Shown here in pieces: positions 1 through 64,000 of a stretch of DNA of 64,000 bases. The notes below the pieces were generated by a model that saw only the letters and a list, made by a program, of their open reading frames with translations, searched no databases and was not told where the DNA came from. Origin of the DNA: Rhodoflexus caldus (GTDB lineage Bacteria; Bacteroidota; Bacteroidia; Cytophagales; Thermoflexibacteraceae); the NCBI RefSeq assembly GCF_021206925.1, contig NZ_JAJPRF010000001.1, positions 124,001 through 188,000 of the forward strand. The letters are read 5' to 3'. A program made the translations under genes and the position numbers. The first letter of the stretch is position 1. Each line of letters opens with the position of its first letter.

Positions 1-166
1 CGTAAGATTCACTTTCGTTTTAACAAAAAAGCTGTGTAAAAAATGCTGTTACATAGGGTTAATTCGTGTTAAAACCCTAAAAAAAGGTCAAAAAAATATT
101 GGTTAGATGCAACAAATGCTTATCGGGGACAAAAACTAACCATGTAAAGTTTATTGATGATAATGT

Positions 167-183
167 AAGCCGTTGCACGGCTT
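167..183 (+). terminator. Weak stem-loop before pyrE
   Basis: A six-base stem (AAGCCG / CGGCTT) with a TTGCA loop lies just upstream of the chosen pyrE start and is followed by TCGCTTT rather than a clean T run. It could end transcription of a gene left of the window or be a chance hairpin in the pyrE leader. The first 166 bases are AT-rich and I see no gene in them. Confidence 0.25.
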
Positions 184-217
184 TCGCTTTGGTTGCAATC
201 TTGTTGTAATTTTGGGC

Positions 218-856
218 ATGGATTCAACTGTTGCCAAACAAGTCGCCGCCATGCTGCTGGAAGCCGGCGCTGTCAAACTCAGCCCGCAAGAACCTTTCAC
301 TTGGGCATCGGGCTGGAAGTCGCCTATTTACTGCGACAATCGCCTGACATTATCATTTCCGGCTATTCGCACCTATATCAAGCATGCACTTGCCGATGCG
401 GCGCGCACCTATTTCCCTGAAAAAGAGGCTATTGCAGGCGTAGCAACGGCGGGTGTGCCACAAGGGGCGCTTCTGGCCGACTTGCTCAATCTGCCTTTTT
501 TATATGTCCGCCCCAAACCCAAAGACCATGGTCTGGAAAATCTGATTGAAGGCAAAATCATTCCAAATGCCAAAGTACTTTTGGTGGAAGACCTCATCTC
601 TACGGGAGGCAGCAGCTTGAAAGCAGTGCAGGCCGTTCGCTCGGTAGGTATGCAGGCCTATGGGATGCTGGCAACTTTCAGCTACGATTTTGACATTGCC
701 CGCCAAAACTTTGAACAAGCAGGCGTGCCACTCCATGTGCTTTGCACCTACCCTACCCTGCTTATAGAGGCGGTTGCCAAAGATTTTATCGGTGAAGAAG
801 ATATGGCATCGTTGCAGGAGTGGCGCAAAGCTCCCGATGCGTGGCAGGCATCATAA
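218..856 (+). CDS. pyrE: Orotate phosphoribosyltransferase
   Basis: It transfers the phosphoribosyl group of PRPP to orotate, giving OMP, the fifth step of de novo UMP synthesis in the cytosol. The PRPP-binding signature VLLVEDLISTGGSSLKAV lies near residues 120-137, and the N-terminal LSPQEPFTWASGWKSPIYCD stretch is typical of PyrE, where it helps bind orotate. I chose the ATG at 218, giving 212 aa, the usual family length. An in-frame start at 173 would add 15 residues (MHGFRFGCNLVVILG) that fit nothing in the family. The 3' end overlaps the convergent DCC-family gene by 6 bp. Other pyrimidine genes (pyrR, pyrB) lie about 25 kb away, so the pathway is dispersed here. Confidence 0.95.
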   Translation: MDSTVAKQVAAMLLEAGAVKLSPQEPFTWASGWKSPIYCDNRLTLSFPAIRTYIKHALADAARTYFPEKEAIAGVATAGVPQGALLADLLNLPFLYVRPKPKDHGLENLIEGKIIPNAKVLLVEDLISTGGSSLKAVQAVRSVGMQAYGMLATFSYDFDIARQNFEQAGVPLHVLCTYPTLLIEAVAKDFIGEEDMASLQEWRKAPDAWQAS

Positions 857-1258
857 AAAACGCGCTTTCAACTCAGGGGTAGGCATACGGCAGGCATCAC
901 GCTTGCCAAACCATCGGTAGCGGTTGGCAGCAATCCATCGGTAAATACCGTCGCGCAGCAGTGGCGGGATGATGATGGCTCCGTATGCCAACCGCCACAT
1001 ACCGCCCAATTCGCGGACTACTTCCAGCGCTGCCCGTGAGCGGGTATAAGTGCGTCCTTTGCTATAAAAAACAAACGTGTCAAAATCGGCGGTATCCATA
1101 CCAAACCGCATGAGTATTTGTTGCCCCGTTTCCGATTGCAGAGAAGCAAATTTCAGCCGATTCCGATGGTCTGCGTCTATCAGAAAATTAACAATACCGT
1201 TGCATAAGTTGCAAACCCCGTCAAACAAAACGACCGATTCCGACTCCCAATGATACAT
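851..1258 (-). CDS. DUF393 / DCC-family thiol-disulfide oxidoreductase
   Basis: This 135-residue protein begins with the family signature VVLFDGVCNLCNGIVNFL near residues 10-27. The CNLC pair is the expected redox-active dithiol of the DCC (DUF393) family, which has a thioredoxin-like fold. The middle segment LKFASLQSETGQQIL and the later RSRAALEVVRELGGMW stretch are also typical. Length matches the family norm (about 130). No signal peptide is visible, so it is probably cytosolic. The substrate is unknown. It converges on pyrE with a 6-bp overlap and stands alone. Confidence 0.85.
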   Translation of the reverse strand: MYHWESESVVLFDGVCNLCNGIVNFLIDADHRNRLKFASLQSETGQQILMRFGMDTADFDTFVFYSKGRTYTRSRAALEVVRELGGMWRLAYGAIIIPPLLRDGIYRWIAANRYRWFGKRDACRMPTPELKARFL

Positions 1259-1314
1259 GATGGCTGTGTTACCTGAATCAGAAACAAAACTACGGCCTGA
1301 TTGTTACAAATTGC

Positions 1315-3201
1315 TTATTGATAGCCTTTGGCTTGTAAATGAAAAAGTTCGGCATATTTGCCGTTGAGTTGCAGCAGTTCCTCGTGCGTACCTATTTCTT
1401 TGAGTTCGCCCTTTTCTAAATACAAAATCCGGTCTGCCATACGCACAGTGGAAAATCGGTGCGAAATCAGTACGGCGGCCTTACCTTGCATCAGTTCGGA
1501 AAAACGCACAAAAACTTCGTGCTCGGCGCGTGCATCCAATGCGGCGGTAGGCTCATCCAGAATGAGCAGTTGCGCTTTGCGCATATAGGCACGGGCAATG
1601 GCGATTTTCTGCCACTCGCCGCCCGAAAGGTCGGTACCTTCCGAAAATCGCTTGCCCAGCATCTGTTGGTAGCGCAGCGGCAGGCGTTCTATCAGAGGCT
1701 CTGCCAGACTCTTACGGGCGGCATCAGCAATTTGCGGTTCATTTTCGCGGTCGTTAATACTGCCAATGGCGATATTTTCGGCAGCAGTCATGGAGTAGCG
1801 CACAAAATCCTGAAAAATAACGCCGATATTTTCGCGCAAATCAGTCAGGTCGTAGTCGCGCAGGTCTTTGCCGTCCAAGAGGATGCACCCTTCGGTAGGG
1901 TCGTAGAGTCGCGCCAGCAGTTTGACAAGCGTCGTTTTTCCGGCACCGTTTTCGCCCACTAATGCTATTTTTTCGCCCGGACGCAGGGCAAAGGACACAT
2001 GGCGAATTGCCCACTTTTCGCTGCCCGGATAGCGAAAACCTACATTTTCAAATACAAAACCCGATTGCAACGGCTGATTGACCCGAAGCGCATTTTCAGG
2101 CGCTTTAATTTGTGGCTGAATGTCAAAAAACTCAAAATAATCCTGTAAATACATGGCTTGCGACGCAATACTCGTCAGCCGATTCATTTGCTCCTGTAAC
2201 AATTCGCGAAGCCTCAGAAATGAACCCGCCAGAAAAGTCAGTTGCCCGATGCTGATAGCTCCTTGCACGGCTTGCCATAAAATCATCCCATAAGCACCGT
2301 AGTAGGCCAATGTGCCCAAAAGAAAAAACAGGGCGCCCAAAATGGAAGTGCGTACGCTCAGCTTCGCACTGTGTTGATAAAAGATTTTGGAAAGCTCGTC
2401 GTAGCGGGCAATCAGAAAATCGGAAAGATTGAAAATTTTAACCTCTTTGGCAGTCTGGTCGCTTGCACCCACATAGCGGATATAATCCAATTGTCGGCGT
2501 TGAGGTGTCCACCAACTGTAAAGGCTGTAGCGTTTGCGGTTGAAATAGGTTTCGCCAATGAAAGAAGGCAGCACCGCCACTACCAGAATGACAATCAGCC
2601 AAGGACTAAATGCAACTACGCCAACCGCCAGCGAAATAAGGCTGATGAATCCTTGCGCTTGCAAAAGCAACTCGGAGAGCAATGCTGTGCGCACATTGGT
2701 TTGCTGGCGGGCTTTTTCTAATTTATCGTAAAAAACAGGCTCTTCAAAGTGATATAAGTCCAGCAGGGCTGCGTGGCGCATCAGTTCTATTGTGCTTTGG
2801 TTGGTAAAAAGCATTCCCAGCAGCGTATCGGCCAGCCCTACGGCACGCCGCAACATATCGCTCGTAATGGCAATTGCCAACTCTATGCCCACCCAGCGCC
2901 ACAGTTGCTGTGTATTTGAGTGGTCAGCATTGCTCAATGCAATTACTTCGTCTATGATTTCTTTGGCCACATAGAGCATTGCCAGTGGCGAAAGCGATAA
3001 AAGCAGGCGGATAGCAATATTAATAGTTGTGTAAGTCGGGCTGGTGCGCCAAATGAGCCGCAGCAAGCGCGGTACAAATTTCAGCGATTGCAGTTGTTTG
3101 CGGGTTTCGGCAGGTTTACCGGCATTATAATCATAAGAACTGCCTTCCAGCCACCAACGCAGTGCTCGGGCTATTCCGTCAGAAAAAAATTTTAAGTTCA
3201 T
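1315..3201 (-). CDS. ABC transporter, fused permease and ATPase
   Basis: This is a half-transporter of the exporter type: an N-terminal six-helix membrane domain (about residues 60-340) followed by a nucleotide-binding domain. Walker A GENGAGKTT is near residues 413-421, the signature is LSGGEWQKIAIARAY, and Walker B is LLILDEPTAALD followed by the SHR switch region. At 628 aa it has the usual length for MsbA-like or bacteriocin-type exporters and probably works as a homodimer in the inner membrane. The substrate cannot be told from sequence. The ATG at 3201 is followed by a hydrophilic 40-residue N-terminal tail. It stands as a single gene upstream of the DCC-family gene, 56 bp away on the same strand. 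Confidence 0.9.
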   Translation of the reverse strand: MNLKFFSDGIARALRWWLEGSSYDYNAGKPAETRKQLQSLKFVPRLLRLIWRTSPTYTTINIAIRLLLSLSPLAMLYVAKEIIDEVIALSNADHSNTQQLWRWVGIELAIAITSDMLRRAVGLADTLLGMLFTNQSTIELMRHAALLDLYHFEEPVFYDKLEKARQQTNVRTALLSELLLQAQGFISLISLAVGVVAFSPWLIVILVVAVLPSFIGETYFNRKRYSLYSWWTPQRRQLDYIRYVGASDQTAKEVKIFNLSDFLIARYDELSKIFYQHSAKLSVRTSILGALFFLLGTLAYYGAYGMILWQAVQGAISIGQLTFLAGSFLRLRELLQEQMNRLTSIASQAMYLQDYFEFFDIQPQIKAPENALRVNQPLQSGFVFENVGFRYPGSEKWAIRHVSFALRPGEKIALVGENGAGKTTLVKLLARLYDPTEGCILLDGKDLRDYDLTDLRENIGVIFQDFVRYSMTAAENIAIGSINDRENEPQIADAARKSLAEPLIERLPLRYQQMLGKRFSEGTDLSGGEWQKIAIARAYMRKAQLLILDEPTAALDARAEHEVFVRFSELMQGKAAVLISHRFSTVRMADRILYLEKGELKEIGTHEELLQLNGKYAELFHLQAKGYQ

Positions 3202-3302
3202 GTTGTGGTTGATAAAATCTGATTATCAATCAGTTTGGCATTACCGGCACATTATTCCGCTCAATAACGGGTCAATTTATGCAAAAAAATATGGGCAAAG
3301 GT

Positions 3303-3334
3303 ATTGCAAGTAAAAAATGAGCTTTATACTTTTG
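3303..3334 (+). promoter_or_regulatory. Bacteroidota-type promoter for tRNA-Asn
   Basis: ATTG at 3303-3306 and TACTTTTG at 3327-3334 are separated by 20 bp, a good match to the Bacteroidota -33/-7 consensus (TTTG, TAnnTTTG). The predicted transcription start is near 3341, about 13 bases before the mature tRNA. Confidence 0.55.
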
Positions 3335-3353
3335 CATCACAATTGACAGTTAC

Positions 3354-3427
3354 TCCTCCTTAGCTCAGCTGGTTAGAGCACATGACTGTTAATCATGGGG
3401 TCCTAGGTTCAAGCCCTAGAGGGGGAG
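3354..3427 (+). tRNA. tRNA-Asn (anticodon GTT)
   Basis: The cloverleaf folds fully. The acceptor stem pairs TCCTCCT (3354-3360) with AGGGGGA (3420-3426) through one T-G wobble. The D stem is GCTC/GAGC, the anticodon stem is CATGA/TCATG, the loop CTGTTAA has anticodon GTT at 3388-3390, and the T arm CTAGG/CCTAG has loop TTCAAGC. The discriminator base is G (3427), as expected for Asn. The CCA end is not encoded (the sequence continues CAA), so it must be added after transcription. Confidence 0.96.
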
Positions 3428-3445
3428 CAAAAACCTCAAAAACCA

Positions 3446-3485
3446 CCGCCAAACGCAACAGAACAGCGTTTGGCGGTTTTGTTTT
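3446..3485 (+). terminator. Intrinsic terminator after tRNA-Asn
   Basis: A perfect 11-bp stem, CCGCCAAACGC (3446-3456) with GCGTTTGGCGG (3466-3476), has a 9-base loop and is followed by TTTTGTTTT. It lies 19 bases after the tRNA and should end its transcript. Confidence 0.85.
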
Positions 3486-3658
3486 GGTACACACTGAAAG
3501 GAAATCGGTACACACACGTTACAAGACCCTTAACCAATCGTTTACGTCCTTGAACGTTCCTAAAATTTTGCGACAATCTGCGTGCTTCATTACGTATTCT
3601 GTCCGCTCAACTGCATAAAAACCGCACAAAATCTTAAATTGCTTGAAAAGACTTTTGT

Positions 3659-4690
3659 ATGCGGACAATCTTTGCTATTTTTTGCCTGCTGGCGGTTGTG
3701 GAACTCAACGCCCGCCAGTCTGCCATGACAAGCCATGAAATTGCACCTTTCAGCGAAGTAGTTTTCAGCGTCGGCAATTTGAGCCGTACCGAACGTTTTT
3801 ATACAGATGTTTTAAAATGGCAGGTTGTCCATCGCGGCAACACCGACCGAAGTGTGCTGCAAGCATGGCGATTGCCCGCGTCTGCCACTGCCCGCGAGGT
3901 AGTGCTGGCTTCACCCGATAAGCCCGAAAACGGTCGGCTGCGGCTCATTGAGTTTGAAGGCATACCGAAGGCATACATCCGCCCGGGCGGCAAAATCTGG
4001 GACACGGGCGGCATCTACGACATAGACCTGCGCTGTGCCAATATCCACGCCCTCTACGACACCCTGCGCGAACACGGCTGGCACGGGCTTAGCAACCCCA
4101 TCCGCTACAAAATGGGGCCTTTTGAGGTGTGGGAACTGCTCATCAAAGGACACGACGATATTGTGATTGCCTTTATTGAGCGCATTCAGCCGCCGCTGCC
4201 CGAACCGCCGCCGCGCAATTGGGCTTTCGGCAATATCATCAATTCCGCACAAATTGTTAAAAATTACGACCAAGCAAAAGATTTTTACATCAACAAACTT
4301 GGCTTTGTGCAAATTTTAGAAACAACCATCCGCAATGAACAGCCCGGGGAAAACATCCTTAGCCTGCCCTACAATTTGAGCACGCAAGTAGCCGCCAAAC
4401 TGCTGCTCTTTTCGCCCAACGGCAAAAGCGAAGGCATGATGGAACTGCTGGCAATGGACGGAGCAACGGGCGAAGATTTCAGCAAAAATGCCGTTCCTCC
4501 CAACCGCGGCGTGCTGATGTGTCGCTATCCGGTCAAAAATTTGAATGCCTATTACGAAAAAATCCTAAAAAACGGCGTTCAACCCGTTGTCAGCCTTCAA
4601 AAGGTAAGTTGGGGCGGCATTGGCGAGGTGCGCATGTTTGCCGTGCAGTCGCCCGAAGGGGCATGGATTGAGTTTTTTGAAGCCCTCTAA
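3659..4690 (+). CDS. Exported protein with two VOC (glyoxalase-like) domains
   Basis: The product has two vicinal-oxygen-chelate domains in tandem. The first begins at about residue 30 (APFSEVVFSVGNLSRTERFY) and the second at about 190 (SAQIVKNYDQAKDFYINKLG), each with the usual beta-alpha start in which two residues after the strand precede FY. The N-terminus MRTIFAIFCLLAVVELNARQ is a likely signal peptide, so the protein probably acts in the periplasm, which is unusual for this fold. VOC proteins bind a metal and include glyoxalases, dioxygenases and resistance proteins; the reaction here is unknown. It ends 5 bp before the histidine kinase gene on the same strand, so the two are probably cotranscribed. 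Confidence 0.8.
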   Translation: MRTIFAIFCLLAVVELNARQSAMTSHEIAPFSEVVFSVGNLSRTERFYTDVLKWQVVHRGNTDRSVLQAWRLPASATAREVVLASPDKPENGRLRLIEFEGIPKAYIRPGGKIWDTGGIYDIDLRCANIHALYDTLREHGWHGLSNPIRYKMGPFEVWELLIKGHDDIVIAFIERIQPPLPEPPPRNWAFGNIINSAQIVKNYDQAKDFYINKLGFVQILETTIRNEQPGENILSLPYNLSTQVAAKLLLFSPNGKSEGMMELLAMDGATGEDFSKNAVPPNRGVLMCRYPVKNLNAYYEKILKNGVQPVVSLQKVSWGGIGEVRMFAVQSPEGAWIEFFEAL

Positions 4691-4695
4691 GTTGT

Positions 4696-6750
4696 ATGCA
4701 ACGGCAAAAATGGCTGCTTTTCGGGTTTTTATTGCCGATAATTTTAACCGTTGCCCATGTTCGGGCATCGGAACTGCCCGTAACACACCTGACGGCAGAC
4801 CAACACGAGCGGCAAACAGTGGCTTATCAACGGCTAAGCCCCGAACAATTTGCCAGCAAACAAACCCTTGTTACTGCAAAAGCATCTGATAATCAACGGT
4901 ATTACTTCGGTTTTACTCTGAAAAACGATTCGGGCAGCCCGCAGTGGCTGGCGTTGGATGTCGGGCGGTGGGGGCAAATAACAGCCCTTGTGCAACGCGG
5001 CAACCGGTGGCAGCAGTTGCAAAGTGGCGGCGAACTGCCCATGTCGCAACGCAGTTTTGCCCACTACTACCCGCTGATAGCCCTTTCGCTGGCGGCAGGC
5101 GAACAAGCCGAAGTGCTGGTGGCAGCAGGCGGAAAGTTCAGCTATTTTGTGCCGCAGCAGCCCCAAATCAGTTTGCTGACCCGCGCCGCGTTCCATGCCG
5201 AACAACAACAACGTTGGATAAGTCAGGGCATTTTTTTCGGCGTTATTTTGGTGATGGCAATTTATAACTTCCTGATTTACACCATCGTGCGCGACATCAG
5301 CTACCTTTGGTTTGTGCTTTCGCTAATAGGTGTGGGCGTGTATTTTGCCTTTTTCTACGGCTTTACGATAGAGTTCATTTGGCAGGAAAGCCCCCTTTGG
5401 GATTTGCACAGTTTTGCCTTTGTGCTGTCGTTTACGGGTCTGGCGCGGCTGCTTTTTACGCAAAGCTACCTGCATACAGCCGAAGAGTTACCGCTGATTA
5501 ACAGGCTGTTGTACCTTTTGGCAGCCCTCTACCTGATTCCGCTGACGCTGGCAACGGTCAGCCTGAGCGGCGGCAGTGACTGGGTGGCGGAATTGATTCA
5601 AATCATCGGGTTGCTGGGAACTGCCGTGCTGCTCATGATGCTGCTGGCGGGCATTGCAGGCTACCGCAAAGGCTACAAACCCGCACTGTTTTTCATCATT
5701 GCCAATGCTTTGTTCATCGTAGGGGCAATTTTGTTCATTTTTCGGGAAACAGGCTGGTGGAGTGATAATTTTTTCACGCGCTATGTCGCTCAAATCGGCA
5801 TTATTGCGCAAGTAATCATCTTTTCTTTGGGTTTGGCATATCGGCTCAACCGCGCACAGTTGGAGCTTGCCAACGAAAAATTAGCCAAAGAGCGTTTGGC
5901 TGCCGAACAGGCGCGGGAAAAATCGGCACTTATTGCCCGGCAAAAGCAAGCCTTGGAGCGCGAAGTAGCCGAACGCACGGCAGATTTGCGCCAAAAAACG
6001 GCAGACTTGGAAGAAGCCTTGCAGCGCATTTCCGATTCGGAACATCACTTGCGCGAGCTCAACCGCGTAAAAGACAAGTTGTTTTCCATCATTTCCCACG
6101 ATTTGCGCAGCCCCGTAGTAACGCTGGATTCGTTCCTGAACCTCATCAGCCGCCACGCCGAACGGCTCAGCCCCGAAGAGATGCGCAAACTTTCCGTAAA
6201 AACACGGCAGGCGCTTAGTAATTTGTCATTTTTGCTGGAAAATTTACTGCATTGGTCTAAAACACAGATGGCACATTACGCCGTGCAGCGTGAACGGCTG
6301 GACATCGGCGACCTGATAGAAAAAAACCTGCTGCTGTTTGACTACCGGTTTGAGGAAAAAAACATAGACCTCTACCGCCGCATGGTGCAGCCTTCGGAAG
6401 CCGCAGCCGACCGCGCCATGACCGACATTGTATTGCGCAACCTCATCAGCAATGCACTCAAATTTACGCCCGAAGGCGGAGCAATCACCGTAGAAACTTT
6501 TTTAAACACTGAAAATCAGTTGGTTATTCGCATATCGGACACGGGCAAAGGCTTTTCCGATGCGCAATTGCGCTCAGTGCTGCAAGGCAACAAACCCGAA
6601 CCCGAACGCGGCACGGCAGGCGAAAAAGGAACGGGGCTGGGGCTGATGTTGGCGCGGGAATTTGTAGCGGCTAACGGCGGCAGCATCAGTTTTTCCAACC
6701 TGCCCAAAGGCGGGGCAATGGTAGAGGTGCGCCTGCCTTATGAGCCGTAA
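4696..6750 (+). CDS. 7TMR-DISM sensor histidine kinase
   Basis: This is a membrane sensor kinase of 684 aa. In order it has a signal peptide (to about residue 25), an extracytoplasmic 7TMR-DISMED2-like beta domain (about 30-160), seven transmembrane helices (about 175-385), a charged coiled coil (about 390-460), a HisKA domain with FSIISHDLRSPV (phospho-acceptor near His468), and a HATPase domain with N box NLISNALKFTPEGG, G1 box DTGKGF and G2 box GTGLGLMLAREF. It has no receiver domain and no response regulator sits next to it, so its partner is elsewhere. The DISM family is thought to sense carbohydrates or other small ligands. Its 3' end overlaps the convergent YkgJ-type gene by 13 bp. Confidence 0.92.
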   Translation: MQRQKWLLFGFLLPIILTVAHVRASELPVTHLTADQHERQTVAYQRLSPEQFASKQTLVTAKASDNQRYYFGFTLKNDSGSPQWLALDVGRWGQITALVQRGNRWQQLQSGGELPMSQRSFAHYYPLIALSLAAGEQAEVLVAAGGKFSYFVPQQPQISLLTRAAFHAEQQQRWISQGIFFGVILVMAIYNFLIYTIVRDISYLWFVLSLIGVGVYFAFFYGFTIEFIWQESPLWDLHSFAFVLSFTGLARLLFTQSYLHTAEELPLINRLLYLLAALYLIPLTLATVSLSGGSDWVAELIQIIGLLGTAVLLMMLLAGIAGYRKGYKPALFFIIANALFIVGAILFIFRETGWWSDNFFTRYVAQIGIIAQVIIFSLGLAYRLNRAQLELANEKLAKERLAAEQAREKSALIARQKQALEREVAERTADLRQKTADLEEALQRISDSEHHLRELNRVKDKLFSIISHDLRSPVVTLDSFLNLISRHAERLSPEEMRKLSVKTRQALSNLSFLLENLLHWSKTQMAHYAVQRERLDIGDLIEKNLLLFDYRFEEKNIDLYRRMVQPSEAAADRAMTDIVLRNLISNALKFTPEGGAITVETFLNTENQLVIRISDTGKGFSDAQLRSVLQGNKPEPERGTAGEKGTGLGLMLAREFVAANGGSISFSNLPKGGAMVEVRLPYEP

Positions 6751-7190
6751 TGTGCGGCAATTTTTTCTACAATCTGCGCCACGGCAGGGCAAACAGCTGC
6801 ATTGCGGGTTGTTAAATCCAAAATTTGGTGCATCCGTTTACGGTCGGTGTGCGGGTATTCGCGGCAGGCAGTCGGGCGGTGCGCATAAACGGTGCAATAG
6901 TTGTCAGCATCCAAAAACGGACAAGGTGCAGTGCGCAGCACATAGTCGCCGTCTTCGTCAATTGCGAGGTATTGCTCAATGAGTTCGGAAGGCTTCATGC
7001 GCAGATGTTTTGCCAGCCGCTCAATATCGGCAGGGCGAAAAATCGGGCTGGTGGTTTTGCAGCAGTTGGCGCAGGTCAGGCAATCGGTATAGGCAAAAAC
7101 TTCATCGTGGAAACGCTGAAACTGACGGTCTAAGTCTTTGGGCTTCAATCGTTTGAGTTTTTGCAGGATGGAAGTATCGGGCGTTTGCAT
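6738..7190 (-). CDS. YkgJ-type cysteine cluster protein
   Basis: A 150-residue soluble protein with the conserved pattern of the YkgJ (zinc- or iron-chelating cysteine cluster) family: CLTCANCC near residues 38-45, then CPFLDADNYCTVYAHRPTAC further on. The grouped cysteines are expected to bind a metal or an iron-sulfur cluster. The role of the family is poorly known. It is convergent with the histidine kinase (13-bp overlap) and has no same-strand partner. Confidence 0.82.
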   Translation of the reverse strand: MQTPDTSILQKLKRLKPKDLDRQFQRFHDEVFAYTDCLTCANCCKTTSPIFRPADIERLAKHLRMKPSELIEQYLAIDEDGDYVLRTAPCPFLDADNYCTVYAHRPTACREYPHTDRKRMHQILDLTTRNAAVCPAVAQIVEKIAAHYGS

Positions 7191-7223
7191 CGCAATTGAT
7201 TGTTAAGTATGCAATCAAATTAA

Positions 7224-7338
7224 ATTTTACCGCAGAGAACGCAAAGGTTCAATCGCAAAGTAGGCAGAGAAAATAATCGTTAAAAAAGCACTTAGCGGGC
7301 TTGGCTTAAAACTTAGCTGACTTGGCGGTTGAAAATTT
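7224..7338. repeat. Degenerate intergenic inverted repeat
   Basis: The gap between the YkgJ-type gene and the AraC gene holds a repeat-like patchwork: TTTTACCGCAGAGAACGCAA on the left, CGCAAAG and GGCAGAGAAAAT in the middle, and GACTTGGCGGTTGAAAATTT on the right. The two ends are rough inverted copies (AAATTTTACCGC against GCGGTTGAAAATTT). I see no coding potential. From memory, the pattern resembles dispersed noncoding repeats seen in Bacteroidota; this was not checked. Confidence 0.4.
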
Positions 7339-7366
7339 AAACTGCGCTTTTAGATTGCTCAGTTAC

Positions 7367-8266
7367 TTACATTACCTTCACGAAAGTGCGGTACTCACCC
7401 GGCGACATCCCCGTTTTTTGTTTGAAAATGCGGGTAAAATGTTGCGGATAGCGAAATCCCAATTCGTAGGCAACTTGGCTGACCGACTTATTCGGGTCAA
7501 ATATCTTTTCTTTGGCAAGATTAATCAGTTTTTCCTGAATGTGCGCCATTGCCGACTGCCCGGTTTCTTTTTTGATGAGGTCGCCGAAGTAATTGGCTGA
7601 AAGATTCAGCGCCGAAGCAAAGTAAGCCACGGAAGGCAAGCCGACCGTCTGCGGTTTATCCGATTGGAAATAATCGTCTAATAAAGCCTCAAATCGCGTC
7701 AAAATGCTCTTATTGGGTACTTCGCGGGTAATAAACTGGCGGTCGTAGAAGCGCGTACAGTAGTCTAAAAGCAGTTCAATATTTGCCGAAATCAGGCGGC
7801 GGCTGTGCTTGTCAATGGCATGTTCCAACTCATATTGAATTTTGGCAAAGCAATCCAATACGATTTTCCGTTCCCGTTCCGAAATGTGCAGCGCTTCGTA
7901 TGAGTGATAACCGAAAAAGTTGTATTCCTTCATGCGCCGGGCAAGCGATGTACCGGGCAACAAATCGGGGTGAAAAACAAGCGCATAGCCCTTCGGTTGA
8001 TAGATTTCGCCGTTGTCTGCGATGCCTGCCGTTTGCCCGGGCGCAATAAACACCAAAGTTCCTTCCTGATAATCATAGGTTTGCCGTCCGTAAATCAAAT
8101 CGCCGCACTTGACCTCTTTCAGAAACACCGCATAAAACCCAAACTGCATTTGTGAACCCTGCCTTGGGGCTGCCTTAGACAAATCCACTACGCTTACCAG
8201 CGGGTGCAGGGTTTCGTTGTTGTTAAAAACGTTGTACTGATGTACGGTTTCAAATTTTCGCAACAT
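7367..8266 (-). CDS. AraC-family transcriptional regulator
   Basis: A 299-residue regulator with an N-terminal cupin-like sensing part (about residues 20-170) and a C-terminal AraC double helix-turn-helix (about 200-297). The second helix region reads SVSQVAYELGFRYPQHFTRI, followed by FKQKTGMSPGEYR, the classical family signature. It is divergent from the hydrolase, CMD and cupin genes across about 150 bp, the usual layout for a regulator controlling its neighbours, so it probably senses a small molecule linked to that set. The effector is unknown. Confidence 0.9.
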   Translation of the reverse strand: MLRKFETVHQYNVFNNNETLHPLVSVVDLSKAAPRQGSQMQFGFYAVFLKEVKCGDLIYGRQTYDYQEGTLVFIAPGQTAGIADNGEIYQPKGYALVFHPDLLPGTSLARRMKEYNFFGYHSYEALHISERERKIVLDCFAKIQYELEHAIDKHSRRLISANIELLLDYCTRFYDRQFITREVPNKSILTRFEALLDDYFQSDKPQTVGLPSVAYFASALNLSANYFGDLIKKETGQSAMAHIQEKLINLAKEKIFDPNKSVSQVAYELGFRYPQHFTRIFKQKTGMSPGEYRTFVKVM

Positions 8267-8418
8267 GGCTGCCGTTGGTCAGGTGATGATACGCCAATTT
8301 AAGCAATGCAGACAGCCGACGAAAGCCGACTGTAAAAATGGTAGTACAATCCGTAATTTATGCACAAAAACACGCCGCAAATAATGGCATCTTTGCAAAA
8401 CCATTATCAACACAATTT

Positions 8419-9882
8419 ATGAAGAACGTATGGCTGCTGATGAGTTGCCTTTGGATAGGCGCAATCGGTATGGCTTCGGCGCAGTCCCGCAGCGAAGAAC
8501 AATACCTGACAAACCTTTCCCGCACCAAATGGCGCTGGATGGCAAACAAACAAACCGATTCCTTAGAACGGCTTTTTCATGAAAAGTCCATGTTTGTACA
8601 CATGGGCGGCAACATGGACAAGACGCAGGAACTCAGCGTTATCAAAGAAGGCAGAATTTGGTACAAACAGGCAGAAGTGTATTCCGTTTCGGTCAGGATG
8701 GCGGGCGGCACAGCCATCGTGTTGAGCGATATAGACTTGGTGGCAGTGGTAGGCGGCAATGAGGTGGTCAATCCTTTTACGGTTACGGAAGTTTTTGTCA
8801 AAGAAAAAGGGCAATGGAAATTGGGTTCGCTGACTTTTTCGCGCCTTTCGCGCCCCGTCCGAATGAGTCATCAGGCACTTGATATTAATACGTTCCTGAG
8901 CATCAGAGAGCAAGGCAGCTTTGCCGTAGGGGGCGGCATCAGCAAAAACCCCGGCACGTTTAACCCCTACCAACCCACACCCGAAGGGCAAACCTATCGC
9001 GGCGACCATGCCTACGTATTTTACCAGATACCTGCCAACGCACGGCGCTACCCGTTGGTGATGTGGCATGGCTTCGGGCAATCGTCCAAAACATGGGAAA
9101 CCACACCCGACGGCAGAGAAGGCTTCCAAAATATTTTCCTGCGGCGGCGTTTCCCCGTTTACCTGATTGACCAACCCCGCCGCGGCAAAGCCGCAAGAGG
9201 CATGGCACAGGCTACGGTCAGCCCTATACCCGAAGAACAACAAGTTTTCGGCACGTTCCGTTTAGGCATTTGGCCTAATTTCTTTGAGGGCGTACAATTT
9301 TCCCGCGATTCGGCTGCTCTGAATCAGTTTTTCCGACAAATAGTCCCCAATATCGGCCCGATTGATATTTCGGTCAACGTCAAAGCCGTTTCCGAACTTT
9401 TGAACAAAACAGGGGCTGCCGTTTTGGTTACACATTCCCATTCGGGCGGTATGGGCTGGCTGACAGCCATTGAAAACCCCAACGTAAAAGGCATTGTGTC
9501 CTACGAACCGGGCAGCGGTTTTGTCTTCCCCGAAGGCGAAGTACCCGCACCGATGCCAAGTTCGGCAGGAACGCTGGAAGCCGTAGGCATCCCGATGGCA
9601 GACTTTATGAAACTGACGAAAATCCCTATTGTTATCTACTACGGCGATTATATCCCCCAAGAACCCAGCCCCAATCCCGGGCAAGATAATTGGCGCGTTC
9701 GGTTGGAAATGGCAAAGAAATGGCGCGACTGCGTCAATCGGTACGGCGGCGATGTTACCGTAGTGCATCTGCCCGAAATCGGCATCAGGGGCAATACGCA
9801 CTTCCCGTTTTCTGACCTGAACAACGTGCAACTTGCCGATTTGATGTCGCAATGGCTCAATGAAAAAGGATTGGACAAGTAG
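8419..9882 (+). CDS. Exported fusion: NTF2-like (DUF4440) domain plus alpha/beta hydrolase
   Basis: The 487-residue product starts with a signal peptide (MKNVWLLMSCLWIGAIGMAS, cut near AQS). An NTF2-like domain of the DUF4440 type follows (about residues 30-145, with FVHMGGNMDK and the VTEVFVKEKGQWKLGSLTF strand pair). The rest is an alpha/beta hydrolase: oxyanion region YPLVMWHGFGQSSKTWE and a nucleophile elbow LVTHSHSGGMGW. The ATG at 8419 is preferred over the in-frame GTG/ATG region at 8338 because it places the signal peptide at the N-terminus. It probably hydrolyses an ester or lactone in the periplasm; the substrate is unknown. It ends 1 bp before the next gene's start, so they are translationally close. 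Confidence 0.82.
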   Translation: MKNVWLLMSCLWIGAIGMASAQSRSEEQYLTNLSRTKWRWMANKQTDSLERLFHEKSMFVHMGGNMDKTQELSVIKEGRIWYKQAEVYSVSVRMAGGTAIVLSDIDLVAVVGGNEVVNPFTVTEVFVKEKGQWKLGSLTFSRLSRPVRMSHQALDINTFLSIREQGSFAVGGGISKNPGTFNPYQPTPEGQTYRGDHAYVFYQIPANARRYPLVMWHGFGQSSKTWETTPDGREGFQNIFLRRRFPVYLIDQPRRGKAARGMAQATVSPIPEEQQVFGTFRLGIWPNFFEGVQFSRDSAALNQFFRQIVPNIGPIDISVNVKAVSELLNKTGAAVLVTHSHSGGMGWLTAIENPNVKGIVSYEPGSGFVFPEGEVPAPMPSSAGTLEAVGIPMADFMKLTKIPIVIYYGDYIPQEPSPNPGQDNWRVRLEMAKKWRDCVNRYGGDVTVVHLPEIGIRGNTHFPFSDLNNVQLADLMSQWLNEKGLDK

Positions 9883-9883
9883 G

Positions 9884-10597
9884 ATGTTGCCCCGATATAT
9901 CAAAACCCTGCTTGTTGTCGCCTTATGGATGGTATCCGTTACAGTCGGTTGGGCGCAACCGTTGGATAAGTTGCACCAAAGCATCATCCCGATTGCTGCC
10001 TATGCAGCCCAAGGCAATTTACAGGCATTGAAAACCGCTTTGCACAACGGTCTTGACAATGGGCTTACCGTCAATCAGACGAAAGAAATCCTGATTCATT
10101 TGTATGCCTACTGTGGTTTTCCACGAAGCATCAGAGGTTTGCAAACACTGATGGAGGTATTGGAAGCACGAAAAGCGCGTGGCATAACAGACCTTGCAGG
10201 TGCGGAAGCCTCACCTGTTGCGGTACCAGTCAGCAAGTATGAACGCGGCAGGCAAAATTTGGCAAAATTGACCAACGCATCCCCCGATACGCCACCACGC
10301 GATTATGCACTGTTTGCGCCCGTAATAGATACCTTGCTGAAAGAACACCTGTTTGCCGATTTGTTTGACCGCGACGTGCTGACCTACGCCCAGAGGCAGT
10401 TAGTAACCGTTTCCGTACTGAGTACCATTGGCAAAGCCGAACCGATGTTGCGCAGCCATTTCAGGATTTGCCTGAACGTAGGCATCAGCCCCGAACAGTT
10501 GCGGGAGTTTACGACCCTCATACAGCCTGTTATCGGCAAAAAGGCAGCGCAATCGGTACGCAGCCTGTTGAACGAAGTACTGCAAAATACCCCTTAA
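9884..10597 (+). CDS. Exported carboxymuconolactone decarboxylase-like (CMD/AhpD) protein
   Basis: The product has two CMD-type helical domains. The first is near residues 20-90, with LTVNQTKEILIHLYAYCGFP. The second is near 145-230, with LTYAQRQLVTVSVLSTIGKA. These are the conserved helices of the CMD/AhpD-like fold. The AhpD CxxC pair is absent: only one cysteine appears in the first copy, so a peroxidase role is unlikely. The ATG at 9884 gives a signal peptide (MLPRYIKTLLVVALWMVSVT, cut after GWAQ) and 237 aa. An upstream in-frame ATG at 9860 would lie inside the hydrolase gene. It is the second gene of the AraC-linked set. Confidence 0.82.
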   Translation: MLPRYIKTLLVVALWMVSVTVGWAQPLDKLHQSIIPIAAYAAQGNLQALKTALHNGLDNGLTVNQTKEILIHLYAYCGFPRSIRGLQTLMEVLEARKARGITDLAGAEASPVAVPVSKYERGRQNLAKLTNASPDTPPRDYALFAPVIDTLLKEHLFADLFDRDVLTYAQRQLVTVSVLSTIGKAEPMLRSHFRICLNVGISPEQLREFTTLIQPVIGKKAAQSVRSLLNEVLQNTP

Positions 10598-10634
10598 ATC
10601 TGCTGTTTGGCTTCACTCTTAAACCTTGTCAATC

Positions 10635-11099
10635 ATGATAAAATCTGTTGCAAAATCCCTGTTGTTGTGTTGCAGCATTTTCGGGTTTGCTTGTACGCAA
10701 AGCACATCGGAAAGCCGCGAATCTGTTTTCCCGAAGGGTGAAAAAATCACCAATAATAACTTCACGGGCACAGCCTACCTGCAAATGCTGATTGAGGCAG
10801 ACAGCCTGAACCCTACCTCTGTAGGCAGCGTAACTTTTGAACCCGGCGCACGAACCAAGTGGCACAGCCACCCGGGCGGACAAATTCTATTGGCAATAGC
10901 GGGCATTGGTTACTATCAGGAAAAGGGTAAGCCCTTGCAAATCCTTCGCAAAGGCGATGCGGTCAAATGCCCGCCCAATGTGTTGCATTGGCACGGCGCA
11001 AGCCCCGATTCAGCCTTTATTCAGGTGGCTGTTACCAACACACAAAATGGCAGCACACAGTGGTTTGAGGCTGTAACCGATAAAGAATACAAACAGTAG
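10635..11099 (+). CDS. Cupin-domain lipoprotein
   Basis: A small cupin (154 aa) with both cupin motifs: GARTKWHSHPGGQILLAIAG, giving the H-x-H metal ligands, and PNVLHWHGASPDSAF in the second motif. The N-terminus MIKSVAKSLLLCCSIFGFAC is a lipoprotein signal with the cysteine at the end of the lipobox, so the protein should be membrane-anchored in the periplasm. I used the ATG at 10635; a TTG at 10626 would add three residues. It is the last gene of the set. Cupin plus CMD next to an AraC regulator is a recurrent combination, but the substrate is not known. Confidence 0.82.
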   Translation: MIKSVAKSLLLCCSIFGFACTQSTSESRESVFPKGEKITNNNFTGTAYLQMLIEADSLNPTSVGSVTFEPGARTKWHSHPGGQILLAIAGIGYYQEKGKPLQILRKGDAVKCPPNVLHWHGASPDSAFIQVAVTNTQNGSTQWFEAVTDKEYKQ

Positions 11100-11118
11100 T
11101 TTGCCGTTGGGAATGCGG

Positions 11119-11955
11119 TTAAATGTAATTTAACTGGTGTTTGAAATAGCTTTCTGCCAGCAGATAAATTTTGCGTTTGTCTGATACGCGGATGCGTTCC
11201 GAAAGCACTTTGGCAGGGGCTGCATCCTGTATCTTCTTGAACAGGCGCAGATAATATACGTAGGCCAAGTAAACGCCTAAGCGCGCAGTGCGCGGCAATT
11301 GGATAATGCCTTTGTAGGCATCGTCAAAATCTTTCTTGATATCAGCTTCAATGGCACGTTTTACATCGCCGTCAAATCGGTTATAGTCCACACCCGGGAA
11401 ATACACGCGACCGCGCTCGTAATAGTCGCTCTTCATATCGCGCAGGAAATTGACCTTCTGGAAGGCAGACCCAAGGCTGCAAGCCGCCGGTTTCAATCGC
11501 TGATACATGGCCTCGTCGCCATCGCAAAATACACGCAGACACATCAGCCCCACAACTTCGGCAGAGCCGTAAATATATTCGTGGTAGCGGTCGTCGTTGT
11601 ATTCATGGAAATACAAATCCATTTCCATGCTGTGCAGGAATGCATCAATCAGTTCCCGCTCAATGTTATAGCGATTAACTGCCCACTGGAACGAATGCAA
11701 TACAGGATTCAGGCTCAATTGCTGCTCAATTGCTGCATAGGTGTCCGCTCGGAATTGGTCAAGCAGCGCTTTTTTATCGTGGCTGTGGAACGTGTCCACA
11801 ATTTCATCGGCATAGCGAACAAAGCCGTAAATGGCATAAATAGGCTTGTGAAGCACAGGGTCAAACATGCGAATGCCCAATGAAAAGGAAGTGCTGTAAC
11901 TTTTGGTTACAATTTCGCTGCACTTGAGTGTTGTTTTGGTGAACAAGTCAAACAT
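11119..11955 (-). CDS. crtB: Phytoene synthase
   Basis: It condenses two geranylgeranyl diphosphates head-to-head into phytoene, the first committed carotenoid step. The 278-residue protein has both Asp-rich motifs of trans-isoprenyl synthases: RYADEIVDTF near residue 50 and KVNFLRDMKSDYYERGRVYF near 170. Length and the N-terminal SYSTSFSLGIRMF are typical of bacterial CrtB. Squalene synthase relatives are an alternative, but linkage to crtI makes CrtB much more likely. It lies 98 bp downstream of crtI on the same strand. The gene is convergent with the cupin lipoprotein. Confidence 0.93.
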   Translation of the reverse strand: MFDLFTKTTLKCSEIVTKSYSTSFSLGIRMFDPVLHKPIYAIYGFVRYADEIVDTFHSHDKKALLDQFRADTYAAIEQQLSLNPVLHSFQWAVNRYNIERELIDAFLHSMEMDLYFHEYNDDRYHEYIYGSAEVVGLMCLRVFCDGDEAMYQRLKPAACSLGSAFQKVNFLRDMKSDYYERGRVYFPGVDYNRFDGDVKRAIEADIKKDFDDAYKGIIQLPRTARLGVYLAYVYYLRLFKKIQDAAPAKVLSERIRVSDKRKIYLLAESYFKHQLNYI

Positions 11956-12053
11956 ACCGACGATTTGCGTTGTGTAAAAAGCTGATTAATCGTGTGTTAA
12001 ACTGTTTACTTGCCTGTTTAGTTTGAAGCAATATAATATTTTTTTGCGAAACT

Positions 12054-13526
12054 TTATCGCACCGTGCGTTCAACAACTTGTGCAACAACCCTGCCCGAAA
12101 TGAGCGAAGGCGGCACACCCGGCCCGGGAACAGTCAGTTGCCCCGTATGAAAAAGGTTGCTCACTTTTTTGCTGCGCAATGAGGGTTTGAGGATGGCGGT
12201 TTGCGTCAGCGTATTGGCCAATCCGTAAGCATTTCCCTTGAAAGAGTGATACTCGCTTACAAAATCCTGATACGCAAAGGTTTCTTTCACTATCACATGC
12301 GGGCGGATTTCCTGACCTGTGCGCTGTTCCAATCGTTCCATAACGATGTGGTAATATTTCTCCCTGATTTCGGGTGTATCGGGCATACCGGGGGCTATCG
12401 GAATCAGGAGGAACATATTTTCGCAGCCCTCGGGGGCAATGCTCGGGTCGGTCAGCGAAGGTGCGGAAGCGTAGAACAGCGGACGCTCAGGCCAACGCGG
12501 CGTATCGTAAATTTCGGCTGCATGGCGGTTGAAGTCTTCGTCAAAAAACAGGTTGTGATGCAGCAGATTTTTCAGTCGCTTATTGATACCTAAGTAGTAC
12601 AACAGGCTGGAAGGAGCCATTACGCGGGAGTTCCAGTAGTCGTCCGAATAGCTGCGGAAAGCAGCAGGCAGCAAGGCCGTTTCGCAGTGGTGATAGTCGC
12701 CGCTGTTGATGATTACATCGGCGGTGAAGGTGCCGTTATCGGTTACTACGGCCATAATTTTTCCGCCTTTGACCTCCAACTGCCGCACAGGAGTGTTCAA
12801 TTGAATTTTCACGCCTTTTTCTACGGCAACGGCAGTCATTCCCTCGGCAATTTTGTGCATCCCTCCCATCGGATACCATGTACCCAACTTGATGTCAGCG
12901 TAGTTCATCAGGCTGTAAAGGGCAGGAATAGTTTTTGCCGTTCCGCCCAGAAACAGCACGGGAAACTCCATGATTTTAATCAAGCGCTCGTCTTTGAAAA
13001 ACTTGCGCACATGTGCCGACATGCTTTTGAGCAAATCCAGACGGAAAACTTCCAGCAAAAGGCGCGGGTCGGCAAATTCGGTCAGGGAAAGGCTCGGCTT
13101 ATAGACAAATTCGTTGATACCGACTTTGTATTTGTAAGCAGCCTGTTTAAGGAACTCGTCTAATTTAGGGCCAACGCCCGGCTCTAATGATTCGCAAAGT
13201 TTGCGAAATTCTTGATAGTCGGCAGGTAAATCCACGCGCTCGTTTCCTTCCAGAAATACGCTGTACGAAGGGTCTAAGCGCACCAATTCGTAGTAATCGC
13301 TTACTTTTTTGCCAAACCAGCCGAAGTAGGTTTCAAATACATCGGGCATCCAATACCAACTTGGCCCCATGTCAAAGCGGAAGCCGTCTTTTTCCATGAT
13401 GCGGGCACGTCCGCCGGTTTGGTTGTGCTTTTCCAACAGGGTAACGTCCCAGCCCATATCTGCCAGATGAGTGGCGGCGGAAAGCCCCGAAAACCCCGCA
13501 CCGATTACTATTGCTTTTTTTGCCAT
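12054..13526 (-). CDS. crtI: Phytoene desaturase (CrtI type)
   Basis: This FAD enzyme introduces double bonds into phytoene to give neurosporene or lycopene-type products at the membrane. The N-terminal dinucleotide-binding motif VIGAGFSGLSAATHLADMGW is followed by LLEKHNQTGGRARIMEKDGF, and the C-terminal HTGQLTVPGPGVPPSLISGR is the classical CrtI signature. The open frame runs on to 13649, but I start at the ATG at 13526 because it puts the Rossmann motif at residue 5 and a -7 box lies just upstream. The result is 490 aa, typical of the family. The number of desaturations cannot be read from sequence. No lycopene cyclase, hydroxylase or ketolase is in the window. Confidence 0.94.
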   Translation of the reverse strand: MAKKAIVIGAGFSGLSAATHLADMGWDVTLLEKHNQTGGRARIMEKDGFRFDMGPSWYWMPDVFETYFGWFGKKVSDYYELVRLDPSYSVFLEGNERVDLPADYQEFRKLCESLEPGVGPKLDEFLKQAAYKYKVGINEFVYKPSLSLTEFADPRLLLEVFRLDLLKSMSAHVRKFFKDERLIKIMEFPVLFLGGTAKTIPALYSLMNYADIKLGTWYPMGGMHKIAEGMTAVAVEKGVKIQLNTPVRQLEVKGGKIMAVVTDNGTFTADVIINSGDYHHCETALLPAAFRSYSDDYWNSRVMAPSSLLYYLGINKRLKNLLHHNLFFDEDFNRHAAEIYDTPRWPERPLFYASAPSLTDPSIAPEGCENMFLLIPIAPGMPDTPEIREKYYHIVMERLEQRTGQEIRPHVIVKETFAYQDFVSEYHSFKGNAYGLANTLTQTAILKPSLRSKKVSNLFHTGQLTVPGPGVPPSLISGRVVAQVVERTVR

Positions 13527-13549
13527 GCAGAAAGAATCAGAATTTGCTT

Positions 13550-13557
13550 CAAATATA
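13550..13557 (-). promoter_or_regulatory. -7 box upstream of crtI
   Basis: On the minus strand this reads TATATTTG, an exact TAnnTTTG match. It would start transcription near 13543, about 17 bases before the crtI ATG. I find no good -33 element at the right spacing. The position supports the 13526 start. Confidence 0.4.
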
Positions 13558-13723
13558 CGCTTAACTACAAATCGGCTGCCTTGGTTTGGAAAACGGCAGC
13601 AGGCAGTTGAAAATGTATCGGATAAAGCACCGGCTCGCATTATTGCCAATGACGCGGTTTTATACTGACTTTTTACCTCCGAAATCCGAATTCCGAAATG
13701 CCAATTCCAATTGCCTGCTTACT

Positions 13724-15994
13724 TTACCACACCCAACTCACACTTAGCCCACCAAAGAAATTGCGCGGTGCACCCGGGTAGTAGTAGCGCGGCACATTGC
13801 CAGTCGCATTGACCAGAATCATGCTTGCATAGCGCTCATCGGTTAGGTTTAGGCAGCCGCCGTACAGGTGTAACGCCAGATGTTCCCAAAATGTGTGCCT
13901 GTACCCTACACGGCTGTTCAGCACGCGGTAGGCATCTGATTGCAGGGCGTTATCGTCGCGCATGGGCATTGCACCCACTGCCTGCAAGTTCAGCGAGGCA
14001 TAGAAGCCGATGTCTGTTTGCAGGTCTAAGCCTGTGGCGAGTACGTGACGCGGCACACCTGTCAGCGGATTGCCCGAATAGTCCGCATCCAAATCTTTGA
14101 AATCCTCAAAGCGGTACGGAGAATAGCTGTAATTGGCAAACACCTGTAAAACAGGTTGTTGTCGGCGGCTTTTCAGCAAAGTATATTGCAGCGCTGCCTC
14201 TGCGCCCGCATGTAGCGTTCGGCCTGCATTGATGCCCACGAAAGCATCATCGCCGGTGCGGCGCGCCACTAACAGGTTGCGGATATCCATTGTATAGGCC
14301 GAAAGGTCATAGTGCAGGTTTTGCCACTCGCCCCGCCAGCCGATTTCGTAGTTCATGCCTGTTTCGGGGCGGATGTCGGGGTTGATTTGTCCGCTCGGGG
14401 TGAGCGTTTCTGCCAGTGTCGGCGGTGAAAATCCGTGGCTAATGCTTGCAAAAACTGCCTGTTTATCGGCAAAAGCATGATTCAGCGCAAGGCGCGGGGA
14501 AAATATTGCACCAAAGTTGCGGCTGCCCGAAAGGTCGCGGTTGCCGGAGCGGAACAGGTCTGTGTAGTCGTAGTTGGTTTGGTTCAAATTCAGCCCTGCC
14601 ACCAGCGTTGTGCGTTCTTTCCAGATAATTTCTGCCTGCGTAAAAAGGTTGAGGTAGCGGCGTTGTTCCTCATTGTCGCTGATGATGGCTCCCTGCCTGC
14701 CGCCTGCGTTGCGGTAGGTTTGCCATTTGTAAAACTCACCGTAAATCTCCGTGCCCAGTAAGGCCTTGAAAGTCAAGCCATTGCCATTGTCGGCTTTGTA
14801 TTGCAGTTTACCTCTGCCGCCCGTTGCCTGAGCCGATTCACGCAGAAAATTGAAAGGTCGCGGTTCGTCGTTGGTGCGCTGCTGTATGAACAGGCTGCCC
14901 GTCAGTTCCCAGCGTGTACCGAAACGATGCTCTACCGAAGTGCCCGCCAGTGTTTTTTGGTAGGCTTCATAACCGCGCAGCGCAAGCCAGTTGGCAGCAG
15001 CAGCGCGTGGATTGTTGCGGAAAGTCGCCTCATCAATTGAACTTGGGATATAGGCTTTTACCTCTATTCGGTTGGCCAGCAAGCTGACGGTCGTGCTTTC
15101 GCCCGCATAGAACTGCCCGTGCAGCGAAAGCAGGTTGCGGAAATAGGCGCTGTTTTCGCGGAAGCCGTCGGCTTGCTGATAGCTATGCACTAATCGGATG
15201 TTAGCGCGCTCATTACCCGACTGCGCATGGCTTACGATGCGTTGCAGCCCAAAACTGCCTGCCATGTACTCCGTCCCTACTTGCGATTGCTTGAACCCCG
15301 ACCGCGAAGCACCGAGCAGCAGCGTACCGCCCAGCCCCGCACCATAAACCGATGAAGACGGCCCTTTGATAACTTCTACCCTATCCACAATGCCCAGGTC
15401 AATGTCTTCTAATGTGGTTTCACCATCGCCCGTGGTGAGCGGAATATCATTGAAGTAGGCGCGAATTTTATTGGTAGAAAACAACGAACGCGAACCTATT
15501 CCCCTGATAATCAATTTATTGGTATTCAGTGTTCCGCTTTGCATCAATACCCCCGGAATGCGGTTCAGTGCGGGGGCAATAATCACGTTGTTGTCGCGCT
15601 GCAAATCGCGAAGGCTGAGCACTGCTACTGCCGCCGGCACGCGCAACAGCGGTGCATCGGCTTCCATGCCCGTAATCAGTACTTCGTTGAGCGTAGTGTA
15701 GGTAGCTTGCAAGGCAATGGTAAAACTTCCCGTAGCGGCAGGCACGCGCCACAGCAATGTTTCATAGCCTACGTGCGAAAGCCGCAACGTATCACCGGCT
15801 TTGATTTCCGCAAGGTTAAAAATACCTTTGTTGTCCGTTGCCGTTTGCTTTTGCCCATATTGCACCGAAACCTGCGGCAAGGGAAGGTTTGTGGCAAGGT
15901 CAATTACATAACCCCTGATTTGTGCAGGGGCAGGCAGCGACAATGCCGCTATTACAATCAAACAAAGCAGATATTTGTACGAATCATTAAACAT
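13724..15994 (-). CDS. TonB-dependent receptor with carboxypeptidase-like N-domain
   Basis: An outer-membrane receptor of 756 aa. It has a signal peptide (ending near APAQ), an N-terminal carboxypeptidase-regulatory-like domain (about residues 25-100; IRGYVIDLATNLPLPQVSV), a plug (about 110-230; LIIRGIGSRSLF and VEVIKGPSSSVYGAGLGGTL) and a 22-strand barrel ending in an aromatic strand (LSVSWVW). The C-terminal Trp is typical for outer-membrane proteins. No SusD partner follows, so a siderophore, vitamin or other small ligand is more likely than a glycan, but the substrate is unknown. The gene diverges from a second receptor across 242 bp. Confidence 0.9.
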   Translation of the reverse strand: MFNDSYKYLLCLIVIAALSLPAPAQIRGYVIDLATNLPLPQVSVQYGQKQTATDNKGIFNLAEIKAGDTLRLSHVGYETLLWRVPAATGSFTIALQATYTTLNEVLITGMEADAPLLRVPAAVAVLSLRDLQRDNNVIIAPALNRIPGVLMQSGTLNTNKLIIRGIGSRSLFSTNKIRAYFNDIPLTTGDGETTLEDIDLGIVDRVEVIKGPSSSVYGAGLGGTLLLGASRSGFKQSQVGTEYMAGSFGLQRIVSHAQSGNERANIRLVHSYQQADGFRENSAYFRNLLSLHGQFYAGESTTVSLLANRIEVKAYIPSSIDEATFRNNPRAAAANWLALRGYEAYQKTLAGTSVEHRFGTRWELTGSLFIQQRTNDEPRPFNFLRESAQATGGRGKLQYKADNGNGLTFKALLGTEIYGEFYKWQTYRNAGGRQGAIISDNEEQRRYLNLFTQAEIIWKERTTLVAGLNLNQTNYDYTDLFRSGNRDLSGSRNFGAIFSPRLALNHAFADKQAVFASISHGFSPPTLAETLTPSGQINPDIRPETGMNYEIGWRGEWQNLHYDLSAYTMDIRNLLVARRTGDDAFVGINAGRTLHAGAEAALQYTLLKSRRQQPVLQVFANYSYSPYRFEDFKDLDADYSGNPLTGVPRHVLATGLDLQTDIGFYASLNLQAVGAMPMRDDNALQSDAYRVLNSRVGYRHTFWEHLALHLYGGCLNLTDERYASMILVNATGNVPRYYYPGAPRNFFGGLSVSWVW

Positions 15995-16236
15995 TCCGGC
16001 AATTTTAAGGGTTTATTTGACAGACTTTTACAAACAACCTTTAAAATCGGTTTGCAGGTTTTTTTGTTCATTTTTATTTTGCCGACCGTTTTTTACTCCA
16101 TACCGGTATAGCCCCTCTTGCACAAAAGTCCCGACTATCGGAAAAAAATATGTGTTCAGACAATAGTTAATTTGCTTAATCATTCTTAACTTTTCACCGT
16201 TCTTAAATCTTTACTTACTCACAATTGTAATCAGCA

Positions 16237-19008
16237 ATGAAAAAACTTTTCACTCTTCTTTTCACGTGGGGCATACTGCTTGCCTCCCATGCCGTTATGG
16301 CACAACGAGGTACCGTACAGGGTACTGTCAAAGATGAAACCGGCGAAATAGCACCGGGCATAAACGTAATTGTTATAGGCACAAGTACGGGAACTGTCGT
16401 AAAAGCAGACGGTACTTACATGCTTTCCGTTCCGGCAGGTAATCTGCAATTGCAGTTTTCGGGTATCGGCTACAAAACGGTAGTCCAAAACGTCAGTGTA
16501 AAAGACGGCGAAACCGTAACCTTAGATGTTACCATCAATACAGGCACCAGCGTATTGAACGACGTAGTGGTTTCTGCCACCCGCCAGCCTGTTCGCAAAA
16601 TTGAGGCAACAACGGCAGTAAGTGTATTGAACGCCGATGAACTGCTGAAACAAGTAGCTCCTACCATTGGTGATGCCTTGCGCTTCACGCCGGGTATATT
16701 TGTAGCTTCGCAACGCGGACGTGTGCGCGCCAACATCATTATGCGCGGCTTCCCTGAAAACCTCGGCACAGAAGACAAATACACCACCATGCTGATTGAC
16801 GGTTTACCTGCCTATGCGGGCAGCGGTAACCCTTACGATGTGTATTTCCAGCAGGATTTAAACGTAGAACGCATTGAGGTGGTGCGCGGTGCAGCAGCCA
16901 CGCTCTTTGGCCGTTCGGCTGCCGCCGGTGTTTACAACATCGTCAGCAAAACAGGCGGCGAAAAAACGCATGGTACCATTGAGCAGATTTTAGCACCCTC
17001 TCCTTCCGCTAAGGGTGGCATGATGACCCAAACAGGCATCAACGTAAACGGTGCCATTACGCAAAAACTGCGTTATAACGTAGGCGGCTTCTATCTGAAC
17101 GACCCCGGCTTCCGTACACAAGCCGGCCCTGACAAAGGCTATCAGTTTCGCGGCAATTTTGATTATTTGTTTGACAAAGGCAGCATCCGCTTGTACGGCA
17201 CCCTGCGCAGCATGGATTTATTCAACAACGTTGCCGTACCTACCCGTGTGAGCGACCTGAAAATGGACAGCCGCTTTACCAATCGGTTTACCGACTGGGG
17301 CGATGTTTGGAATGGTGTAAACTTCACCCGTCCGACGGGCATTACAGCAGCTACCGTGCCTCTTTTCCAAGGCAGCACCGAAACCATCAGCGGCAACCCG
17401 AACAACATAGAACAAGTTAATGTCGGCAAAGCCAACGAACGCGGTAACTACGGCGACGTGCGCTCCATCGGTCTGCGTTTTAACTACAACTTCGGCAGCG
17501 GATTCTCCATGCAGAACAACCTCCGCTACCAACGCGCCGATTTGGGTACGAAATTCATTACTGCTACGGCTTATGTTACCTCAACTGCTAACCCCAATCA
17601 GTTATGGGCTAACGTATTCAACTCTACCGGTGAGCGCACCATGTTTGATATCATTGATGAGTTGATTTTGAAGAAAGAAGCTACCATCGGCAACAGCAAG
17701 CACGTATTGACCGCCGGCGGCTATTTGGGTTACTATGAGCAACGGGCACTGGCAAGCGGTGTGTTTCTGGCCTCTGACCTGAGCGATGGTACGGTAAGAT
17801 TGCGCACGCCGTTCCCGGGCGCAATACCCGGCATTTTGACTACTAACCTGCTGCGCGGCTCCGATACTTATTCGCAAGTAACCAACACTTCGGTATTCGT
17901 GGGTGATGAAGCCTCTTTTGCAGGCGATAAATTAAAAGTCAATCTTGGCTTGCGCTTTGACAACAGCAATATTAACATCCTACACTTCCTGCCCAAGTCT
18001 GCTAACGGACAAGTTACAGGGCCTTTGTTTGTATCGGGCTTTACCGACCGTCGCGAGGTGAGCATCGGTGCATTTAGCGCAACGCTGGGTATGAACTACT
18101 TAGTGGGCAAAAACTCCGCTATTTACGGCAACTTTGTGCGCGCGTTCCGTGCTCCCGACGAGCAAATATTCGTGAATATGCTCCGCGGTGTACCCGGACA
18201 ACAACCACCACCTGAGCAGTTAGGCCCGGGCTTGGTAAACTATCGCCCGATTGACCCGACCAACCGTCCTTTTGTAACACAAATAGACAAACCGGAAACC
18301 ATTTACAATGCAGAAATCGGCTTCCGTACTTCGGCACTGAACGAAGATTTAAGTTTTGACGTAGCCGGTTATTACACACAAATCAACGACCGTATCATTT
18401 CCGGCTTCCGCGATGTCGCACCGGGCTTCCCGCCGCAATCAACGTCTATCAGCGAAGGTTCCGTAGCCATCCGCGGCTTTGAAGGAACGGTAACTTATAC
18501 GCCTTCTTGGGCAAAAGGGCTATTACTGCGCACTTCGCTAACCCTCCAAAGCAGCGAGTTCCTGTCCATCCCGAACGGCTTGCGCCTGACTTCCGTATTC
18601 ACTATTCCGGAAGCCGAACTGAAAGGCAAAAAAATCAAAAACGTGCCCGGCACCATCTGGAACTTCAACGCACAGTATGAGCGCAAATTCAGCAAATCAT
18701 TTGCCGCAGGTTTGGGCATAGACGGCAACTATATGGCCAACCGCTACGGCGACGAATTGAACCGATTCAAACTGGCAGATGTGATGCTGCTGAACGGCAA
18801 CGTATTTGCCAAAGCCATTCTGAAAAACGGCAATGATATCCGCTTCTCGGTTCGCGTGAGCAACCTAACCGATACACAGGAAATTTTGTGGCTGCTGGAC
18901 GTAACCAACCCGATTGTAGCGACAAGTGCACCAACCAATGCAACCATGATTCCGGGTATTCCGTTCCTGCCGCGCCGCACCTTTTTTACAGTGGCTTACA
19001 GTTTCTAA
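16237..19008 (+). CDS. TonB-dependent receptor, SusC-like N-domain
   Basis: A 923-residue outer-membrane receptor. It has a signal peptide (cut near VMAQ), a carboxypeptidase-like domain (about residues 22-105; GTVQGTVKDETGEIAPGINV), a plug (about 120-240; NIIMRGFPENLGTEDKYTTM and IEVVRGAAATLFGRSAAAGV) and a beta barrel ending in FFTVAYSF. No SusD gene follows. The next genes are an SDR oxidoreductase and a DUF1838 protein on the same strand, which may process the imported compound. Ligand unknown. The upstream 242-bp gap is shared with the divergent receptor and may hold promoters for both; I find no perfect -7 box in it. Confidence 0.9.
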   Translation: MKKLFTLLFTWGILLASHAVMAQRGTVQGTVKDETGEIAPGINVIVIGTSTGTVVKADGTYMLSVPAGNLQLQFSGIGYKTVVQNVSVKDGETVTLDVTINTGTSVLNDVVVSATRQPVRKIEATTAVSVLNADELLKQVAPTIGDALRFTPGIFVASQRGRVRANIIMRGFPENLGTEDKYTTMLIDGLPAYAGSGNPYDVYFQQDLNVERIEVVRGAAATLFGRSAAAGVYNIVSKTGGEKTHGTIEQILAPSPSAKGGMMTQTGINVNGAITQKLRYNVGGFYLNDPGFRTQAGPDKGYQFRGNFDYLFDKGSIRLYGTLRSMDLFNNVAVPTRVSDLKMDSRFTNRFTDWGDVWNGVNFTRPTGITAATVPLFQGSTETISGNPNNIEQVNVGKANERGNYGDVRSIGLRFNYNFGSGFSMQNNLRYQRADLGTKFITATAYVTSTANPNQLWANVFNSTGERTMFDIIDELILKKEATIGNSKHVLTAGGYLGYYEQRALASGVFLASDLSDGTVRLRTPFPGAIPGILTTNLLRGSDTYSQVTNTSVFVGDEASFAGDKLKVNLGLRFDNSNINILHFLPKSANGQVTGPLFVSGFTDRREVSIGAFSATLGMNYLVGKNSAIYGNFVRAFRAPDEQIFVNMLRGVPGQQPPPEQLGPGLVNYRPIDPTNRPFVTQIDKPETIYNAEIGFRTSALNEDLSFDVAGYYTQINDRIISGFRDVAPGFPPQSTSISEGSVAIRGFEGTVTYTPSWAKGLLLRTSLTLQSSEFLSIPNGLRLTSVFTIPEAELKGKKIKNVPGTIWNFNAQYERKFSKSFAAGLGIDGNYMANRYGDELNRFKLADVMLLNGNVFAKAILKNGNDIRFSVRVSNLTDTQEILWLLDVTNPIVATSAPTNATMIPGIPFLPRRTFFTVAYSF

Positions 19009-19039
19009 GTTTCTGGCAAAAAACGGAAAGCCGTATCGC

Positions 19040-19080
19040 AATTCCGACAGGTTGTTAAAACTTGTCGGAATTGTCTTTCT
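19040..19080 (+). terminator. Hairpin after the TonB receptor
   Basis: AATTCCGACA (19040-19049) pairs with TGTCGGAATT (19063-19072), and the stem extends inward with a wobble (GGTT / AACT region). It is followed by GTCTTTCTT, a weak T tract. It lies 31 bp after the receptor stop and 50 bp before the SDR gene, so it may limit readthrough. Confidence 0.6.
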
Positions 19081-19121
19081 TGACAGACACATGAATAACC
19101 TCACTTAACGAAGATTTTACC

Positions 19122-19901
19122 ATGCATTACAATCGTCTTGCACCGCCCGAAAATAGTCGGCTGGTAGTTGTCGGGGGCTGTGGCGGCATCGGGCGCGCAG
19201 TTGTCCGATTGGCTCTTGCCAACGGCCTCCAAGTAGCCGTTGTAGACTTGCCCCAATCTGTGGAAATGTTTCCGCCGCCTGAGGGTGTCATAACAATTAC
19301 CGCAGATGCTACACAAGAATCGGCCGTCCGTCAGGCTTTTACCCAAATTGGCGAGCAATGGGGCGCAATAGACGGGCTGGTTAATTTGGCAGGCTTCCTC
19401 ACCACTTTTGAAACAGTAGAAAACATCAGTGCTGACCAATGGGAGTATATCTCCGACGGCAGCCTGCTGACAACGCTGTTCCCTTGCAAATATGCCATTC
19501 CGCTGCTTCGCAAAAGCGAAGGCACAGCCGCCATTGTAAACATGACCACCGGCATTGCCTATGTAGGACGCGCCCGCTATGGCCCTTATGCGGCAGCCAA
19601 GGCAGCGGTTATTTCACTAACCAAAACACTGGCCGTAGAAAACGCCCCAAAAATTCGCGTCAATGCCGTTGCGCCCGGTGCCGTAGATACCCCCTTTCTT
19701 TCGGGTGGAACAGCCCACGGAGGCACAGAAGGAGGCAGTGCCCGCCGCGTTAATATGGGCGAATACCTGAAACTTGTACCGATGGGGTATCTGGCACAAC
19801 CCGAAGAAGTAGCCGAGCCGATTCTTTTCCTCCTCAGCAATGCCGCCCGATATATCACCGGACAGGTTTTGCACATCAACGGCGGCGCTTTGATGATTTA
19901 A
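19122..19901 (+). CDS. Short-chain dehydrogenase/reductase
   Basis: A 259-residue SDR with cofactor motif VVGGCGGIGRAVVRLAL near residues 12-28, an acidic residue ending the second strand (VAVVDLP, which favours NAD over NADP), and the active-site YGPYAAAKAAV with the Tyr-x-x-x-Lys pair. The residue 13 before the catalytic Tyr, normally Ser, is Thr here (NMTTG), so the catalytic triad may be Thr-Tyr-Lys. The C-terminal ITGQVLHINGGALMI is standard. It lies between a TonB receptor and a DUF1838 gene on the same strand. The substrate is unknown. Confidence 0.88.
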   Translation: MHYNRLAPPENSRLVVVGGCGGIGRAVVRLALANGLQVAVVDLPQSVEMFPPPEGVITITADATQESAVRQAFTQIGEQWGAIDGLVNLAGFLTTFETVENISADQWEYISDGSLLTTLFPCKYAIPLLRKSEGTAAIVNMTTGIAYVGRARYGPYAAAKAAVISLTKTLAVENAPKIRVNAVAPGAVDTPFLSGGTAHGGTEGGSARRVNMGEYLKLVPMGYLAQPEEVAEPILFLLSNAARYITGQVLHINGGALMI

Positions 19902-20015
19902 AGAACGTTACCGTCGGCTAGGGCAATGTGGCAAATTCCATAATTTTTTAGGCTTTTATTCAGGTTTTATGCCATTTGCAGGCTAATTTGTGGCTATTAC
20001 AAACTACGAAGAAAA

Positions 20016-20924
20016 ATGAGAACAATCGCACTCTTTCTGATGGCTGCCCTGCTGCTGGCAGCGCCCGAGGTATGGGCACAAAAAAATAAAACGGCGGCTG
20101 TGGCGCGTTTAGACCCTGCCAAAGCCGAGGATGCCGTTAAAATTATGCGCAAGTTGCAAAGCAGTTTGAAAGACGATGAAGATGTGGTGTACTGGTGGGA
20201 AGGCAGTGTTTACAGCCGCGTGCCGGGCGAAAAAGACCGTTTGCTGTTCACCTATCAGGCCATGAACATCCGCCGCAGCGCTACAGTAACCGACCCGGAA
20301 AAAGGCTACGGCTACCGCATGGTATCCCGCGAACTGCTGTTCTACCAAGACCCGCAAACCAAAGAAATTATGCGCACATGGAAAAACCCATGGACAGGCA
20401 AAGAGGTAGAAGTTATCCACATTGCCAACGACCCTGTGAACTCGCGCCCGACTTTTGCCGCAGCTAACAGTGCCAACCCCTACAAACTGCCCGGTACTTT
20501 TAAAGACGACATGTTCCTGATGACCTTTGAGGTGCCGCTGTTCTATACCAACCCGCTTGCCGGCGACTATCAGGAGTATGTAGGCGGCACTTATCAGGCA
20601 ATGGAAATTTTTAATTTCGCCTGTGATGCCAATGACTTATTGGATGCCAACAAAAACACCGCCGAGAAAGCCATCGTAGCATGGAACCGCGTTTCCAAAT
20701 GGTTGCCGTGGATGGAAATGGGCGACCGCACCGGCCAACTGATTTTCAGTGGCTTAGGCAAAAAACTCAAAAGTTGGGACGATTTGCCCGAGGTAGTGAA
20801 AAAAGAAATCAAAGCCAACTACCCCGCTTACGTAACCGCACCGCCGACCAACGACGAGCGCCCCAACGAAACCAGTTGGACAGTGTTCAAAAAATATATT
20901 GACGCTAAAAGACAGAAAAAATAA
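20016..20924 (+). CDS. DUF1838 family exported protein
   Basis: This 302-residue protein matches the DUF1838 pattern: an early WWEGSVYSRVPGEKDRLLF, then MNIRRS and the RTWKNPWTGKEVEVIHIAND stretch, and a late WLPWMEMGDRTGQLIFSGLG. The N-terminus MRTIALFLMAALLLAAPEVW followed by AQ is a signal peptide, so it is periplasmic or further out. The function of the family is unknown. It ends 2 bp before the Nudix gene, and the SDR lies 114 bp upstream, all on the same strand. Confidence 0.8.
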   Translation: MRTIALFLMAALLLAAPEVWAQKNKTAAVARLDPAKAEDAVKIMRKLQSSLKDDEDVVYWWEGSVYSRVPGEKDRLLFTYQAMNIRRSATVTDPEKGYGYRMVSRELLFYQDPQTKEIMRTWKNPWTGKEVEVIHIANDPVNSRPTFAAANSANPYKLPGTFKDDMFLMTFEVPLFYTNPLAGDYQEYVGGTYQAMEIFNFACDANDLLDANKNTAEKAIVAWNRVSKWLPWMEMGDRTGQLIFSGLGKKLKSWDDLPEVVKKEIKANYPAYVTAPPTNDERPNETSWTVFKKYIDAKRQKK

Positions 20925-20926
20925 GG

Positions 20927-21475
20927 ATGGAAAGCACGCATAACCCGTGGCAAACCCTTTCTTCCAGAGTCGTTTATGACAACCGATGGATTTCCGTGCG
21001 GGAATACCAAGTAATTAATCCTGCCGGAAATCCCGGTATCTACGGTGTAGTCAGTTTTAAAAATATTGCCATCGGCATTATTCCCATTGATGCCAACGGC
21101 TACACGTGGCTGGTCGGACAATACCGCTATCCCCTCAACGAATACTCATGGGAAATTCCGATGGGCGGAGGCCCCAAAGAGCAGGATGTTTTAACTTCGG
21201 CACAGCGCGAGCTCAAAGAAGAAACAGGTTTTACCGCTCAAAAGTGGACTTGCCTGATGAAATTGCATACCTCTAATTCAGTTACCGACGAAGTAGGTTA
21301 CGTATTCCTTGCCGAAGACTTGCAGGCAGGCGAAACCGAATTTGAAGAAACCGAGCAACTGGCGCTGTGGCATTTGCCGTTCAGCGAAGCGGTGGCAATG
21401 GTGATGGACGGGCGCATTACCGATGCCATCAGCGTGGCGGGGCTGCTCAGAGCGGCGGCAGCTTTAAACAAGTGA
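20927..21475 (+). CDS. Nudix hydrolase, ADP-ribose pyrophosphatase-like
   Basis: A 182-residue Nudix protein that probably hydrolyses a nucleoside diphosphate linked to another moiety, such as ADP-ribose, in the cytosol. The Nudix box covers GGPKEQDVLTSAQRELKEET and the following GF; the REL-KEE core that binds metal is intact. At the first Glu position the alignment gives Gln (or Glu with a one-residue shift), a mild deviation. An upstream GVVSFKNIAIGIIPID and WEIPMGGG also fit the NudF-like group. It starts 2 bp after the DUF1838 stop, with an AAGG before the ATG, so it is likely cotranscribed. Confidence 0.87.
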   Translation: MESTHNPWQTLSSRVVYDNRWISVREYQVINPAGNPGIYGVVSFKNIAIGIIPIDANGYTWLVGQYRYPLNEYSWEIPMGGGPKEQDVLTSAQRELKEETGFTAQKWTCLMKLHTSNSVTDEVGYVFLAEDLQAGETEFEETEQLALWHLPFSEAVAMVMDGRITDAISVAGLLRAAAALNK

Positions 21476-21557
21476 GCGCAACCAAATGACAATTCGGATT
21501 TCGGATTTTAAAAAAAAGAACGTAAAAAAATTTGCCCAACTGTTGGAAGCAACATCC

Positions 21558-21947
21558 ATGAATCAACGATTGGTACAGATAGCCCTCGTCGTACGCGATT
21601 ATGACGAGGCTATTGATTTTTATACCCGCAAACTGGGGTTTGAATTGATAGAAGATACCCTCATGAGTGAAACCAAGCGCTGGGTAGTGGTTGCCCCTCG
21701 CGGTGAAGGAGGCTGTCGGTTATTGCTTGCCAAAGCAACCAATGAGGAACAAACCTCACGCATTGGCAATCAAACGGGCGGGCGGGTGTTTCTGTTTCTG
21801 CATACAGACAACTTTGACCGCGATTACCAACGGCTTATCAGTGAAAACATCACCATCGTTCGCCCTCAATCGGAGGAAAGCTACGGCAAAGTAGCTGTTT
21901 TTGCCGACCTCTACGGCAACCTTTGGGATTTGATAGAACCGCGCTGA
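21558..21947 (+). CDS. Single-domain VOC (glyoxalase-like) protein
   Basis: A 129-residue cytosolic VOC protein: LVQIALVVRDYDEAIDFYTR at the start, KLGFELIEDT next, and the closing VFADLYGNLWDLIEP, where the last Glu is a typical metal ligand. The in-frame ATG at 21486 would add 24 Lys-rich residues not seen in the family, so I start at 21558. Reaction unknown. Its 3' end overlaps the convergent retropepsin-like gene by 37 bp. Confidence 0.83.
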   Translation: MNQRLVQIALVVRDYDEAIDFYTRKLGFELIEDTLMSETKRWVVVAPRGEGGCRLLLAKATNEEQTSRIGNQTGGRVFLFLHTDNFDRDYQRLISENITIVRPQSEESYGKVAVFADLYGNLWDLIEPR

Positions 21948-22891
21948 GGAGCGTGCAGCCAAATCATCCGCTGCCGCCAGTCAATCGTGAGGAGGTAGCG
22001 GCGCAGAAATGCCAGCCCTAACAGTCCGTATCTGCTTTGCGAATGTATCACGGGCAAGTCATCAAAAGTATGCAACCCCTCCATGCGCAGCGAATCCATC
22101 ACCAAGCCCTGCCCTGATGTAACGCCGTGTATGCTGTAAGGCAATTGCATTGGCTGCAATTCATTGTCATACATGAAAGACGTATGATTGGCTGTAAATT
22201 CTGCATCCAGTAAAATGCCACCCCAAAAGCCTGTACTCAATTGCATCACCAATTGATAAGGAAAGCGGTTAAACTGCACCTGCCATTTGGGGCTGCGGTA
22301 AATCGTGCGGTTAAAAGGCAGCGCGATTGTTTGCGGCAAACCGATGAACTTTTCGGGCGAAGGCGCAATAATGACGCGGTTATTTTCCCAGTCAAAATGC
22401 CAAGTGCGGTGCTGCATCAGGTTTGCACCTATAACCCCCTGAATGCCTTTTTGTTGCAGTGCGGTTTGCAGGCCGTCCGTCAGCAGGCCGCCGCCTATGC
22501 CTTGAAAGCTGCCGTTACCCATGTGCAGCGGCGGCATAACGCCAAAACTTTCTGCCAGCGTATCTCCCGCCGCATTAATGAGTGGAATGCGGATATGGTT
22601 GTCCGATACCTGTGCACCTGCCCATAAACAAGGCAAGGCCGTATCAATCAGCCAATGCTGCCGCTGATTGCCTGCCCTGATGCTAACGATGGGAAATACG
22701 GAATCGGTAAACAAGAGCGTATCATAACCGACGTGGTTGGTTGCTCCTGCCCGCATGAGTTGATGCAACTGTTCATGGCGCGTTTGACAGCCGCTCAACC
22801 AAAAAAACAAGGCGGCTAAAAGTGCCGCTCCGATGTATTTTCTACCGATAAGAAGGTACAACTTTTGGCGGCAGTTTGTGATTGAGCTCAT
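21911..22891 (-). CDS. Retropepsin-like lipoprotein (predicted aspartic-protease fold)
   Basis: The product of about 326 aa starts with a membrane-anchoring signal ending in the lipobox FFWLSGC. It has a pattern that recalls single-domain aspartic proteases of Bacteroidota: QHWLIDTALPCLW near the first active-site position, an IQGVIGANLMQ turn, and a second half ending RYGLLGLAFLRRYLLTIDW. The active-site triplet reads DTA rather than the usual DTG, so activity is uncertain. The start is ambiguous: ATG at 22891, TTG at 22927 and TTG at 22861 all overlap the end of the Cas6-like gene, by 86, 50 or 20 bp. The overlap implies coupled translation with that gene. Confidence 0.6.
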   Translation of the reverse strand: MSSITNCRQKLYLLIGRKYIGAALLAALFFWLSGCQTRHEQLHQLMRAGATNHVGYDTLLFTDSVFPIVSIRAGNQRQHWLIDTALPCLWAGAQVSDNHIRIPLINAAGDTLAESFGVMPPLHMGNGSFQGIGGGLLTDGLQTALQQKGIQGVIGANLMQHRTWHFDWENNRVIIAPSPEKFIGLPQTIALPFNRTIYRSPKWQVQFNRFPYQLVMQLSTGFWGGILLDAEFTANHTSFMYDNELQPMQLPYSIHGVTSGQGLVMDSLRMEGLHTFDDLPVIHSQSRYGLLGLAFLRRYLLTIDWRQRMIWLHAPQRGSIKSQRLP

Positions 22892-23675
22892 AAGGCATAC
22901 TGCGCAACGTAGGGTCTGTATTGGCAAGGTCTAACATGCCATAGCCGGCAGTAGTGGCTTCTCCCAAGCCGCAGAAAAAGACAAATTCCTGCACTTTGGG
23001 GTCAGCATAGAGCGAGAAAGGCATGGTATAGCCTCTCACTTCGGTTTTTTTATGATGATTGGGCAGCGTATAAATTCTGGCAAATTTTTTTGATTCTTTG
23101 GTAATTTTGGAGAGATAATATTGATCAGGGACAATCTGAAACTTGAAAAAACTTGCTACTTGCTCGGGCGTGTACAAGCCCGAACGCTCAATGCGATTCA
23201 TGGTTGATTCGTAGAGCAAGTCGGAGAACTGGTCGGTATCAGGCATAATGAACTCCTTCGCCCCCATTTCGTTACCGGCCTGCATGGTGCAAACCAACGG
23301 CGAAAGACAGATGTACTTCATTTCCTCGCTAAACTCGGGGGTATGCTCGCGTTCCACCATTTCGGGCGACAAAATCAGCCCACCTACCTCAATAAACTGA
23401 TTACTGAACAGTTGTTGCAGGAAGTAATCCATAAATTGTTGGTCTACACACGCAAACACCAGCGTTACACGGCTTGAAAAATATTGAAGCCCGTTGCGGC
23501 TGACTTTGGTTTGCCCCTTGATGCCGGAGAAGTTGTAGAACTCACAAGCAGGATAGTGGCTACCTGCACTGCCCGATGTTAAATCTTTAATCATAGCAGC
23601 CAGCAGGTGCTGATGATGGAAAGGCAATACCCCGCCTTTGTTTCTTAGCTTAAAAATAATTCTCGTCCGTAACAC
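22842..23675 (-). CDS. cas6: Orphan Cas6-like CRISPR endoribonuclease
   Basis: The 277-residue protein has the Cas6 layout. An N-terminal ferredoxin-like strand LRTRIIFKL is followed by VLPFHHQHLLAAMI, and then by HYPACEFYNFSGIKG, where His40 and Lys53 sit about where Cas6 catalytic residues are found. The C-terminus has the glycine-rich loop CGLGEATTAGYGM (235-247), matching GxGxxxxxGxG. Cas6 cuts CRISPR precursor RNA in the repeat. No other cas gene and no CRISPR array is visible in the window, so it is an orphan here. It begins with GTG and overlaps the next gene. A repurposed RNA-processing role is possible. Confidence 0.8.
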   Translation of the reverse strand: MLRTRIIFKLRNKGGVLPFHHQHLLAAMIKDLTSGSAGSHYPACEFYNFSGIKGQTKVSRNGLQYFSSRVTLVFACVDQQFMDYFLQQLFSNQFIEVGGLILSPEMVEREHTPEFSEEMKYICLSPLVCTMQAGNEMGAKEFIMPDTDQFSDLLYESTMNRIERSGLYTPEQVASFFKFQIVPDQYYLSKITKESKKFARIYTLPNHHKKTEVRGYTMPFSLYADPKVQEFVFFCGLGEATTAGYGMLDLANTDPTLRSMPYELNHKLPPKVVPSYR

Positions 23676-23802
23676 AATTCGACATGGTTTAACCGCTTTC
23701 GCGAAAAAATTACTGATTCAGTTTTTTTAACATGTGCAAACGTAAATTGTTTGCCAAAAGTTCAACTTTCTTACAACTTTCTTACAATGTATCGCGGCTT
23801 GC

Positions 23803-24015
23803 TCACGGGACGGGGTCGTACCCACTTCCGCCCCAAGGGTGACAACGCCCGATGCGCTTCAGCCCTAACCAAAAACCTTTCAGTATCCCGTGCTTTTCCA
23901 CCGCCTGCACCATATACTCCGAGCAGGTAGGCGTAAACCGACAAGCAGCCGGATACAGCGGGCTGATAGCTGCCTGATAAACCCTCAACAAAAAAATAAA
24001 CGAACGCCTGAGCAT
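23803..24015 (-). CDS. yidD: Membrane protein insertion efficiency factor
   Basis: A 70-residue YidD protein: [37 protein letters not shown] and [17 protein letters not shown] are the family's conserved blocks, with the invariant cysteines. It is a small membrane-associated protein thought to help YidC-mediated insertion. The ATG at 24015 gives the normal length; a longer frame to 24126 adds a hydrophobic-basic N-terminus outside the family. Its start lies 94 bp from the divergent sucD start. The usual rnpA/yidC neighbours are absent. Confidence 0.95.
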
Positions 24016-24075
24016 GAGAGATAAAAGTAAGAGATTTATCTGCAAGATTCGTGCGCAAATGCAACCCGAAAACCC

Positions 24076-24083
24076 TATTTTTG
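24076..24083 (+). promoter_or_regulatory. -7 box upstream of sucD
   Basis: TATTTTTG matches TAnnTTTG exactly and would start transcription near 24089, about 21 bases before the sucD ATG at 24110. No clear -33 element was found. It supports the 24110 start over the upstream in-frame ATG at 24014. Confidence 0.4.
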
Positions 24084-24109
24084 CCGCAAACTTAATCAAT
24101 GCCGTCCTA

Positions 24110-25000
24110 ATGAGCGTTTTAGTCAATAAATCTTCTCGTATTATCGTACAAGGGTTTACCGGTTCGGAAGGAACCTTTCATGCCACACAAATGATTGAGT
24201 ATGGCAAAGAGTTTAACGGTGCACAGGTAGTTGGCGGCGTTCGCCCCGGCAAAGGTGGTACTACCCACTTAGACCTGCCCGTTTTTGACACTGTGAAAGA
24301 TGCCGTAGCAGCCACAGGCGCAAACGTATCCATCATCTTTGTTCCTCCCGCAGGTGCTGCCAATGCCATTTTGGAAGCAGCCGAAGGCGGTATTGAATTG
24401 GTGGTATGTATCACCGAAGGTATCCCTGTCAAAGATATGATGAAGGTAAAGCACGCCCTGAAAGGCAGCAAAACCCGCCTGATTGGCCCTAACTGCCCGG
24501 GTGTTATCAGCGCAGGACAGGCGAAAGTAGGCATCATGCCGGGCTTTATCTTCAAAGAAGGCCGCGTAGGCATTGTTTCTAAATCAGGTACTTTGACCTA
24601 CGAAGCAGCCGACCAAGTAGCCAAAGCAGGTTTAGGCATCTCTACCGCTATCGGTATCGGTGGCGACCCCATCATTGGCACTACCACCAAAGAAGCCGTT
24701 GAACTGCTGATGAACGACCCCGACACAGATGCCATCGTGATGATTGGCGAAATCGGCGGACAATTGGAAGCCGACGCTGCCCGCTGGATTAAGGCAGACG
24801 GCAACCGCAAGCCCGTTATCGGCTTCATTGCGGGACAGACCGCACCCAAAGGCCGACGCATGGGTCATGCCGGAGCTATCATCGGCGGAGACGACGACAC
24901 TGCCGCCGCCAAAATGCGCATCATGCGCGAAAACGGCATCACCGTTGTGGAGTCGCCCGCGCTGATAGGCGAAACCGTTGCCAAAGTTTTAGGAAAATAA
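24110..25000 (+). CDS. sucD: Succinate-CoA ligase, alpha subunit
   Basis: The alpha subunit of succinyl-CoA synthetase interconverts succinyl-CoA and succinate with nucleotide triphosphate in the TCA cycle. It has the CoA-binding Rossmann start [20 protein letters not shown], the [20 protein letters not shown] block, and the phospho-histidine loop [13 protein letters not shown] near residue 250. The 296-residue product from the ATG at 24110 has normal length; the longer frame from 24014 would add 32 unrelated residues. The beta-subunit gene sucC is not in this window. A terminator follows. Confidence 0.97.
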
Positions 25001-25014
25001 GTTGCTCATTATAG

Positions 25015-25048
25015 AAAGCCGTTTGTAACTTCAACAAACGGCTTTTTT
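25015..25048 (+). terminator. Intrinsic terminator after sucD
   Basis: AAAGCCGTTTGT (25015-25026) pairs with ACAAACGGCTTT (25034-25045) around a seven-base loop and is followed by further T residues. It starts 15 bp after the sucD stop and ends about 9 bp before pyrR. Confidence 0.85.
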
Positions 25049-25056
25049 ATAGGCTT

Positions 25057-25596
25057 ATGGAAAAATTGCGATTGTTAGACGGGCAACTCTTAGACCTGAC
25101 CATGCAGCGCCTCTGCCACCAATTGGTAGAAAAACATGAGGATTTTGCCCATTCGGTGCTCGTGGGTATGCAGCCGCGCGGGCGCTATTTTGCCGACCGC
25201 ATCAAGGCGCGTTTAGACCGCATCACGAGCGGCAATGTGCCTATCGGCTACTTGGATATCACGTTCTACCGCGACGACTTCCGCCGACGCAATGAACCCT
25301 TGCAGGCAAGCGAAACCCTGCTGCCTTTTGATGTGGAAGGTAAGCATGTCGTACTAATTGATGATGTTCTGTTTACGGGCAGAACCATTCGCGCCGCGCT
25401 GAGTGCGCTGGGCGAATACGGCAGACCTGCCTCAGTAGAACTGCTGGTACTGATAGACCGCCTGTACAGTCGCGATTTGCCCATTCAGCCTGACTATACG
25501 GGGCGCACCGTTAACAGCATTCTTTCGCAGCGCGTAGTGGTAGAATGGACGGAACAGGGCGCTGCCGAAGATGCCATCTGGTTGGTTACCAAGTAG
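25057..25596 (+). CDS. pyrR: PyrR-type phosphoribosyltransferase / pyr regulator
   Basis: A 179-residue type I phosphoribosyltransferase of the PyrR family: PRPP motif VVLIDDVLFTGRTIRAALSA near residues 97-116, VLVGMQPRGRYFADRI near 30-45, and the late ELLVLIDRLYSRDLPI and PDYTGRTVNS. PyrR proteins have uracil phosphoribosyltransferase activity and in some bacteria bind pyr mRNA to attenuate it. The next gene on the same strand is pyrB, 232 bp downstream, which fits a pyrimidine-linked role. Whether this one binds RNA cannot be told. Confidence 0.93.
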   Translation: MEKLRLLDGQLLDLTMQRLCHQLVEKHEDFAHSVLVGMQPRGRYFADRIKARLDRITSGNVPIGYLDITFYRDDFRRRNEPLQASETLLPFDVEGKHVVLIDDVLFTGRTIRAALSALGEYGRPASVELLVLIDRLYSRDLPIQPDYTGRTVNSILSQRVVVEWTEQGAAEDAIWLVTK

Positions 25597-25748
25597 TTTT
25601 GAAGAATGTGGACAACCGGCGTATGACGCAGGTTTACGCTGATTTTTTAATCTACACATCTGGATGGCTAATAATTGCAACGAGCATACAAAAGCGCAAT
25701 TGATTCGCAAAAGCGACTTTTTGTAAGTTATTTAAAATCACATACTTG

Positions 25749-25781
25749 AAACCTGACAGTTCTTGGCAACCTGTCAGGTTT
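25749..25781 (+). terminator. Hairpin between pyrR and pyrB
   Basis: A perfect 11-bp stem, AAACCTGACAG (25749-25759) with CTGTCAGGTTT (25771-25781), and an 11-base loop. The T run is short (TTTG). Almost the same stem occurs at 62641-62679, so it may be a repeated terminator rather than a pyr-specific attenuator. The 5' part of the same gap (25620-25650) has GACGCAGGTTTACGCTGATT, a repeat-like stretch with no coding sign. Confidence 0.55.
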
Positions 25782-25828
25782 GTCTATAACCGTTAATTGC
25801 AGGGACACACAAAATTGACAATTTTTAT

Positions 25829-26779
25829 ATGGCTGCGCTTTCCGTTAATCACTTGCTGGGCATCAAAGGGCTGACCACCGAAGACATTGAGCTTATTTTT
25901 GATACCGCCGATAAGTTCAAAGAGGTGCTGAATCGCCCGATTCGCAAAGTGCCTTCGCTGCGCGATATTACCATTGCCAACGTATTTTTTGAAAACTCTA
26001 CCCGCACGCGACTTTCGTTTGAACTCGCGGAAAAACGGCTTTCGGCAGATGTCATCAACTTTTCGGCTTCGGGCAGCTCAGTGAAAAAAGGTGAAACGCT
26101 GCTGGATACGGTGAACAACATTCTGGCCATGAAGGTAGAAATGATTGTGATGCGCCATGCAAGTCCCGGAGCACCGCACTTCCTTTCGCGCCATATCAAA
26201 GCAGCGATTGTTAATGCGGGCGACGGCACGCACGAACACCCGACACAAGCACTGCTGGATGCTTACTCCATCCGCGAAAAACTCGGCTCGGTCGGCGGCA
26301 AAAAAATCGCCATCATCGGCGACATCAGCCACTCGCGCGTGGCACTTTCCAATATTTTCTGCCTGCAAAAATTGGGGGCAGAGGTTATGGTTTGCGGTCC
26401 CGCCACGCTTATTCCCAAGCACATGGCAAGTTTAGGGGTAAAAGTGGTGCACGATACACGGCAGGCGTTGGAATGGTGCGACGTAGCCAACGTATTGCGC
26501 ATTCAGTTAGAGCGGCAACAGGGCAAAAATTTCCCCTCGTTGCGCGAATATGCCCGCTACTACGGCATCAACGGCAATCTGTTGCGGCAAATCGGTAGGC
26601 CGATAACGATTATGCACCCGGGCCCCATCAATCGCGGCATAGAACTGACCAGCGACGTAGCCGACTCGGCGCAATCCATCATTTTAGACCAAGTGGAAAA
26701 CGGCGTGGCTATCCGCATGGCGGTGCTGTACCTGTTGGCGGAGAAAATCAAGGTCTATGGCGCAGGCAAGGCGGCGTAA
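25829..26779 (+). CDS. pyrB: Aspartate carbamoyltransferase catalytic subunit
   Basis: PyrB joins carbamoyl phosphate to L-aspartate, the committed step of pyrimidine synthesis. The 316-residue protein has the carbamoyl-phosphate site VFFENSTRTRLSFELAEKRL near residues 50-70, NAGDGTHEHPTQALLDAYSI near 130, and IMHPGPINRGIELTSDVADS near 260. This set and the length are characteristic of the catalytic chain that works without PyrI in the B. subtilis-like class; no pyrI is nearby. It follows pyrR by 232 bp on the same strand. Confidence 0.97.
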   Translation: MAALSVNHLLGIKGLTTEDIELIFDTADKFKEVLNRPIRKVPSLRDITIANVFFENSTRTRLSFELAEKRLSADVINFSASGSSVKKGETLLDTVNNILAMKVEMIVMRHASPGAPHFLSRHIKAAIVNAGDGTHEHPTQALLDAYSIREKLGSVGGKKIAIIGDISHSRVALSNIFCLQKLGAEVMVCGPATLIPKHMASLGVKVVHDTRQALEWCDVANVLRIQLERQQGKNFPSLREYARYYGINGNLLRQIGRPITIMHPGPINRGIELTSDVADSAQSIILDQVENGVAIRMAVLYLLAEKIKVYGAGKAA

Positions 26780-26854
26780 CGGATTGCCGGATTTTGCGTA
26801 ATTTTTGGGAAGTCTTTCGCGCGAATACCTGTAATTGCACAGTTGAGTGTAACC

Positions 26855-26901
26855 AAACACATGGCATAAGCACGCAGATTGCAACAGATTACACGGATGC
26901 T
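26855..26901. repeat. Degenerate repeat-like stretch after pyrB
   Basis: In the 229-bp gap between pyrB and the AAA ATPase gene, GCACGCAGATTGCAACAGAT followed by TACACGGATG resembles dispersed noncoding repeats with the CGCAGATT...CAGATTACACGGATG pattern. I see no open frame. The rest of the gap has no clear feature. Confidence 0.3.
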
Positions 26902-27008
26902 CCCCGATTGAGATGTTTAAAAACGCAGCACTTTGTATAAGCTCTCATCAAGAAAAATGCAGCCGAAAGGTAGCGCCGCGCGGACAAAAAGTTTGAAAGA
27001 CCTCGGTT

Positions 27009-28193
27009 ATGAGAATTGAAAGCATTCGGATAAAGAATTACAAGGTATTTAAGGATGTTGAACTGAACGACTTACCCGAATTAGCCGTTTTCGTTGGGGC
27101 TAATGGTGTCGGTAAAACCACCTTATTTGATGTATTCGGCTTTCTGAGCGATGCACTGAAAAACAATATACGTCAAGCAATTGCGAAAAGAGGCGGCTTT
27201 AAAGAAGTTATCAGCAGAGGACAGCAAGGCTTGATAGAGTTTGAACTGCAATTCCGATTAACCATAGCAGGGAAGAACAGACTTGTTACCTACCGATTGG
27301 AAATCGGGGAAGAAGAAGGCAAACCGTATATTGAGCGTGAAATATTGCGATACAAAAGAGGGGCTTACGGCTCGCCTTATCATTTTCTGGATTTTTCAAG
27401 AGGTTCGGGATACGCTATCACCAACGAAGAAGATTTTGATAAGCCCGATGAAGAGTTGGACAGAGAGCAGCAAAAATTAGGCTCGCCCGATATATTAGCA
27501 ATCAAAGGATTAGGACAATTTGAGCGGTTCAAAGCAGCAAGTGCTTTTAGAACTTTTATAGAAAATTGGCATGTTTCCGATTTTCATATTTCCGTTGCAC
27601 GTCCGAGCAGAGAAGCCGGCTATGCAGAGCACCTTTCCCCAACAGGCGACAATTTGCCGCTTGTAGCGCAATACATGTTTGAAAATCAGAAAGATGCATT
27701 TAATCTGGTGCTTGAGAAAATGAAAAGAAGAGTGCCGGGTATTCAGGATGTTAAAGCAGAAGCGACAATTGACGGAAGAATAGTACTGCGCTTTCAGGAC
27801 GGCTCATTCAAAGACCCTTTTATTGCTAATTATGTTTCGGATGGCACTATCAAAATGTTTGCCTATCTGATTTTATTGCACGACCCTAATCCGCACCCAC
27901 TGCTGTGTATAGAAGAACCTGAAAATCAATTATATCCAAGTTTGCTGTTTGAACTTTTGGAGGAGTTCAGAGCATATGCCAAAAGCGGAGGGCAGGTATT
28001 TGTATCATCACACTCACCGGATTTGCTGAACGGAGCTACACCTGATGAGGTCTACTGGTTAGTTAAACAGGACGGCTATACACGCATTGAACGTGCGTCG
28101 CATCATCAAGAGATAGTAACACTGTACGAAGAAGGTGAAAAACTCGGTTACTTGTGGAAGGAAAACTATTTCAAAGGAAGTAACCCCGAATGA
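27009..28193 (+). CDS. AAA ATPase of the OLD/COG4637-like class (probable defence pair)
   Basis: A 394-residue SMC/OLD-like ATPase: Walker A FVGANGVGKTTLFDVFGFL at about residues 28-46, an ABC-like signature VSDGTIKMFAYLILL (277-291), Walker B LLCIEEPENQLYPSLL (298-313) and an H-loop FVSSHSPDLL (331-340). The stretch between Walker A and the signature is predicted to form the arm region. It is followed 9 bp later by a DUF4276 protein with Toprim-like motifs, the two-gene layout of split OLD systems. Codon use differs from the neighbours: AGA is common for Arg, against CGC/CGT around it, suggesting horizontal transfer. Confidence 0.85.
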   Translation: MRIESIRIKNYKVFKDVELNDLPELAVFVGANGVGKTTLFDVFGFLSDALKNNIRQAIAKRGGFKEVISRGQQGLIEFELQFRLTIAGKNRLVTYRLEIGEEEGKPYIEREILRYKRGAYGSPYHFLDFSRGSGYAITNEEDFDKPDEELDREQQKLGSPDILAIKGLGQFERFKAASAFRTFIENWHVSDFHISVARPSREAGYAEHLSPTGDNLPLVAQYMFENQKDAFNLVLEKMKRRVPGIQDVKAEATIDGRIVLRFQDGSFKDPFIANYVSDGTIKMFAYLILLHDPNPHPLLCIEEPENQLYPSLLFELLEEFRAYAKSGGQVFVSSHSPDLLNGATPDEVYWLVKQDGYTRIERASHHQEIVTLYEEGEKLGYLWKENYFKGSNPE

Positions 28194-28202
28194 GTTGCGG
28201 CT

Positions 28203-28778
28203 ATGAACTACAAGGCATTGGAAATATTGACGGAAGAGCCTTCTATGGAATACTTTCTCAGGGGGCTGCTCCCGCGAATATTACCCAAAGAATATGTATT
28301 AGATGAAAATTGCTTTATTCGCCCACATGAAGGCAAAAGCCATTTGCAAAAATCCATTCCCATAAAAATGCGGGCATATGCACGATATCCCTACCCCGTG
28401 AAGGTACTCATTGTTCACGACCAAGACTCAAACGATTGTAAAGTTCTCAAAAACAAACTGATAGAGTTAGCGGGGGCATCTAAAATTCCCTGTCTTGTCC
28501 GAATTGCGTGCAGGGAACTTGAAAATTGGTACTTAGGCGATTTTGAGGCAGTTGAAAAAATCTATCCCGAAATTCGCGCCGAGCAACAGGTCAAAAAGGC
28601 CAAATTCAAAAACCCGGACTCGGTATTCGGTGCGCATGAAATAGGATTGCTCACCAAAAATTTCGGCAAAATTCATGCTGCCCGTTCGTTGGGCGAAATC
28701 ATCAACATAGAAGCTAATACTTCGCCAAGTTTTCGGCAATTTATTAGCGGGCTTTCAAAACTTTTGAGTAATTCATGA
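28203..28778 (+). CDS. DUF4276 family protein (Toprim-like, probable defence effector)
   Basis: A 191-residue protein with features of DUF4276. ILTEEPSMEYFL (8-19) supplies the early acidic residues Glu11, Glu12 and Glu16. VLIVHDQDSNDC (68-79) supplies a D-x-D pair (Asp73, Asp75). IACRELENWYLGD (101-113) matches the family E-x-E-x-W hallmark. This acidic set is what a Toprim-like metal site would need. It sits 9 bp after the ATPase gene, so the pair is almost certainly one transcript. By analogy with split OLD systems the ATPase would control a nuclease; activity is inferred. Confidence 0.78.
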   Translation: MNYKALEILTEEPSMEYFLRGLLPRILPKEYVLDENCFIRPHEGKSHLQKSIPIKMRAYARYPYPVKVLIVHDQDSNDCKVLKNKLIELAGASKIPCLVRIACRELENWYLGDFEAVEKIYPEIRAEQQVKKAKFKNPDSVFGAHEIGLLTKNFGKIHAARSLGEIINIEANTSPSFRQFISGLSKLLSNS

Positions 28779-28834
28779 ATAAAAAACAATTGTTGTATGC
28801 GTAGAAGCACAATCTCATGCCATTAACCTAATCA

Positions 28835-31800
28835 ATGCTAACCACCCTCCTTGCCAAAATCATCAGTGGCGCTTATGTCGGTTATGCCACCAACGACTTA
28901 GCCATCCAAATGCTGTTCCGCAAACGCTTTGGGCTGGGGGGCATCGTGTTGCGCACACGCGATGAGTTTATCGCTAACATCAGCCGCTTGGTAGAGCGCG
29001 ACATCATCAATCACCACACGTTGAGCCGCGAACTGGCCGAAAACCCCGGGGCTTTTCAGGACAGCCTCGCCGATGCTTTACAAGACTTGACAGGGCGCAG
29101 CCTTTGGCTATATCTGCCTGAAAATGAACCTATAAACTCTCTGGCAGGATTTGATGCCTCTATTCAACGCATTGCCGACAGTGCATGGCAGCTGTTTCGC
29201 GACAAGGATTTACAACAGTCTTTACGGCACATTATCGGTGCGGCCAATATGGAGCCGCTGCTGACAGCGGATTTACTCACCGCATTAGAAAACCGATTGA
29301 GGCAGTTGTTGCAAGAGGCTCAGCAAGCCCATCCTTTGCTTGCCGATACACTTACATACGCTGACTTTCAACACCTGACTTTTGCCGATATACTTTTGCC
29401 AAAAGACTATGAAATATTGGGCAGACAACTGGCACAACCGCTGCGGCAGCTCTACACCGTAGCAGGGCGCGAAAGCACCGAAACCTTTTTTGAAGCCGCC
29501 GAGGTGTTGCTGCTCAGTCCCGAATGGCTGAACCCTGTTGCCGAAAAACTGCGCTCGCAAACTTTGGGGGCTTTGCTGGGCGAAGAAAACGGCAAAGCAT
29601 TGGTTAATACCCTCGCCGAGCGATTGGTAGCAGTAGTAGAATCGCCCGAAGGAAAGCAGGTACTGGAAAATTTTGCTCAGTTTTTCTGGGAAGTACTTTC
29701 ACAGGAAAAAACCACTGTTTTTTCGTTGCTGAATGAAAATCTGGCTGAACGGTTTGATTCATTTCTTCGGGGCTACTTGCCCATAGTGCTGCAAAAGTTG
29801 ATTGAGTGGCTCCAATCGCGCCGCAATCGGTTGGAGGCCATCATAGACAGTACTTTCCGCAAAAACATCAAATGGAAGTTTCAGGACATTATTCTACAAC
29901 TGTTCGTCGGAAGCATCAGCCAATATGCCGATGTGGTGCGCCGCATAACCGATATTTTGGACAAACACAGCCAAAATCCTAAGGAAACCGCAACCCTGCT
30001 CACCGAGCAGATTATACGTTTTCTTAAACAAAACACAATCGGGCAGATTGTCAGTCAATTGCGCCAAAACGATAAGCGCCTGCAATTGGCAGGTGCAAAC
30101 CCTACCTTTACAGGCGACCCGCTGGCAAACTTGCTGCAAAAGGCAATTATCGGGTTGTTGCGGTCTCCGACTGATTCTGTTTTGCGATTTTCCGCGCTGG
30201 CAGAGCGCCCGCTGGGCAATTTTATTACACAGGAAGAAACGGTCAAGCTATTGCAGCAAGCCATTTGCTATATCTGGCAGGAACAGATAAAAAAGCGATG
30301 GCTGTATGCGCCTCGTTCGGGTGCGCAACTGGAACGACTGGCAGTTGCTTTCCAAGAAACGGCGTATCACCGTCCTTGGGGAGAGTGGGTATCCGAAACG
30401 CGATTCCGCAGCCTTTTGCAGCAGGCTGATAACCGACTGCCTGATTGGGTGAAAGGCGCTTTGTTGCAAAATAAGGCTGCTATTGCACACCGAATGCAAC
30501 TGTGGATAGCCGATTTATCACCCGATGCGCAGGAAGCAGCTCAACTGACGGCTGCATACATAGACACAAGTTTGCGACGATTAGGCACACAGCCGTGGGG
30601 CAGTGCCCGTGCCGCATTTGATTCATGGTCAATTGTATTGCCTGCACGCTTACAGCAACTGCTGCTGCAAAATTTGGAATTTCTGCTTACGGGGCGCATA
30701 GAGGCGGTAGTTCGCAACAGCCTCCAAAAAATGCCTAATGAAAAGCTGCTGGACTTGGTAGAGCGATTCATGGGGCGCGAATTGAAACCCATTACGTTGC
30801 TGGGGGCACTGCTGGGCGGCATTGCAGGCGGAACGCTGGCATTTATACCTGCTTTCAATACCGAAAACCTGATTTCGTGGGAAGATACGGCACTGGCTGC
30901 TGCTGCTTACGGCCTCACGGGATATGGCACTAATTGGCTCGCACTGCGAATGATTTTTCGCCCCTATCGCCCGATAGAATGGGCAAAAGGTCGGGCATTG
31001 CCGTTTACGCCCGGTGTAGTAGCCAAAAACCAAGGGCGTTTTGCCGAAAACATGGGTAAGTTCGTAGCGGGCGGCCTGCTCAATCCGCAAAATATTGCCG
31101 CTACTTTTGACGATAAAAAAGAAACCATCCGCAAACAGGCACGGGAATACATCGCACAACCGCACTTGCTGATTCCCGAAAAGTGGTTACAGGAAAACCG
31201 TACGGCCATTGCTGCCGCCCTAACCGATTGGGCAGCACAATCGGTGCAAAAACACTCGCACACGCTCAGCGCAAAAATCGGGCAACGAATCGCCGCATTT
31301 TCTGCGGAAAATCTGCCTTGGGAGCATATCAATCGGGTGGCCGCAGAGCAGTTGCAAAATGCCGATAGCAGGGAGCAACTGGCGGCAAAAGTGGCAGAAA
31401 CCATACTGAAACAATTGCAAAACCCCTCTACGTTCAGCGAGCTTTGGGGCAGCAAGCGGAAAAATTATGCAGGCAAACTGGCCAATGAGGTGCTGCCTTT
31501 TGCCATGCACACAGCCGAAACCCTGACCGCAGATGATTTGCGCAAATCGTTATTGCCACCCATAGAACAAGTGTGGCAGCGGTTCAATGAAGCACCGCTC
31601 GGGCAATATGTGGGCACTTTGCAACAGGAAAAACTCAAAATGCGGCTGCATGTTGCGTTAGAGCAGCAACTGGCAGACGAATCGCTGCGCGGGTTGCTGT
31701 ACCAACTCATCGAGAATCGGCTGTCGCAGGAGTTTAGCCCCCATCGGAAAATCAGCGAATTGTTTGACGGCAAGTTGATGGAAGTAATTACCCGCAACTT

Positions 31801-32950
31801 GGACAGTGTATTAGATGGGTTTATTACCATTGGTTTAAGCTGGTTGCAGGACAACAAAGAACTACTCGCCGAAAAAGTTTATGAACAGGCCTATGCACAA
31901 AGCAAGGCAGGAGCATTTGTTTACAAAAGCACCATCAAAGACAGCGTTATTGAACTGGCCAATCAAGGCATCCCTGAGTTTTTCCAGCATGAATCTGCAA
32001 GTTTAAAAGAACTTATCGGTGAATGGGCGGGGCAACTGGGCGAAACTCCGCTTTCGGCAATCGGCATAAAGGTTGATGAGTTGTATCTGAAACAACTCAC
32101 CGATACGCTGCTGGCCAAACCCGAACTGCGCGATGCTATCATGCGTGCACTCAATCTGCTGGTAGATGAATTGGTAAAAATGCCGGTGGCCTCATTTGCG
32201 GGCGTGCTCCAAATTACCGATGCAGAAAGCCTTTGGCAACGCACAGCACCCGTAATGGCAGTTGCTTGGCAGGAATTGCAAGCACCTTTGCAGCGGCATT
32301 TGCCGGAACTATTGCCGCTGTTGATGCAGGCGGCATTAGAAATAGCCGAACAACTCTGGGGAAAACTTTCGCCCCGCGAAATAACTGCATCGCTCAATAC
32401 CGATGCCATTGCCAATCGTTTGGAAGTAGCTGTACGGCATTATCTGTCGCAACCGACCACCCGGCAGTGGCTGCAACAAACTTTACGGGAGTGGCAACAT
32501 CAACTTGCCAATGAACCGCTTGATAAGATATTGCCTGCCAACCATTTGGCCTCGCAAGTGGTTGCGCTGCTGCAACAACTGCTGACCCATGCAGACAGCC
32601 GCCATGCAGTGCAGCAACTTGCGGAAGAATTATTAAGTGCGCTGCTGCCGAAGTTGCCGCACAGCCTTGCTCCTGAAACCCTGCAAACTCTTGCCGATGC
32701 GTTAGTAAGCGCAGTATTGGAAACGGCACAGCAACATTTGCCCGCCATTGTAAATGCGGTGGATATCCGCAAAGTAGTCATCCGCGAGGTATCGGAAATG
32801 AACCCCAAAGAAATAGAAAGCCTGTTTTACAGTTTCGCCGAGCAATATTTCAGACAATTAATTAACTACGGCTTCGGGTTTGGAGTCATTTTCGGCTTGG
32901 TGATTGACCTTGCCTTGGGCATGGGCTTGCGCTTGGTTGCAGGCCAGTAG
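28835..32950 (+). CDS. Giant DUF445 protein with two DUF445 cores
   Basis: At 1371 aa this is about three times the usual DUF445 length. The family core occurs twice. The N-terminal copy has AYVGYATNDLAIQMLFRKRF near residues 14-33. The second starts around residue 660, with GALLGGIAGGTLAFIPAF, a membrane segment, then YGTNWLALRMIFRPYRP and LPFTPGVVAKNQGRFAENMG. The C-terminus has a final membrane helix (FGFGVIFGLVIDLALGMGL). Between are long helical stretches that look repeat-like. DUF445 proteins are membrane proteins of unknown function. The gene stands alone after the defence pair and converges on the SpoIIE phosphatase gene with an 8-bp gap. Confidence 0.85.
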   Translation: MLTTLLAKIISGAYVGYATNDLAIQMLFRKRFGLGGIVLRTRDEFIANISRLVERDIINHHTLSRELAENPGAFQDSLADALQDLTGRSLWLYLPENEPINSLAGFDASIQRIADSAWQLFRDKDLQQSLRHIIGAANMEPLLTADLLTALENRLRQLLQEAQQAHPLLADTLTYADFQHLTFADILLPKDYEILGRQLAQPLRQLYTVAGRESTETFFEAAEVLLLSPEWLNPVAEKLRSQTLGALLGEENGKALVNTLAERLVAVVESPEGKQVLENFAQFFWEVLSQEKTTVFSLLNENLAERFDSFLRGYLPIVLQKLIEWLQSRRNRLEAIIDSTFRKNIKWKFQDIILQLFVGSISQYADVVRRITDILDKHSQNPKETATLLTEQIIRFLKQNTIGQIVSQLRQNDKRLQLAGANPTFTGDPLANLLQKAIIGLLRSPTDSVLRFSALAERPLGNFITQEETVKLLQQAICYIWQEQIKKRWLYAPRSGAQLERLAVAFQETAYHRPWGEWVSETRFRSLLQQADNRLPDWVKGALLQNKAAIAHRMQLWIADLSPDAQEAAQLTAAYIDTSLRRLGTQPWGSARAAFDSWSIVLPARLQQLLLQNLEFLLTGRIEAVVRNSLQKMPNEKLLDLVERFMGRELKPITLLGALLGGIAGGTLAFIPAFNTENLISWEDTALAAAAYGLTGYGTNWLALRMIFRPYRPIEWAKGRALPFTPGVVAKNQGRFAENMGKFVAGGLLNPQNIAATFDDKKETIRKQAREYIAQPHLLIPEKWLQENRTAIAAALTDWAAQSVQKHSHTLSAKIGQRIAAFSAENLPWEHINRVAAEQLQNADSREQLAAKVAETILKQLQNPSTFSELWGSKRKNYAGKLANEVLPFAMHTAETLTADDLRKSLLPPIEQVWQRFNEAPLGQYVGTLQQEKLKMRLHVALEQQLADESLRGLLYQLIENRLSQEFSPHRKISELFDGKLMEVITRNLDSVLDGFITIGLSWLQDNKELLAEKVYEQAYAQSKAGAFVYKSTIKDSVIELANQGIPEFFQHESASLKELIGEWAGQLGETPLSAIGIKVDELYLKQLTDTLLAKPELRDAIMRALNLLVDELVKMPVASFAGVLQITDAESLWQRTAPVMAVAWQELQAPLQRHLPELLPLLMQAALEIAEQLWGKLSPREITASLNTDAIANRLEVAVRHYLSQPTTRQWLQQTLREWQHQLANEPLDKILPANHLASQVVALLQQLLTHADSRHAVQQLAEELLSALLPKLPHSLAPETLQTLADALVSAVLETAQQHLPAIVNAVDIRKVVIREVSEMNPKEIESLFYSFAEQYFRQLINYGFGFGVIFGLVIDLALGMGLRLVAGQ

Positions 32951-32958
32951 CCGCCCAA

Positions 32959-34977
32959 TCAACCGATTCTTACGGCAAGTACGGTCATGTCATCCCGCAG
33001 CGGGGCGCCTTTTCTGTGCTCGTGAAGCGCTTTTTCCAAACCTTCTTTTTGGTGCTCCATGCTCATATGCCCGTAAGCAGAAATCACCTGTTTAAGCTGT
33101 TGATAACCAAACTTATCAAGCGATGGATTGGGTTGGTCGGTTATGCCATCGGTAAATAAGTACAGCGAATCTCCCGCATTGACGGTGATATGATGGTCTT
33201 GGTAATGATGGTTGAGGTCTTTCTTAAACCCTCCGATAGGTTTGCGGTCGCCGCGTATTTCTTCCAACGTATCGGTTTGTGCTCTGTATATCAGCAAGGC
33301 TCGCTTGGCACCCGCAAAACAAACATCATGGCCTTCTATCAGGCAAATACCTACATCCATGCTATCGTTGTTTACCTTTTGCTCCTGACGAAGGACAATG
33401 CGCAGGTTTTTGTCCAAGCCGTCCAAAATTTGGGAAGGTTTGGAGAACCCGTGTTGCTTGACTTGCTCGTTCAGTAGGTTATAACCTATCAGCGACATGA
33501 AAGCGCCCGGCACACCATGCCCCGTACAATCTACGACAGCAATCAGGGTTTTATTGCCGTCCGAATAGCACCAGTAAAAATCCCCCGATACGATGTCTTT
33601 GGGTTGATAATAGACAAAATAGTCTTTAAAGGCTTCCTTAAAAGTGCTTGCAAGCGGCAGAATCGCATTTTGGATAGACTCTGCATAGCGAATACTGGTC
33701 GTAATCTGGTGATTTTGGCGTTCAATTTCAGTTTTTTGGGACTGTATTTCCAAATATGCTTTTTCCAGATTTTTGTTTTTCTCTTCAATGCTGTTGCGCT
33801 GGCCGATAATTTCTTCTTTCTGTTTTTTGAGTTTTTGAGAAACGCTGTAAGACGCAACGGCTGCTCCGGCAAGCCCTAAGGCTACCAAAGCAATAATCAA
33901 CAAACGGGCGCGGTAGAGTGCTTCAATGGCTTCTTTCTCCTTCACGGCCGCCTCTTTCTCCGCAGCGATGGTTTCTATTTTCTGAACGGCTGCGGCATTG
34001 ATTGAGTCTTTGGACATTACCTCTAATCTCATGCGCTCAATCACCTGCTTTATTTTCTCCTGTGCACTTTCGTAAGCAAGGTCGTTTTCTATCAGTTGTT
34101 TCTCCAATCGGTTGAGGTATTTGCGGAGTTCTTGTTTGGCCTCATCGGAAAGTTGCTGGTTGCCAAGTTGTGAGGCTATTTTCTCTATTTCATCCCGAAT
34201 TTTAATGCTGCGCTCATTGAGAAACTGCTTCTCCATCTCCAATTCGTTGAGCACATTGGTGAAGTCTTGCCTGATAATCTCCGAATCGGCTTTTTCGGTG
34301 CTTGGCAAAAGTTTTTCCTCCGGTTTGCTGCCGGTGGTTGGTTGCGGCTGCGTGGTTTCCTGCTTGGCCACGGTTGATGGTTTTGCCCCTTTCAGGTAAA
34401 CAAAAAAACGCCTGTTGGCTGCTGTGTAGTAGGTGCTGCTGACCTCGTAGCCCTCAACGGAGATTGGCTCGCTGTCGAGCTCATCGGCTTTAAAATAGGG
34501 CGGGCTGTTAAACTCTACACAGCCTTTTTCATTGGTTCTGAATTTCTTCCCCTTTATAGTAACGGCAACCTGTGCAGGCAGCGGCAGGCTTCTTTCATCA
34601 AAAAACTCTATCAGTTGCACAACCCCCTCGGGCAATTCTTCTTTCAATTTGATTATCAAAGTATTGGCTGCCGCATTGTAAGCATAGCCGCCACGCTCTA
34701 TTTTTTTATTGCCCACATAGACAGCCGTTTGCCCCAAAACAGCAAAAGAGGCAGGCATCGGCAGTTCAAAGTTGCCGTTTCCGTCTGTTTCATCCACAAT
34801 ATTATTGAAGCCCTCAAAGAAAACTTTTACCCCTTTGACAGGCTGATTGTCCGTATTGACAACCTGACCTGAAAACAGTCTGGTTTTATTGCCCTGCGCA
34901 CCTGATTGCCCCGAATGGAAAACGAATAAAAACAAATAACAAAATACTACTATGATGAACTTATTCAGAGATTTCAT
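32959..34977 (-). CDS. Membrane SpoIIE-family (PP2C-like) serine phosphatase
   Basis: A 672-residue signalling protein. It has a signal peptide (KFIIVVFCYLFLFVFHS), an Ig-like or carboxypeptidase-regulatory-like domain with the pattern GQVVNTDNQPVKGVKVFFEG, a second beta domain, a long coiled coil (about residues 220-350), a single membrane helix (LLIIALVALGLAGAAVASY), a second coiled coil, and a C-terminal SpoIIE domain with YYQPKDIVSGDFYW, AVVDCTGHGVPGAFMSLIGY and LYLFTDGITDQ. The phosphatase metal Asp residues are present. The ATG at 34977 puts the signal peptide at the N-terminus; a longer frame to 35112 is not needed. It faces the TPR gene across 126 bp. Confidence 0.88.
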   Translation of the reverse strand: MKSLNKFIIVVFCYLFLFVFHSGQSGAQGNKTRLFSGQVVNTDNQPVKGVKVFFEGFNNIVDETDGNGNFELPMPASFAVLGQTAVYVGNKKIERGGYAYNAAANTLIIKLKEELPEGVVQLIEFFDERSLPLPAQVAVTIKGKKFRTNEKGCVEFNSPPYFKADELDSEPISVEGYEVSSTYYTAANRRFFVYLKGAKPSTVAKQETTQPQPTTGSKPEEKLLPSTEKADSEIIRQDFTNVLNELEMEKQFLNERSIKIRDEIEKIASQLGNQQLSDEAKQELRKYLNRLEKQLIENDLAYESAQEKIKQVIERMRLEVMSKDSINAAAVQKIETIAAEKEAAVKEKEAIEALYRARLLIIALVALGLAGAAVASYSVSQKLKKQKEEIIGQRNSIEEKNKNLEKAYLEIQSQKTEIERQNHQITTSIRYAESIQNAILPLASTFKEAFKDYFVYYQPKDIVSGDFYWCYSDGNKTLIAVVDCTGHGVPGAFMSLIGYNLLNEQVKQHGFSKPSQILDGLDKNLRIVLRQEQKVNNDSMDVGICLIEGHDVCFAGAKRALLIYRAQTDTLEEIRGDRKPIGGFKKDLNHHYQDHHITVNAGDSLYLFTDGITDQPNPSLDKFGYQQLKQVISAYGHMSMEHQKEGLEKALHEHRKGAPLRDDMTVLAVRIG

Positions 34978-35103
34978 TACTTTGAGTTTGAAGGGCAATT
35001 TAGCGAAAAAGCGACGAAAAAGGAAAGGATTTACTAACTTGGGTAGTTGATTGTCCGTTAATGAGAAGGGGTATCTTCCGAGCCATTTCCAAAATAAACA
35101 CCT

Positions 35104-36450
35104 ATGAAGCAATTATTTACTTCTCTTTTTCTGTCTTTCATCTGCTATCTCGCATGGGGGCAACCACAAAGCGGGCTGGATTACTATGTTAAAGCCTCGC
35201 AAGCAAAAAAATCAGGCCAATACGAGCAGGCCATTCAAAACTATGACTTAGCCTTGCAACGCGAACCGAGCAATCACTTCTACTTGTACGAAAAAGGGTT
35301 GTGTGAATATTTGCTGAAACGATACCCCGGCGCAGCCTCTACGCTTTCTTCGGTTTTAAAGTTGCAGAGCGATTACACGCCCGCTTACATTCTGCTCGCC
35401 AAAATAGCCGTAGCCTCCAACGACTCAAAAAAAGTAGTGGAAAACCTCAACATGGCGGCCAAATATGAAAAGGACAACAACAAAAAAATCAATTACAGGC
35501 TGTATGCCATGAGCCGCTTGGTGAGAGACGGCGACTTGGCACAAGCCTACGAACAGGTAAAACAGGCATACCAAATTTCGCAGGAAGACACTTCGGTAGT
35601 TTACTTCTATGCCAAAATGAATAACATCCTCGGCAAATACGCCGAAGCAGAAAATGCCATCCAAAAGTTTCTGCCCAAAATTGCCAAAAATGCCCCTCCC
35701 GCAAAGGCAAAGTATTACTACGAACTTGGTTTTGCACAATTTCAACAAGGGCAATACGAAAAAGCCGCCGCTACGTGGAAACAGGCAGAGTATGGCGTTT
35801 TCAAGTCGCGTATAGAAAAATATTCTGCCAAAAACTTTGCAGCCATTGCCCTTACCTACTTCCGCATTTATGAAGACAGCATTTCCAATTACTATGCTGA
35901 AAAAGCACTTGCCATGGAAAAGGGATATCCTAATGCGCACGTCATTTTGGTACAACTTGCCAAACGCAAAGTAGATCACAGCGTAACCCTACCCCAATTA
36001 CAAAATGCCGCCCAACACGAAAGCAACCCTGTCAAGAAAAAGGAAATGCTGATGAACATTGGCGAACAGCAGTTGCAGTTAGGCAGATATGAGGAAGCTA
36101 ACCAAACCTTAGGACAACTGCTCAGCACAGACCAAGACAATCAAAAAGCACAATTGCTTCGCTTATTGATTCCTTATCTCCAAAAAAATTATCGCGCAAC
36201 CATTACCGCAACAGAGGCCGCCATTAAGAAAATACCCGATTTTAATGCACAGGCGCCTTTCATCTTCTTACAGGCAATGGCGCTTAAAAAAAGCGGACAA
36301 ACCGAAAATGCTCTCAGAACTTTCCGCCGCTTGCTTTCCACCCCGTTGGCAGGAGCCGCCACGGCAGAAATAGACCAGATGACGCAGCAGACCAACTACG
36401 ATGACGATTTCAACCTGCGACTCATCGACCCTCCTGAAAATGCAAAATAG
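35104..36450 (+). CDS. TPR-repeat exported protein
   Basis: A 448-residue protein with a signal peptide (MKQLFTSLFLSFICYLAWGQ) and several tetratricopeptide repeats, for example AKKSGQYEQAIQNYDLALQR near residue 35 and FQQGQYEKAAATWKQAEYG near 210. No enzymatic domain is visible. TPR proteins act as scaffolds. It is divergent from the SpoIIE phosphatase (126 bp apart), and that pairing may reflect a shared pathway. The next gene, tex, follows 54 bp later. Confidence 0.82.
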   Translation: MKQLFTSLFLSFICYLAWGQPQSGLDYYVKASQAKKSGQYEQAIQNYDLALQREPSNHFYLYEKGLCEYLLKRYPGAASTLSSVLKLQSDYTPAYILLAKIAVASNDSKKVVENLNMAAKYEKDNNKKINYRLYAMSRLVRDGDLAQAYEQVKQAYQISQEDTSVVYFYAKMNNILGKYAEAENAIQKFLPKIAKNAPPAKAKYYYELGFAQFQQGQYEKAAATWKQAEYGVFKSRIEKYSAKNFAAIALTYFRIYEDSISNYYAEKALAMEKGYPNAHVILVQLAKRKVDHSVTLPQLQNAAQHESNPVKKKEMLMNIGEQQLQLGRYEEANQTLGQLLSTDQDNQKAQLLRLLIPYLQKNYRATITATEAAIKKIPDFNAQAPFIFLQAMALKKSGQTENALRTFRRLLSTPLAGAATAEIDQMTQQTNYDDDFNLRLIDPPENAK

Positions 36451-36461
36451 TGCGGATTACC

Positions 36462-36469
36462 TATTTTTG
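36462..36469 (+). promoter_or_regulatory. -7 box upstream of tex
   Basis: TATTTTTG matches TAnnTTTG and would start transcription near 36475, about 30 bases before the tex ATG. I find no convincing -33 element. The gap between the TPR gene and tex is only 54 bp, so readthrough is equally possible. Confidence 0.3.
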
Positions 36470-36504
36470 CCTTATCAAATACCTTTTGCCACTCTGAAAT
36501 TCTT

Positions 36505-38784
36505 ATGGAAAAACATTTCCTGCAAATCGCCGGCGAACTGACCATCGCCCCAAGGCAGGTGCAAGCTACAATTGAGTTGTTGGACAGCGGCGCTACCGTA
36601 CCGTTTATCTCCCGTTATCGCAAGGAAGTTACCGGTAGCCTCGACGAAGTAGCCGTAGCAACCATTCGCGACCGAATAGCCCAACTGCGCGAACTGGACA
36701 AGCGCCGAGAAGCTATTTTGGAGTCTATGCGTGAACTGGGCAAACTTACGCCTGAACTGGAAGCGGCTTTTATGGCTGCCGAAACGCTGGCACGGCTGGA
36801 AGACTTGTATCTACCCTATCGCCCCAAAAGGCGCACCAAAGCCACAGAAGCCAAAGAGAAAGGACTGGAACCCCTTGCCGACATCTTGCAGGAACAAGAC
36901 AGCAATACAGACCTTTTACAGGCCGTATTGAGTTTTATCAACGAAGAAAAAGGCGTTAAAACCATAGAAGAAGCGCTGACCGGCGCACGCCACATTATTG
37001 CAGAACGAGTAAGCGAAGATGCGCAGGCGCGTGCCAACATGCGTGAACTGTTCCTCAAAAAAGGAAAATTCAAAGCCAAAGTATTGGCAGGAAAAGAAGC
37101 CGAAGCGCAGAAATACAAAGATTATTTTGACTGGGAAGAAGATATTGCCAACGCTCCTTCGCACCGCATACTGGCCATGCGCCGCGCGGAAAAAGAGAAT
37201 TTTATTTCCCTGACCTCATTTCCCGAAGAAGAAGAAGCGCTGTTTTTGCTGATTAATCAGTTTGTAAAAGGCGACAGCCCAAGCTCCGAACAGGTAAAAA
37301 TGGCCGTAGTAGATGCCTATCATCGCCTGTTGGGGCCTTCTATGGAAACCGAAATCAGGGCTATTACCAAAAAGCGCGCCGATGAGGAGGCTATTAAAGT
37401 TTTTGCTGACAACCTGCGCCAGTTGCTGCTTGCCTCCCCCTTGGGCGAAAAACGCGTGCTGGCCATAGACCCGGGCTTCCGCACAGGCTGCAAAGTCGTT
37501 TGTTTAGATGCACAGGGCAAACTGCTGCACAACGACACCATCTACCCGCACGAACCGCAAAAACAAACCGCCGAAGCGGGTATGAAAATTCGCAAACTAT
37601 GCGAAGAATATGACATTCAGGCAGTTGCCATAGGTAACGGAACAGCAGGACGCGAAACCGAACAGTTCGTAAAAAACATTCACCTACCCAAAAATATTCA
37701 GATAGTGATGGTGAACGAAAGCGGTGCTTCGGTGTATTCCGCCTCCGACGTTGCCCGCAAAGAGTTCCCTAACCATGATGTAACCGTGCGCGGTGCTGTC
37801 TCCATCGGTCGCCGCCTGATGGATCCGCTGGCAGAGTTGGTTAAAATAGACCCCAAATCTATTGGTGTAGGGCAGTACCAGCACGATGTAGACCAATCGG
37901 CACTGAAACATTCACTGGACGATGTAGTCATAAGTTGCGTAAATGCGGTTGGGGTAGAAGTCAATACGGCAAGTAAAGAATTGCTCACCTACGTTTCAGG
38001 GCTGGGGCCTTCGTTGGCACAAAACATTGTAGATTACCGCAACCTATACGGGCCTTTTAAAACACGCAGCGAACTGAAAAAAGTACCCCGCTTAGGCGAC
38101 AAAGTATTTGAGCAGGCCGCAGGCTTTTTGCGCATTCGCAACGGGGAAAACCCCTTAGATGCAAGTGCGGTTCATCCCGAAAGCTACCATATTGTTGAGC
38201 AAATGGCTGCCGACCTGCAATGCACCGTACAAGACCTGATTCGCAGCGAAGATTTGCGCAAAAAAATTGACCTTAAAAAATACGTAACCGATAAAGTCGG
38301 GCTGCCCACTTTGCAGGATATTTTGAAAGAATTGGCTAAACCGGGGCGCGACCCGCGCGAGCAATTTGAGGCTTTTGCCTTTGATGACAGCGTGCACAGC
38401 ATCAGCGACCTGAAAGTAGGCATGCGACTGCCGGGAATAGTTACCAACATTACCAATTTTGGTGCTTTTGTAGATATTGGCGTACATCAGGACGGCCTCG
38501 TACACCTCAGCCAAATGGCAGACCGTTTTATTGAGCACCCAAGCGAGGTAGTAAAAGTACACCAACGCGTAATGGTTACGGTTACTGAGGTAGATGAACC
38601 AAGAAAGCGCATTGCCCTAAGTATGAAAGGATTGCAGGCCTCGCCTCCTGCTGCCGAGAAGAAAGCCAAAACCAACAAAAATGCCGAATCGGGCAACCGG
38701 CAGGGTAAGCGCCCGCAAACCAAACCGGAGCCTGAAGAAGATATGAGCATCCTGCTGGCAAAACTCAAATCCAAATTCAGATAA
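36505..38784 (+). CDS. tex: Tex-family S1 RNA-binding transcription accessory protein
   Basis: A 759-residue Tex protein. The N-terminal helical part includes VPFISRYRKEVTGSLDEVAV near residue 30. A YqgF-like RNase H fold core has VLAIDPGFRTGCKVVCLD near 320. Helix-hairpin-helix motifs follow (LTYVSGLGPSLAQNIVDYR near 490), and an S1 domain is near 630-700 (GMRLPGIVTNITNFGAFVDI). A Lys-rich tail closes the protein. Tex binds nucleic acid and affects transcription in several bacteria. Length and order are standard. The downstream antiporter gene starts 8 bp later. Confidence 0.95.
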   Translation: MEKHFLQIAGELTIAPRQVQATIELLDSGATVPFISRYRKEVTGSLDEVAVATIRDRIAQLRELDKRREAILESMRELGKLTPELEAAFMAAETLARLEDLYLPYRPKRRTKATEAKEKGLEPLADILQEQDSNTDLLQAVLSFINEEKGVKTIEEALTGARHIIAERVSEDAQARANMRELFLKKGKFKAKVLAGKEAEAQKYKDYFDWEEDIANAPSHRILAMRRAEKENFISLTSFPEEEEALFLLINQFVKGDSPSSEQVKMAVVDAYHRLLGPSMETEIRAITKKRADEEAIKVFADNLRQLLLASPLGEKRVLAIDPGFRTGCKVVCLDAQGKLLHNDTIYPHEPQKQTAEAGMKIRKLCEEYDIQAVAIGNGTAGRETEQFVKNIHLPKNIQIVMVNESGASVYSASDVARKEFPNHDVTVRGAVSIGRRLMDPLAELVKIDPKSIGVGQYQHDVDQSALKHSLDDVVISCVNAVGVEVNTASKELLTYVSGLGPSLAQNIVDYRNLYGPFKTRSELKKVPRLGDKVFEQAAGFLRIRNGENPLDASAVHPESYHIVEQMAADLQCTVQDLIRSEDLRKKIDLKKYVTDKVGLPTLQDILKELAKPGRDPREQFEAFAFDDSVHSISDLKVGMRLPGIVTNITNFGAFVDIGVHQDGLVHLSQMADRFIEHPSEVVKVHQRVMVTVTEVDEPRKRIALSMKGLQASPPAAEKKAKTNKNAESGNRQGKRPQTKPEPEEDMSILLAKLKSKFR

Positions 38785-38791
38785 TCTTCGC

Positions 38792-40966
38792 GTGAATCGT
38801 TATGTAACATTCTACGGCATTGTGGTTATTGTTCTGACAGCATTTCTCTGGTGGATATTTCATCAGGGAAATGCTTTGGAACAGGCTAAAACAATTATTA
38901 GTGCCTCCGAACCGGCAACCGTCCCCGACCTTTCCATAAGCGAATTTTGGCAGCCCTTTGCCGAAAATCTTCATCATCCTGTTGCGCTGCTGCTCGTTCA
39001 GGTAATCGTGATTGTATTTTTTGCCCGTTTAATGGGCATTTTAGCCACCCGCATCGGGCAACCTTCTGTTGTGGGTGAAATAGTCGCAGGAATTATTTTA
39101 GGCCCCTCGGTAGTGGGCGGCATCTTCCCCGAATTTTCAGCCGTACTTTTCCCTACTGAATCTCTCAAAAGTCTGCAAGCACTCAGTCAGTTTGGGCTGG
39201 TGCTTTTTATGTTTATTATAGGCATGGAGCTCGACATCTCCATTTTACGGCATCAGGCCAAATCGGCCGTAATTGTCAGCCATGCAAGTATTTTGTTCCC
39301 TTATGTGTTAGGGGTCGGTCTGTCCTATTTTTTGTATGTTGAATACGCACCCGCCAATATCAGCTTTACGGCATTCGGCCTGTTCATGGGCATAGCCATG
39401 AGCATTACCGCCTTCCCCGTCCTTGCACGCATCGTACAGGAAAGGGGACTAAGCAAAACGCCCGTAGGAAGCATGGTCATCACTTGTGCGGCAGCCGACG
39501 ACATAACCGCATGGTGTATTCTGGCAGCAGTTATTGCCGTAGTTAAAGCAGGAACAGCCGTCAGCACACTGTTTATCATCGTGGCTGCCCTTGCCTATGT
39601 ACTGGTCATGCTCTACGTCGTCCGACCTTTTCTGGTAAAATTTGCCGAAGTGTATGCGTCCAAAGAAAACATTAACCGAACGGTTATTGCCTTTATCTTT
39701 TTGCTGGTACTTATCTCCTCATTTATTACCGAACTGATAGGTATTCATGCACTGTTCGGCGCATTTCTGGCAGGGGCTATTATCCCGCATAATTTGCGAT
39801 TCAAAGAAATTCTGGCAGAAAAAATAGAAGACATCAGTTTGGTATTGTTGCTGCCCATCTTTTTTGTGTTTACGGGTTTGCGTACACAAATAGGGCTACT
39901 GTCCGACGGCAACCTGTGGAGCATCTGCCTGCTTGTCATTGCCACGGCAGTTGTCGGCAAGTTCTTCGGGAGCGCTCTTCCCGCGCGAATTGTCGGGCAA
40001 TCATGGCACGACAGCTTCGTCATAGGCGCGCTGATGAATACCCGTGGACTCATGGAACTCGTAGTGCTGAACATCGGCTATGAACTGGGCGTACTGTCGC
40101 CTGAAATTTTTGCAATGATGGTGCTGATGGCCGTACTCACTACCATGATGACCGGCCCCGCTTTAGACCTGATTGAAAAACTTTCCGAACGGCTGCGCCC
40201 TGCCCAAAACGCCCATGCAGCAAGCGACCGCTACCATATCCTCATCTCTTTTGGCGTACCGGCTATGGGGCGCAAATTATTGCAATTGGCCATGCAAATG
40301 GGGGCACCTCCGTACAATAATTTACAAATCACGGCGTTACATATTACACCAAATTCGCAAGTCAGCCCGATTGATGCACAGATATTTGAACAGGAAGGTT
40401 TTGCTCCCGTAAAAGAAATGGCAAACCAATTGCACATAGATATCAACTGCATTTATCGGACAACCGACGATTTGGTGAAAGAAGTAGAAGATACGGTAGA
40501 AGAAGGCAAATTTGATTTTCTGCTGGTAGGCAGCGCACGTTCTTTATTTACCACAGACAGAACCGGCGGCATTGTACAGCGCTTTCTGCATGAAATAGAT
40601 ACCGAAATCGGTATTTTGGTGGACAGAGGCTTAGACAAAATCAAAAAGTTGCTGTTATTGCTCGATGCGCCCGGCGATATGGCACTGTTGCCCTACGTGC
40701 AGCGATTTGCCGAAGGCGGCGCCCAACACCTCACGGTGCTTCAAACCGACCAGTACTTGTCTGATGAAAAAAGTTTGATGCAGAAAAACTTTTCCGAAAG
40801 TTTCGCTGTTGATATACTGGAAGTTACGTCTGCAACCGTAGATTGGCCGCTAAAAGGCTATGATTTGGTGCTAATTAGCAGGCGTACTTACGAAAAACTA
40901 ACCGAACAATCGCCTGAATGGGTAGCAAAGTGTCCTAACATTTTGATCATCAGGTCTGTAAACTAA
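38792..40966 (+). CDS. CPA2-family cation:proton antiporter with C-terminal UspA-like domain
   Basis: A 724-residue inner-membrane antiporter. The exchanger core (about residues 65-470) has twelve or so hydrophobic helices with PSVVGEIVAGIILGPSVVGG and a late MNTRGLMELVVLNIGYELGV, the CPA2 signatures. The C-terminal 250 residues are soluble and contain UspA-like alpha/beta folds (HAASDRYHILISFGVP and KFDFLLVGSARSLF), a common regulatory addition. It uses GTG as start at 38792, 8 bp after tex, so it is probably cotranscribed with it. The cation, Na+ or K+, is not determinable. Confidence 0.92.
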   Translation: MNRYVTFYGIVVIVLTAFLWWIFHQGNALEQAKTIISASEPATVPDLSISEFWQPFAENLHHPVALLLVQVIVIVFFARLMGILATRIGQPSVVGEIVAGIILGPSVVGGIFPEFSAVLFPTESLKSLQALSQFGLVLFMFIIGMELDISILRHQAKSAVIVSHASILFPYVLGVGLSYFLYVEYAPANISFTAFGLFMGIAMSITAFPVLARIVQERGLSKTPVGSMVITCAAADDITAWCILAAVIAVVKAGTAVSTLFIIVAALAYVLVMLYVVRPFLVKFAEVYASKENINRTVIAFIFLLVLISSFITELIGIHALFGAFLAGAIIPHNLRFKEILAEKIEDISLVLLLPIFFVFTGLRTQIGLLSDGNLWSICLLVIATAVVGKFFGSALPARIVGQSWHDSFVIGALMNTRGLMELVVLNIGYELGVLSPEIFAMMVLMAVLTTMMTGPALDLIEKLSERLRPAQNAHAASDRYHILISFGVPAMGRKLLQLAMQMGAPPYNNLQITALHITPNSQVSPIDAQIFEQEGFAPVKEMANQLHIDINCIYRTTDDLVKEVEDTVEEGKFDFLLVGSARSLFTTDRTGGIVQRFLHEIDTEIGILVDRGLDKIKKLLLLLDAPGDMALLPYVQRFAEGGAQHLTVLQTDQYLSDEKSLMQKNFSESFAVDILEVTSATVDWPLKGYDLVLISRRTYEKLTEQSPEWVAKCPNILIIRSVN

Positions 40967-40995
40967 ACAAACGACATGAAAAAAGCGCGCAGTTA

Positions 40996-41028
40996 TTTGC
41001 ATCGTATTTGTTGCTTTTTCTAATTTTG
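40996..41028 (+). promoter_or_regulatory. Promoter of rpoD
   Basis: TTTG (40996-40999) and TAATTTTG (41021-41028) with a 21-bp spacer match the Bacteroidota -33/-7 consensus closely. Transcription would begin near 41034, leaving an untranslated leader of about 155 bases before the rpoD ATG. The rest of the 222-bp gap contains no other clear feature. Confidence 0.55.
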
Positions 41029-41188
41029 CGCCCTTACTTCTTGTTACTTACAAACAAACTATCTGTTAATCAACTGCTTGCATGTAAGTTTCCTGTATTA
41101 GCTTAGGGAAATTGTACTTACGTGCCTATGGGCCAAGAAACTATTTACTATGTCGTTATTGTTACCACTATAAAACATTTGCAAGCCA

Positions 41189-42058
41189 ATGCGTCAGTTA
41201 AAAATCACAAACACCATTACCGACCGTCGCGAAAGCGCTACCCTCGAGAAGTACTTCACAGAAATCAGCCGTATTGAGATGCTGACCGTGGACGAGGAGG
41301 TAGAACTTGCGCGTCGCATTAAGCAGGGCGACAAAGCCGCATTAGACAAGCTGACCAAAGCCAACCTCCGATTTGTAGTATCGGTGGCCAAGCAATATCA
41401 GAATGGGCATATGCCTTTGAATGACCTGATTAATGAAGGTAATTTAGGTCTGATTAAGGCTGCCCAAAAGTTTGATGAAACTCGTGGCTTTAAGTTTATT
41501 TCCTATGCAGTTTGGTGGATTCGTCAGTCCATTATGCAGGCAATTGCCGAAAACGGTCGTATCGTACGCTTGCCGGCCAATAAAACCAACGCATTAAACA
41601 AATTGAAAACAGCCACCGGCGAGTGGGAACAGCAATATGAGCGCGAGCCAACTCCCGAGGAATTGGCAGAAATCCTTGAAATGGATTTGAAAGAAATCAA
41701 AGGCATTATGACAACTTCGGTTCGTCAAGTGTCTGTGGATGCGCCTTTTGACAACGAGGACGGCGGCACACTGCTGGACGTTATGTCGGACGACAGCACC
41801 GAAAGCACCGACAAAAACGTTGAGTACAACGAATCGCTCAGCATTGAAACCGAACGTGCGTTGTCTATTTTGAGCGAGCGCGAGCGCAAAATCTTGAAGT
41901 TATTCTTCGGTATTGGTATTGAGTCGCCCATGACTTTAGACCAAATCGGCGAAATTATGGGTACTACCCGCGAACGTGTTCGCCAAATCAAGGAAAAGGC
42001 TTTGAAGAAAATGCGTGCTTCTTCTAAAGCCGGACAACTGGCTGAATATCTGGGATAA
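41189..42058 (+). CDS. rpoD: RNA polymerase primary sigma factor
   Basis: The 289-residue size and MRQLKITNTITDRRESATLE start are typical of the short Bacteroidota primary sigma factor, which lacks the long region 1.1 of E. coli sigma70. Region 2 reads ANLRFVVSVAKQYQNGHMPL and GFKFISYAVWWIRQSIMQAI. Region 4 has the DNA-binding helix MTLDQIGEIMGTTRERVRQI. It recognises the TAnnTTTG class of promoters seen in this window. A terminator follows directly. It is a single transcript gene by layout. Confidence 0.97.
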   Translation: MRQLKITNTITDRRESATLEKYFTEISRIEMLTVDEEVELARRIKQGDKAALDKLTKANLRFVVSVAKQYQNGHMPLNDLINEGNLGLIKAAQKFDETRGFKFISYAVWWIRQSIMQAIAENGRIVRLPANKTNALNKLKTATGEWEQQYEREPTPEELAEILEMDLKEIKGIMTTSVRQVSVDAPFDNEDGGTLLDVMSDDSTESTDKNVEYNESLSIETERALSILSERERKILKLFFGIGIESPMTLDQIGEIMGTTRERVRQIKEKALKKMRASSKAGQLAEYLG

Positions 42059-42092
42059 TTCGCCCGATACGGCTAAGATGATTCTCTTTATG

Positions 42093-42132
42093 CATCAAAG
42101 GCTGTCTTTTGCAGGCAGCCTTTGATGTTTTT
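42093..42132 (+). terminator. Terminator after rpoD, shared with the convergent gene
   Basis: A 14-bp stem starting CATCAAAGGCTGTC (42093-42106) pairs with GGCAGCCTTTGATG (42114-42127) with one wobble, loop TTTTGCA, followed by TTTTT. The opposite strand also ends in A/T near this hairpin, so it may serve the convergent CNMP-binding gene too. Confidence 0.85.
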
Positions 42133-42138
42133 ATGGGT

Positions 42139-42684
42139 TTATCCCTTGTTTCCTTCCCGCTTGGCACTCAGGTAGGCATTGCCCAAATTGAAAAATCCGA
42201 AATTATTGCGGTAGGCTTTTACGATGTGTCGCACGTAGCGGTCATAGTAGGCCGCAAATGCCAGCGACATTTTCGCTTTTATCTCTGCGTCTTCTTCAAA
42301 AATGGCCAAGATATTCACCTGTGCCAGCACCCACAATTCGCACACCTCTGAGGCGGCAATTGCGTTGAAATTGCGTCGTGCTCCTTCCAAAATAGCATTG
42401 TCGCCAAAGGTATCGCCGCGGGTGAGCGTAATGAGTTCCTCAAAGTTATCTTCTACATCTAAGTTGAGCTTTACCTCCCCTGACTTGATGATGTACAGTG
42501 CCTGACTGGGGTCGCCGCGAAAGAAAATGGCCTCATTTTGCAAATAGCGGCGCGGATGCAAATGCGGAAGGAACAACGCCAACTCGTCATCGGTCAGGTT
42601 GCGGAATATATCGCTGCGACGCAAAAAGCGAAACATGACTTTTTCGCGCGGAGAATACGATTTCTGGTCAAAAAAGCGAAACAT
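42139..42684 (-). CDS. Cyclic nucleotide-binding domain protein (no DNA-binding domain)
   Basis: A 181-residue protein with one CRP-like cNMP-binding domain: SDIFRNLTDDELALFLPHLH at the start and the phosphate-binding cassette GDTFGDNAILEGARR near residues 85-99, with the conserved Arg. No helix-turn-helix follows; the C-terminal 60 residues are helical. Unlike CRP it is unlikely to bind DNA. I used the ATG at 42684; a TTG at 42699 would add five residues. It lies immediately downstream of sbcC on the same strand (20-bp gap), so it is probably in the same transcript. Ligand and target unknown. Confidence 0.82.
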   Translation of the reverse strand: MFRFFDQKSYSPREKVMFRFLRRSDIFRNLTDDELALFLPHLHPRRYLQNEAIFFRGDPSQALYIIKSGEVKLNLDVEDNFEELITLTRGDTFGDNAILEGARRNFNAIAASEVCELWVLAQVNILAIFEEDAEIKAKMSLAFAAYYDRYVRHIVKAYRNNFGFFNLGNAYLSAKREGNKG

Positions 42685-42704
42685 GCCGAAAGCTATCAAT
42701 TATT

Positions 42705-45700
42705 TCATGCTTGTACAATTTTACTGCCTTTTCGCTCTTTAATGACCTCAATTTTGGCGGGAATCCGCTCTTTGAGTTCACTTACGTGCGAAATAATGCC
42801 GACAAGTCGTTGGCTGCCTTCCAGTTCGGCAAGGGTTCGGATGGCTAAATCCAGCGTTTCGCTGTCCAGCGTACCAAAGCCCTCGTCTATGAACATGGAC
42901 TCTAAGGCAATGCCGCCGCTTTGCGAAGTAATCACATCCGTGAGCCCCAGTGCCAGCGCCAGCGAAGTAAAGAAAGTTTCTCCGCCGGAGAGGTTCTCAA
43001 CGGGGCGCGTGGTGCCGGAGTATTGGTCAAAGACTGCCAGTCGCATCCCATCTTTGCCGCGCCCAACGGTTTCATCGTTCAGCAAGGTATAGCGCCCGCC
43101 CGAAAGTTGTTCCAATCGCAAATTGGCTTTGGCAAGTACTTCGTTAAAATAGAAACGAAGGACGAAGTGTTGCAGGCGAAGTTTATCCGCATTGTCGCCC
43201 GAGGCAAGTGCAAAAAGCTCCCGCAAAGGCTTAACAACGGCTTCTTTGTCGGTAATTTGTTGTCGCAGGGCGGTCAGTTGCTGTTGTAAATCCTGCAAAC
43301 GCTTGATATTGTTGCCAATTTCGCCCGACTTGCTCTGATAATTGCGCAGCGTTTGGGCAGCGGCTTGGGCTTTCTGCGCAGTGGTATCCAAGTCGGGTTT
43401 TTGCTTTCCTGCTACTTTTTTTTGAGCTTCGTTGAACGTTGTTTGCAGGGTCAGTTCCGTTTTTTCCCAATCTTCAATCTTTTGGGCAAGGTCTTTTAAT
43501 GTCTCTTCGGAAAACTCTTTGACCCAAGCCACAACCTCATTCATGGCGGTAAATCCTTTGGCCAAGCAAGCCTGCTTGGTTCGTTCGCGCAGTTCGTTGA
43601 GCTGCTGCTCTTGCTCATTCAGTGCTGTTTGCTGTTGTTCGGCCGTGGTTTGCAGGCGTGCGTATGTTTCGCGGGCTTCATTGAGTGCCTTTTCTAAGGT
43701 CTGCTGCTTTTTTTCCCATTGCGCATATTGGTTAGCCGATGCAGCAACCTGTTTTTCTGCGGTTGCCGCATCGGGGATGCCCGCAGGAAGCCGCTCTGTA
43801 ACGGCCTGCCAATTGCTTTGCAAACCACTCAAAGCAAGCTCATGCTTACGCACCTCTTCTTCCGCAGCTTTTGCTTGTGCTGTTTTATCTTGCTGCTGCT
43901 GTTTGAGTTGCTCGGTTGCTTGTTGCAATGCTTGCCACTGCTTTTGCGCCGCTTCGGCATTTTTGCGCTGTCGGGCGGCCTGTTGCCACTGCTGCTCCAA
44001 CGCTTCCTGCGAAGGGATGCCGTCGGTAAAACTTGCTGCCAATATTTGGCAAGTGTTCTCCTGCATTGCCTGCTCGTTCTTTGCGTCTTGGTAAGCATTT
44101 CGTGCCTCCTGTTCGGCTTTTTCGGCCTTTTCTTTGGCTTGGTGGGCTTTTTCTAATTCAATATCATCCACACGCTTATCGGCAGGTTGCGCAGGATTCG
44201 GGTGCTCGGTTGCACCGCAAACGGGGCAGGGCTGTGCCGGTTGCAGCGTTTCTGCCAATAAGGCTGCCTGACTGCTGCGCCACAATCGCTCGGTTTCGCG
44301 GTAGTGTTGATGGGCTTTTTCTGCCGCTTTTGCCGCCAAGTCATACTGCGCCGCCATCTTGGCAGTAACTTTTGCGGCTTCCTCTGCTGCAGCCTGCGCT
44401 GCCGTCAATTTCTGCAAAGTCTCCCGAAGTGCGTTCAGGTCTTTTTCTTCGCGCTCGTACAATGCCAATTGTCGGGCGGTTTCGTGCAGTTGGCTCAGTT
44501 GCTTATCATTGGCAGCAATTTTTTCCTCTATGTTTGCAATTTCTTTTTGCAACGCATGTAAATTGTCCGATTGGGTAGCCAATTGTTGCTGCGTTGCCGC
44601 AATTTGTTGCCGCAATTCCGCAGCTTTGGCAAAATCGGGCAACTTCTCTCGCAGGCTTTGTGCGGCTTCCCGCGCCTGTTCGGCAGCATTTTTTTGCTCG
44701 GCATGATTAACCAAATCCTGCTCGGTTTGCTGCAAGCGCTTCTGTTCTTGCTGTTTTTTCTCTATGGTTTTTTGCTGTGCTTGCTGCTTTTCATCTATGC
44801 TGTGTTTCAATTCAAAGCCACGGTCAAACAGCGGCTTTAAATCGCGTACATTTTCCAAACGGGCTTTTTGCTGCTTCAACTGCTCGTAGGCTTCTCGGCT
44901 TGCCAAATGCGCATGGAGTTGCTGCCGTATTTTTTCAAAATGCTGGAAATCATCGTTTAAAGCACGTTCGGTAACTAACTGCTGCTGTGCTGCATTATTG
45001 GCTGCCTCCAATTCCTGCAAATAGTCGGCAAGTTTTTGCGCCTCTTCGTGCAAACTTTGCAGACGGTTTTCTATGCTCTCGCCTTCAGACAATTGCCCAT
45101 TGGCAAGCAATGTTTTCTCGGCGGTTTGCAGGTTTTGGAGCTCCCCTGATGCAGTGTTCAATCGCTCTTGCAGGCGCTTCTGAAACTCTGTAAACCGCTC
45201 GGTGCGAAAAATTGCACTCAGAATTTTAGCCTTATCATCGCCGTTTGCCCGCAAAAAACGCTGAAATGCGCCCTGTGGCAGCACCACAATCTGCAAAAAC
45301 TGCTCTTTGGTAAAGTGTAAAATGTTGCTGACCTCGTTTTTAATCTCGTCTTTCTTGGTCAGTATTTTTTCATCGGGCAACGGGTTGCCGTTTTCATCGG
45401 AGCGATAGAATTGGCGGTCGTCATCAAAGCCTTCGCTGCGCTTTTTCTTTCGTTTTTCGTAATACGCTACGTAGAAATTACCGCGCTGCCTGAAACAAAA
45501 CTTTACGATAGTAGGCTGATTATCAGCGGCAAAGTCCGAGCGCATTTGCTGGTGGTCGCGGTCGCCGGTGGTATCGCCAAACAGCGCACAACTCATGGCA
45601 TCAAAGATGGTGGTTTTGCCTGCACCCGTCGGGCCGTGCAAAAGGAACAGGTTGTTGCCCGAAAACTTGCCGAAATCAATGCGCTGATGCTCTATGTATG

Positions 45701-45737
45701 GGCCGAATGCCTGTATTTCAAGAAAGTGCGGTCTCAT
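42705..45737 (-). CDS. sbcC: SbcC nuclease ATPase subunit (Rad50-like)
   Basis: The 1010-residue protein is the SMC-like partner of SbcD in a nuclease that cuts DNA hairpins and ends. The N-terminal Walker A FLLHGPTGAGKTTIFDAMSC is near residues 30-50, long coiled-coil arms are rich in Ala, Gln and Glu, and the zinc hook PCPVCGATEHP lies near the middle. The C-terminus has the ABC signature NLSGGETFFTSLALALGL and Walker B ESMFIDEGFGTLD. The start codon overlaps the sbcD stop by 4 bp (ATGA), so the two are coupled. Length is typical. Confidence 0.95.
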   Translation of the reverse strand: MRPHFLEIQAFGPYIEHQRIDFGKFSGNNLFLLHGPTGAGKTTIFDAMSCALFGDTTGDRDHQQMRSDFAADNQPTIVKFCFRQRGNFYVAYYEKRKKKRSEGFDDDRQFYRSDENGNPLPDEKILTKKDEIKNEVSNILHFTKEQFLQIVVLPQGAFQRFLRANGDDKAKILSAIFRTERFTEFQKRLQERLNTASGELQNLQTAEKTLLANGQLSEGESIENRLQSLHEEAQKLADYLQELEAANNAAQQQLVTERALNDDFQHFEKIRQQLHAHLASREAYEQLKQQKARLENVRDLKPLFDRGFELKHSIDEKQQAQQKTIEKKQQEQKRLQQTEQDLVNHAEQKNAAEQAREAAQSLREKLPDFAKAAELRQQIAATQQQLATQSDNLHALQKEIANIEEKIAANDKQLSQLHETARQLALYEREEKDLNALRETLQKLTAAQAAAEEAAKVTAKMAAQYDLAAKAAEKAHQHYRETERLWRSSQAALLAETLQPAQPCPVCGATEHPNPAQPADKRVDDIELEKAHQAKEKAEKAEQEARNAYQDAKNEQAMQENTCQILAASFTDGIPSQEALEQQWQQAARQRKNAEAAQKQWQALQQATEQLKQQQQDKTAQAKAAEEEVRKHELALSGLQSNWQAVTERLPAGIPDAATAEKQVAASANQYAQWEKKQQTLEKALNEARETYARLQTTAEQQQTALNEQEQQLNELRERTKQACLAKGFTAMNEVVAWVKEFSEETLKDLAQKIEDWEKTELTLQTTFNEAQKKVAGKQKPDLDTTAQKAQAAAQTLRNYQSKSGEIGNNIKRLQDLQQQLTALRQQITDKEAVVKPLRELFALASGDNADKLRLQHFVLRFYFNEVLAKANLRLEQLSGGRYTLLNDETVGRGKDGMRLAVFDQYSGTTRPVENLSGGETFFTSLALALGLTDVITSQSGGIALESMFIDEGFGTLDSETLDLAIRTLAELEGSQRLVGIISHVSELKERIPAKIEVIKERKGSKIVQA

Positions 45738-46885
45738 GCTTTGGGTTGAATTTCGCGGATAATTTGGGTGATAATTTCTTCGTGTGCCATGTCCAAAGCG
45801 GGTAAATAGTGCAGAAAAAATTCGCGGGCTATCTCCCTGTCATCCATTTTGGAGAGTTGTTCGGTGGAAAGGCAGCGTTCCGATGTGTTGCGGTAAGCGT
45901 TGGGTTGCCGCAGCTCGAGCGCATAGGTATATTGCCGCCGCACAATTTCCATGGCATTAATAACGGGTTCTTCGTTGAGCAGTGTTACTTCCAGCAAGTC
46001 ATCCTGACGAACAGACGACTGATTATCAACCAATTGAAATACTCCATCGCGTACGTAGCCCTTAACGCGGCGGATGTCCTGTTTGTGCGCAATCGGAATT
46101 TTTTCGGTTTGCACATTGCCTTCCCCGTCCATTTCTATCATCAAAAATACTTTTTGGTGGTCGGCTTCGGAAAAGGAATATTTGAGCAGTGAGCCGGAAT
46201 AGCGCACTCGCCCGTCCATGAATGACTGCGGGCGGTGTAAGTGCCCTTGTGCGGTATAGTGGAACGGCGTAAAGATTTCGGCAGGCACAACAGAAGCCCC
46301 ACCAACGCTCAGCAGCGCCCGTTCCGATTCACAACCCTCGCCGCCACTGATAAAAGCATGGCCAATAGCCACGTGCCGCCCCTGTGCCGACATACCATTC
46401 GCAATATTTTTTACCACATGGCGCATGATGGCCTCGTGGCTGTCAAAAAAAGCATTGTTATTTTCGGGCAGGCGCAAGTCGGTTGGCTCGGTGTAGGGTA
46501 TGGGGTGAAAATGCACCTCACCGTATGCATCGTGCAGTATAACAGGTTTGACAACACCGGGCATACCGAAAATATGCAAGCCCTGCCGCTGTAAAATTCC
46601 GTTGAAGTAGTCAATGCGCTCGGCGCTGTCGTGATTACCCGCAATGGCTATCACGGGTACTTTCAGCCCCAGCACAATTTCCGACATCACCTCGTCAAAC
46701 AATTCCACCGCACGAGCAGGCGGAAGCGCGCGGTCGTAAATATCGCCCGCAATAAGCAACACGTCGGGTTTTTCGCTGCGGATAAGGTCTGTAAGCTGTT
46801 GAAGAGCGTATTGCTGCCCATCCAGCAAGTCAAAGTTTTTTAAAGATTTGCCTAAATGCCAGTCGGCCGTGTGAAGAATGCGCAT
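45734..46885 (-). CDS. sbcD: SbcD nuclease subunit (Mre11-like)
   Basis: A 383-residue metallophosphoesterase with the five motifs of the family: HTADWHLGKS at the start, LIAGDIYDRALPP, IAGNHDSAERI, VAIGHAFISGG and TAQGHLHRPQ, holding the two metal ions. It cuts DNA with SbcC. The gene ends in a 4-bp ATGA overlap with sbcC. Its ATG directly follows a hairpin-T-run from the ccmC terminator, leaving no visible ribosome-binding site; this is a possible leaderless or poorly initiated start. Confidence 0.95.
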   Translation of the reverse strand: MRILHTADWHLGKSLKNFDLLDGQQYALQQLTDLIRSEKPDVLLIAGDIYDRALPPARAVELFDEVMSEIVLGLKVPVIAIAGNHDSAERIDYFNGILQRQGLHIFGMPGVVKPVILHDAYGEVHFHPIPYTEPTDLRLPENNNAFFDSHEAIMRHVVKNIANGMSAQGRHVAIGHAFISGGEGCESERALLSVGGASVVPAEIFTPFHYTAQGHLHRPQSFMDGRVRYSGSLLKYSFSEADHQKVFLMIEMDGEGNVQTEKIPIAHKQDIRRVKGYVRDGVFQLVDNQSSVRQDDLLEVTLLNEEPVINAMEIVRRQYTYALELRQPNAYRNTSERCLSTEQLSKMDDREIAREFFLHYLPALDMAHEEIITQIIREIQPKA

Positions 46886-46918
46886 AAAAAAGCGTAAAGG
46901 GTTTTTACCACTTTACGC
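46886..46918 (-). terminator. Terminator of ccmC directly abutting sbcD
   Basis: On the minus strand GCGTAAAG (46911-46918) pairs with CTTTACGC (46892-46899), followed by TTTTTT and then the ATG of sbcD at 46885. This should terminate the ccmC transcript, but it also touches the sbcD start. Confidence 0.75.
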
Positions 46919-46943
46919 CAAATTTACCCTGAAAAAGTCGGTT

Positions 46944-47615
46944 TTATGATAGGGATTTCTCAATTTTTTTGGCTTCCAACTGTCTGAGGCGCACCCGCAG
47001 CGAAGTAATCCACACGCCGAGCAGTGTCCAGCCGATTACGGCCGGGTAGAATACCAAGCGCAGTTTAGAGTCTAAGTCGTAGGCATTGAACCCGGGATTG
47101 CCACCCGAACCCGGGTGCAGCGAATCGGTCAGTCGCGGCAAAATCCAGATGAGGGGAATGTAGGCCGCAAAAGCAAAAATATTGTACACCGCACTAATGC
47201 GCCCGCGCTGTTGGGGGTCGGAAAATGAGCCGCGCAGCAACCCATAGGCCATGTAAATGAGCATGGCAATGGCTGAACCGTTTTGCTTAGGGTCGCCGTG
47301 CCAAGGGTCGCCCCATGTGTAGGTTGCCCAAAACATGCCCGTGAGCAAGCCCAAAATGCCGAACAAAATGGCTGTATTGGCAGATTCAGCCGCCCATTGG
47401 TCGTATTTTTCCAGTGGATTGCGCAGGTATTTAATGGAATAGACCACCGAAACCGTCAATAAAATCATCATACCAAACCACATCGGTACGTGGAAGTAGA
47501 GGTTGCGAATGGTTTCATTGAGGATATCTAAACGCGGCACGTCCAACAGCAGACCGCCCAGCAGGGTATAGAACAGCAGGACAATGGTCAGTAATTTCCA
47601 CCAAGCTAATTTCAT
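46944..47615 (-). CDS. ccmC: Heme transport / cytochrome c assembly protein, CcmC-like
   Basis: A 223-residue inner-membrane protein with six predicted helices. CcmC/CcsA-type proteins present heme for cytochrome c maturation. Visible heme-handling motifs are YFHVPMWFGM near residue 40, the tryptophan-rich WATYTWGDPWHGDPKQNG near 105, and LHPGSGGNPG near 165. The W-rich loop reads TWGDPWHGDPK rather than the usual WWxWDP. No other ccm gene is adjacent. A TAACTTTG box sits 20 bases upstream of the ATG at 47615. CcmC is chosen over CcsA because of the short length. Confidence 0.9.
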   Translation of the reverse strand: MKLAWWKLLTIVLLFYTLLGGLLLDVPRLDILNETIRNLYFHVPMWFGMMILLTVSVVYSIKYLRNPLEKYDQWAAESANTAILFGILGLLTGMFWATYTWGDPWHGDPKQNGSAIAMLIYMAYGLLRGSFSDPQQRGRISAVYNIFAFAAYIPLIWILPRLTDSLHPGSGGNPGFNAYDLDSKLRLVFYPAVIGWTLLGVWITSLRVRLRQLEAKKIEKSLS

Positions 47616-47635
47616 GGTTATTGGGGGTTAGTTTG

Positions 47636-47643
47636 CAAAGTTA
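47636..47643 (-). promoter_or_regulatory. -7 box upstream of ccmC
   Basis: On the minus strand this reads TAACTTTG, an exact TAnnTTTG match about 21 bases upstream of the ccmC start. No good -33 element was found at the expected distance. Confidence 0.4.
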
Positions 47644-47699
47644 CGTTTAACGGAAGGTTTTATTACAGGGAAACTATGATTTTCCATTTATTCACAGTC

Positions 47700-49898
47700 T
47701 CACTCACTCACCAGCAACTTCTCTACCGCTGTTTTGCCGCTGCTTGCTGTCAAGCGGATGAAATACATACTGCGTGCGGTGGGCAGTTGCAGGGGGTGCT
47801 CTCCTGCGGCAAGGCTGAACTGCGACCATGTACGCCCTGAAAGGTCTGTGATGCTGACAGCAGCAGGTTCGGCAAGTTGCAGGCGCACCCTGCCCTGTGG
47901 CGCAGGATTCGGGCTGATGCTGTACCAACTGCGCGGCAGCAGGTTTTCGGCAGGCAGCGAAGTCGGCACATCCTGCTGAAAACGAAGCAGTTGCAATCCT
48001 CCACCGGCAGTTCCTAAAATCAGGTGATTGCCTAAAACAGCCGGCAGTACCTCTCTGCCAAAGTTTTTTTCTTCTAACCGATTGGTCAGACGATTGAACA
48101 GCAGGTTGCGCACCGGTTGCGGATTACCGTTCAGAAAGTTGTTGTAAAAAAGCAACTCACCGCCGCGATTGGACGCAATTAAGTCTAATCGCCCATCAGC
48201 ATTTACATCGGCTACGGCAATACTCAGGCCGCGTTTCAAAGCATCGTTTTCAATGCCTGCCACGTTACTACTGCGCAAAGTAAAGTTCAAGTTGCCCGTG
48301 TTTTCGTAGCGCTCGAGCGCGCCCTGAAATTTAGCCACTAACAAATCTGCGTCGCCATCGGCATCCGTATCGGCAAAAAGCAGTTCATCACCAATGGAAA
48401 GCGTGCTGACTGTCAGGTCGGTAGCATTGGCAAGGCTAAACTGCACGGGTTCATTGCGGCGTGCTGTGTTGAGGATATAGGCAAAGCGCCCGCGATTGTC
48501 GCTGTTGCGCTGTGCGGAAAATGCCAAGTCCACCGCCCCATCGCCGTTCAGGTCGGCAACCGTAATTTTGAGTTGGCGCAAATTGGCGGCGGCAAATCCT
48601 GCAAAATTGTCATTGGCCAACCTGAAAGCAGGACGCGCGTTGTTGCCCGTGTTTTCAAAATAGTAGATGCGGCTGACGATTCGCTCCAACTCGGCGGGGT
48701 TGGTATCGCTGCGCTGCCCGATGGTACTCAACAGCAGGTCTAAGTCGCCGTCGCCGTCCACATCCAGCACGGCAGGGCGGGCAGTTTCGCCAATTTCCAC
48801 CATATCGGCCTGCAAAAAGTTGCGCTGCCGAAAGCGAAAATCGGGACGCTGCAAAGTGCCTTCGTTTTTGTAGAACCACGCCGAGCGCGTAAAGTCCAGC
48901 GAGGGAGCAGCAGCAGGCTCATTGATGAACACGTTGGGTGCTGCCAGCAAATCGGGGATGTCGTCAAAGTCCGCATCTTCGTAGAAAGCAGCCGGAAACA
49001 ACTGAAAATCAACGGGATTAACAGCAGGAAACGCCTGCTGAAAGCTATTAAAATTGGCGTTAGCGGGCGTTCCTACGTTGAGCATGGCCACCAAGTTGCT
49101 GCAACTCACATCGCCAAGCAACAGGTCTTTGGTATTGTCGCCGTTCAAATCTATGGTCAGCAAAGTGGAGCCTGCATGTTCCACCGCCTCAACGCGGCAA
49201 AAACTGTTGCCGAAAAGAAATTCGTTGCAGTTGGAACACTCTTCAATATTGCCCCAGCGCAAAGTGGCCTTCTCAAATACAAGGCTGTCGGAGTGGCCGA
49301 AGCGTTCGCGGCTCAGGTTGCGGTTCCACTCTATGTTGAAGCCGCTGGCAGGAATAAAATTCAGAATATCCAAATCGCCATCGTTGTCAATATCGGCAAT
49401 TGCGGGTATGTCGGTGAGGTCTATGCGAAGGTTGAGGTTTACGGCCGAAATGCCTCGAACCTGCAAGGGGTCGCGCAGGGTTTGAAATTGCAGCCTGCCG
49501 CCCTGAGGGGTTACGTTGCGCAACACACGGATGCCGAAATTGGTGGTTGTGAATATGTCTTTGCGCCCGTCGCCGTCATAGTCTGCCAGCAGACACCAAG
49601 CATTCAAATCCTTCGGGAAAAGCGATTCGTATTCGGGTGCATATTGCCAACGGTTATTGACATTCAAAAAAGTACTGACTTTGTTGGTGGTGCGGTCAAA
49701 AATGAATAAGTCGCTGCGCCCGTCGCCGTTGAGGTCTATGGTGGAAAACTGCGGAGCATTGAAACCTCCTGCCCATGCCAGCGGCAAATTGCGCCCATTG
49801 ATTTGCACGGGGATAGAATCGGAAAAGACAAAAGCCGGATTCTGTGCAGCAGCCGCAACCGCTAATATCCACGCAAACAGAAAGAGTAGGTATTTCAT
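47700..49898 (-). CDS. FG-GAP/VCBS repeat protein with type IX sorting domain
   Basis: A 732-residue secreted protein. A signal peptide (ending near AAAQ) is followed by many FG-GAP/VCBS-type repeats of the form DLNGDGRSDLFIFD, DYDGDGRKDIFT and DIDNDGDLDILNF, which build a beta-propeller with calcium sites. The C-terminus is a type IX secretion sorting domain: SWYSISPNPAPQGRVRLQL, ending AVEKLLVSE. It is expected to be secreted or attached to the cell surface. It may be a surface binding protein; the ligand is unknown. Confidence 0.9.
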   Translation of the reverse strand: MKYLLFLFAWILAVAAAAQNPAFVFSDSIPVQINGRNLPLAWAGGFNAPQFSTIDLNGDGRSDLFIFDRTTNKVSTFLNVNNRWQYAPEYESLFPKDLNAWCLLADYDGDGRKDIFTTTNFGIRVLRNVTPQGGRLQFQTLRDPLQVRGISAVNLNLRIDLTDIPAIADIDNDGDLDILNFIPASGFNIEWNRNLSRERFGHSDSLVFEKATLRWGNIEECSNCNEFLFGNSFCRVEAVEHAGSTLLTIDLNGDNTKDLLLGDVSCSNLVAMLNVGTPANANFNSFQQAFPAVNPVDFQLFPAAFYEDADFDDIPDLLAAPNVFINEPAAAPSLDFTRSAWFYKNEGTLQRPDFRFRQRNFLQADMVEIGETARPAVLDVDGDGDLDLLLSTIGQRSDTNPAELERIVSRIYYFENTGNNARPAFRLANDNFAGFAAANLRQLKITVADLNGDGAVDLAFSAQRNSDNRGRFAYILNTARRNEPVQFSLANATDLTVSTLSIGDELLFADTDADGDADLLVAKFQGALERYENTGNLNFTLRSSNVAGIENDALKRGLSIAVADVNADGRLDLIASNRGGELLFYNNFLNGNPQPVRNLLFNRLTNRLEEKNFGREVLPAVLGNHLILGTAGGGLQLLRFQQDVPTSLPAENLLPRSWYSISPNPAPQGRVRLQLAEPAAVSITDLSGRTWSQFSLAAGEHPLQLPTARSMYFIRLTASSGKTAVEKLLVSE

Positions 49899-50054
49899 AG
49901 CCGTCCAATGTTTACATAACTGTCAGCGGTACAAAGTTGTTCCTGACTGACCATTACAAAGCTAATACAAACGCTGTACGATGAGCCACAGCCAACCGCG
50001 AAGAATGCAGAAAGACAGGATTAACTTTTTGTGATGCCCGATTGTACGGAACTC

Positions 50055-50099
50055 ATAAAAAATCAGCAGCCCGAAAACCTTTCAGTCTTCGGGCTGCTG
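50055..50099 (-). terminator. Terminator after the lipoprotein gene at 50123
   Basis: A perfect 12-bp stem, CAGCAGCCCGAA / TTCGGGCTGCTG (50064-50075 and 50088-50099), is followed on the minus strand by ATTTTTTATG. It ends the transcript of the lipoprotein gene ending at 50123. The rest of the 224-bp gap up to 49899 has no other clear feature. Confidence 0.85.
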
Positions 50100-50122
50100 T
50101 CATGAAAACGGTTTGAAAACTA

Positions 50123-50614
50123 TTATTGCATAACTTTGGGAGCTACGGCCTGCTTGGAGTAAAAGTTGGTTGACGGGTCTTTTACCAATTCGTACAGCGT
50201 GCTGTCGCCCAGTTGGCGGAAGTAGAAGCCGCCTACGCGGAAGTTACCCCAAACAGTATCTTTGCCTTTTACCTGATATATTGTTGTATCCCAAGTAACG
50301 GCCACATCTACCAGCACATCGCCGAATCGCTCTTCCTTCATTTTTACGGGTACGTAGGCCATAAAGTCGCTCAGCGGAAATACTTCTTTGGTAGGCTCGC
50401 CAATGGTAATATTCACCATTTGGCGGATGTTGTTGTCAAAACGCACAAATTTGCCGGAGTCGCCGCCCATCATTTTCAGTTCATTGGTAACTTTTGCGAG
50501 GATGGAATCTACACGCGTCCAATCGGCTTTCAGTTCATACTGTTTCTCTTTTTTGCCGCCACCGCAGGCATACGCAAAAAGCGCAATTACAAATAAGATA
50601 GCAATCTTTCTCAT
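50123..50614 (-). CDS. Hypothetical lipoprotein
   Basis: A 163-residue protein with a lipoprotein signal (MRKIAILFVIALFAYACGGG, lipobox AYAC). I do not recognise a domain. The mature part is charged, has a WTRVDSILAKVTNELKMMGG helix and a later GEPTKEVFPLSDFMAYVPV stretch, and ends FYSKQAVAPKVMQ. It is adjacent to another small lipoprotein gene of the same size (40 bp upstream on the same strand), so both are probably cotranscribed; they share only loose features, so common descent is possible but not shown. Confidence 0.78.
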   Translation of the reverse strand: MRKIAILFVIALFAYACGGGKKEKQYELKADWTRVDSILAKVTNELKMMGGDSGKFVRFDNNIRQMVNITIGEPTKEVFPLSDFMAYVPVKMKEERFGDVLVDVAVTWDTTIYQVKGKDTVWGNFRVGGFYFRQLGDSTLYELVKDPSTNFYSKQAVAPKVMQ

Positions 50615-50654
50615 AGAATGTAACGGGTTTAGGTTAAGTTTATCGTGAAAAAGA

Positions 50655-51140
50655 TTATTGCAACAACTTGGCTTGCTTGATGTAATATTCGCCCTGCTTC
50701 ACCCAGCTGTAACGCTCCTGCCCTTTTATGGCGCGGATATCGGCTGCAATGAGTTTGAGGTCGCCCATTGTGCTGTCATTTACCTTAATGTTGGGGTCCC
50801 ATTGCAATTTGAAGTCCACTTTCAAGGTATCTCCGTTGAGGCGGTTTTGCATCAACACACCCAATACCGCCATATCTTCACCCACGAGATAGTTTACGGA
50901 GTCGTAAGCCAACGGAAAGGTAATAATTGAGAACTGACCGGTATCCATTACCTCAAAGCCGGCTTTGCCTTGCTTTACTATCATCTCCTCAATCATTTTG
51001 TCCACCATGCGAATGGCTCGTTTGTTATTGGCCAATTCTTTTTTGATTTGTGCTTTCAACTCGGCACGTTTTTCTTCGTCCGACTTGCCGCAAGACCATG
51101 CCAACAAGGCAACAGCTATCAGGATATAAACTTTTTTCAT
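50655..51140 (-). CDS. Hypothetical lipoprotein
   Basis: A 161-residue protein with a lipoprotein signal MKKVYILIAVALLAWSCGKS (lipobox AWSC) and a Lys/Glu-rich linker after the cysteine (DEEKRAELKAQIKKELANN). No domain is recognised. The C-terminal half has an even pattern of beta-like strands and ends YYIKQAKLLQ. I start at the ATG at 51140; a TTG at 51146 would add two residues. A promoter-like TAACTTTG box lies about 64 bases upstream. It precedes the other small lipoprotein on the same strand. Confidence 0.76.
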   Translation of the reverse strand: MKKVYILIAVALLAWSCGKSDEEKRAELKAQIKKELANNKRAIRMVDKMIEEMIVKQGKAGFEVMDTGQFSIITFPLAYDSVNYLVGEDMAVLGVLMQNRLNGDTLKVDFKLQWDPNIKVNDSTMGDLKLIAADIRAIKGQERYSWVKQGEYYIKQAKLLQ

Positions 51141-51203
51141 GAGCAATACTTTTCAGGTTGAGTGATTTTTGGAAATTTCTGTCCGCCTTTCAAAATGGGC
51201 GCG

Positions 51204-51235
51204 CAAAGTTAGTGCACTACCAACTGAGCGACAAG
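51204..51235 (-). promoter_or_regulatory. Promoter of the two-lipoprotein unit
   Basis: On the minus strand TTG (51232-51234) and TAACTTTG (51204-51211) have a 20-bp spacer, a good Bacteroidota-type promoter. Transcription would start near 51197, about 57 bases before the first lipoprotein ATG. Confidence 0.5.
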
Positions 51236-51255
51236 GTTTTAACAATATTCAACAA

Positions 51256-52299
51256 TTAATTGTAGGTAACGTAGTGCTCCCACTTTTCCAGCACGGCGCG
51301 GAAGTCGGCAGGCAACTCGGAGTCAAACTGCATGTACTGCTTGCTGACGGGATGCTCGAAGCCCAGCGACTTGGCATGAAGTGCCTGCCGCGGCATCAGA
51401 CTAAAACAGTTTTCCACAAAAGCGCGGTATTTTGAGAAAGGCGTACCTTTTAAAATCTGGTCGCCGCCGTAGGTAGCATCGTTAAACAACGGATGCCCCA
51501 AGTACTTCATGTGTGCCCTGATTTGATGGGTTCGCCCTGTTTCGAGTCGGCATTTCAGCAATGAGATATAGCGCAGCGATTGGATTACTTCGTAGTGCGT
51601 AACGGCATGTCGTCCGTATGGTGCCATATCGCCCTCATAAACCATGGTAATGCGGCGGTCTTTGGGGCTTCTGCCCAGCGGCGCATTGATAGTGCCTTTC
51701 GGCTCTTTGGGCTCTCCCCATACAAGGGCGTAGTAGGTGCGCTCGATAGTATGATGAAAAAACTGACGCGCCAAACTCATCATGGCGACTTCGGTTTTGG
51801 CAATTACCATCAGCCCGCTGGTATCCTTGTCTATGCGATGAACAAGCCCCGGGCGGCCTTCGTTGCCTTGCATTTCGGGCAATTGTTGGAAGTGATACAC
51901 TAAGGCATTGACCAGTGTACCTTCCCAATTGTTATAGCCCGGATGTACTACCATACCCGGCTCTTTGTTCAGCACAAGCACGTGTTCATCCTCAAAAACA
52001 ATATTGAGCGGAATGTTTTCAGGCTTCACCTCTCCGCTACGTGGCGGCTCGGGCAATGAAACGGTAATAACGTCCAACGGATGCACCTTGTAGTTAGGCT
52101 TAATCGGCTGATTATTGACCAGAATAAAGCCGTTGTGAATGGCATCCTGAATTTTACTGCGCGAAGCGTTGGGCAGGCGGTCGCATAAAAACTTGTCTAT
52201 GCGCAGCAAAGATTGCCCCTTGTCGGCCACAATGCGGTGGTGCTCAAACAGTGCGTCATCGTCCTGCTCACCCGCAAAATCGTTGATTTCCTCGCTCAT
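51256..52299 (-). CDS. RluA/RluD-family pseudouridine synthase
   Basis: A 347-residue enzyme that isomerises uridine in rRNA to pseudouridine. It has an N-terminal S4 RNA-binding domain (LRIDKFLCDRLPNASRSKIQ, about residues 32-85) and a catalytic domain with the RluA-type motif HRIDKDTSGLMVIAKT, whose Asp is the nucleophile, and GRTHQIRAHMKYLGHPLFND. The S4 plus catalytic layout matches RluD-like enzymes, but the specific rRNA site is not determinable. Its start overlaps the end of purK by 4 bp (ATGA), so it is translated together with it. Confidence 0.93.
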   Translation of the reverse strand: MSEEINDFAGEQDDDALFEHHRIVADKGQSLLRIDKFLCDRLPNASRSKIQDAIHNGFILVNNQPIKPNYKVHPLDVITVSLPEPPRSGEVKPENIPLNIVFEDEHVLVLNKEPGMVVHPGYNNWEGTLVNALVYHFQQLPEMQGNEGRPGLVHRIDKDTSGLMVIAKTEVAMMSLARQFFHHTIERTYYALVWGEPKEPKGTINAPLGRSPKDRRITMVYEGDMAPYGRHAVTHYEVIQSLRYISLLKCRLETGRTHQIRAHMKYLGHPLFNDATYGGDQILKGTPFSKYRAFVENCFSLMPRQALHAKSLGFEHPVSKQYMQFDSELPADFRAVLEKWEHYVTYN

Positions 52300-53468
52300 T
52301 GAATTACCTCCGATGATTGGGCAGCCGATTTTTTATTACTGATAATTTTTAGCCTTTGTTTCACCAAAGCTACTTTTTGAGGCAGTTCTTCCGTCGTATC
52401 GGCAAGGATGGTAACGTGCCCCATTTTGCGGAAAGGCTTGGTAATGGTTTTGCCGTAGAGGTGCACATAAACGCCCGAAAGCCCCAAGACTTTTTCCATG
52501 CCCTTGTAAACAGCCTCGCCCGTGTAGCCCGGTTCGCCGAGCAGGTTTACCATAGCGGCAGGACAGCGTGCGGCAGTATCGCCCAGCGGCAGGTTGAATA
52601 TGGCACGCAGCAATTGCTGATATTGCGACGTATAGTTGGCCTCTATGGTGTGATGCCCACTGTTGTGTGGGCGCGGTGCTACTTCGTTCACCAAAATTTC
52701 GCCGTCTTTGGTAAGGAACATTTCCACTGCCAACAAACCGACAAAGCCCATCGTTTTAACTACTTGCTCTGCTATTGTCTGCGCTTTGCGGGCAAGGTCA
52801 GCAGAAATATCGGCAGGTGCAAAAAGGTACTCTACCAGATTGTGTTCGGGATGAAAAACCATTTCCACTACAGGGAAAGCCTCCATCTGCCCCGAATGGT
52901 TGCGGGCAACCATTACAGCCAGTTCTTTTTCAAAATCAATTTGCTTCTCTAATACGCCCGGCGCATCAAATGCCTTTTCCCAATCGGCCGATGTGTTGAT
53001 TTTTTGCACACCGCGCCCGTCGTAACCTTCCTTGCCGAGCTTATGAACGGCAGGCAACATGTCGGCATACAGGCGGACATCCGTGCGTTTTTCCGTCAGT
53101 ACGAATGGTGCGGTAGGAATGTCGTGCGCCTTGTAAAACTGCTTTTGCAAGCGCTTGTCTTGAATCAGGCTAATCAGCTTGGGGTCAGGATAAACGGTTT
53201 TGCCTTGTGCCTGCAAGGTTTCCAATGCCTTTGTATTGACATTTTCAATCTCAATCGTGATGATATCTACATCCTGACCAAAGTTTACTACCGTTTGGTA
53301 GTCCGTCAGCGCACCGCAGACAAATTCGGATGCCAGCGAACGACACGGGGCATCGGGTGCGGGGTCTAACACTTTCACGTACACATTCCAATCGGCGGCG
53401 GCTTGAATCAACATTTTGCCCAACTGACCGCCTCCCAAAATACCTAACCGAATCTGCTTAAATGCCAT
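52296..53468 (-). CDS. purK: 5-(carboxyamino)imidazole ribonucleotide synthase
   Basis: PurK uses ATP and bicarbonate to carboxylate AIR to N5-CAIR in purine synthesis. It is an ATP-grasp enzyme of 390 aa. The N-terminal Rossmann motif is RLGILGGGQLGKMLIQAAAD; later blocks include GYDGRGVQKI and EVAPRPHNSGHHTIEANYTS, both characteristic of PurK. I start at the ATG at 53468, 7 residues after an in-frame start at 53489 whose extension is hydrophobic. PurE is not in the window. It overlaps the pseudouridine synthase gene by 4 bp. Confidence 0.96.
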   Translation of the reverse strand: MAFKQIRLGILGGGQLGKMLIQAAADWNVYVKVLDPAPDAPCRSLASEFVCGALTDYQTVVNFGQDVDIITIEIENVNTKALETLQAQGKTVYPDPKLISLIQDKRLQKQFYKAHDIPTAPFVLTEKRTDVRLYADMLPAVHKLGKEGYDGRGVQKINTSADWEKAFDAPGVLEKQIDFEKELAVMVARNHSGQMEAFPVVEMVFHPEHNLVEYLFAPADISADLARKAQTIAEQVVKTMGFVGLLAVEMFLTKDGEILVNEVAPRPHNSGHHTIEANYTSQYQQLLRAIFNLPLGDTAARCPAAMVNLLGEPGYTGEAVYKGMEKVLGLSGVYVHLYGKTITKPFRKMGHVTILADTTEELPQKVALVKQRLKIISNKKSAAQSSEVIQ

Positions 53469-53536
53469 GATGAAAAAAATGAAGCGCAAAGTTCCTCATT
53501 TTTCCTTACTTTACGCCCTGTTTATGTGCTTTTCAC

Positions 53537-54142
53537 ATGTTTATTGAGCCTTATCATCCTAACAAAACACCACACGGGTGGATTGAAGTTATTTGCGGGT
53601 CAATGTTTTCGGGCAAAACCGAGGAGCTGATTCGTCGGGTCAATCGGGCGCTGATAGCCCGCCAAAAAGTGGCTATTTTTAAGCCCGCCCTCGATGTGCG
53701 CTACGACGAAGTAAAAGTTGTTTCACACAACAAAACGGAAATCCACTCTAACCCCGTTCAAACTGCCAAAGAAATTCTGTTGGTAGGTCGCGACTGCGAT
53801 GTGATAGGTATAGACGAAGCCCAATTTTTTGACGAAGGATTGATTGAAGTCTGCGAAACCTTGGCGCGCCGCGGCAAAAGAGTGATTCTTTCAGGGTTGG
53901 ATATGGACTTTGAAGGTAAACCGTTTGGCGTAATGGCTCCGCTGATGGCTATTGCCGAGTTTGTTACCAAAGTGCACGCCATTTGTGTGCGTTGCGGCGG
54001 CATGGCTTCTTTCTCCTATCGTTTGAGTGCTTCGCGCGAGCGCCTACTGCTTGGCGAACAAGATGCCTACGAACCGCGCTGTCGCAGTTGCTTCCTCAAA
54101 GGGAAATCAGTTGCCGAAGGCGAAGGAAGAAGGGATAGCTAA
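53537..54142 (+). CDS. tdk: Thymidine kinase
   Basis: A 201-residue type II thymidine kinase that phosphorylates thymidine with ATP in the salvage path. The P-loop is CGSMFSGKTEELIRRV near residues 20-35. The lasso/active-site region has DEAQFFDEGLIEVCETLARR. A zinc site is seen as CVRCGG and the later CRSCFLKG, giving four Cys. Length and motifs are typical. It converges on nuoH with a 10-bp gap. Confidence 0.96.
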   Translation: MFIEPYHPNKTPHGWIEVICGSMFSGKTEELIRRVNRALIARQKVAIFKPALDVRYDEVKVVSHNKTEIHSNPVQTAKEILLVGRDCDVIGIDEAQFFDEGLIEVCETLARRGKRVILSGLDMDFEGKPFGVMAPLMAIAEFVTKVHAICVRCGGMASFSYRLSASRERLLLGEQDAYEPRCRSCFLKGKSVAEGEGRRDS

Positions 54143-54152
54143 ACGCTGCTTT

Positions 54153-55205
54153 TTAGAAAAGCAACTTTGTTAGGCTGCAAAGCAACAACAGCAGCAAGGC
54201 CGCGGGAGTCAGGTATTTCCAGCAAAGCGACATGAGTTGGTCTATTCGCAAACGCGGGTAAGTCCAGCGCACCCACATTTGCAGGCCAACCAGCAGTAAG
54301 CCTTTGCCAAGCAGCCAAAAAGCACCCCAAAGCCATGCGGAAATATGCCCGGGTGTGCCGCTTGTCCATTCGGCCAAGCGCAATTCCCCTACATTCGGGA
54401 GTGGCGTATTCCATGCACCAAAAAACAACACTGCCGAAAGCAGGCTGACCAACAACATCATGCCATACTCACTTAACATCAGGATGCCCCAGCGGAAACC
54501 CGCATACTCTGTCTGATAGCCTGCCACTAACTCCGATTCGGCTTCGGGCAAGTCAAAAGGAGCGCGGTTGCACTCTGCCAGCGAGGCTATAAAGAATATC
54601 AGAAATACAGGCAGCAACAGCGGGTAGCGAACCACATACCAACTGAAAACGCCGCCCCATGCGTTGCTTTCAATAGCAAAAATGCCTTGTTGCCATGCCA
54701 TTTCCTGCAAATTGAGCGTGCCTGCGCAAACGGCCACGCAAAGCACTGCCAACCCGAGCGGCACTTCATAAGATACGATTTGTGCCACCGAACGCATGGC
54801 ACCCAACATGGAAAACTTGTTGTTGCTCCCCCATCCGGCCATCAGAATGCCCATTACATCCAGCGAAACAATGGCAAGCAGCGCAAAAATGCCGGTAGCA
54901 CTTTCCGAGCCGATGCCCTGCGGCGCAAGAGGTATAAAACAGAACCCTGCAAACACCGAAGCGAAAATAACAAAAGGAGCAGCCCTGAAAAGCACGCCAT
55001 CTGCACCGCGCAGTACGATATCCTCCTTCTGCAACATTTTCAGCAGGTCGGCGACAGTTTGCAACAGCCCGTAGTAGCCTGTTTCCATCGGGCCGAGGCG
55101 GTCTTGAATAAATGCTGCCATTTTCCGCTCTGCATACACGGCAAAAACGGTGTAGAGTAACAAAAAGCCCAAGAAAAACAGAAAGAGCAGTATGGTGGTG
55201 GGCAT
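54153..55205 (-). CDS. nuoH: NADH-quinone oxidoreductase subunit H
   Basis: The membrane subunit of complex I at the quinone-binding end, 350 aa with about eight helices. The AERKMAAFIQDRLGP loop near residue 25 and FDLPEAESELVAGYQTEYAG near 220 are diagnostic. The other nuo genes are absent: it sits between tdk and a transposase gene, whereas in most genomes nuoH is inside a nuo operon. Either the operon is dispersed or the gene was moved. A transposon-like element lies just upstream. Confidence 0.93.
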   Translation of the reverse strand: MPTTILLFLFFLGFLLLYTVFAVYAERKMAAFIQDRLGPMETGYYGLLQTVADLLKMLQKEDIVLRGADGVLFRAAPFVIFASVFAGFCFIPLAPQGIGSESATGIFALLAIVSLDVMGILMAGWGSNNKFSMLGAMRSVAQIVSYEVPLGLAVLCVAVCAGTLNLQEMAWQQGIFAIESNAWGGVFSWYVVRYPLLLPVFLIFFIASLAECNRAPFDLPEAESELVAGYQTEYAGFRWGILMLSEYGMMLLVSLLSAVLFFGAWNTPLPNVGELRLAEWTSGTPGHISAWLWGAFWLLGKGLLLVGLQMWVRWTYPRLRIDQLMSLCWKYLTPAALLLLLLCSLTKLLF

Positions 55206-55243
55206 GGGTTAGGTGGTCAATCCGAATATAAAGGTTACAAATA

Positions 55244-55295
55244 TTCATCCGTCCATAGCGAATGGTTTGCAAACCATTCGCTATGGACGGATGAA
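55244..55295. repeat. Perfect 52-bp palindrome at the 3' end of the transposase gene
   Basis: A 26-bp perfect inverted repeat centred on TTTGCAAA (55266-55273), with outer arms TTCATCCGTCC / GGACGGATGAA. It ends 7 bp from the transposase stop. A related imperfect palindrome with the same core lies on the other side of the gene (55803-55842). Confidence 0.85.
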
Positions 55296-55302
55296 CGGAC
55301 GT

Positions 55303-55743
55303 TCACGTATGGGAGATATGTACAATTTGCCTGATTTTATTTAATTCATCCTCAAAGGAAATTTGCCTGTGGTGTACTTCCTGATGACTGATATAATTGC
55401 GCACAGCATCAACTTGTGAAGGACTAACGGTTAATGCCCCGTAGCCATCTTGCCAGCCGAATTCATCGCCGCAAAATCCTTTTTCTTTCACCCAAAAGTA
55501 GCTGTCCCGCTTAATATCTCTTACAATATCGCTTATGGCATATTGCGGCTTAGGTGATAACAGCAGGTGAACATGGTCTTCAATGCCGTTAATGAAGTCC
55601 AAATGATAGCCTTTTGTTTCGCAAAAATCTCTCATACGACCGTATAATTCCCATTTCCAAGCCCGCTGAATAAATGGTAAACGATGTTTGGTTGCCCATA
55701 TCAAATGGTACCACAAAGCCAGATAATTCTGCTGCTTGGACAT
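55303..55743 (-). CDS. IS200/IS605-like Y1 HUH transposase (TnpA/RAYT class)
   Basis: A 146-residue single-strand DNA transposase. The HUH pair is DHVHLLL (His57, His59), and the nucleophile is probably Tyr117 in VRNYISHQEVHH, with Gln121 in the expected position. Such enzymes nick hairpins at element ends. Related palindromes on both sides (52 bp and about 40 bp) sharing the TTTGCAAA core suggest that gene and palindromes form one unit, either an IS200-type element about 600 bp long or a RAYT with its REPs. No accessory TnpB is present. The reading frame is intact. Confidence 0.88.
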   Translation of the reverse strand: MSKQQNYLALWYHLIWATKHRLPFIQRAWKWELYGRMRDFCETKGYHLDFINGIEDHVHLLLSPKPQYAISDIVRDIKRDSYFWVKEKGFCGDEFGWQDGYGALTVSPSQVDAVRNYISHQEVHHRQISFEDELNKIRQIVHISHT

Positions 55744-55802
55744 GAGGCAAAAGCTATTTTTTCAATCTTCAGCGAAGAGAATTTCACAAATTTACAGGAA
55801 TA

Positions 55803-55842
55803 TATCCGTAGCGAAAGGTTTGCAAACTCTTTGCTACGGATA
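55803..55842. repeat. Imperfect palindrome on the 5' side of the transposase gene
   Basis: Pairing around TTTGCAAA (55819-55826) runs with a few mismatches to 55803 and 55842; outer arms read ATCCGTAGC / GCTACGGAT. It shares the ATCCGT, AGCGAA and GGTTTGCAAAC blocks with the palindrome at 55244-55295, so it is probably the partner end of the element. Confidence 0.75.
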
Positions 55843-55851
55843 ATGGCTAGG

Positions 55852-57234
55852 CTACAAAATATAACGGCTCAAATCGCGGTTTTGCACCAACGAGCTCAGG
55901 CGCTGCTGCACCATTTCCCGATTAACCACCAGTTTGGAGTTGGGCGGGATAGTATCGGGAACTTCAAACAAAAACTCGTTGAGCAGGTGGCTCATCACCG
56001 TATGCAAACGACGTGCGCCAATATTCTCTACTTCCGAATTGATGGCAAAAGCTACTTCTGCAATGGCTTCCAGCGCATCATCGGTAAAACTCAACTCTAC
56101 ATCCTCGGCAGCCAACAGCGCCTGATACTGCTTGGTAAGTGCGTTTTTTGGGGTTTTCAGAATCTGGTAAAAATCGGCTTGGCTGAGGCTTTGCAACTCT
56201 ACGCGGATAGGGAAACGCCCTTGCAGCTCGGGAATGAGGTCGGAAGGTTTGGATACATGAAAAGCCCCTGCCGCAATGAACAGGATGTGGTCGGTGTTGA
56301 TGATGCCGTATTTGGTATTGACTGCGCTACCTTCTACAATAGGCAGCAGGTCGCGCTGCACACCTTCGCGGCTTACATCGGGGCCGCCCGATTTACCGGA
56401 AGAGGATGCGATTTTGTCAATTTCATCAATGAATATAATGCCCACGTTTTCGGCTTTTTGCAGGGCAATCTGTTTTACTTCGTCCATATCAATCAGTTTG
56501 GACGATTCTTCTTCCATCAAGATCCGGCGTGCTTCGGCAATGGCTATTTTGCGTTTGCGGCTCTTTTTAGGCATCATGTTGCCTATCATTTCCTGCAAAT
56601 TCATCATGGAGACTTCATCAATAGCGCCGCCGATGATGCTCATGCCGCCTGTGTTGTTTTCTACTTCAATTTCTATTTTGCGGTCTTCCAGTTCGCCGTT
56701 GCGCAGTTTTTCGCGGAATCGCTCGCGGGTGCGCTCGTTGAGTTCCACGTCCGAATCGCTGACCTGAAAGCCTATTGTTCCTTCGGGCTGGCTGCGTTTT
56801 GACTTTACGGGCGGAATCAGCGCATCCAAAATGATTTCTTCCACCGCTTCGGCTGCTTTTTCCTGTACTTCGGCGCGCTTCTGCATCTTCACCATATTTA
56901 CGGCTTGCTCAGCCAAATCGCGCACCATGCTTTCCACGTCGCGGCCTACATAGCCCACTTCGGTAAACTTGGAGGCTTCTACTTTCACAAAAGGTGCATC
57001 GGCAAGTTTGGCCAAACGGCGGGCAATTTCGGTTTTACCCACGCCCGTGGCGCCAATCATTAGAATATTGTTGGGTACAATTTCGCGCTTCATATCGCCG
57101 GGGGCGTTCATGCGCCGCCAGCGGTTGCGCAGGGCTATGGCTACGTTGCGCTTGGCCTCGTGCTGCCCGATGATGTATTTATCTAATTCGGCAACGATTT
57201 GCTTCGGGGTCAGGTATTCGGGTTGTTCAAGCAT
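55852..57234 (-). CDS. hslU: HslU ATPase of the HslUV protease
   Basis: A AAA+ unfoldase of 460 aa that feeds proteins to the HslV peptidase. Walker A is MIGATGVGKTEIARRLAKLA near residues 55-74, followed by VEASKFTEVGYVGRDVESMV, the HslU signature. Walker B is GIIFIDEIDKIAS near 265, and sensor regions follow (RFPIRVELQSLSQADF). Length and order match HslU; hslV is not next to it and not in the window. The stop is 9 bp from the imperfect palindrome of the transposase element. Confidence 0.96.
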   Translation of the reverse strand: MLEQPEYLTPKQIVAELDKYIIGQHEAKRNVAIALRNRWRRMNAPGDMKREIVPNNILMIGATGVGKTEIARRLAKLADAPFVKVEASKFTEVGYVGRDVESMVRDLAEQAVNMVKMQKRAEVQEKAAEAVEEIILDALIPPVKSKRSQPEGTIGFQVSDSDVELNERTRERFREKLRNGELEDRKIEIEVENNTGGMSIIGGAIDEVSMMNLQEMIGNMMPKKSRKRKIAIAEARRILMEEESSKLIDMDEVKQIALQKAENVGIIFIDEIDKIASSSGKSGGPDVSREGVQRDLLPIVEGSAVNTKYGIINTDHILFIAAGAFHVSKPSDLIPELQGRFPIRVELQSLSQADFYQILKTPKNALTKQYQALLAAEDVELSFTDDALEAIAEVAFAINSEVENIGARRLHTVMSHLLNEFLFEVPDTIPPNSKLVVNREMVQQRLSSLVQNRDLSRYIL

Positions 57235-57270
57235 TGACTATCGGCTTTAACTATGGACAAAAATACAATA

Positions 57271-57302
57271 AAAAAGCCATCCTGAAATGGGACGGCTTTT
57301 TT
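57271..57302 (-). terminator. Terminator between secA and hslU
   Basis: The hairpin AAAAAGCC...TCC / GGA...GGCTTTTTT, with one internal mismatch, lies after the secA stop and just before hslU. On the minus strand it reads with a T run, so it ends the secA transcript. The gap also holds the 5' end of hslU. Confidence 0.75.
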
Positions 57303-57335
57303 GCTTTGCATGTATGCCCAACCGGCGGCAAGGGC

Positions 57336-60300
57336 TTACATGAGGATACACTTATTATCTTTCAGGTCTTGTTCAACGTTTTTGAACTTGGTTTCTACCA
57401 CCCGACCGTCCATATAGCGCACGGTTACTTTATCGTTGCGCCCCGGCAGTTTTTGTGAGATAACCGGCTTGGTAACTTCCACGTTTTGGCGGTTGGTCGT
57501 ACTGTAAGCAGTCTTGTTATCGCTGCGGGTGCTTACGGTTTCGGTTTGCGGCTTATTGGCCGAAAGTTTAGCCTGCTGCTGCCGTTGGCGATTCATGGCT
57601 GCCATGGCTTCCGCATTCTGCACGGCATTCTGTCCCTCGTCGTAAGGCATGGCGCGGAACAGGAAGGCCGTAATTTGCGAGTTCAGTTCGCCAATCAGGT
57701 TTTTAAACAACTCGAAGGCTTCAAACTTGTAAATCAACAGCGGGTCTTTCTGTTCCAAAGTGGCAAACTGTACCGACTGGCGCAGGTCGTCCATTTCGCG
57801 GAGGTGCTCTTTCCAGTACTGGTCAATCAGTGCGAGCGTAATCGCCTGCTCCATGTTCTGAATCATGGCCATACCGCCTGTTGCAACGGCCTGTTGCAGG
57901 TTGGTAACGATGTTAATCATTTTCCTGCCGTCGGTAAATGTCAATGCAACATCGCGGAATACGGCACCCTGCGTTTGGAAAGCATGGTTCAGTACAGGGA
58001 ACGTCATTTCTGCCAGATGCTTGTTCTTTGCCGTATAGCGCCCGTATACCTCATCATAAAGCATCTCGGCAATGGCAGCGGTGTTGTTTTTAGCAAAGCT
58101 CTCGGCTGTGATGGAAACAGTAAGGCCGAATTGTGAAAGCACCGCCAATTTGAAACCTTCGTAGTCGCCTTTGTTGTTCTCGGCAATTTCCTGACAGGTG
58201 TCGTAGAACATCGTCATGATGTCTAACGACAGACGCTCGCCAAAGAGTGCATTGCGGCGACGGCGATAAATCACCTCGCGCTGTGCATTCATTACGTCGT
58301 CGTATTCCAGCAGGCGTTTGCGCATACCGAAGTTGTTTTCTTCAACTTTCTTCTGGGCGCGCTCGATAGACTTGGTAATCATGGAGTGCTGGATTACTTC
58401 TCCCTCTTCCAAACCAAGCCTGTCCATAATGCCTGCAATGCGCTCTGAGCCGAAAAGGCGCATCAGTTCGTCTTCAAGGCTGACAAAGAATTGTGAAGAG
58501 CCCGGGTCGCCTTGACGGCCTGAACGACCGCGGAGCTGGCGGTCTACACGGCGGCTTTCGTGGCGCTCCGTACCAATAATTGCCAAACCGCCTGCCTGTT
58601 TGGCTTCGGGTGTAGGTTTAATGTCCGTACCGCGGCCTGCCATGTTGGTAGCAATTGTTACCGTGCCGGGGATACCCGCATTGGCAACAATCTCTGCTTC
58701 ACGGGCGTGCTGCTTGGCGTTCAGTACCTGATGCGGAATTTTGCGCAATTGCAGCATACGGCTGATAATTTCGGAGTTTTCTACCGAAGTAGTACCTACA
58801 AGCACCGGCCTTCCGGCTGCCACCAATTCCTGTATTTCTGCCACTACGGCGTTGTATTTCTCGCGAACGGTTTTGTAAACCTTGTCTTCATGGTCTTTGC
58901 GGATAACCGGCTTGTTGGTCGGTATTTCCACTACGTCCAATTTGTAGATTTCCCAGAACTCGCCTGCTTCGGTGCTTGCCGTACCGGTCATGCCGGCCAG
59001 TTTGTGGTACATGCGGAAGTAGTTCTGCAAGGTAATGGTAGCATAGGTTTGTGTAGACTCTTCTACCTTTACGTTTTCTTTGGCTTCCAATGCCTGATGC
59101 AGGCCGTCGGAGTAGCGGCGACCTTCCATCACACGGCCGGTCTGTTCATCTACAATTTTTACTTTGCCGTCCACCAAGATATAGTCCACATCGCGCTCGA
59201 AGAGTGTATAGGCTTTGAGCAGTTGGTTTACGCTGTGGATGCGCTGGTTCTTAACGGTGTAGTCGGCCAATACTTGGTCTTTAGCGCGCAGTTTATCGTC
59301 TTCGCTCAGCTCGGGGTTGGCATCTATGTTGGCTATTTCAACGCCGATATCGGGCAATACGAAGAAATGCGCATCTTCGCCCGCTTCGGTAATGAAATTG
59401 ATACCGTTTTGTGTCAGCTCTACCGAATTGTGTTTTTCATCAATTACGAAATAAAGCGGCTTGTCGGCTTCGGGCATCATTTTGGCGTTGTCTTGCAAGT
59501 AGAAGTTTTCTACTTTCTGCATTTTTGCTTTAATGCCCGGCTCGCTGAGGTATTTAATCAGCGGCTTGTTGTTGGGCAACCCTCTGTAAGCACGGAATAA
59601 TGCCAAACCGCCTTCTTCGTCTTTGCCTTCTGCCAATAATTTTTTGGCTTCGTTCAAAAACTTGATAGTCAGTTGCTTTTGGGCTTCTACTAATCGGCTG
59701 ATGCGTGGTTTGAGTTCGTAGTAGAGTTGCTCGTCTTCGCTGCCTGCGCCGACCGGCCCCGAAATAATGAGCGGCGTACGGGCATCGTCTATCAATACGG
59801 AGTCTACCTCGTCCACCATGGCGTAGTGGTGCTTGCGCTGCACCAATTCGGCCACCTCACGCGACATGTTATCGCGCAGGTAGTCAAAGCCAAACTCGTT
59901 GTTTGTGCCGTAGGTAATATCTGCCATGTAGGCACGACGGCGCATGGGTGTATTGGGTTGGTGCTTGTCTATGCAATCTACACGCATACCGTGGAACTCA
60001 AAAAGAGGCCCCATCCACTCGCTGTCGCGGCGTGCCAGATAGTCGTTTACGGTTACTATGTGTACTCCTTTACCACCCAAGGCGTTCAGGTAGGCGGGCA
60101 AAGTCGCTACAAGTGTTTTACCTTCACCGGTTGCCATCTCGGCAATTTTGCCTTGGTGCAACACAATGCCGCCGATAAGTTGCACATCGTAGTGCACCAT
60201 TTCCCACGTTACCAAATTGCCGGCAGCCATCCATTGGTTGTGCCAAATGGCTTTATCGCCATCAATGGTTACGCCTTGACGTGTGGCGGCAATTTCGTGG

Positions 60301-60719
60301 TCAAAAGGTGTGGCCGTTACAACCAATTGCTTGTTGGTAGTCCAGCGGAAAGCTGTTTCGCGCACAACGGCGAACGCTTCCGGAAGGATGTTCATCAGCA
60401 CTTCTTCCAGTTTTTTGTCGTGCTCTTTTTCCAGACGGTCTATCTGTTGGAAAATCTGTTCTTTTTCCTCGATATCCATCGTCGGATTTTCTGCCACTCG
60501 CCGGTGTAAATCTGCCAGTTGGCTTCCCAAATCGGACAATTCTCTTGCAATCAGCTCTTTAAAGGCAAAAGTTTTGCCCCGCAGTTCATCATCGCTCAAC
60601 GATTTGAGCTTGGCATATTCCTGATTGATGGAAGCAACCAGGGGATAAATTTGTTTCAGGTCGCGCTCGGACTTGGTGCCAAACAGTTTGGCGAAACCTT
60701 TGGTAAGAAAGTCTAACAT
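57336..60719 (-). CDS. secA: Preprotein translocase ATPase
   Basis: SecA drives secretory proteins through SecYEG. At 1127 aa it is longer than E. coli SecA (901). The order is standard: Walker A ATGEGKTLVATLPAYLNALG, then EFGFDYLRDNM, the Walker B region MVDEVDSVLIDDARTPLI, and the second ATPase domain with NMAGRGTDI and RQLRGRSGRQGDPG. The C-terminus ends KFKNVEQDLKDNKCILM and lacks the usual zinc-binding CxCxxxxxxxCH tail for SecB or lipid contact. A -7 box (TAACTTTG) lies upstream at 60787-60794. Confidence 0.96.
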   Translation of the reverse strand: MLDFLTKGFAKLFGTKSERDLKQIYPLVASINQEYAKLKSLSDDELRGKTFAFKELIARELSDLGSQLADLHRRVAENPTMDIEEKEQIFQQIDRLEKEHDKKLEEVLMNILPEAFAVVRETAFRWTTNKQLVVTATPFDHEIAATRQGVTIDGDKAIWHNQWMAAGNLVTWEMVHYDVQLIGGIVLHQGKIAEMATGEGKTLVATLPAYLNALGGKGVHIVTVNDYLARRDSEWMGPLFEFHGMRVDCIDKHQPNTPMRRRAYMADITYGTNNEFGFDYLRDNMSREVAELVQRKHHYAMVDEVDSVLIDDARTPLIISGPVGAGSEDEQLYYELKPRISRLVEAQKQLTIKFLNEAKKLLAEGKDEEGGLALFRAYRGLPNNKPLIKYLSEPGIKAKMQKVENFYLQDNAKMMPEADKPLYFVIDEKHNSVELTQNGINFITEAGEDAHFFVLPDIGVEIANIDANPELSEDDKLRAKDQVLADYTVKNQRIHSVNQLLKAYTLFERDVDYILVDGKVKIVDEQTGRVMEGRRYSDGLHQALEAKENVKVEESTQTYATITLQNYFRMYHKLAGMTGTASTEAGEFWEIYKLDVVEIPTNKPVIRKDHEDKVYKTVREKYNAVVAEIQELVAAGRPVLVGTTSVENSEIISRMLQLRKIPHQVLNAKQHAREAEIVANAGIPGTVTIATNMAGRGTDIKPTPEAKQAGGLAIIGTERHESRRVDRQLRGRSGRQGDPGSSQFFVSLEDELMRLFGSERIAGIMDRLGLEEGEVIQHSMITKSIERAQKKVEENNFGMRKRLLEYDDVMNAQREVIYRRRRNALFGERLSLDIMTMFYDTCQEIAENNKGDYEGFKLAVLSQFGLTVSITAESFAKNNTAAIAEMLYDEVYGRYTAKNKHLAEMTFPVLNHAFQTQGAVFRDVALTFTDGRKMINIVTNLQQAVATGGMAMIQNMEQAITLALIDQYWKEHLREMDDLRQSVQFATLEQKDPLLIYKFEAFELFKNLIGELNSQITAFLFRAMPYDEGQNAVQNAEAMAAMNRQRQQQAKLSANKPQTETVSTRSDNKTAYSTTNRQNVEVTKPVISQKLPGRNDKVTVRYMDGRVVETKFKNVEQDLKDNKCILM

Positions 60720-60786
60720 AGTAGTTTACAGGTGGTTCAAAAACGTGCCAAACAGCCACCCGACTGACATTTTGGCTGTGAACTCG

Positions 60787-60794
60787 CAAAGTTA
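60787..60794 (-). promoter_or_regulatory. -7 box upstream of secA
   Basis: The minus strand reads TAACTTTG, an exact match to TAnnTTTG, about 68 bases upstream of the secA ATG. No good -33 partner was found. The 159-bp gap also carries the 5' region of the divergent symporter gene. Confidence 0.4.
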
Positions 60795-60878
60795 CGAATC
60801 CGATTTGGGATTTCCTGCCTATTTAACGTATTTGCAATCGGTTAATGAAAACAAAACGCTTCGCGTACCTATTGCTTT

Positions 60879-62621
60879 ATGGAACTGAATTGGATTGACT
60901 GGACAGTTATCATCGCTTTTTTGCTCGTTTCGCTCGGGATTGGCCTTCGCTATGCCAAACAGGCAGGCAAGGGAGTAGAAAATTTTTTCTTGGGAGGGCG
61001 TAACCTGCCCTGGTGGATTGCCGGAACTTCTATGGTAGCAACTACTTTCGCTGCCGACACGCCGCTGCTGGTAACTGAGTTGGTAGCCAAAAACGGCATC
61101 AGCGGCAACTGGCTGTGGTGGAACTTCCTCATCGGAGGTATGCTCTCCACCTTCTTTTTTGCCGACTTGTGGCGACGCGCTAATATCATTACCGATGTGG
61201 AACTGGTAGAAAAACGCTACAGCGGCAAGCCTGCCGCCTTCCTGCGCGGCTTCAAGGCGGTCTATCTTGGCATTTTTATGAATGCTGTCATTATTGCATG
61301 GGTAAATTTGGCATTAGGCGCGCTGCTCAAAATTTTCTTTAATATCCCCGATAATGAACTCCTTTGGTGGGTTGGCGCTGCCATGCTGATGGTGGTGGTC
61401 TACTCGAGCCTTTCAGGCCTGATGGGGGTGGCCATTACCGATTTTGTACAATTTATTATCGCCATGTCGGGATGTATTCTGCTGGCCGTGCTGGTCGTCG
61501 GCTCGCAAAAAATAGGCGGCATCAGCGGCATGAAAGCACAACTGCCCGAATGGACACTGCATTTTTTCCCTTCGCTTGATTTTAGCAGTTCGTCTGCCGC
61601 AGGTACGACGGCCAAAGCATTCAGCCTTGGTTTAGGCAGTTTTTTGGCATACGTAGGTATGCAATGGTGGGCAAGTTGGTATCCCGGGGCAGAGCCGGGC
61701 GGCGGCGGCTATATTGCCCAACGCATGATGAGTGCCAAAAATGAAGAACATGCCGTAAAAGCCATGTTGCTTTTCCAAATTGCACACTATGCGCTGCGCC
61801 CGTGGCCGTGGATTTTAGTAGGCTTGTGCGCGCTTGTGCTCTATCCGGAACTGCCCGAAGCAGACAAAAAACTCGGGTATGTGTTGGCCATGAAAGACTT
61901 CTTGCCGGCAGGGCTGCGCGGACTGTTGCTCGTTGCTTTTTTGGCAGCCTACATGAGCACGGTTTCCACACAGTTAAACTGGGGGGCAAGCTATATCATC
62001 AACGACCTTTACAAGCGATTCATCCGCCCTGAGGCCAGTCAGGCGCAATTTGTGAAGGCTTCACGCCTGACAACTTTCTTGCTGATGATTGTTTCGCTCA
62101 TTATCACCTCGCAAATTGAAACCCTCTCGGGTGCGTTCAATTTCATGATTGAATGTGGTGCAGGTTTAGGCTTGGTGCTGATTCTCCGCTGGTATTGGTG
62201 GCGGGTGAACGCTTGGAGTGAAATTGCGGCAACCCTTGCACCTTTCATTGGCTATTCGGTTTCGCGCTATGTATTCCACATGGAATTTCCCGACAGCTTT
62301 TTCCTGACCATTGGTTTTACTACCGTCGTATGGCTGGCGGTAACATTCCTGACCCCGCCAACCGACCGGGCACATTTGCAGCAATTCTACCGCGATGTTC
62401 GCCCGCAGGGAGCATGGAAACCTATTGCCGACTCCCTCCAAATGCCCGTAGAAAATAAACTGCCCGTTCTTTTTGCCAAATGGGGTACAGGCTTGCTGCT
62501 GTGCTACTCGGCACTGTTCGGTATCGGCAAGGCAGTGCTGTTAGAGTGGTCGGCGGCAGCCGTGTACGGCTTGGTATTCGTGGCGGCAGCCCTGCTGCTG
62601 AACAGGCTGTTGAAGCAATAA
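60879..62621 (+). CDS. Sodium:solute symporter family transporter
   Basis: A 580-residue inner-membrane transporter with about 13 helices, of the SSS family. It has the early NLPWWIAGTSMVATTFAADT block, and GLRGLLLVAFLAAYMSTVST, which gives the sodium-site-like helix. The substrate (sugar, amino acid or nucleoside) is not determinable. It is divergent from secA and converges on mdh through a bidirectional terminator. No other transport or catabolic gene is next to it. Confidence 0.9.
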   Translation: MELNWIDWTVIIAFLLVSLGIGLRYAKQAGKGVENFFLGGRNLPWWIAGTSMVATTFAADTPLLVTELVAKNGISGNWLWWNFLIGGMLSTFFFADLWRRANIITDVELVEKRYSGKPAAFLRGFKAVYLGIFMNAVIIAWVNLALGALLKIFFNIPDNELLWWVGAAMLMVVVYSSLSGLMGVAITDFVQFIIAMSGCILLAVLVVGSQKIGGISGMKAQLPEWTLHFFPSLDFSSSSAAGTTAKAFSLGLGSFLAYVGMQWWASWYPGAEPGGGGYIAQRMMSAKNEEHAVKAMLLFQIAHYALRPWPWILVGLCALVLYPELPEADKKLGYVLAMKDFLPAGLRGLLLVAFLAAYMSTVSTQLNWGASYIINDLYKRFIRPEASQAQFVKASRLTTFLLMIVSLIITSQIETLSGAFNFMIECGAGLGLVLILRWYWWRVNAWSEIAATLAPFIGYSVSRYVFHMEFPDSFFLTIGFTTVVWLAVTFLTPPTDRAHLQQFYRDVRPQGAWKPIADSLQMPVENKLPVLFAKWGTGLLLCYSALFGIGKAVLLEWSAAAVYGLVFVAAALLLNRLLKQ

Positions 62622-62640
62622 CGTGTGCAGTCGGCCAAAT

Positions 62641-62679
62641 AAAAAACCTGACAGCAATCAACATCTGTCAGGTTTTTTT
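62641..62679. terminator. Bidirectional terminator between the symporter gene and mdh
   Basis: AAAAAACCTGACAG (62641-62654) pairs with CTGTCAGGTTTTTT (62665-62678), a 14-bp perfect stem with a 10-base loop. Runs of A and T on both sides make it active on both strands, fitting the convergent genes. Its stem core (AACCTGACAG / CTGTCAGGTT) is the same as in the hairpin at 25749-25781. Confidence 0.9.
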
Positions 62680-62716
62680 GCAAGTTGCGGTTGTTGGTCA
62701 GGCCAATACCACCGAT

Positions 62717-63658
62717 TTATTTTTTCTCGGCACGCATTTTATCAAAGGCGTTCATTACCTCTTTTACGTGTCCGCGGGAAATTTCCAGCAATTGCTTTTC
62801 TTCATCATTTAGTTGCAGCTCGATGATGCGCTCGATGCCGTTTTTACCCAACAAGCAAGGCACACCGAGGTAGCAATCTTCAATTCCGTATTCGCCTTCC
62901 AGCTTCACGCACACAGGCAGGATGCGTTTCTGGTCGCGAACGATGGCTTCTACCATTTGCGCAGCAGCAGAGCCCGGCGCATACCATGCAGAAGTACCCA
63001 TCAGTTTTACCAGTTCGCCGCCGCCGACTTTGGTGCGTTCCACAATTGCGTTGAGGCGCTCGCTGTCAATCAGCTCGGTTACAGGGATACCGCTCACGGT
63101 TGTGTAGCGAGGCAGCGGAACCATTGTATCGCCGTGGCCACCCAAAATCATTGCCTGAATGTCTTTCGGAGAAACGTTCAGCGCTTCGGCCAAAAATGCT
63201 CGATAGCGGGCAGTATCCAAAATACCGGCCATACCCATTACGCGCGTGCGAGGCATTTGCGAAGTGATATGCGCTGCATAAGTCATTACGTCTAACGGGT
63301 TAGAAACCACAATGATGATGGCATTGGGTGAGTTCTTTACCACGTTTTCAGTAACCGAAGTAACAATGTCGGCATTAACGGCAATCAGGTCATCGCGGCT
63401 CATACCGGGTTTGCGCGGCAAACCGGAAGTAATAACCACTACGTCAGAACCTGCCGTGCGAGTGTAGTCGTTTGTTACGCCTACGGTGCGGCTGTCGTAC
63501 AGGTCAATCGGGGCTTTTTGCCAGATGTCCAGCGCTTTGCCTTGCGCCATACCATCTTTAATATCTACCAGTACAATTTCATTGGCAATTTCCTTATATG
63601 CCAGAACGTCGGCGCAAGTAGCTCCTACATTGCCCGCTCCTACAACGGTTACTTTCAT
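62717..63658 (-). CDS. mdh: Malate dehydrogenase
   Basis: It interconverts malate and oxaloacetate with NAD in the TCA cycle. The N-terminal motif VTVVGAGNVGATCADVLAYK binds NAD, the active-site His is in MILGGHGDTMVPLP near residue 175, and the DVVVITSGLPRKPGMSRDDL and VVSNPLDVMTY blocks are typical of the LDH-like MDH group. The 313-residue product from the ATG at 63658 has the normal length. A longer frame to 63790 adds residues outside the family, so I excluded it. The substrate-specificity loop GLPRKPGMSRDDL fits malate. Confidence 0.96.
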   Translation of the reverse strand: MKVTVVGAGNVGATCADVLAYKEIANEIVLVDIKDGMAQGKALDIWQKAPIDLYDSRTVGVTNDYTRTAGSDVVVITSGLPRKPGMSRDDLIAVNADIVTSVTENVVKNSPNAIIIVVSNPLDVMTYAAHITSQMPRTRVMGMAGILDTARYRAFLAEALNVSPKDIQAMILGGHGDTMVPLPRYTTVSGIPVTELIDSERLNAIVERTKVGGGELVKLMGTSAWYAPGSAAAQMVEAIVRDQKRILPVCVKLEGEYGIEDCYLGVPCLLGKNGIERIIELQLNDEEKQLLEISRGHVKEVMNAFDKMRAEKK

Positions 63659-63757
63659 AAATTTATAGCTGTGTAATGATTGGTTTGACAAAACGCTGCA
63701 AGTTACGCACTGCCCGCAAAAATGGAAATAGATAAGCAATCCTAACGGCGCATTTAT

Positions 63758-63765
63758 TAATTTTG
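63758..63765 (+). promoter_or_regulatory. -7 box upstream of the last gene
   Basis: TAATTTTG matches TAnnTTTG exactly, with the predicted start near 63771 and the ATG at 63785, giving a leader of about 14 bases. No clear -33 element was seen. Confidence 0.4.
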
Positions 63766-63784
63766 TGTAATCTAAACTCACAAT

Positions 63785-64000
63785 ATGCACAGTTCATCGG
63801 ATAACGACTCATTCCTGCACGCCTTCTACTCTAATTTGCCCTATGAAAATTACGAAGAGCGGGAACGCATTGCGCTCAACACACCGCATGGCGACAGTAT
63901 GGCGGTTATGAATGAGATGTATCTGCACGATTATCGCCTGTATTTCAAACTGTTCGGCAAGTTCCCTAACCTCTACCTGATTAACGGGCTGGATATTGCC
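63785..64000 (+). CDS. Unrecognised gene, cut by the window end
   Basis: A start at 63785 opens a frame of at least 72 codons that runs to the window edge. The N-terminus reads MHSSSDNDSFLHAFYSNLPY and continues with acidic, aromatic-rich sequence (EEREIRIAL-like, then YLHDYRLYFKLFGKFPNLYL). It is hydrophilic with no signal peptide. I do not recognise the family. Its -7 box and good codon use suggest a real gene. It diverges from mdh across 126 bp. Confidence 0.6.
   Translation, partial: MHSSSDNDSFLHAFYSNLPYENYEERERIALNTPHGDSMAVMNEMYLHDYRLYFKLFGKFPNLYLINGLDIA

Follow-up and report, generated by a model that had tools for sequence, protein, structure and literature searches.

A solo Cas6 clade in Cytophagales and some other Bacteroidia that is independent of type I and III CRISPR systems in the genomes sampled

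In type I and III CRISPR systems, Cas6 (PF01881/TIGR01877) is the endoribonuclease that processes crRNA, cleaving the pre-crRNA 8 nt upstream of the spacer. It is seen as an enzyme dedicated to CRISPR, and matches to Cas6 profiles are used to call CRISPR systems. The catalytic residues are described as variable among Cas6 proteins (PMC3727216, PMC3652601); the triad of PfuCas6 is given as Y31/H46/K52, and the Cas6 of Sulfolobus solfataricus is reported to cleave without a catalytic His (both in PMC3652601). Exaptations of CRISPR parts and solo Cas4 proteins are in print (PMC8730458, PMC6452270, PMC5704561), and a search of the open literature, preprints aside, returned no description of a Cas6 family comparable to the one presented here.

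The Cas6-family gene and the CRISPR systems of its genome

The window, that is, the whole 64-kb stretch of DNA that was analysed (G000 C1:124001-188000, where G000 is the window genome), contains at 22842..23675 on the minus strand a gene for a solo Cas6-family protein of 277 aa. The open reading frame starts with GTG at 23675, followed by the codon TTA, and has no upstream in-frame ATG. The sequence-only reading had described a Cas6-like gene with a C-terminal glycine loop at this position, and the profile searches bear this out. The protein matched Pfam PF01881 (E 3.4e-19, 70.3 bits, cut-off 23) and NCBIfam TIGR01877 (1.2e-18, 68.3 bits, cut-off 58.65) above their curated cut-offs, as well as PADLOC Cas6b (2.1e-31) and, by sequence, one solved Cas6 (5yi6, 2.8e-6). 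PF01881 was also matched by 7/7 other solo members scanned. The glycine-rich loop CGLGEATTAGYG lies at 22938..22973 on the minus strand (coordinates from the codon count), and its glycines, Gly235, 237, 243 and 245, are invariant in all 161 solo proteins described below; residue numbers count from the second residue (276-residue numbering).

The AlphaFold model (pLDDT 90.3, pTM 0.87) describes a complete Cas6 with two tandem RRM/ferredoxin-like domains and matches Cas6-type structures over its full length, the double fold whose absence had been named as a ground for refuting the Cas6 reading. In the fold search, 3qjj (Z 24.7, 229 aligned residues, rmsd 2.4), 3ufc (24.6) and 5yi6 (24.4) were tied, followed by the Pyrococcus Cas6 3i4h (23.9), and the five closest entries reached Z 23-25 over 217-231 aligned residues. 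The best profile matches among solved structures were likewise 3qjj, 3ufc and 5yi6. Profiles, model and residue conservation show that the double RRM/ferredoxin fold has been retained in the solo protein, together with the glycine-rich loop and conserved basic residues.

The statement that no array or other cas gene lies nearby held for the families searched. A finder that needs three exact 18-base words detected no repeat array in the window, and all cas1 and RAMP matches of the genome fall outside it. Elsewhere, the window genome carries two cas1 genes. On the same contig, nearly 120 kb from the window gene, a type III-B locus was identified with an array of 108 repeats and genes for Cmr1, Cas10, Cmr3, 4, 5 and 6, Card1, a CARF_RelE-type effector, Csx20, Cas1 and Cas2. 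In reverse complement the repeat ends in ATTGCGAC, which we take to be a Cas6-type handle. The second cas1 lies on contig 5 beside a 1272-aa ORF, presumably Cas9, and an 83-repeat array. Service of a distant array had been put forward as one possible role, and a distant array does exist. However, the III-B locus encodes its own Cas6b (PF17955 3.4e-24, PF17262 1.7e-23), so the window gene is a second Cas6-family gene and not the missing enzyme of that array. A type III Cas6b is also present in the other three members of the genus (91.7, 74.8 and 90.0% identical), hence in 4/4, and service of the III-B array was rejected as the main role on account of that locus's own Cas6b.

Distribution of the solo clade and its relation to CRISPR genes

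Two alignments were made, A1 of 9 members of the window's family and A2 of 33 members. The A1 search of 291 Cytophagales genomes identified matches with an E-value of 1e-8 or lower in 144 genomes; 143 of these matches are strong (2.0e-60 or better), and the remaining one, in G192 (E 4.0e-9), was set aside. Additionally, a solo Cas6 was found in 18 Bacteroidia genomes outside Cytophagales (395 class genomes searched; 2.6e-75 to 7.0e-53). A second match was observed in eight Cytophagales genomes, one of them G217; the seven listed comprise a fragment in G010 and six weak matches (1e-9 to 1e-14). Each of these six has a cas3-type gene at a distance of about 1-6 kb (above the cas3 cut-off in five genomes, below it in G102) and is an ordinary CRISPR Cas6. 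A search of 375 Bacteroidota genomes returned 17 matches outside the class, all weak (about 1e-20 to 1e-26), and the one that was inspected, L232, is an ordinary Cas6 with the Tyr and His discussed below. A scan of genome contigs yielded a single relative, from an uncultured Cytophagales.

Within Cytophagales, the solo gene is close to universal in several families (f19 39/41, f15 18/19, f2 11/11, f4 8/8, f20 10/10) and is also found in f22 (8/8), f18 (16/18), f14 (12/15), f8 (9/11) and f1 (9/13). It is absent from f10 (0/45), f12 (0/45), f21 (0/21) and f7 (0/15), and eight further families of 1-3 genomes each include 3 carriers in total. Families f10 and f12, which have no solo gene, include 27 genomes with class 1 genes. 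In a tree of 83 of the 161 solo proteins with 10 other Cas6-like proteins, the two sets separate with support 98/97 on a branch of 1.58; the root was placed at the midpoint, and long branches were flagged by the program. Families f19, f4, f2, f15, f18, f22, f81, f43 and f60 each form one group, and two changes are needed for f1, f14, f20 and f8. Among the genomes sampled, the solo gene of Cytophagales and of some other Bacteroidia is a vertically inherited chromosomal gene, each carrier having a single strong copy.

The dN/dS of the solo cas6 is 0.091 between G000 and G008 and 0.045 between G008 and G006, the other four of the six genus pairs being saturated. Among the Cytophagales carriers, 106/143 start with GTG, TTG or TTA (the last where the ORF opens earlier) and have no upstream in-frame ATG, and the start is ATG in 18/18 of the Bacteroidia genomes outside the order. 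Its recurrent upstream neighbour, ychF, starts with ATG in 70/77.

The presence of CRISPR genes was scored with three family searches (cas1, RAMP and cas3), so absence refers to the candidates scored, fragmented genomes included. Among the 291 Cytophagales genomes, RAMP genes were detected in 32, cas3 over the cut-off in 61 and cas1 over the cut-off in 111. In the pooled test, the solo gene was present in 24/32 RAMP genomes (Fisher p 0.002); the association was borderline for RAMP or cas3 (p 0.048) and not seen for cas3 alone (p 0.78). When the counts were stratified by family, the co-occurrence of the solo gene with class 1 CRISPR genes vanished: 24 genomes were observed with RAMP and the solo gene against 25.3 expected (z -1.0), 31 against 30.9 for cas3 (z 0.06) and 46 against 45.4 for RAMP or cas3. 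A slight excess remained for cas1 (77 against 73.5, z 2.0; any of the three, z 1.6). Furthermore, 97/143 carriers have neither RAMP nor cas3 and 62/143 lack cas1, RAMP and cas3 alike, four of the latter being single-contig genomes, while 32/78 genomes with RAMP or cas3 have no solo gene. In 167 solo loci (some genomes counted twice), the only array-like match had 3 copies and fell within a coding sequence in L019, and none of the commonest neighbour groups listed was a cas gene. Among the genomes sampled, the solo gene is independent of type I and III systems. The suggestion that an orphan Cas6 might have another RNA target is supported, and it now extends from a single gene to a clade found across the order whose occurrence is not tied to type I/III genes.

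Catalytic residues and gene neighbours

For the comparison of active sites, seven other Cas6 proteins of Cytophagales were used, six with cas3 next to their genes and one, from G012, whose gene sits where the contig ends, some 18 kb away from RAMP genes. All seven carry a Tyr (..IY..) and a His (..LH..), which correspond by motif and alignment to Tyr31 and His46 of PfuCas6, and all seven have K or R at the Lys/Arg position. The same Tyr/His motifs were observed in an eighth ordinary Cas6 (G006), which stands outside this count. Among the solo proteins, whose first residue was set as M for the conservation count and the tree, the Tyr is found in 0/161 and the His in 0/161, with a gap at the His stretch in every protein. 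At the Lys/Arg position before LFTFS, K occurs in 11/161 and R is outside the ten commonest residues. As aligned, the Tyr/His/Lys catalytic set of ordinary Cas6 is lost in the solo clade. A clade-specific set of residues is kept: S49, K52, Y186, R199, P218 and D248 are invariant in the 161 proteins, and H20 is nearly so (159/161).

The sequence-only reading had named His40 and Lys53 as possible active-site residues. His40 is not conserved among relatives, in either the 9- or the 33-member alignment, and was rejected as catalytic on this ground. Lys53 (K52 in the numbering used here) is invariant in 161/161, yet its alignment position differs from that of the catalytic Lys/Arg in ordinary Cas6. 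The missing triad counts against the usual chemistry and is no proof of inactivity, because the Sulfolobus Cas6 cuts without His; judged by its residues, the solo Cas6 is probably non-cleaving.

The recurrent neighbour of the solo cas6 is ychF, whose product is a ribosome-associated ATPase. It lies immediately upstream on the same strand in 78/161 genomes (72/143 in Cytophagales and 6/18 in other Bacteroidia), at a distance of 35-390 bp, and is the only neighbour group, among the commonest listed, that spans both the genomes of the order and those of the wider class. The ychF of L100 was confirmed by profile (PF06071, PF01926) and the other copies by their similarity to it. In the remaining 83/161 carriers, the window genome included, ychF was not seen adjacent; some contigs end nearby, and all neighbour counts are therefore minimum values. 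Of the 9 carriers in the window's family, none has ychF beside the solo gene. A yidD-like gene, which we take to be yidD, is found upstream instead in 5/9 of them, in the window at 23803..24126 on the minus strand. The leaders between ychF and cas6 in 21 genomes of one family mostly contain a box of the type TAnnTTTG, presumably the Bacteroidetes promoter. Given the gap of 35-390 bp and this promoter-like box, a single transcript is therefore not required. No signal for a conserved hairpin at the start codon was obtained in the 21 leaders, and no Rfam element matched in seven solo loci.

Downstream of the window gene lies a lipoprotein-like gene on the minus strand, at 21911..22861 if it starts from TTG 22861 or at 21911..22927 if it starts from TTG 22927. 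It had been reported to overlap the Cas6 gene by 20-86 bp depending on the start, and both values were reproduced (20 bp from TTG 22861, 86 bp from TTG 22927). In the window genus, the solo cas6 stands away from ychF and is overlapped by this gene. The gene order is conserved in 4/4 genus members with overlaps of 1-86 bp, and the lipoprotein-like gene was found downstream in 0/4 of the family's remaining carriers for which downstream sequence was available; the contig of G010 ends 42 bp past cas6 and was left out of this count. In the survey of relatives suggested as a check, the proposed pairing of the two genes accordingly held within the genus and not in the rest of the family sampled. The predicted protein has no Pfam or PADLOC match, its best NCBIfam value (0.081) is at chance level and far below the cut-off, and its structure model has a pLDDT of 31. 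A motif IDT(A/G)LPCL is conserved in 4/4 genus members and is compatible with the retropepsin-like identity suggested earlier. The overlap in this genus is probably incidental.

Candidate roles and comparison with known systems

With a probability of roughly 0.6, we consider the solo Cas6 to be a CRISPR-independent member of the Cas6 superfamily, an RNA-binding protein with a housekeeping role that is probably non-cleaving and perhaps tied to translation. The CRISPR-independent inheritance in single copy, the loss of the cutting residues and the frequent adjacency to ychF suggest that a CRISPR part was apparently co-opted for another RNA job. The protein would use its Cas6 cleft to bind a specific cellular RNA, with no cleavage by the canonical chemistry, and would regulate through that RNA instead of maturing crRNA. 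It may act as a small regulator, perhaps weakly translated from its GTG or TTG start, that possibly works alongside YchF in controlling translation or the stress response. The foremost guess is a target connected with translation, because the YchF of E. coli is described as contacting the small ribosomal subunit and IF3 and as regulating the translation of leaderless mRNAs (PMC8138138). A more specific version can be offered tentatively: an early domestication in Bacteroidia may have made Cas6 an RNA binder that is sequence-specific, does not cleave and partners YchF at the ribosome, where it might, for instance, tune translation under stress through a leader or an rRNA element. In that case a crRNA-processing protein of CRISPR would have become a core translation regulator.

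The residues themselves could be read differently, as a re-made, His-free active site of an endoribonuclease that acts on a specific cellular RNA other than pre-crRNA, either maturing or degrading it. The invariant K52, S49, Y186 and R199 and the near-invariant H20 would suit such a site, and the active-type Cas6 structures 5yi6 and 3i4h are tied or nearly tied in Z with the best match. The closest folds also include, however, the Cas6-related archaeal 3qjj and 3ufc, of which the former is reportedly noncatalytic. The canonical Tyr and His are lost together in 161/161, the His stretch is a gap and the Lys/Arg position is unconserved, so that we regard this reading as rather unlikely even with the variability of Cas6 catalytic residues and the His-free Sulfolobus enzyme in its favour (PMC3727216, PMC3652601). 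Improbable to a further degree is a role in trans for arrays elsewhere, either as accessory or backup crRNA processing or as binding of repeat RNA without cleavage. The handle-like repeat end in the 108-repeat array, the pooled RAMP association, the weak stratified cas1 association and the description of cas6 as a fixed 'attractor' gene around which effector modules are exchanged (PMC6452270) are consistent with it. Against it stand the absence of a type I/III association within families, the 62/143 carriers without any of the three gene families, the 32/78 RAMP or cas3 genomes without the solo gene, and solo loci whose only array-like match is the one in L019. Moreover, the type III loci of all four genus members have their own Cas6b, and the cas3-type systems of the six genomes with a weak second Cas6 have their own Cas6 too, since that copy lies about 1-6 kb from the cas3-type gene.

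The two readings that start from the immediate locus fare worse. That the solo Cas6 and the overlapping lipoprotein form a two-gene system would fit the overlap and the conserved order in 4/4 genus members, and is highly improbable given that the lipoprotein gene is the downstream neighbour in just 4/161 solo carriers (with the contig ending at the gene in some) and shows faster evolution than the solo cas6 (dN/dS 0.11-0.23). A decaying remnant of a lost CRISPR-Cas locus would account for the lost catalytic residues, the lack of a nearby array and the housekeeping neighbours. It is contradicted by the conservation of the solo Cas6, namely purifying selection in the two pairs measured, invariant residues across 161 proteins and near-universal retention within families, and is scarcely credible.

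The preferred reading, an RNA-binding housekeeping protein, concerns a Cas6 clade that is near-universal in several Cytophagales families and is kept where class 1 CRISPR genes were not detected, with a ychF link that extends outside the order. If true, it would represent an exaptation of an RNA-binding protein from CRISPR to housekeeping and would provide a natural handle on the poorly understood YchF. For the annotation of Bacteroidota, 'Cas6 present' could then not be read as 'CRISPR present'.

Among known systems, CRISPR Cas6 shares with the solo clade its fold, its glycine-rich loop and profile scores above the curated cut-offs. Unlike CRISPR Cas6, the solo proteins lack the canonical Tyr/His as well as a conserved Lys/Arg, their genes were not seen adjacent to an array or cas gene, and they are vertically inherited with no type I/III association within families. 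The closest solved folds, tied with 5yi6, are 3qjj (PH0350, 'One RAMP protein binding different RNA substrates') and 3ufc ('Cas6-related gene from Pyrococcus furiosus'); these are archaeal and 17-19% identical, whereas the ychF linkage and the order-wide retention belong to the bacterial solo clade. The Sulfolobus solfataricus Cas6 is alike in that the catalytic His is absent and basic residues are conserved instead, as described in PMC3652601, but it processes crRNA, and the solo clade is found also where class 1 CRISPR genes were not detected. The solo clade is a homologous member of the Cas6 superfamily that fails the tested features of CRISPR Cas6, and solo Cas4 and the stand-alone cas1 of casposons are described precedents for Cas-family proteins outside CRISPR loci (PMC5704561, PMC6452270).

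Conserved surroundings of the solo cas6 gene

Directly past the solo cas6, a convergent conserved gene was observed in at least 57 of the 161 carrier genomes (some contigs end nearby), including L100 and other loci of the Cytophagales families f19 and f15. Upstream of ychF, the frequent upstream neighbour of cas6, one gene, presumably DUF3276/PUR-like, recurred in at least 10 of 29 loci. Together, these two genes indicate that part of Cytophagales conserves a wider ychF-cas6 block. In the window, an ORF that we take to be glyoxalase-like (21486-21947) is convergent with the lipoprotein gene and overlaps its 3' end by 37 bp.

Start codons

The solo cas6 start codon, located at 23673-23675 in the window, is non-ATG in 106 of 143 order genomes, including all carrier genomes of three families (39/39, 8/8 and 16/16), whereas adjoining ychF genes mostly start with ATG (70/77). 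The non-ATG start may point to low or regulated translation.

CRISPR loci and a second Cas6-like protein

The window's genome (G000) carries a type III-B Cmr locus (G000:C1:3764-28005; L014, L015) comprising cmr genes and a 108-repeat array, and encoding Cas1, its own Cas6b, Card1, a CARF_RelE-type effector and Csx20. Its Cas2 has an N-terminal extension of ~150 residues, and DUF1016, AbiEii-like and, presumably, GxxExxY-type genes are interspersed with the cmr genes. In another species of the genus (G008), the Card1-like gene is split into three separate ORFs as read (L234:1869-2946). A second CRISPR locus (G000:C5:103000-113900; L016, L017) contains cas1, an 83-repeat array and a 1272-aa ORF, assumed to be Cas9-like.

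At three cas3-bearing loci, a second, shorter Cas6-like protein (L135:6898-7554; L136:4866-5549; L137:3462-4130) adjoins the canonical Cas6 in every case. In this shorter protein, the Tyr position is occupied by His and the His position is gapped.
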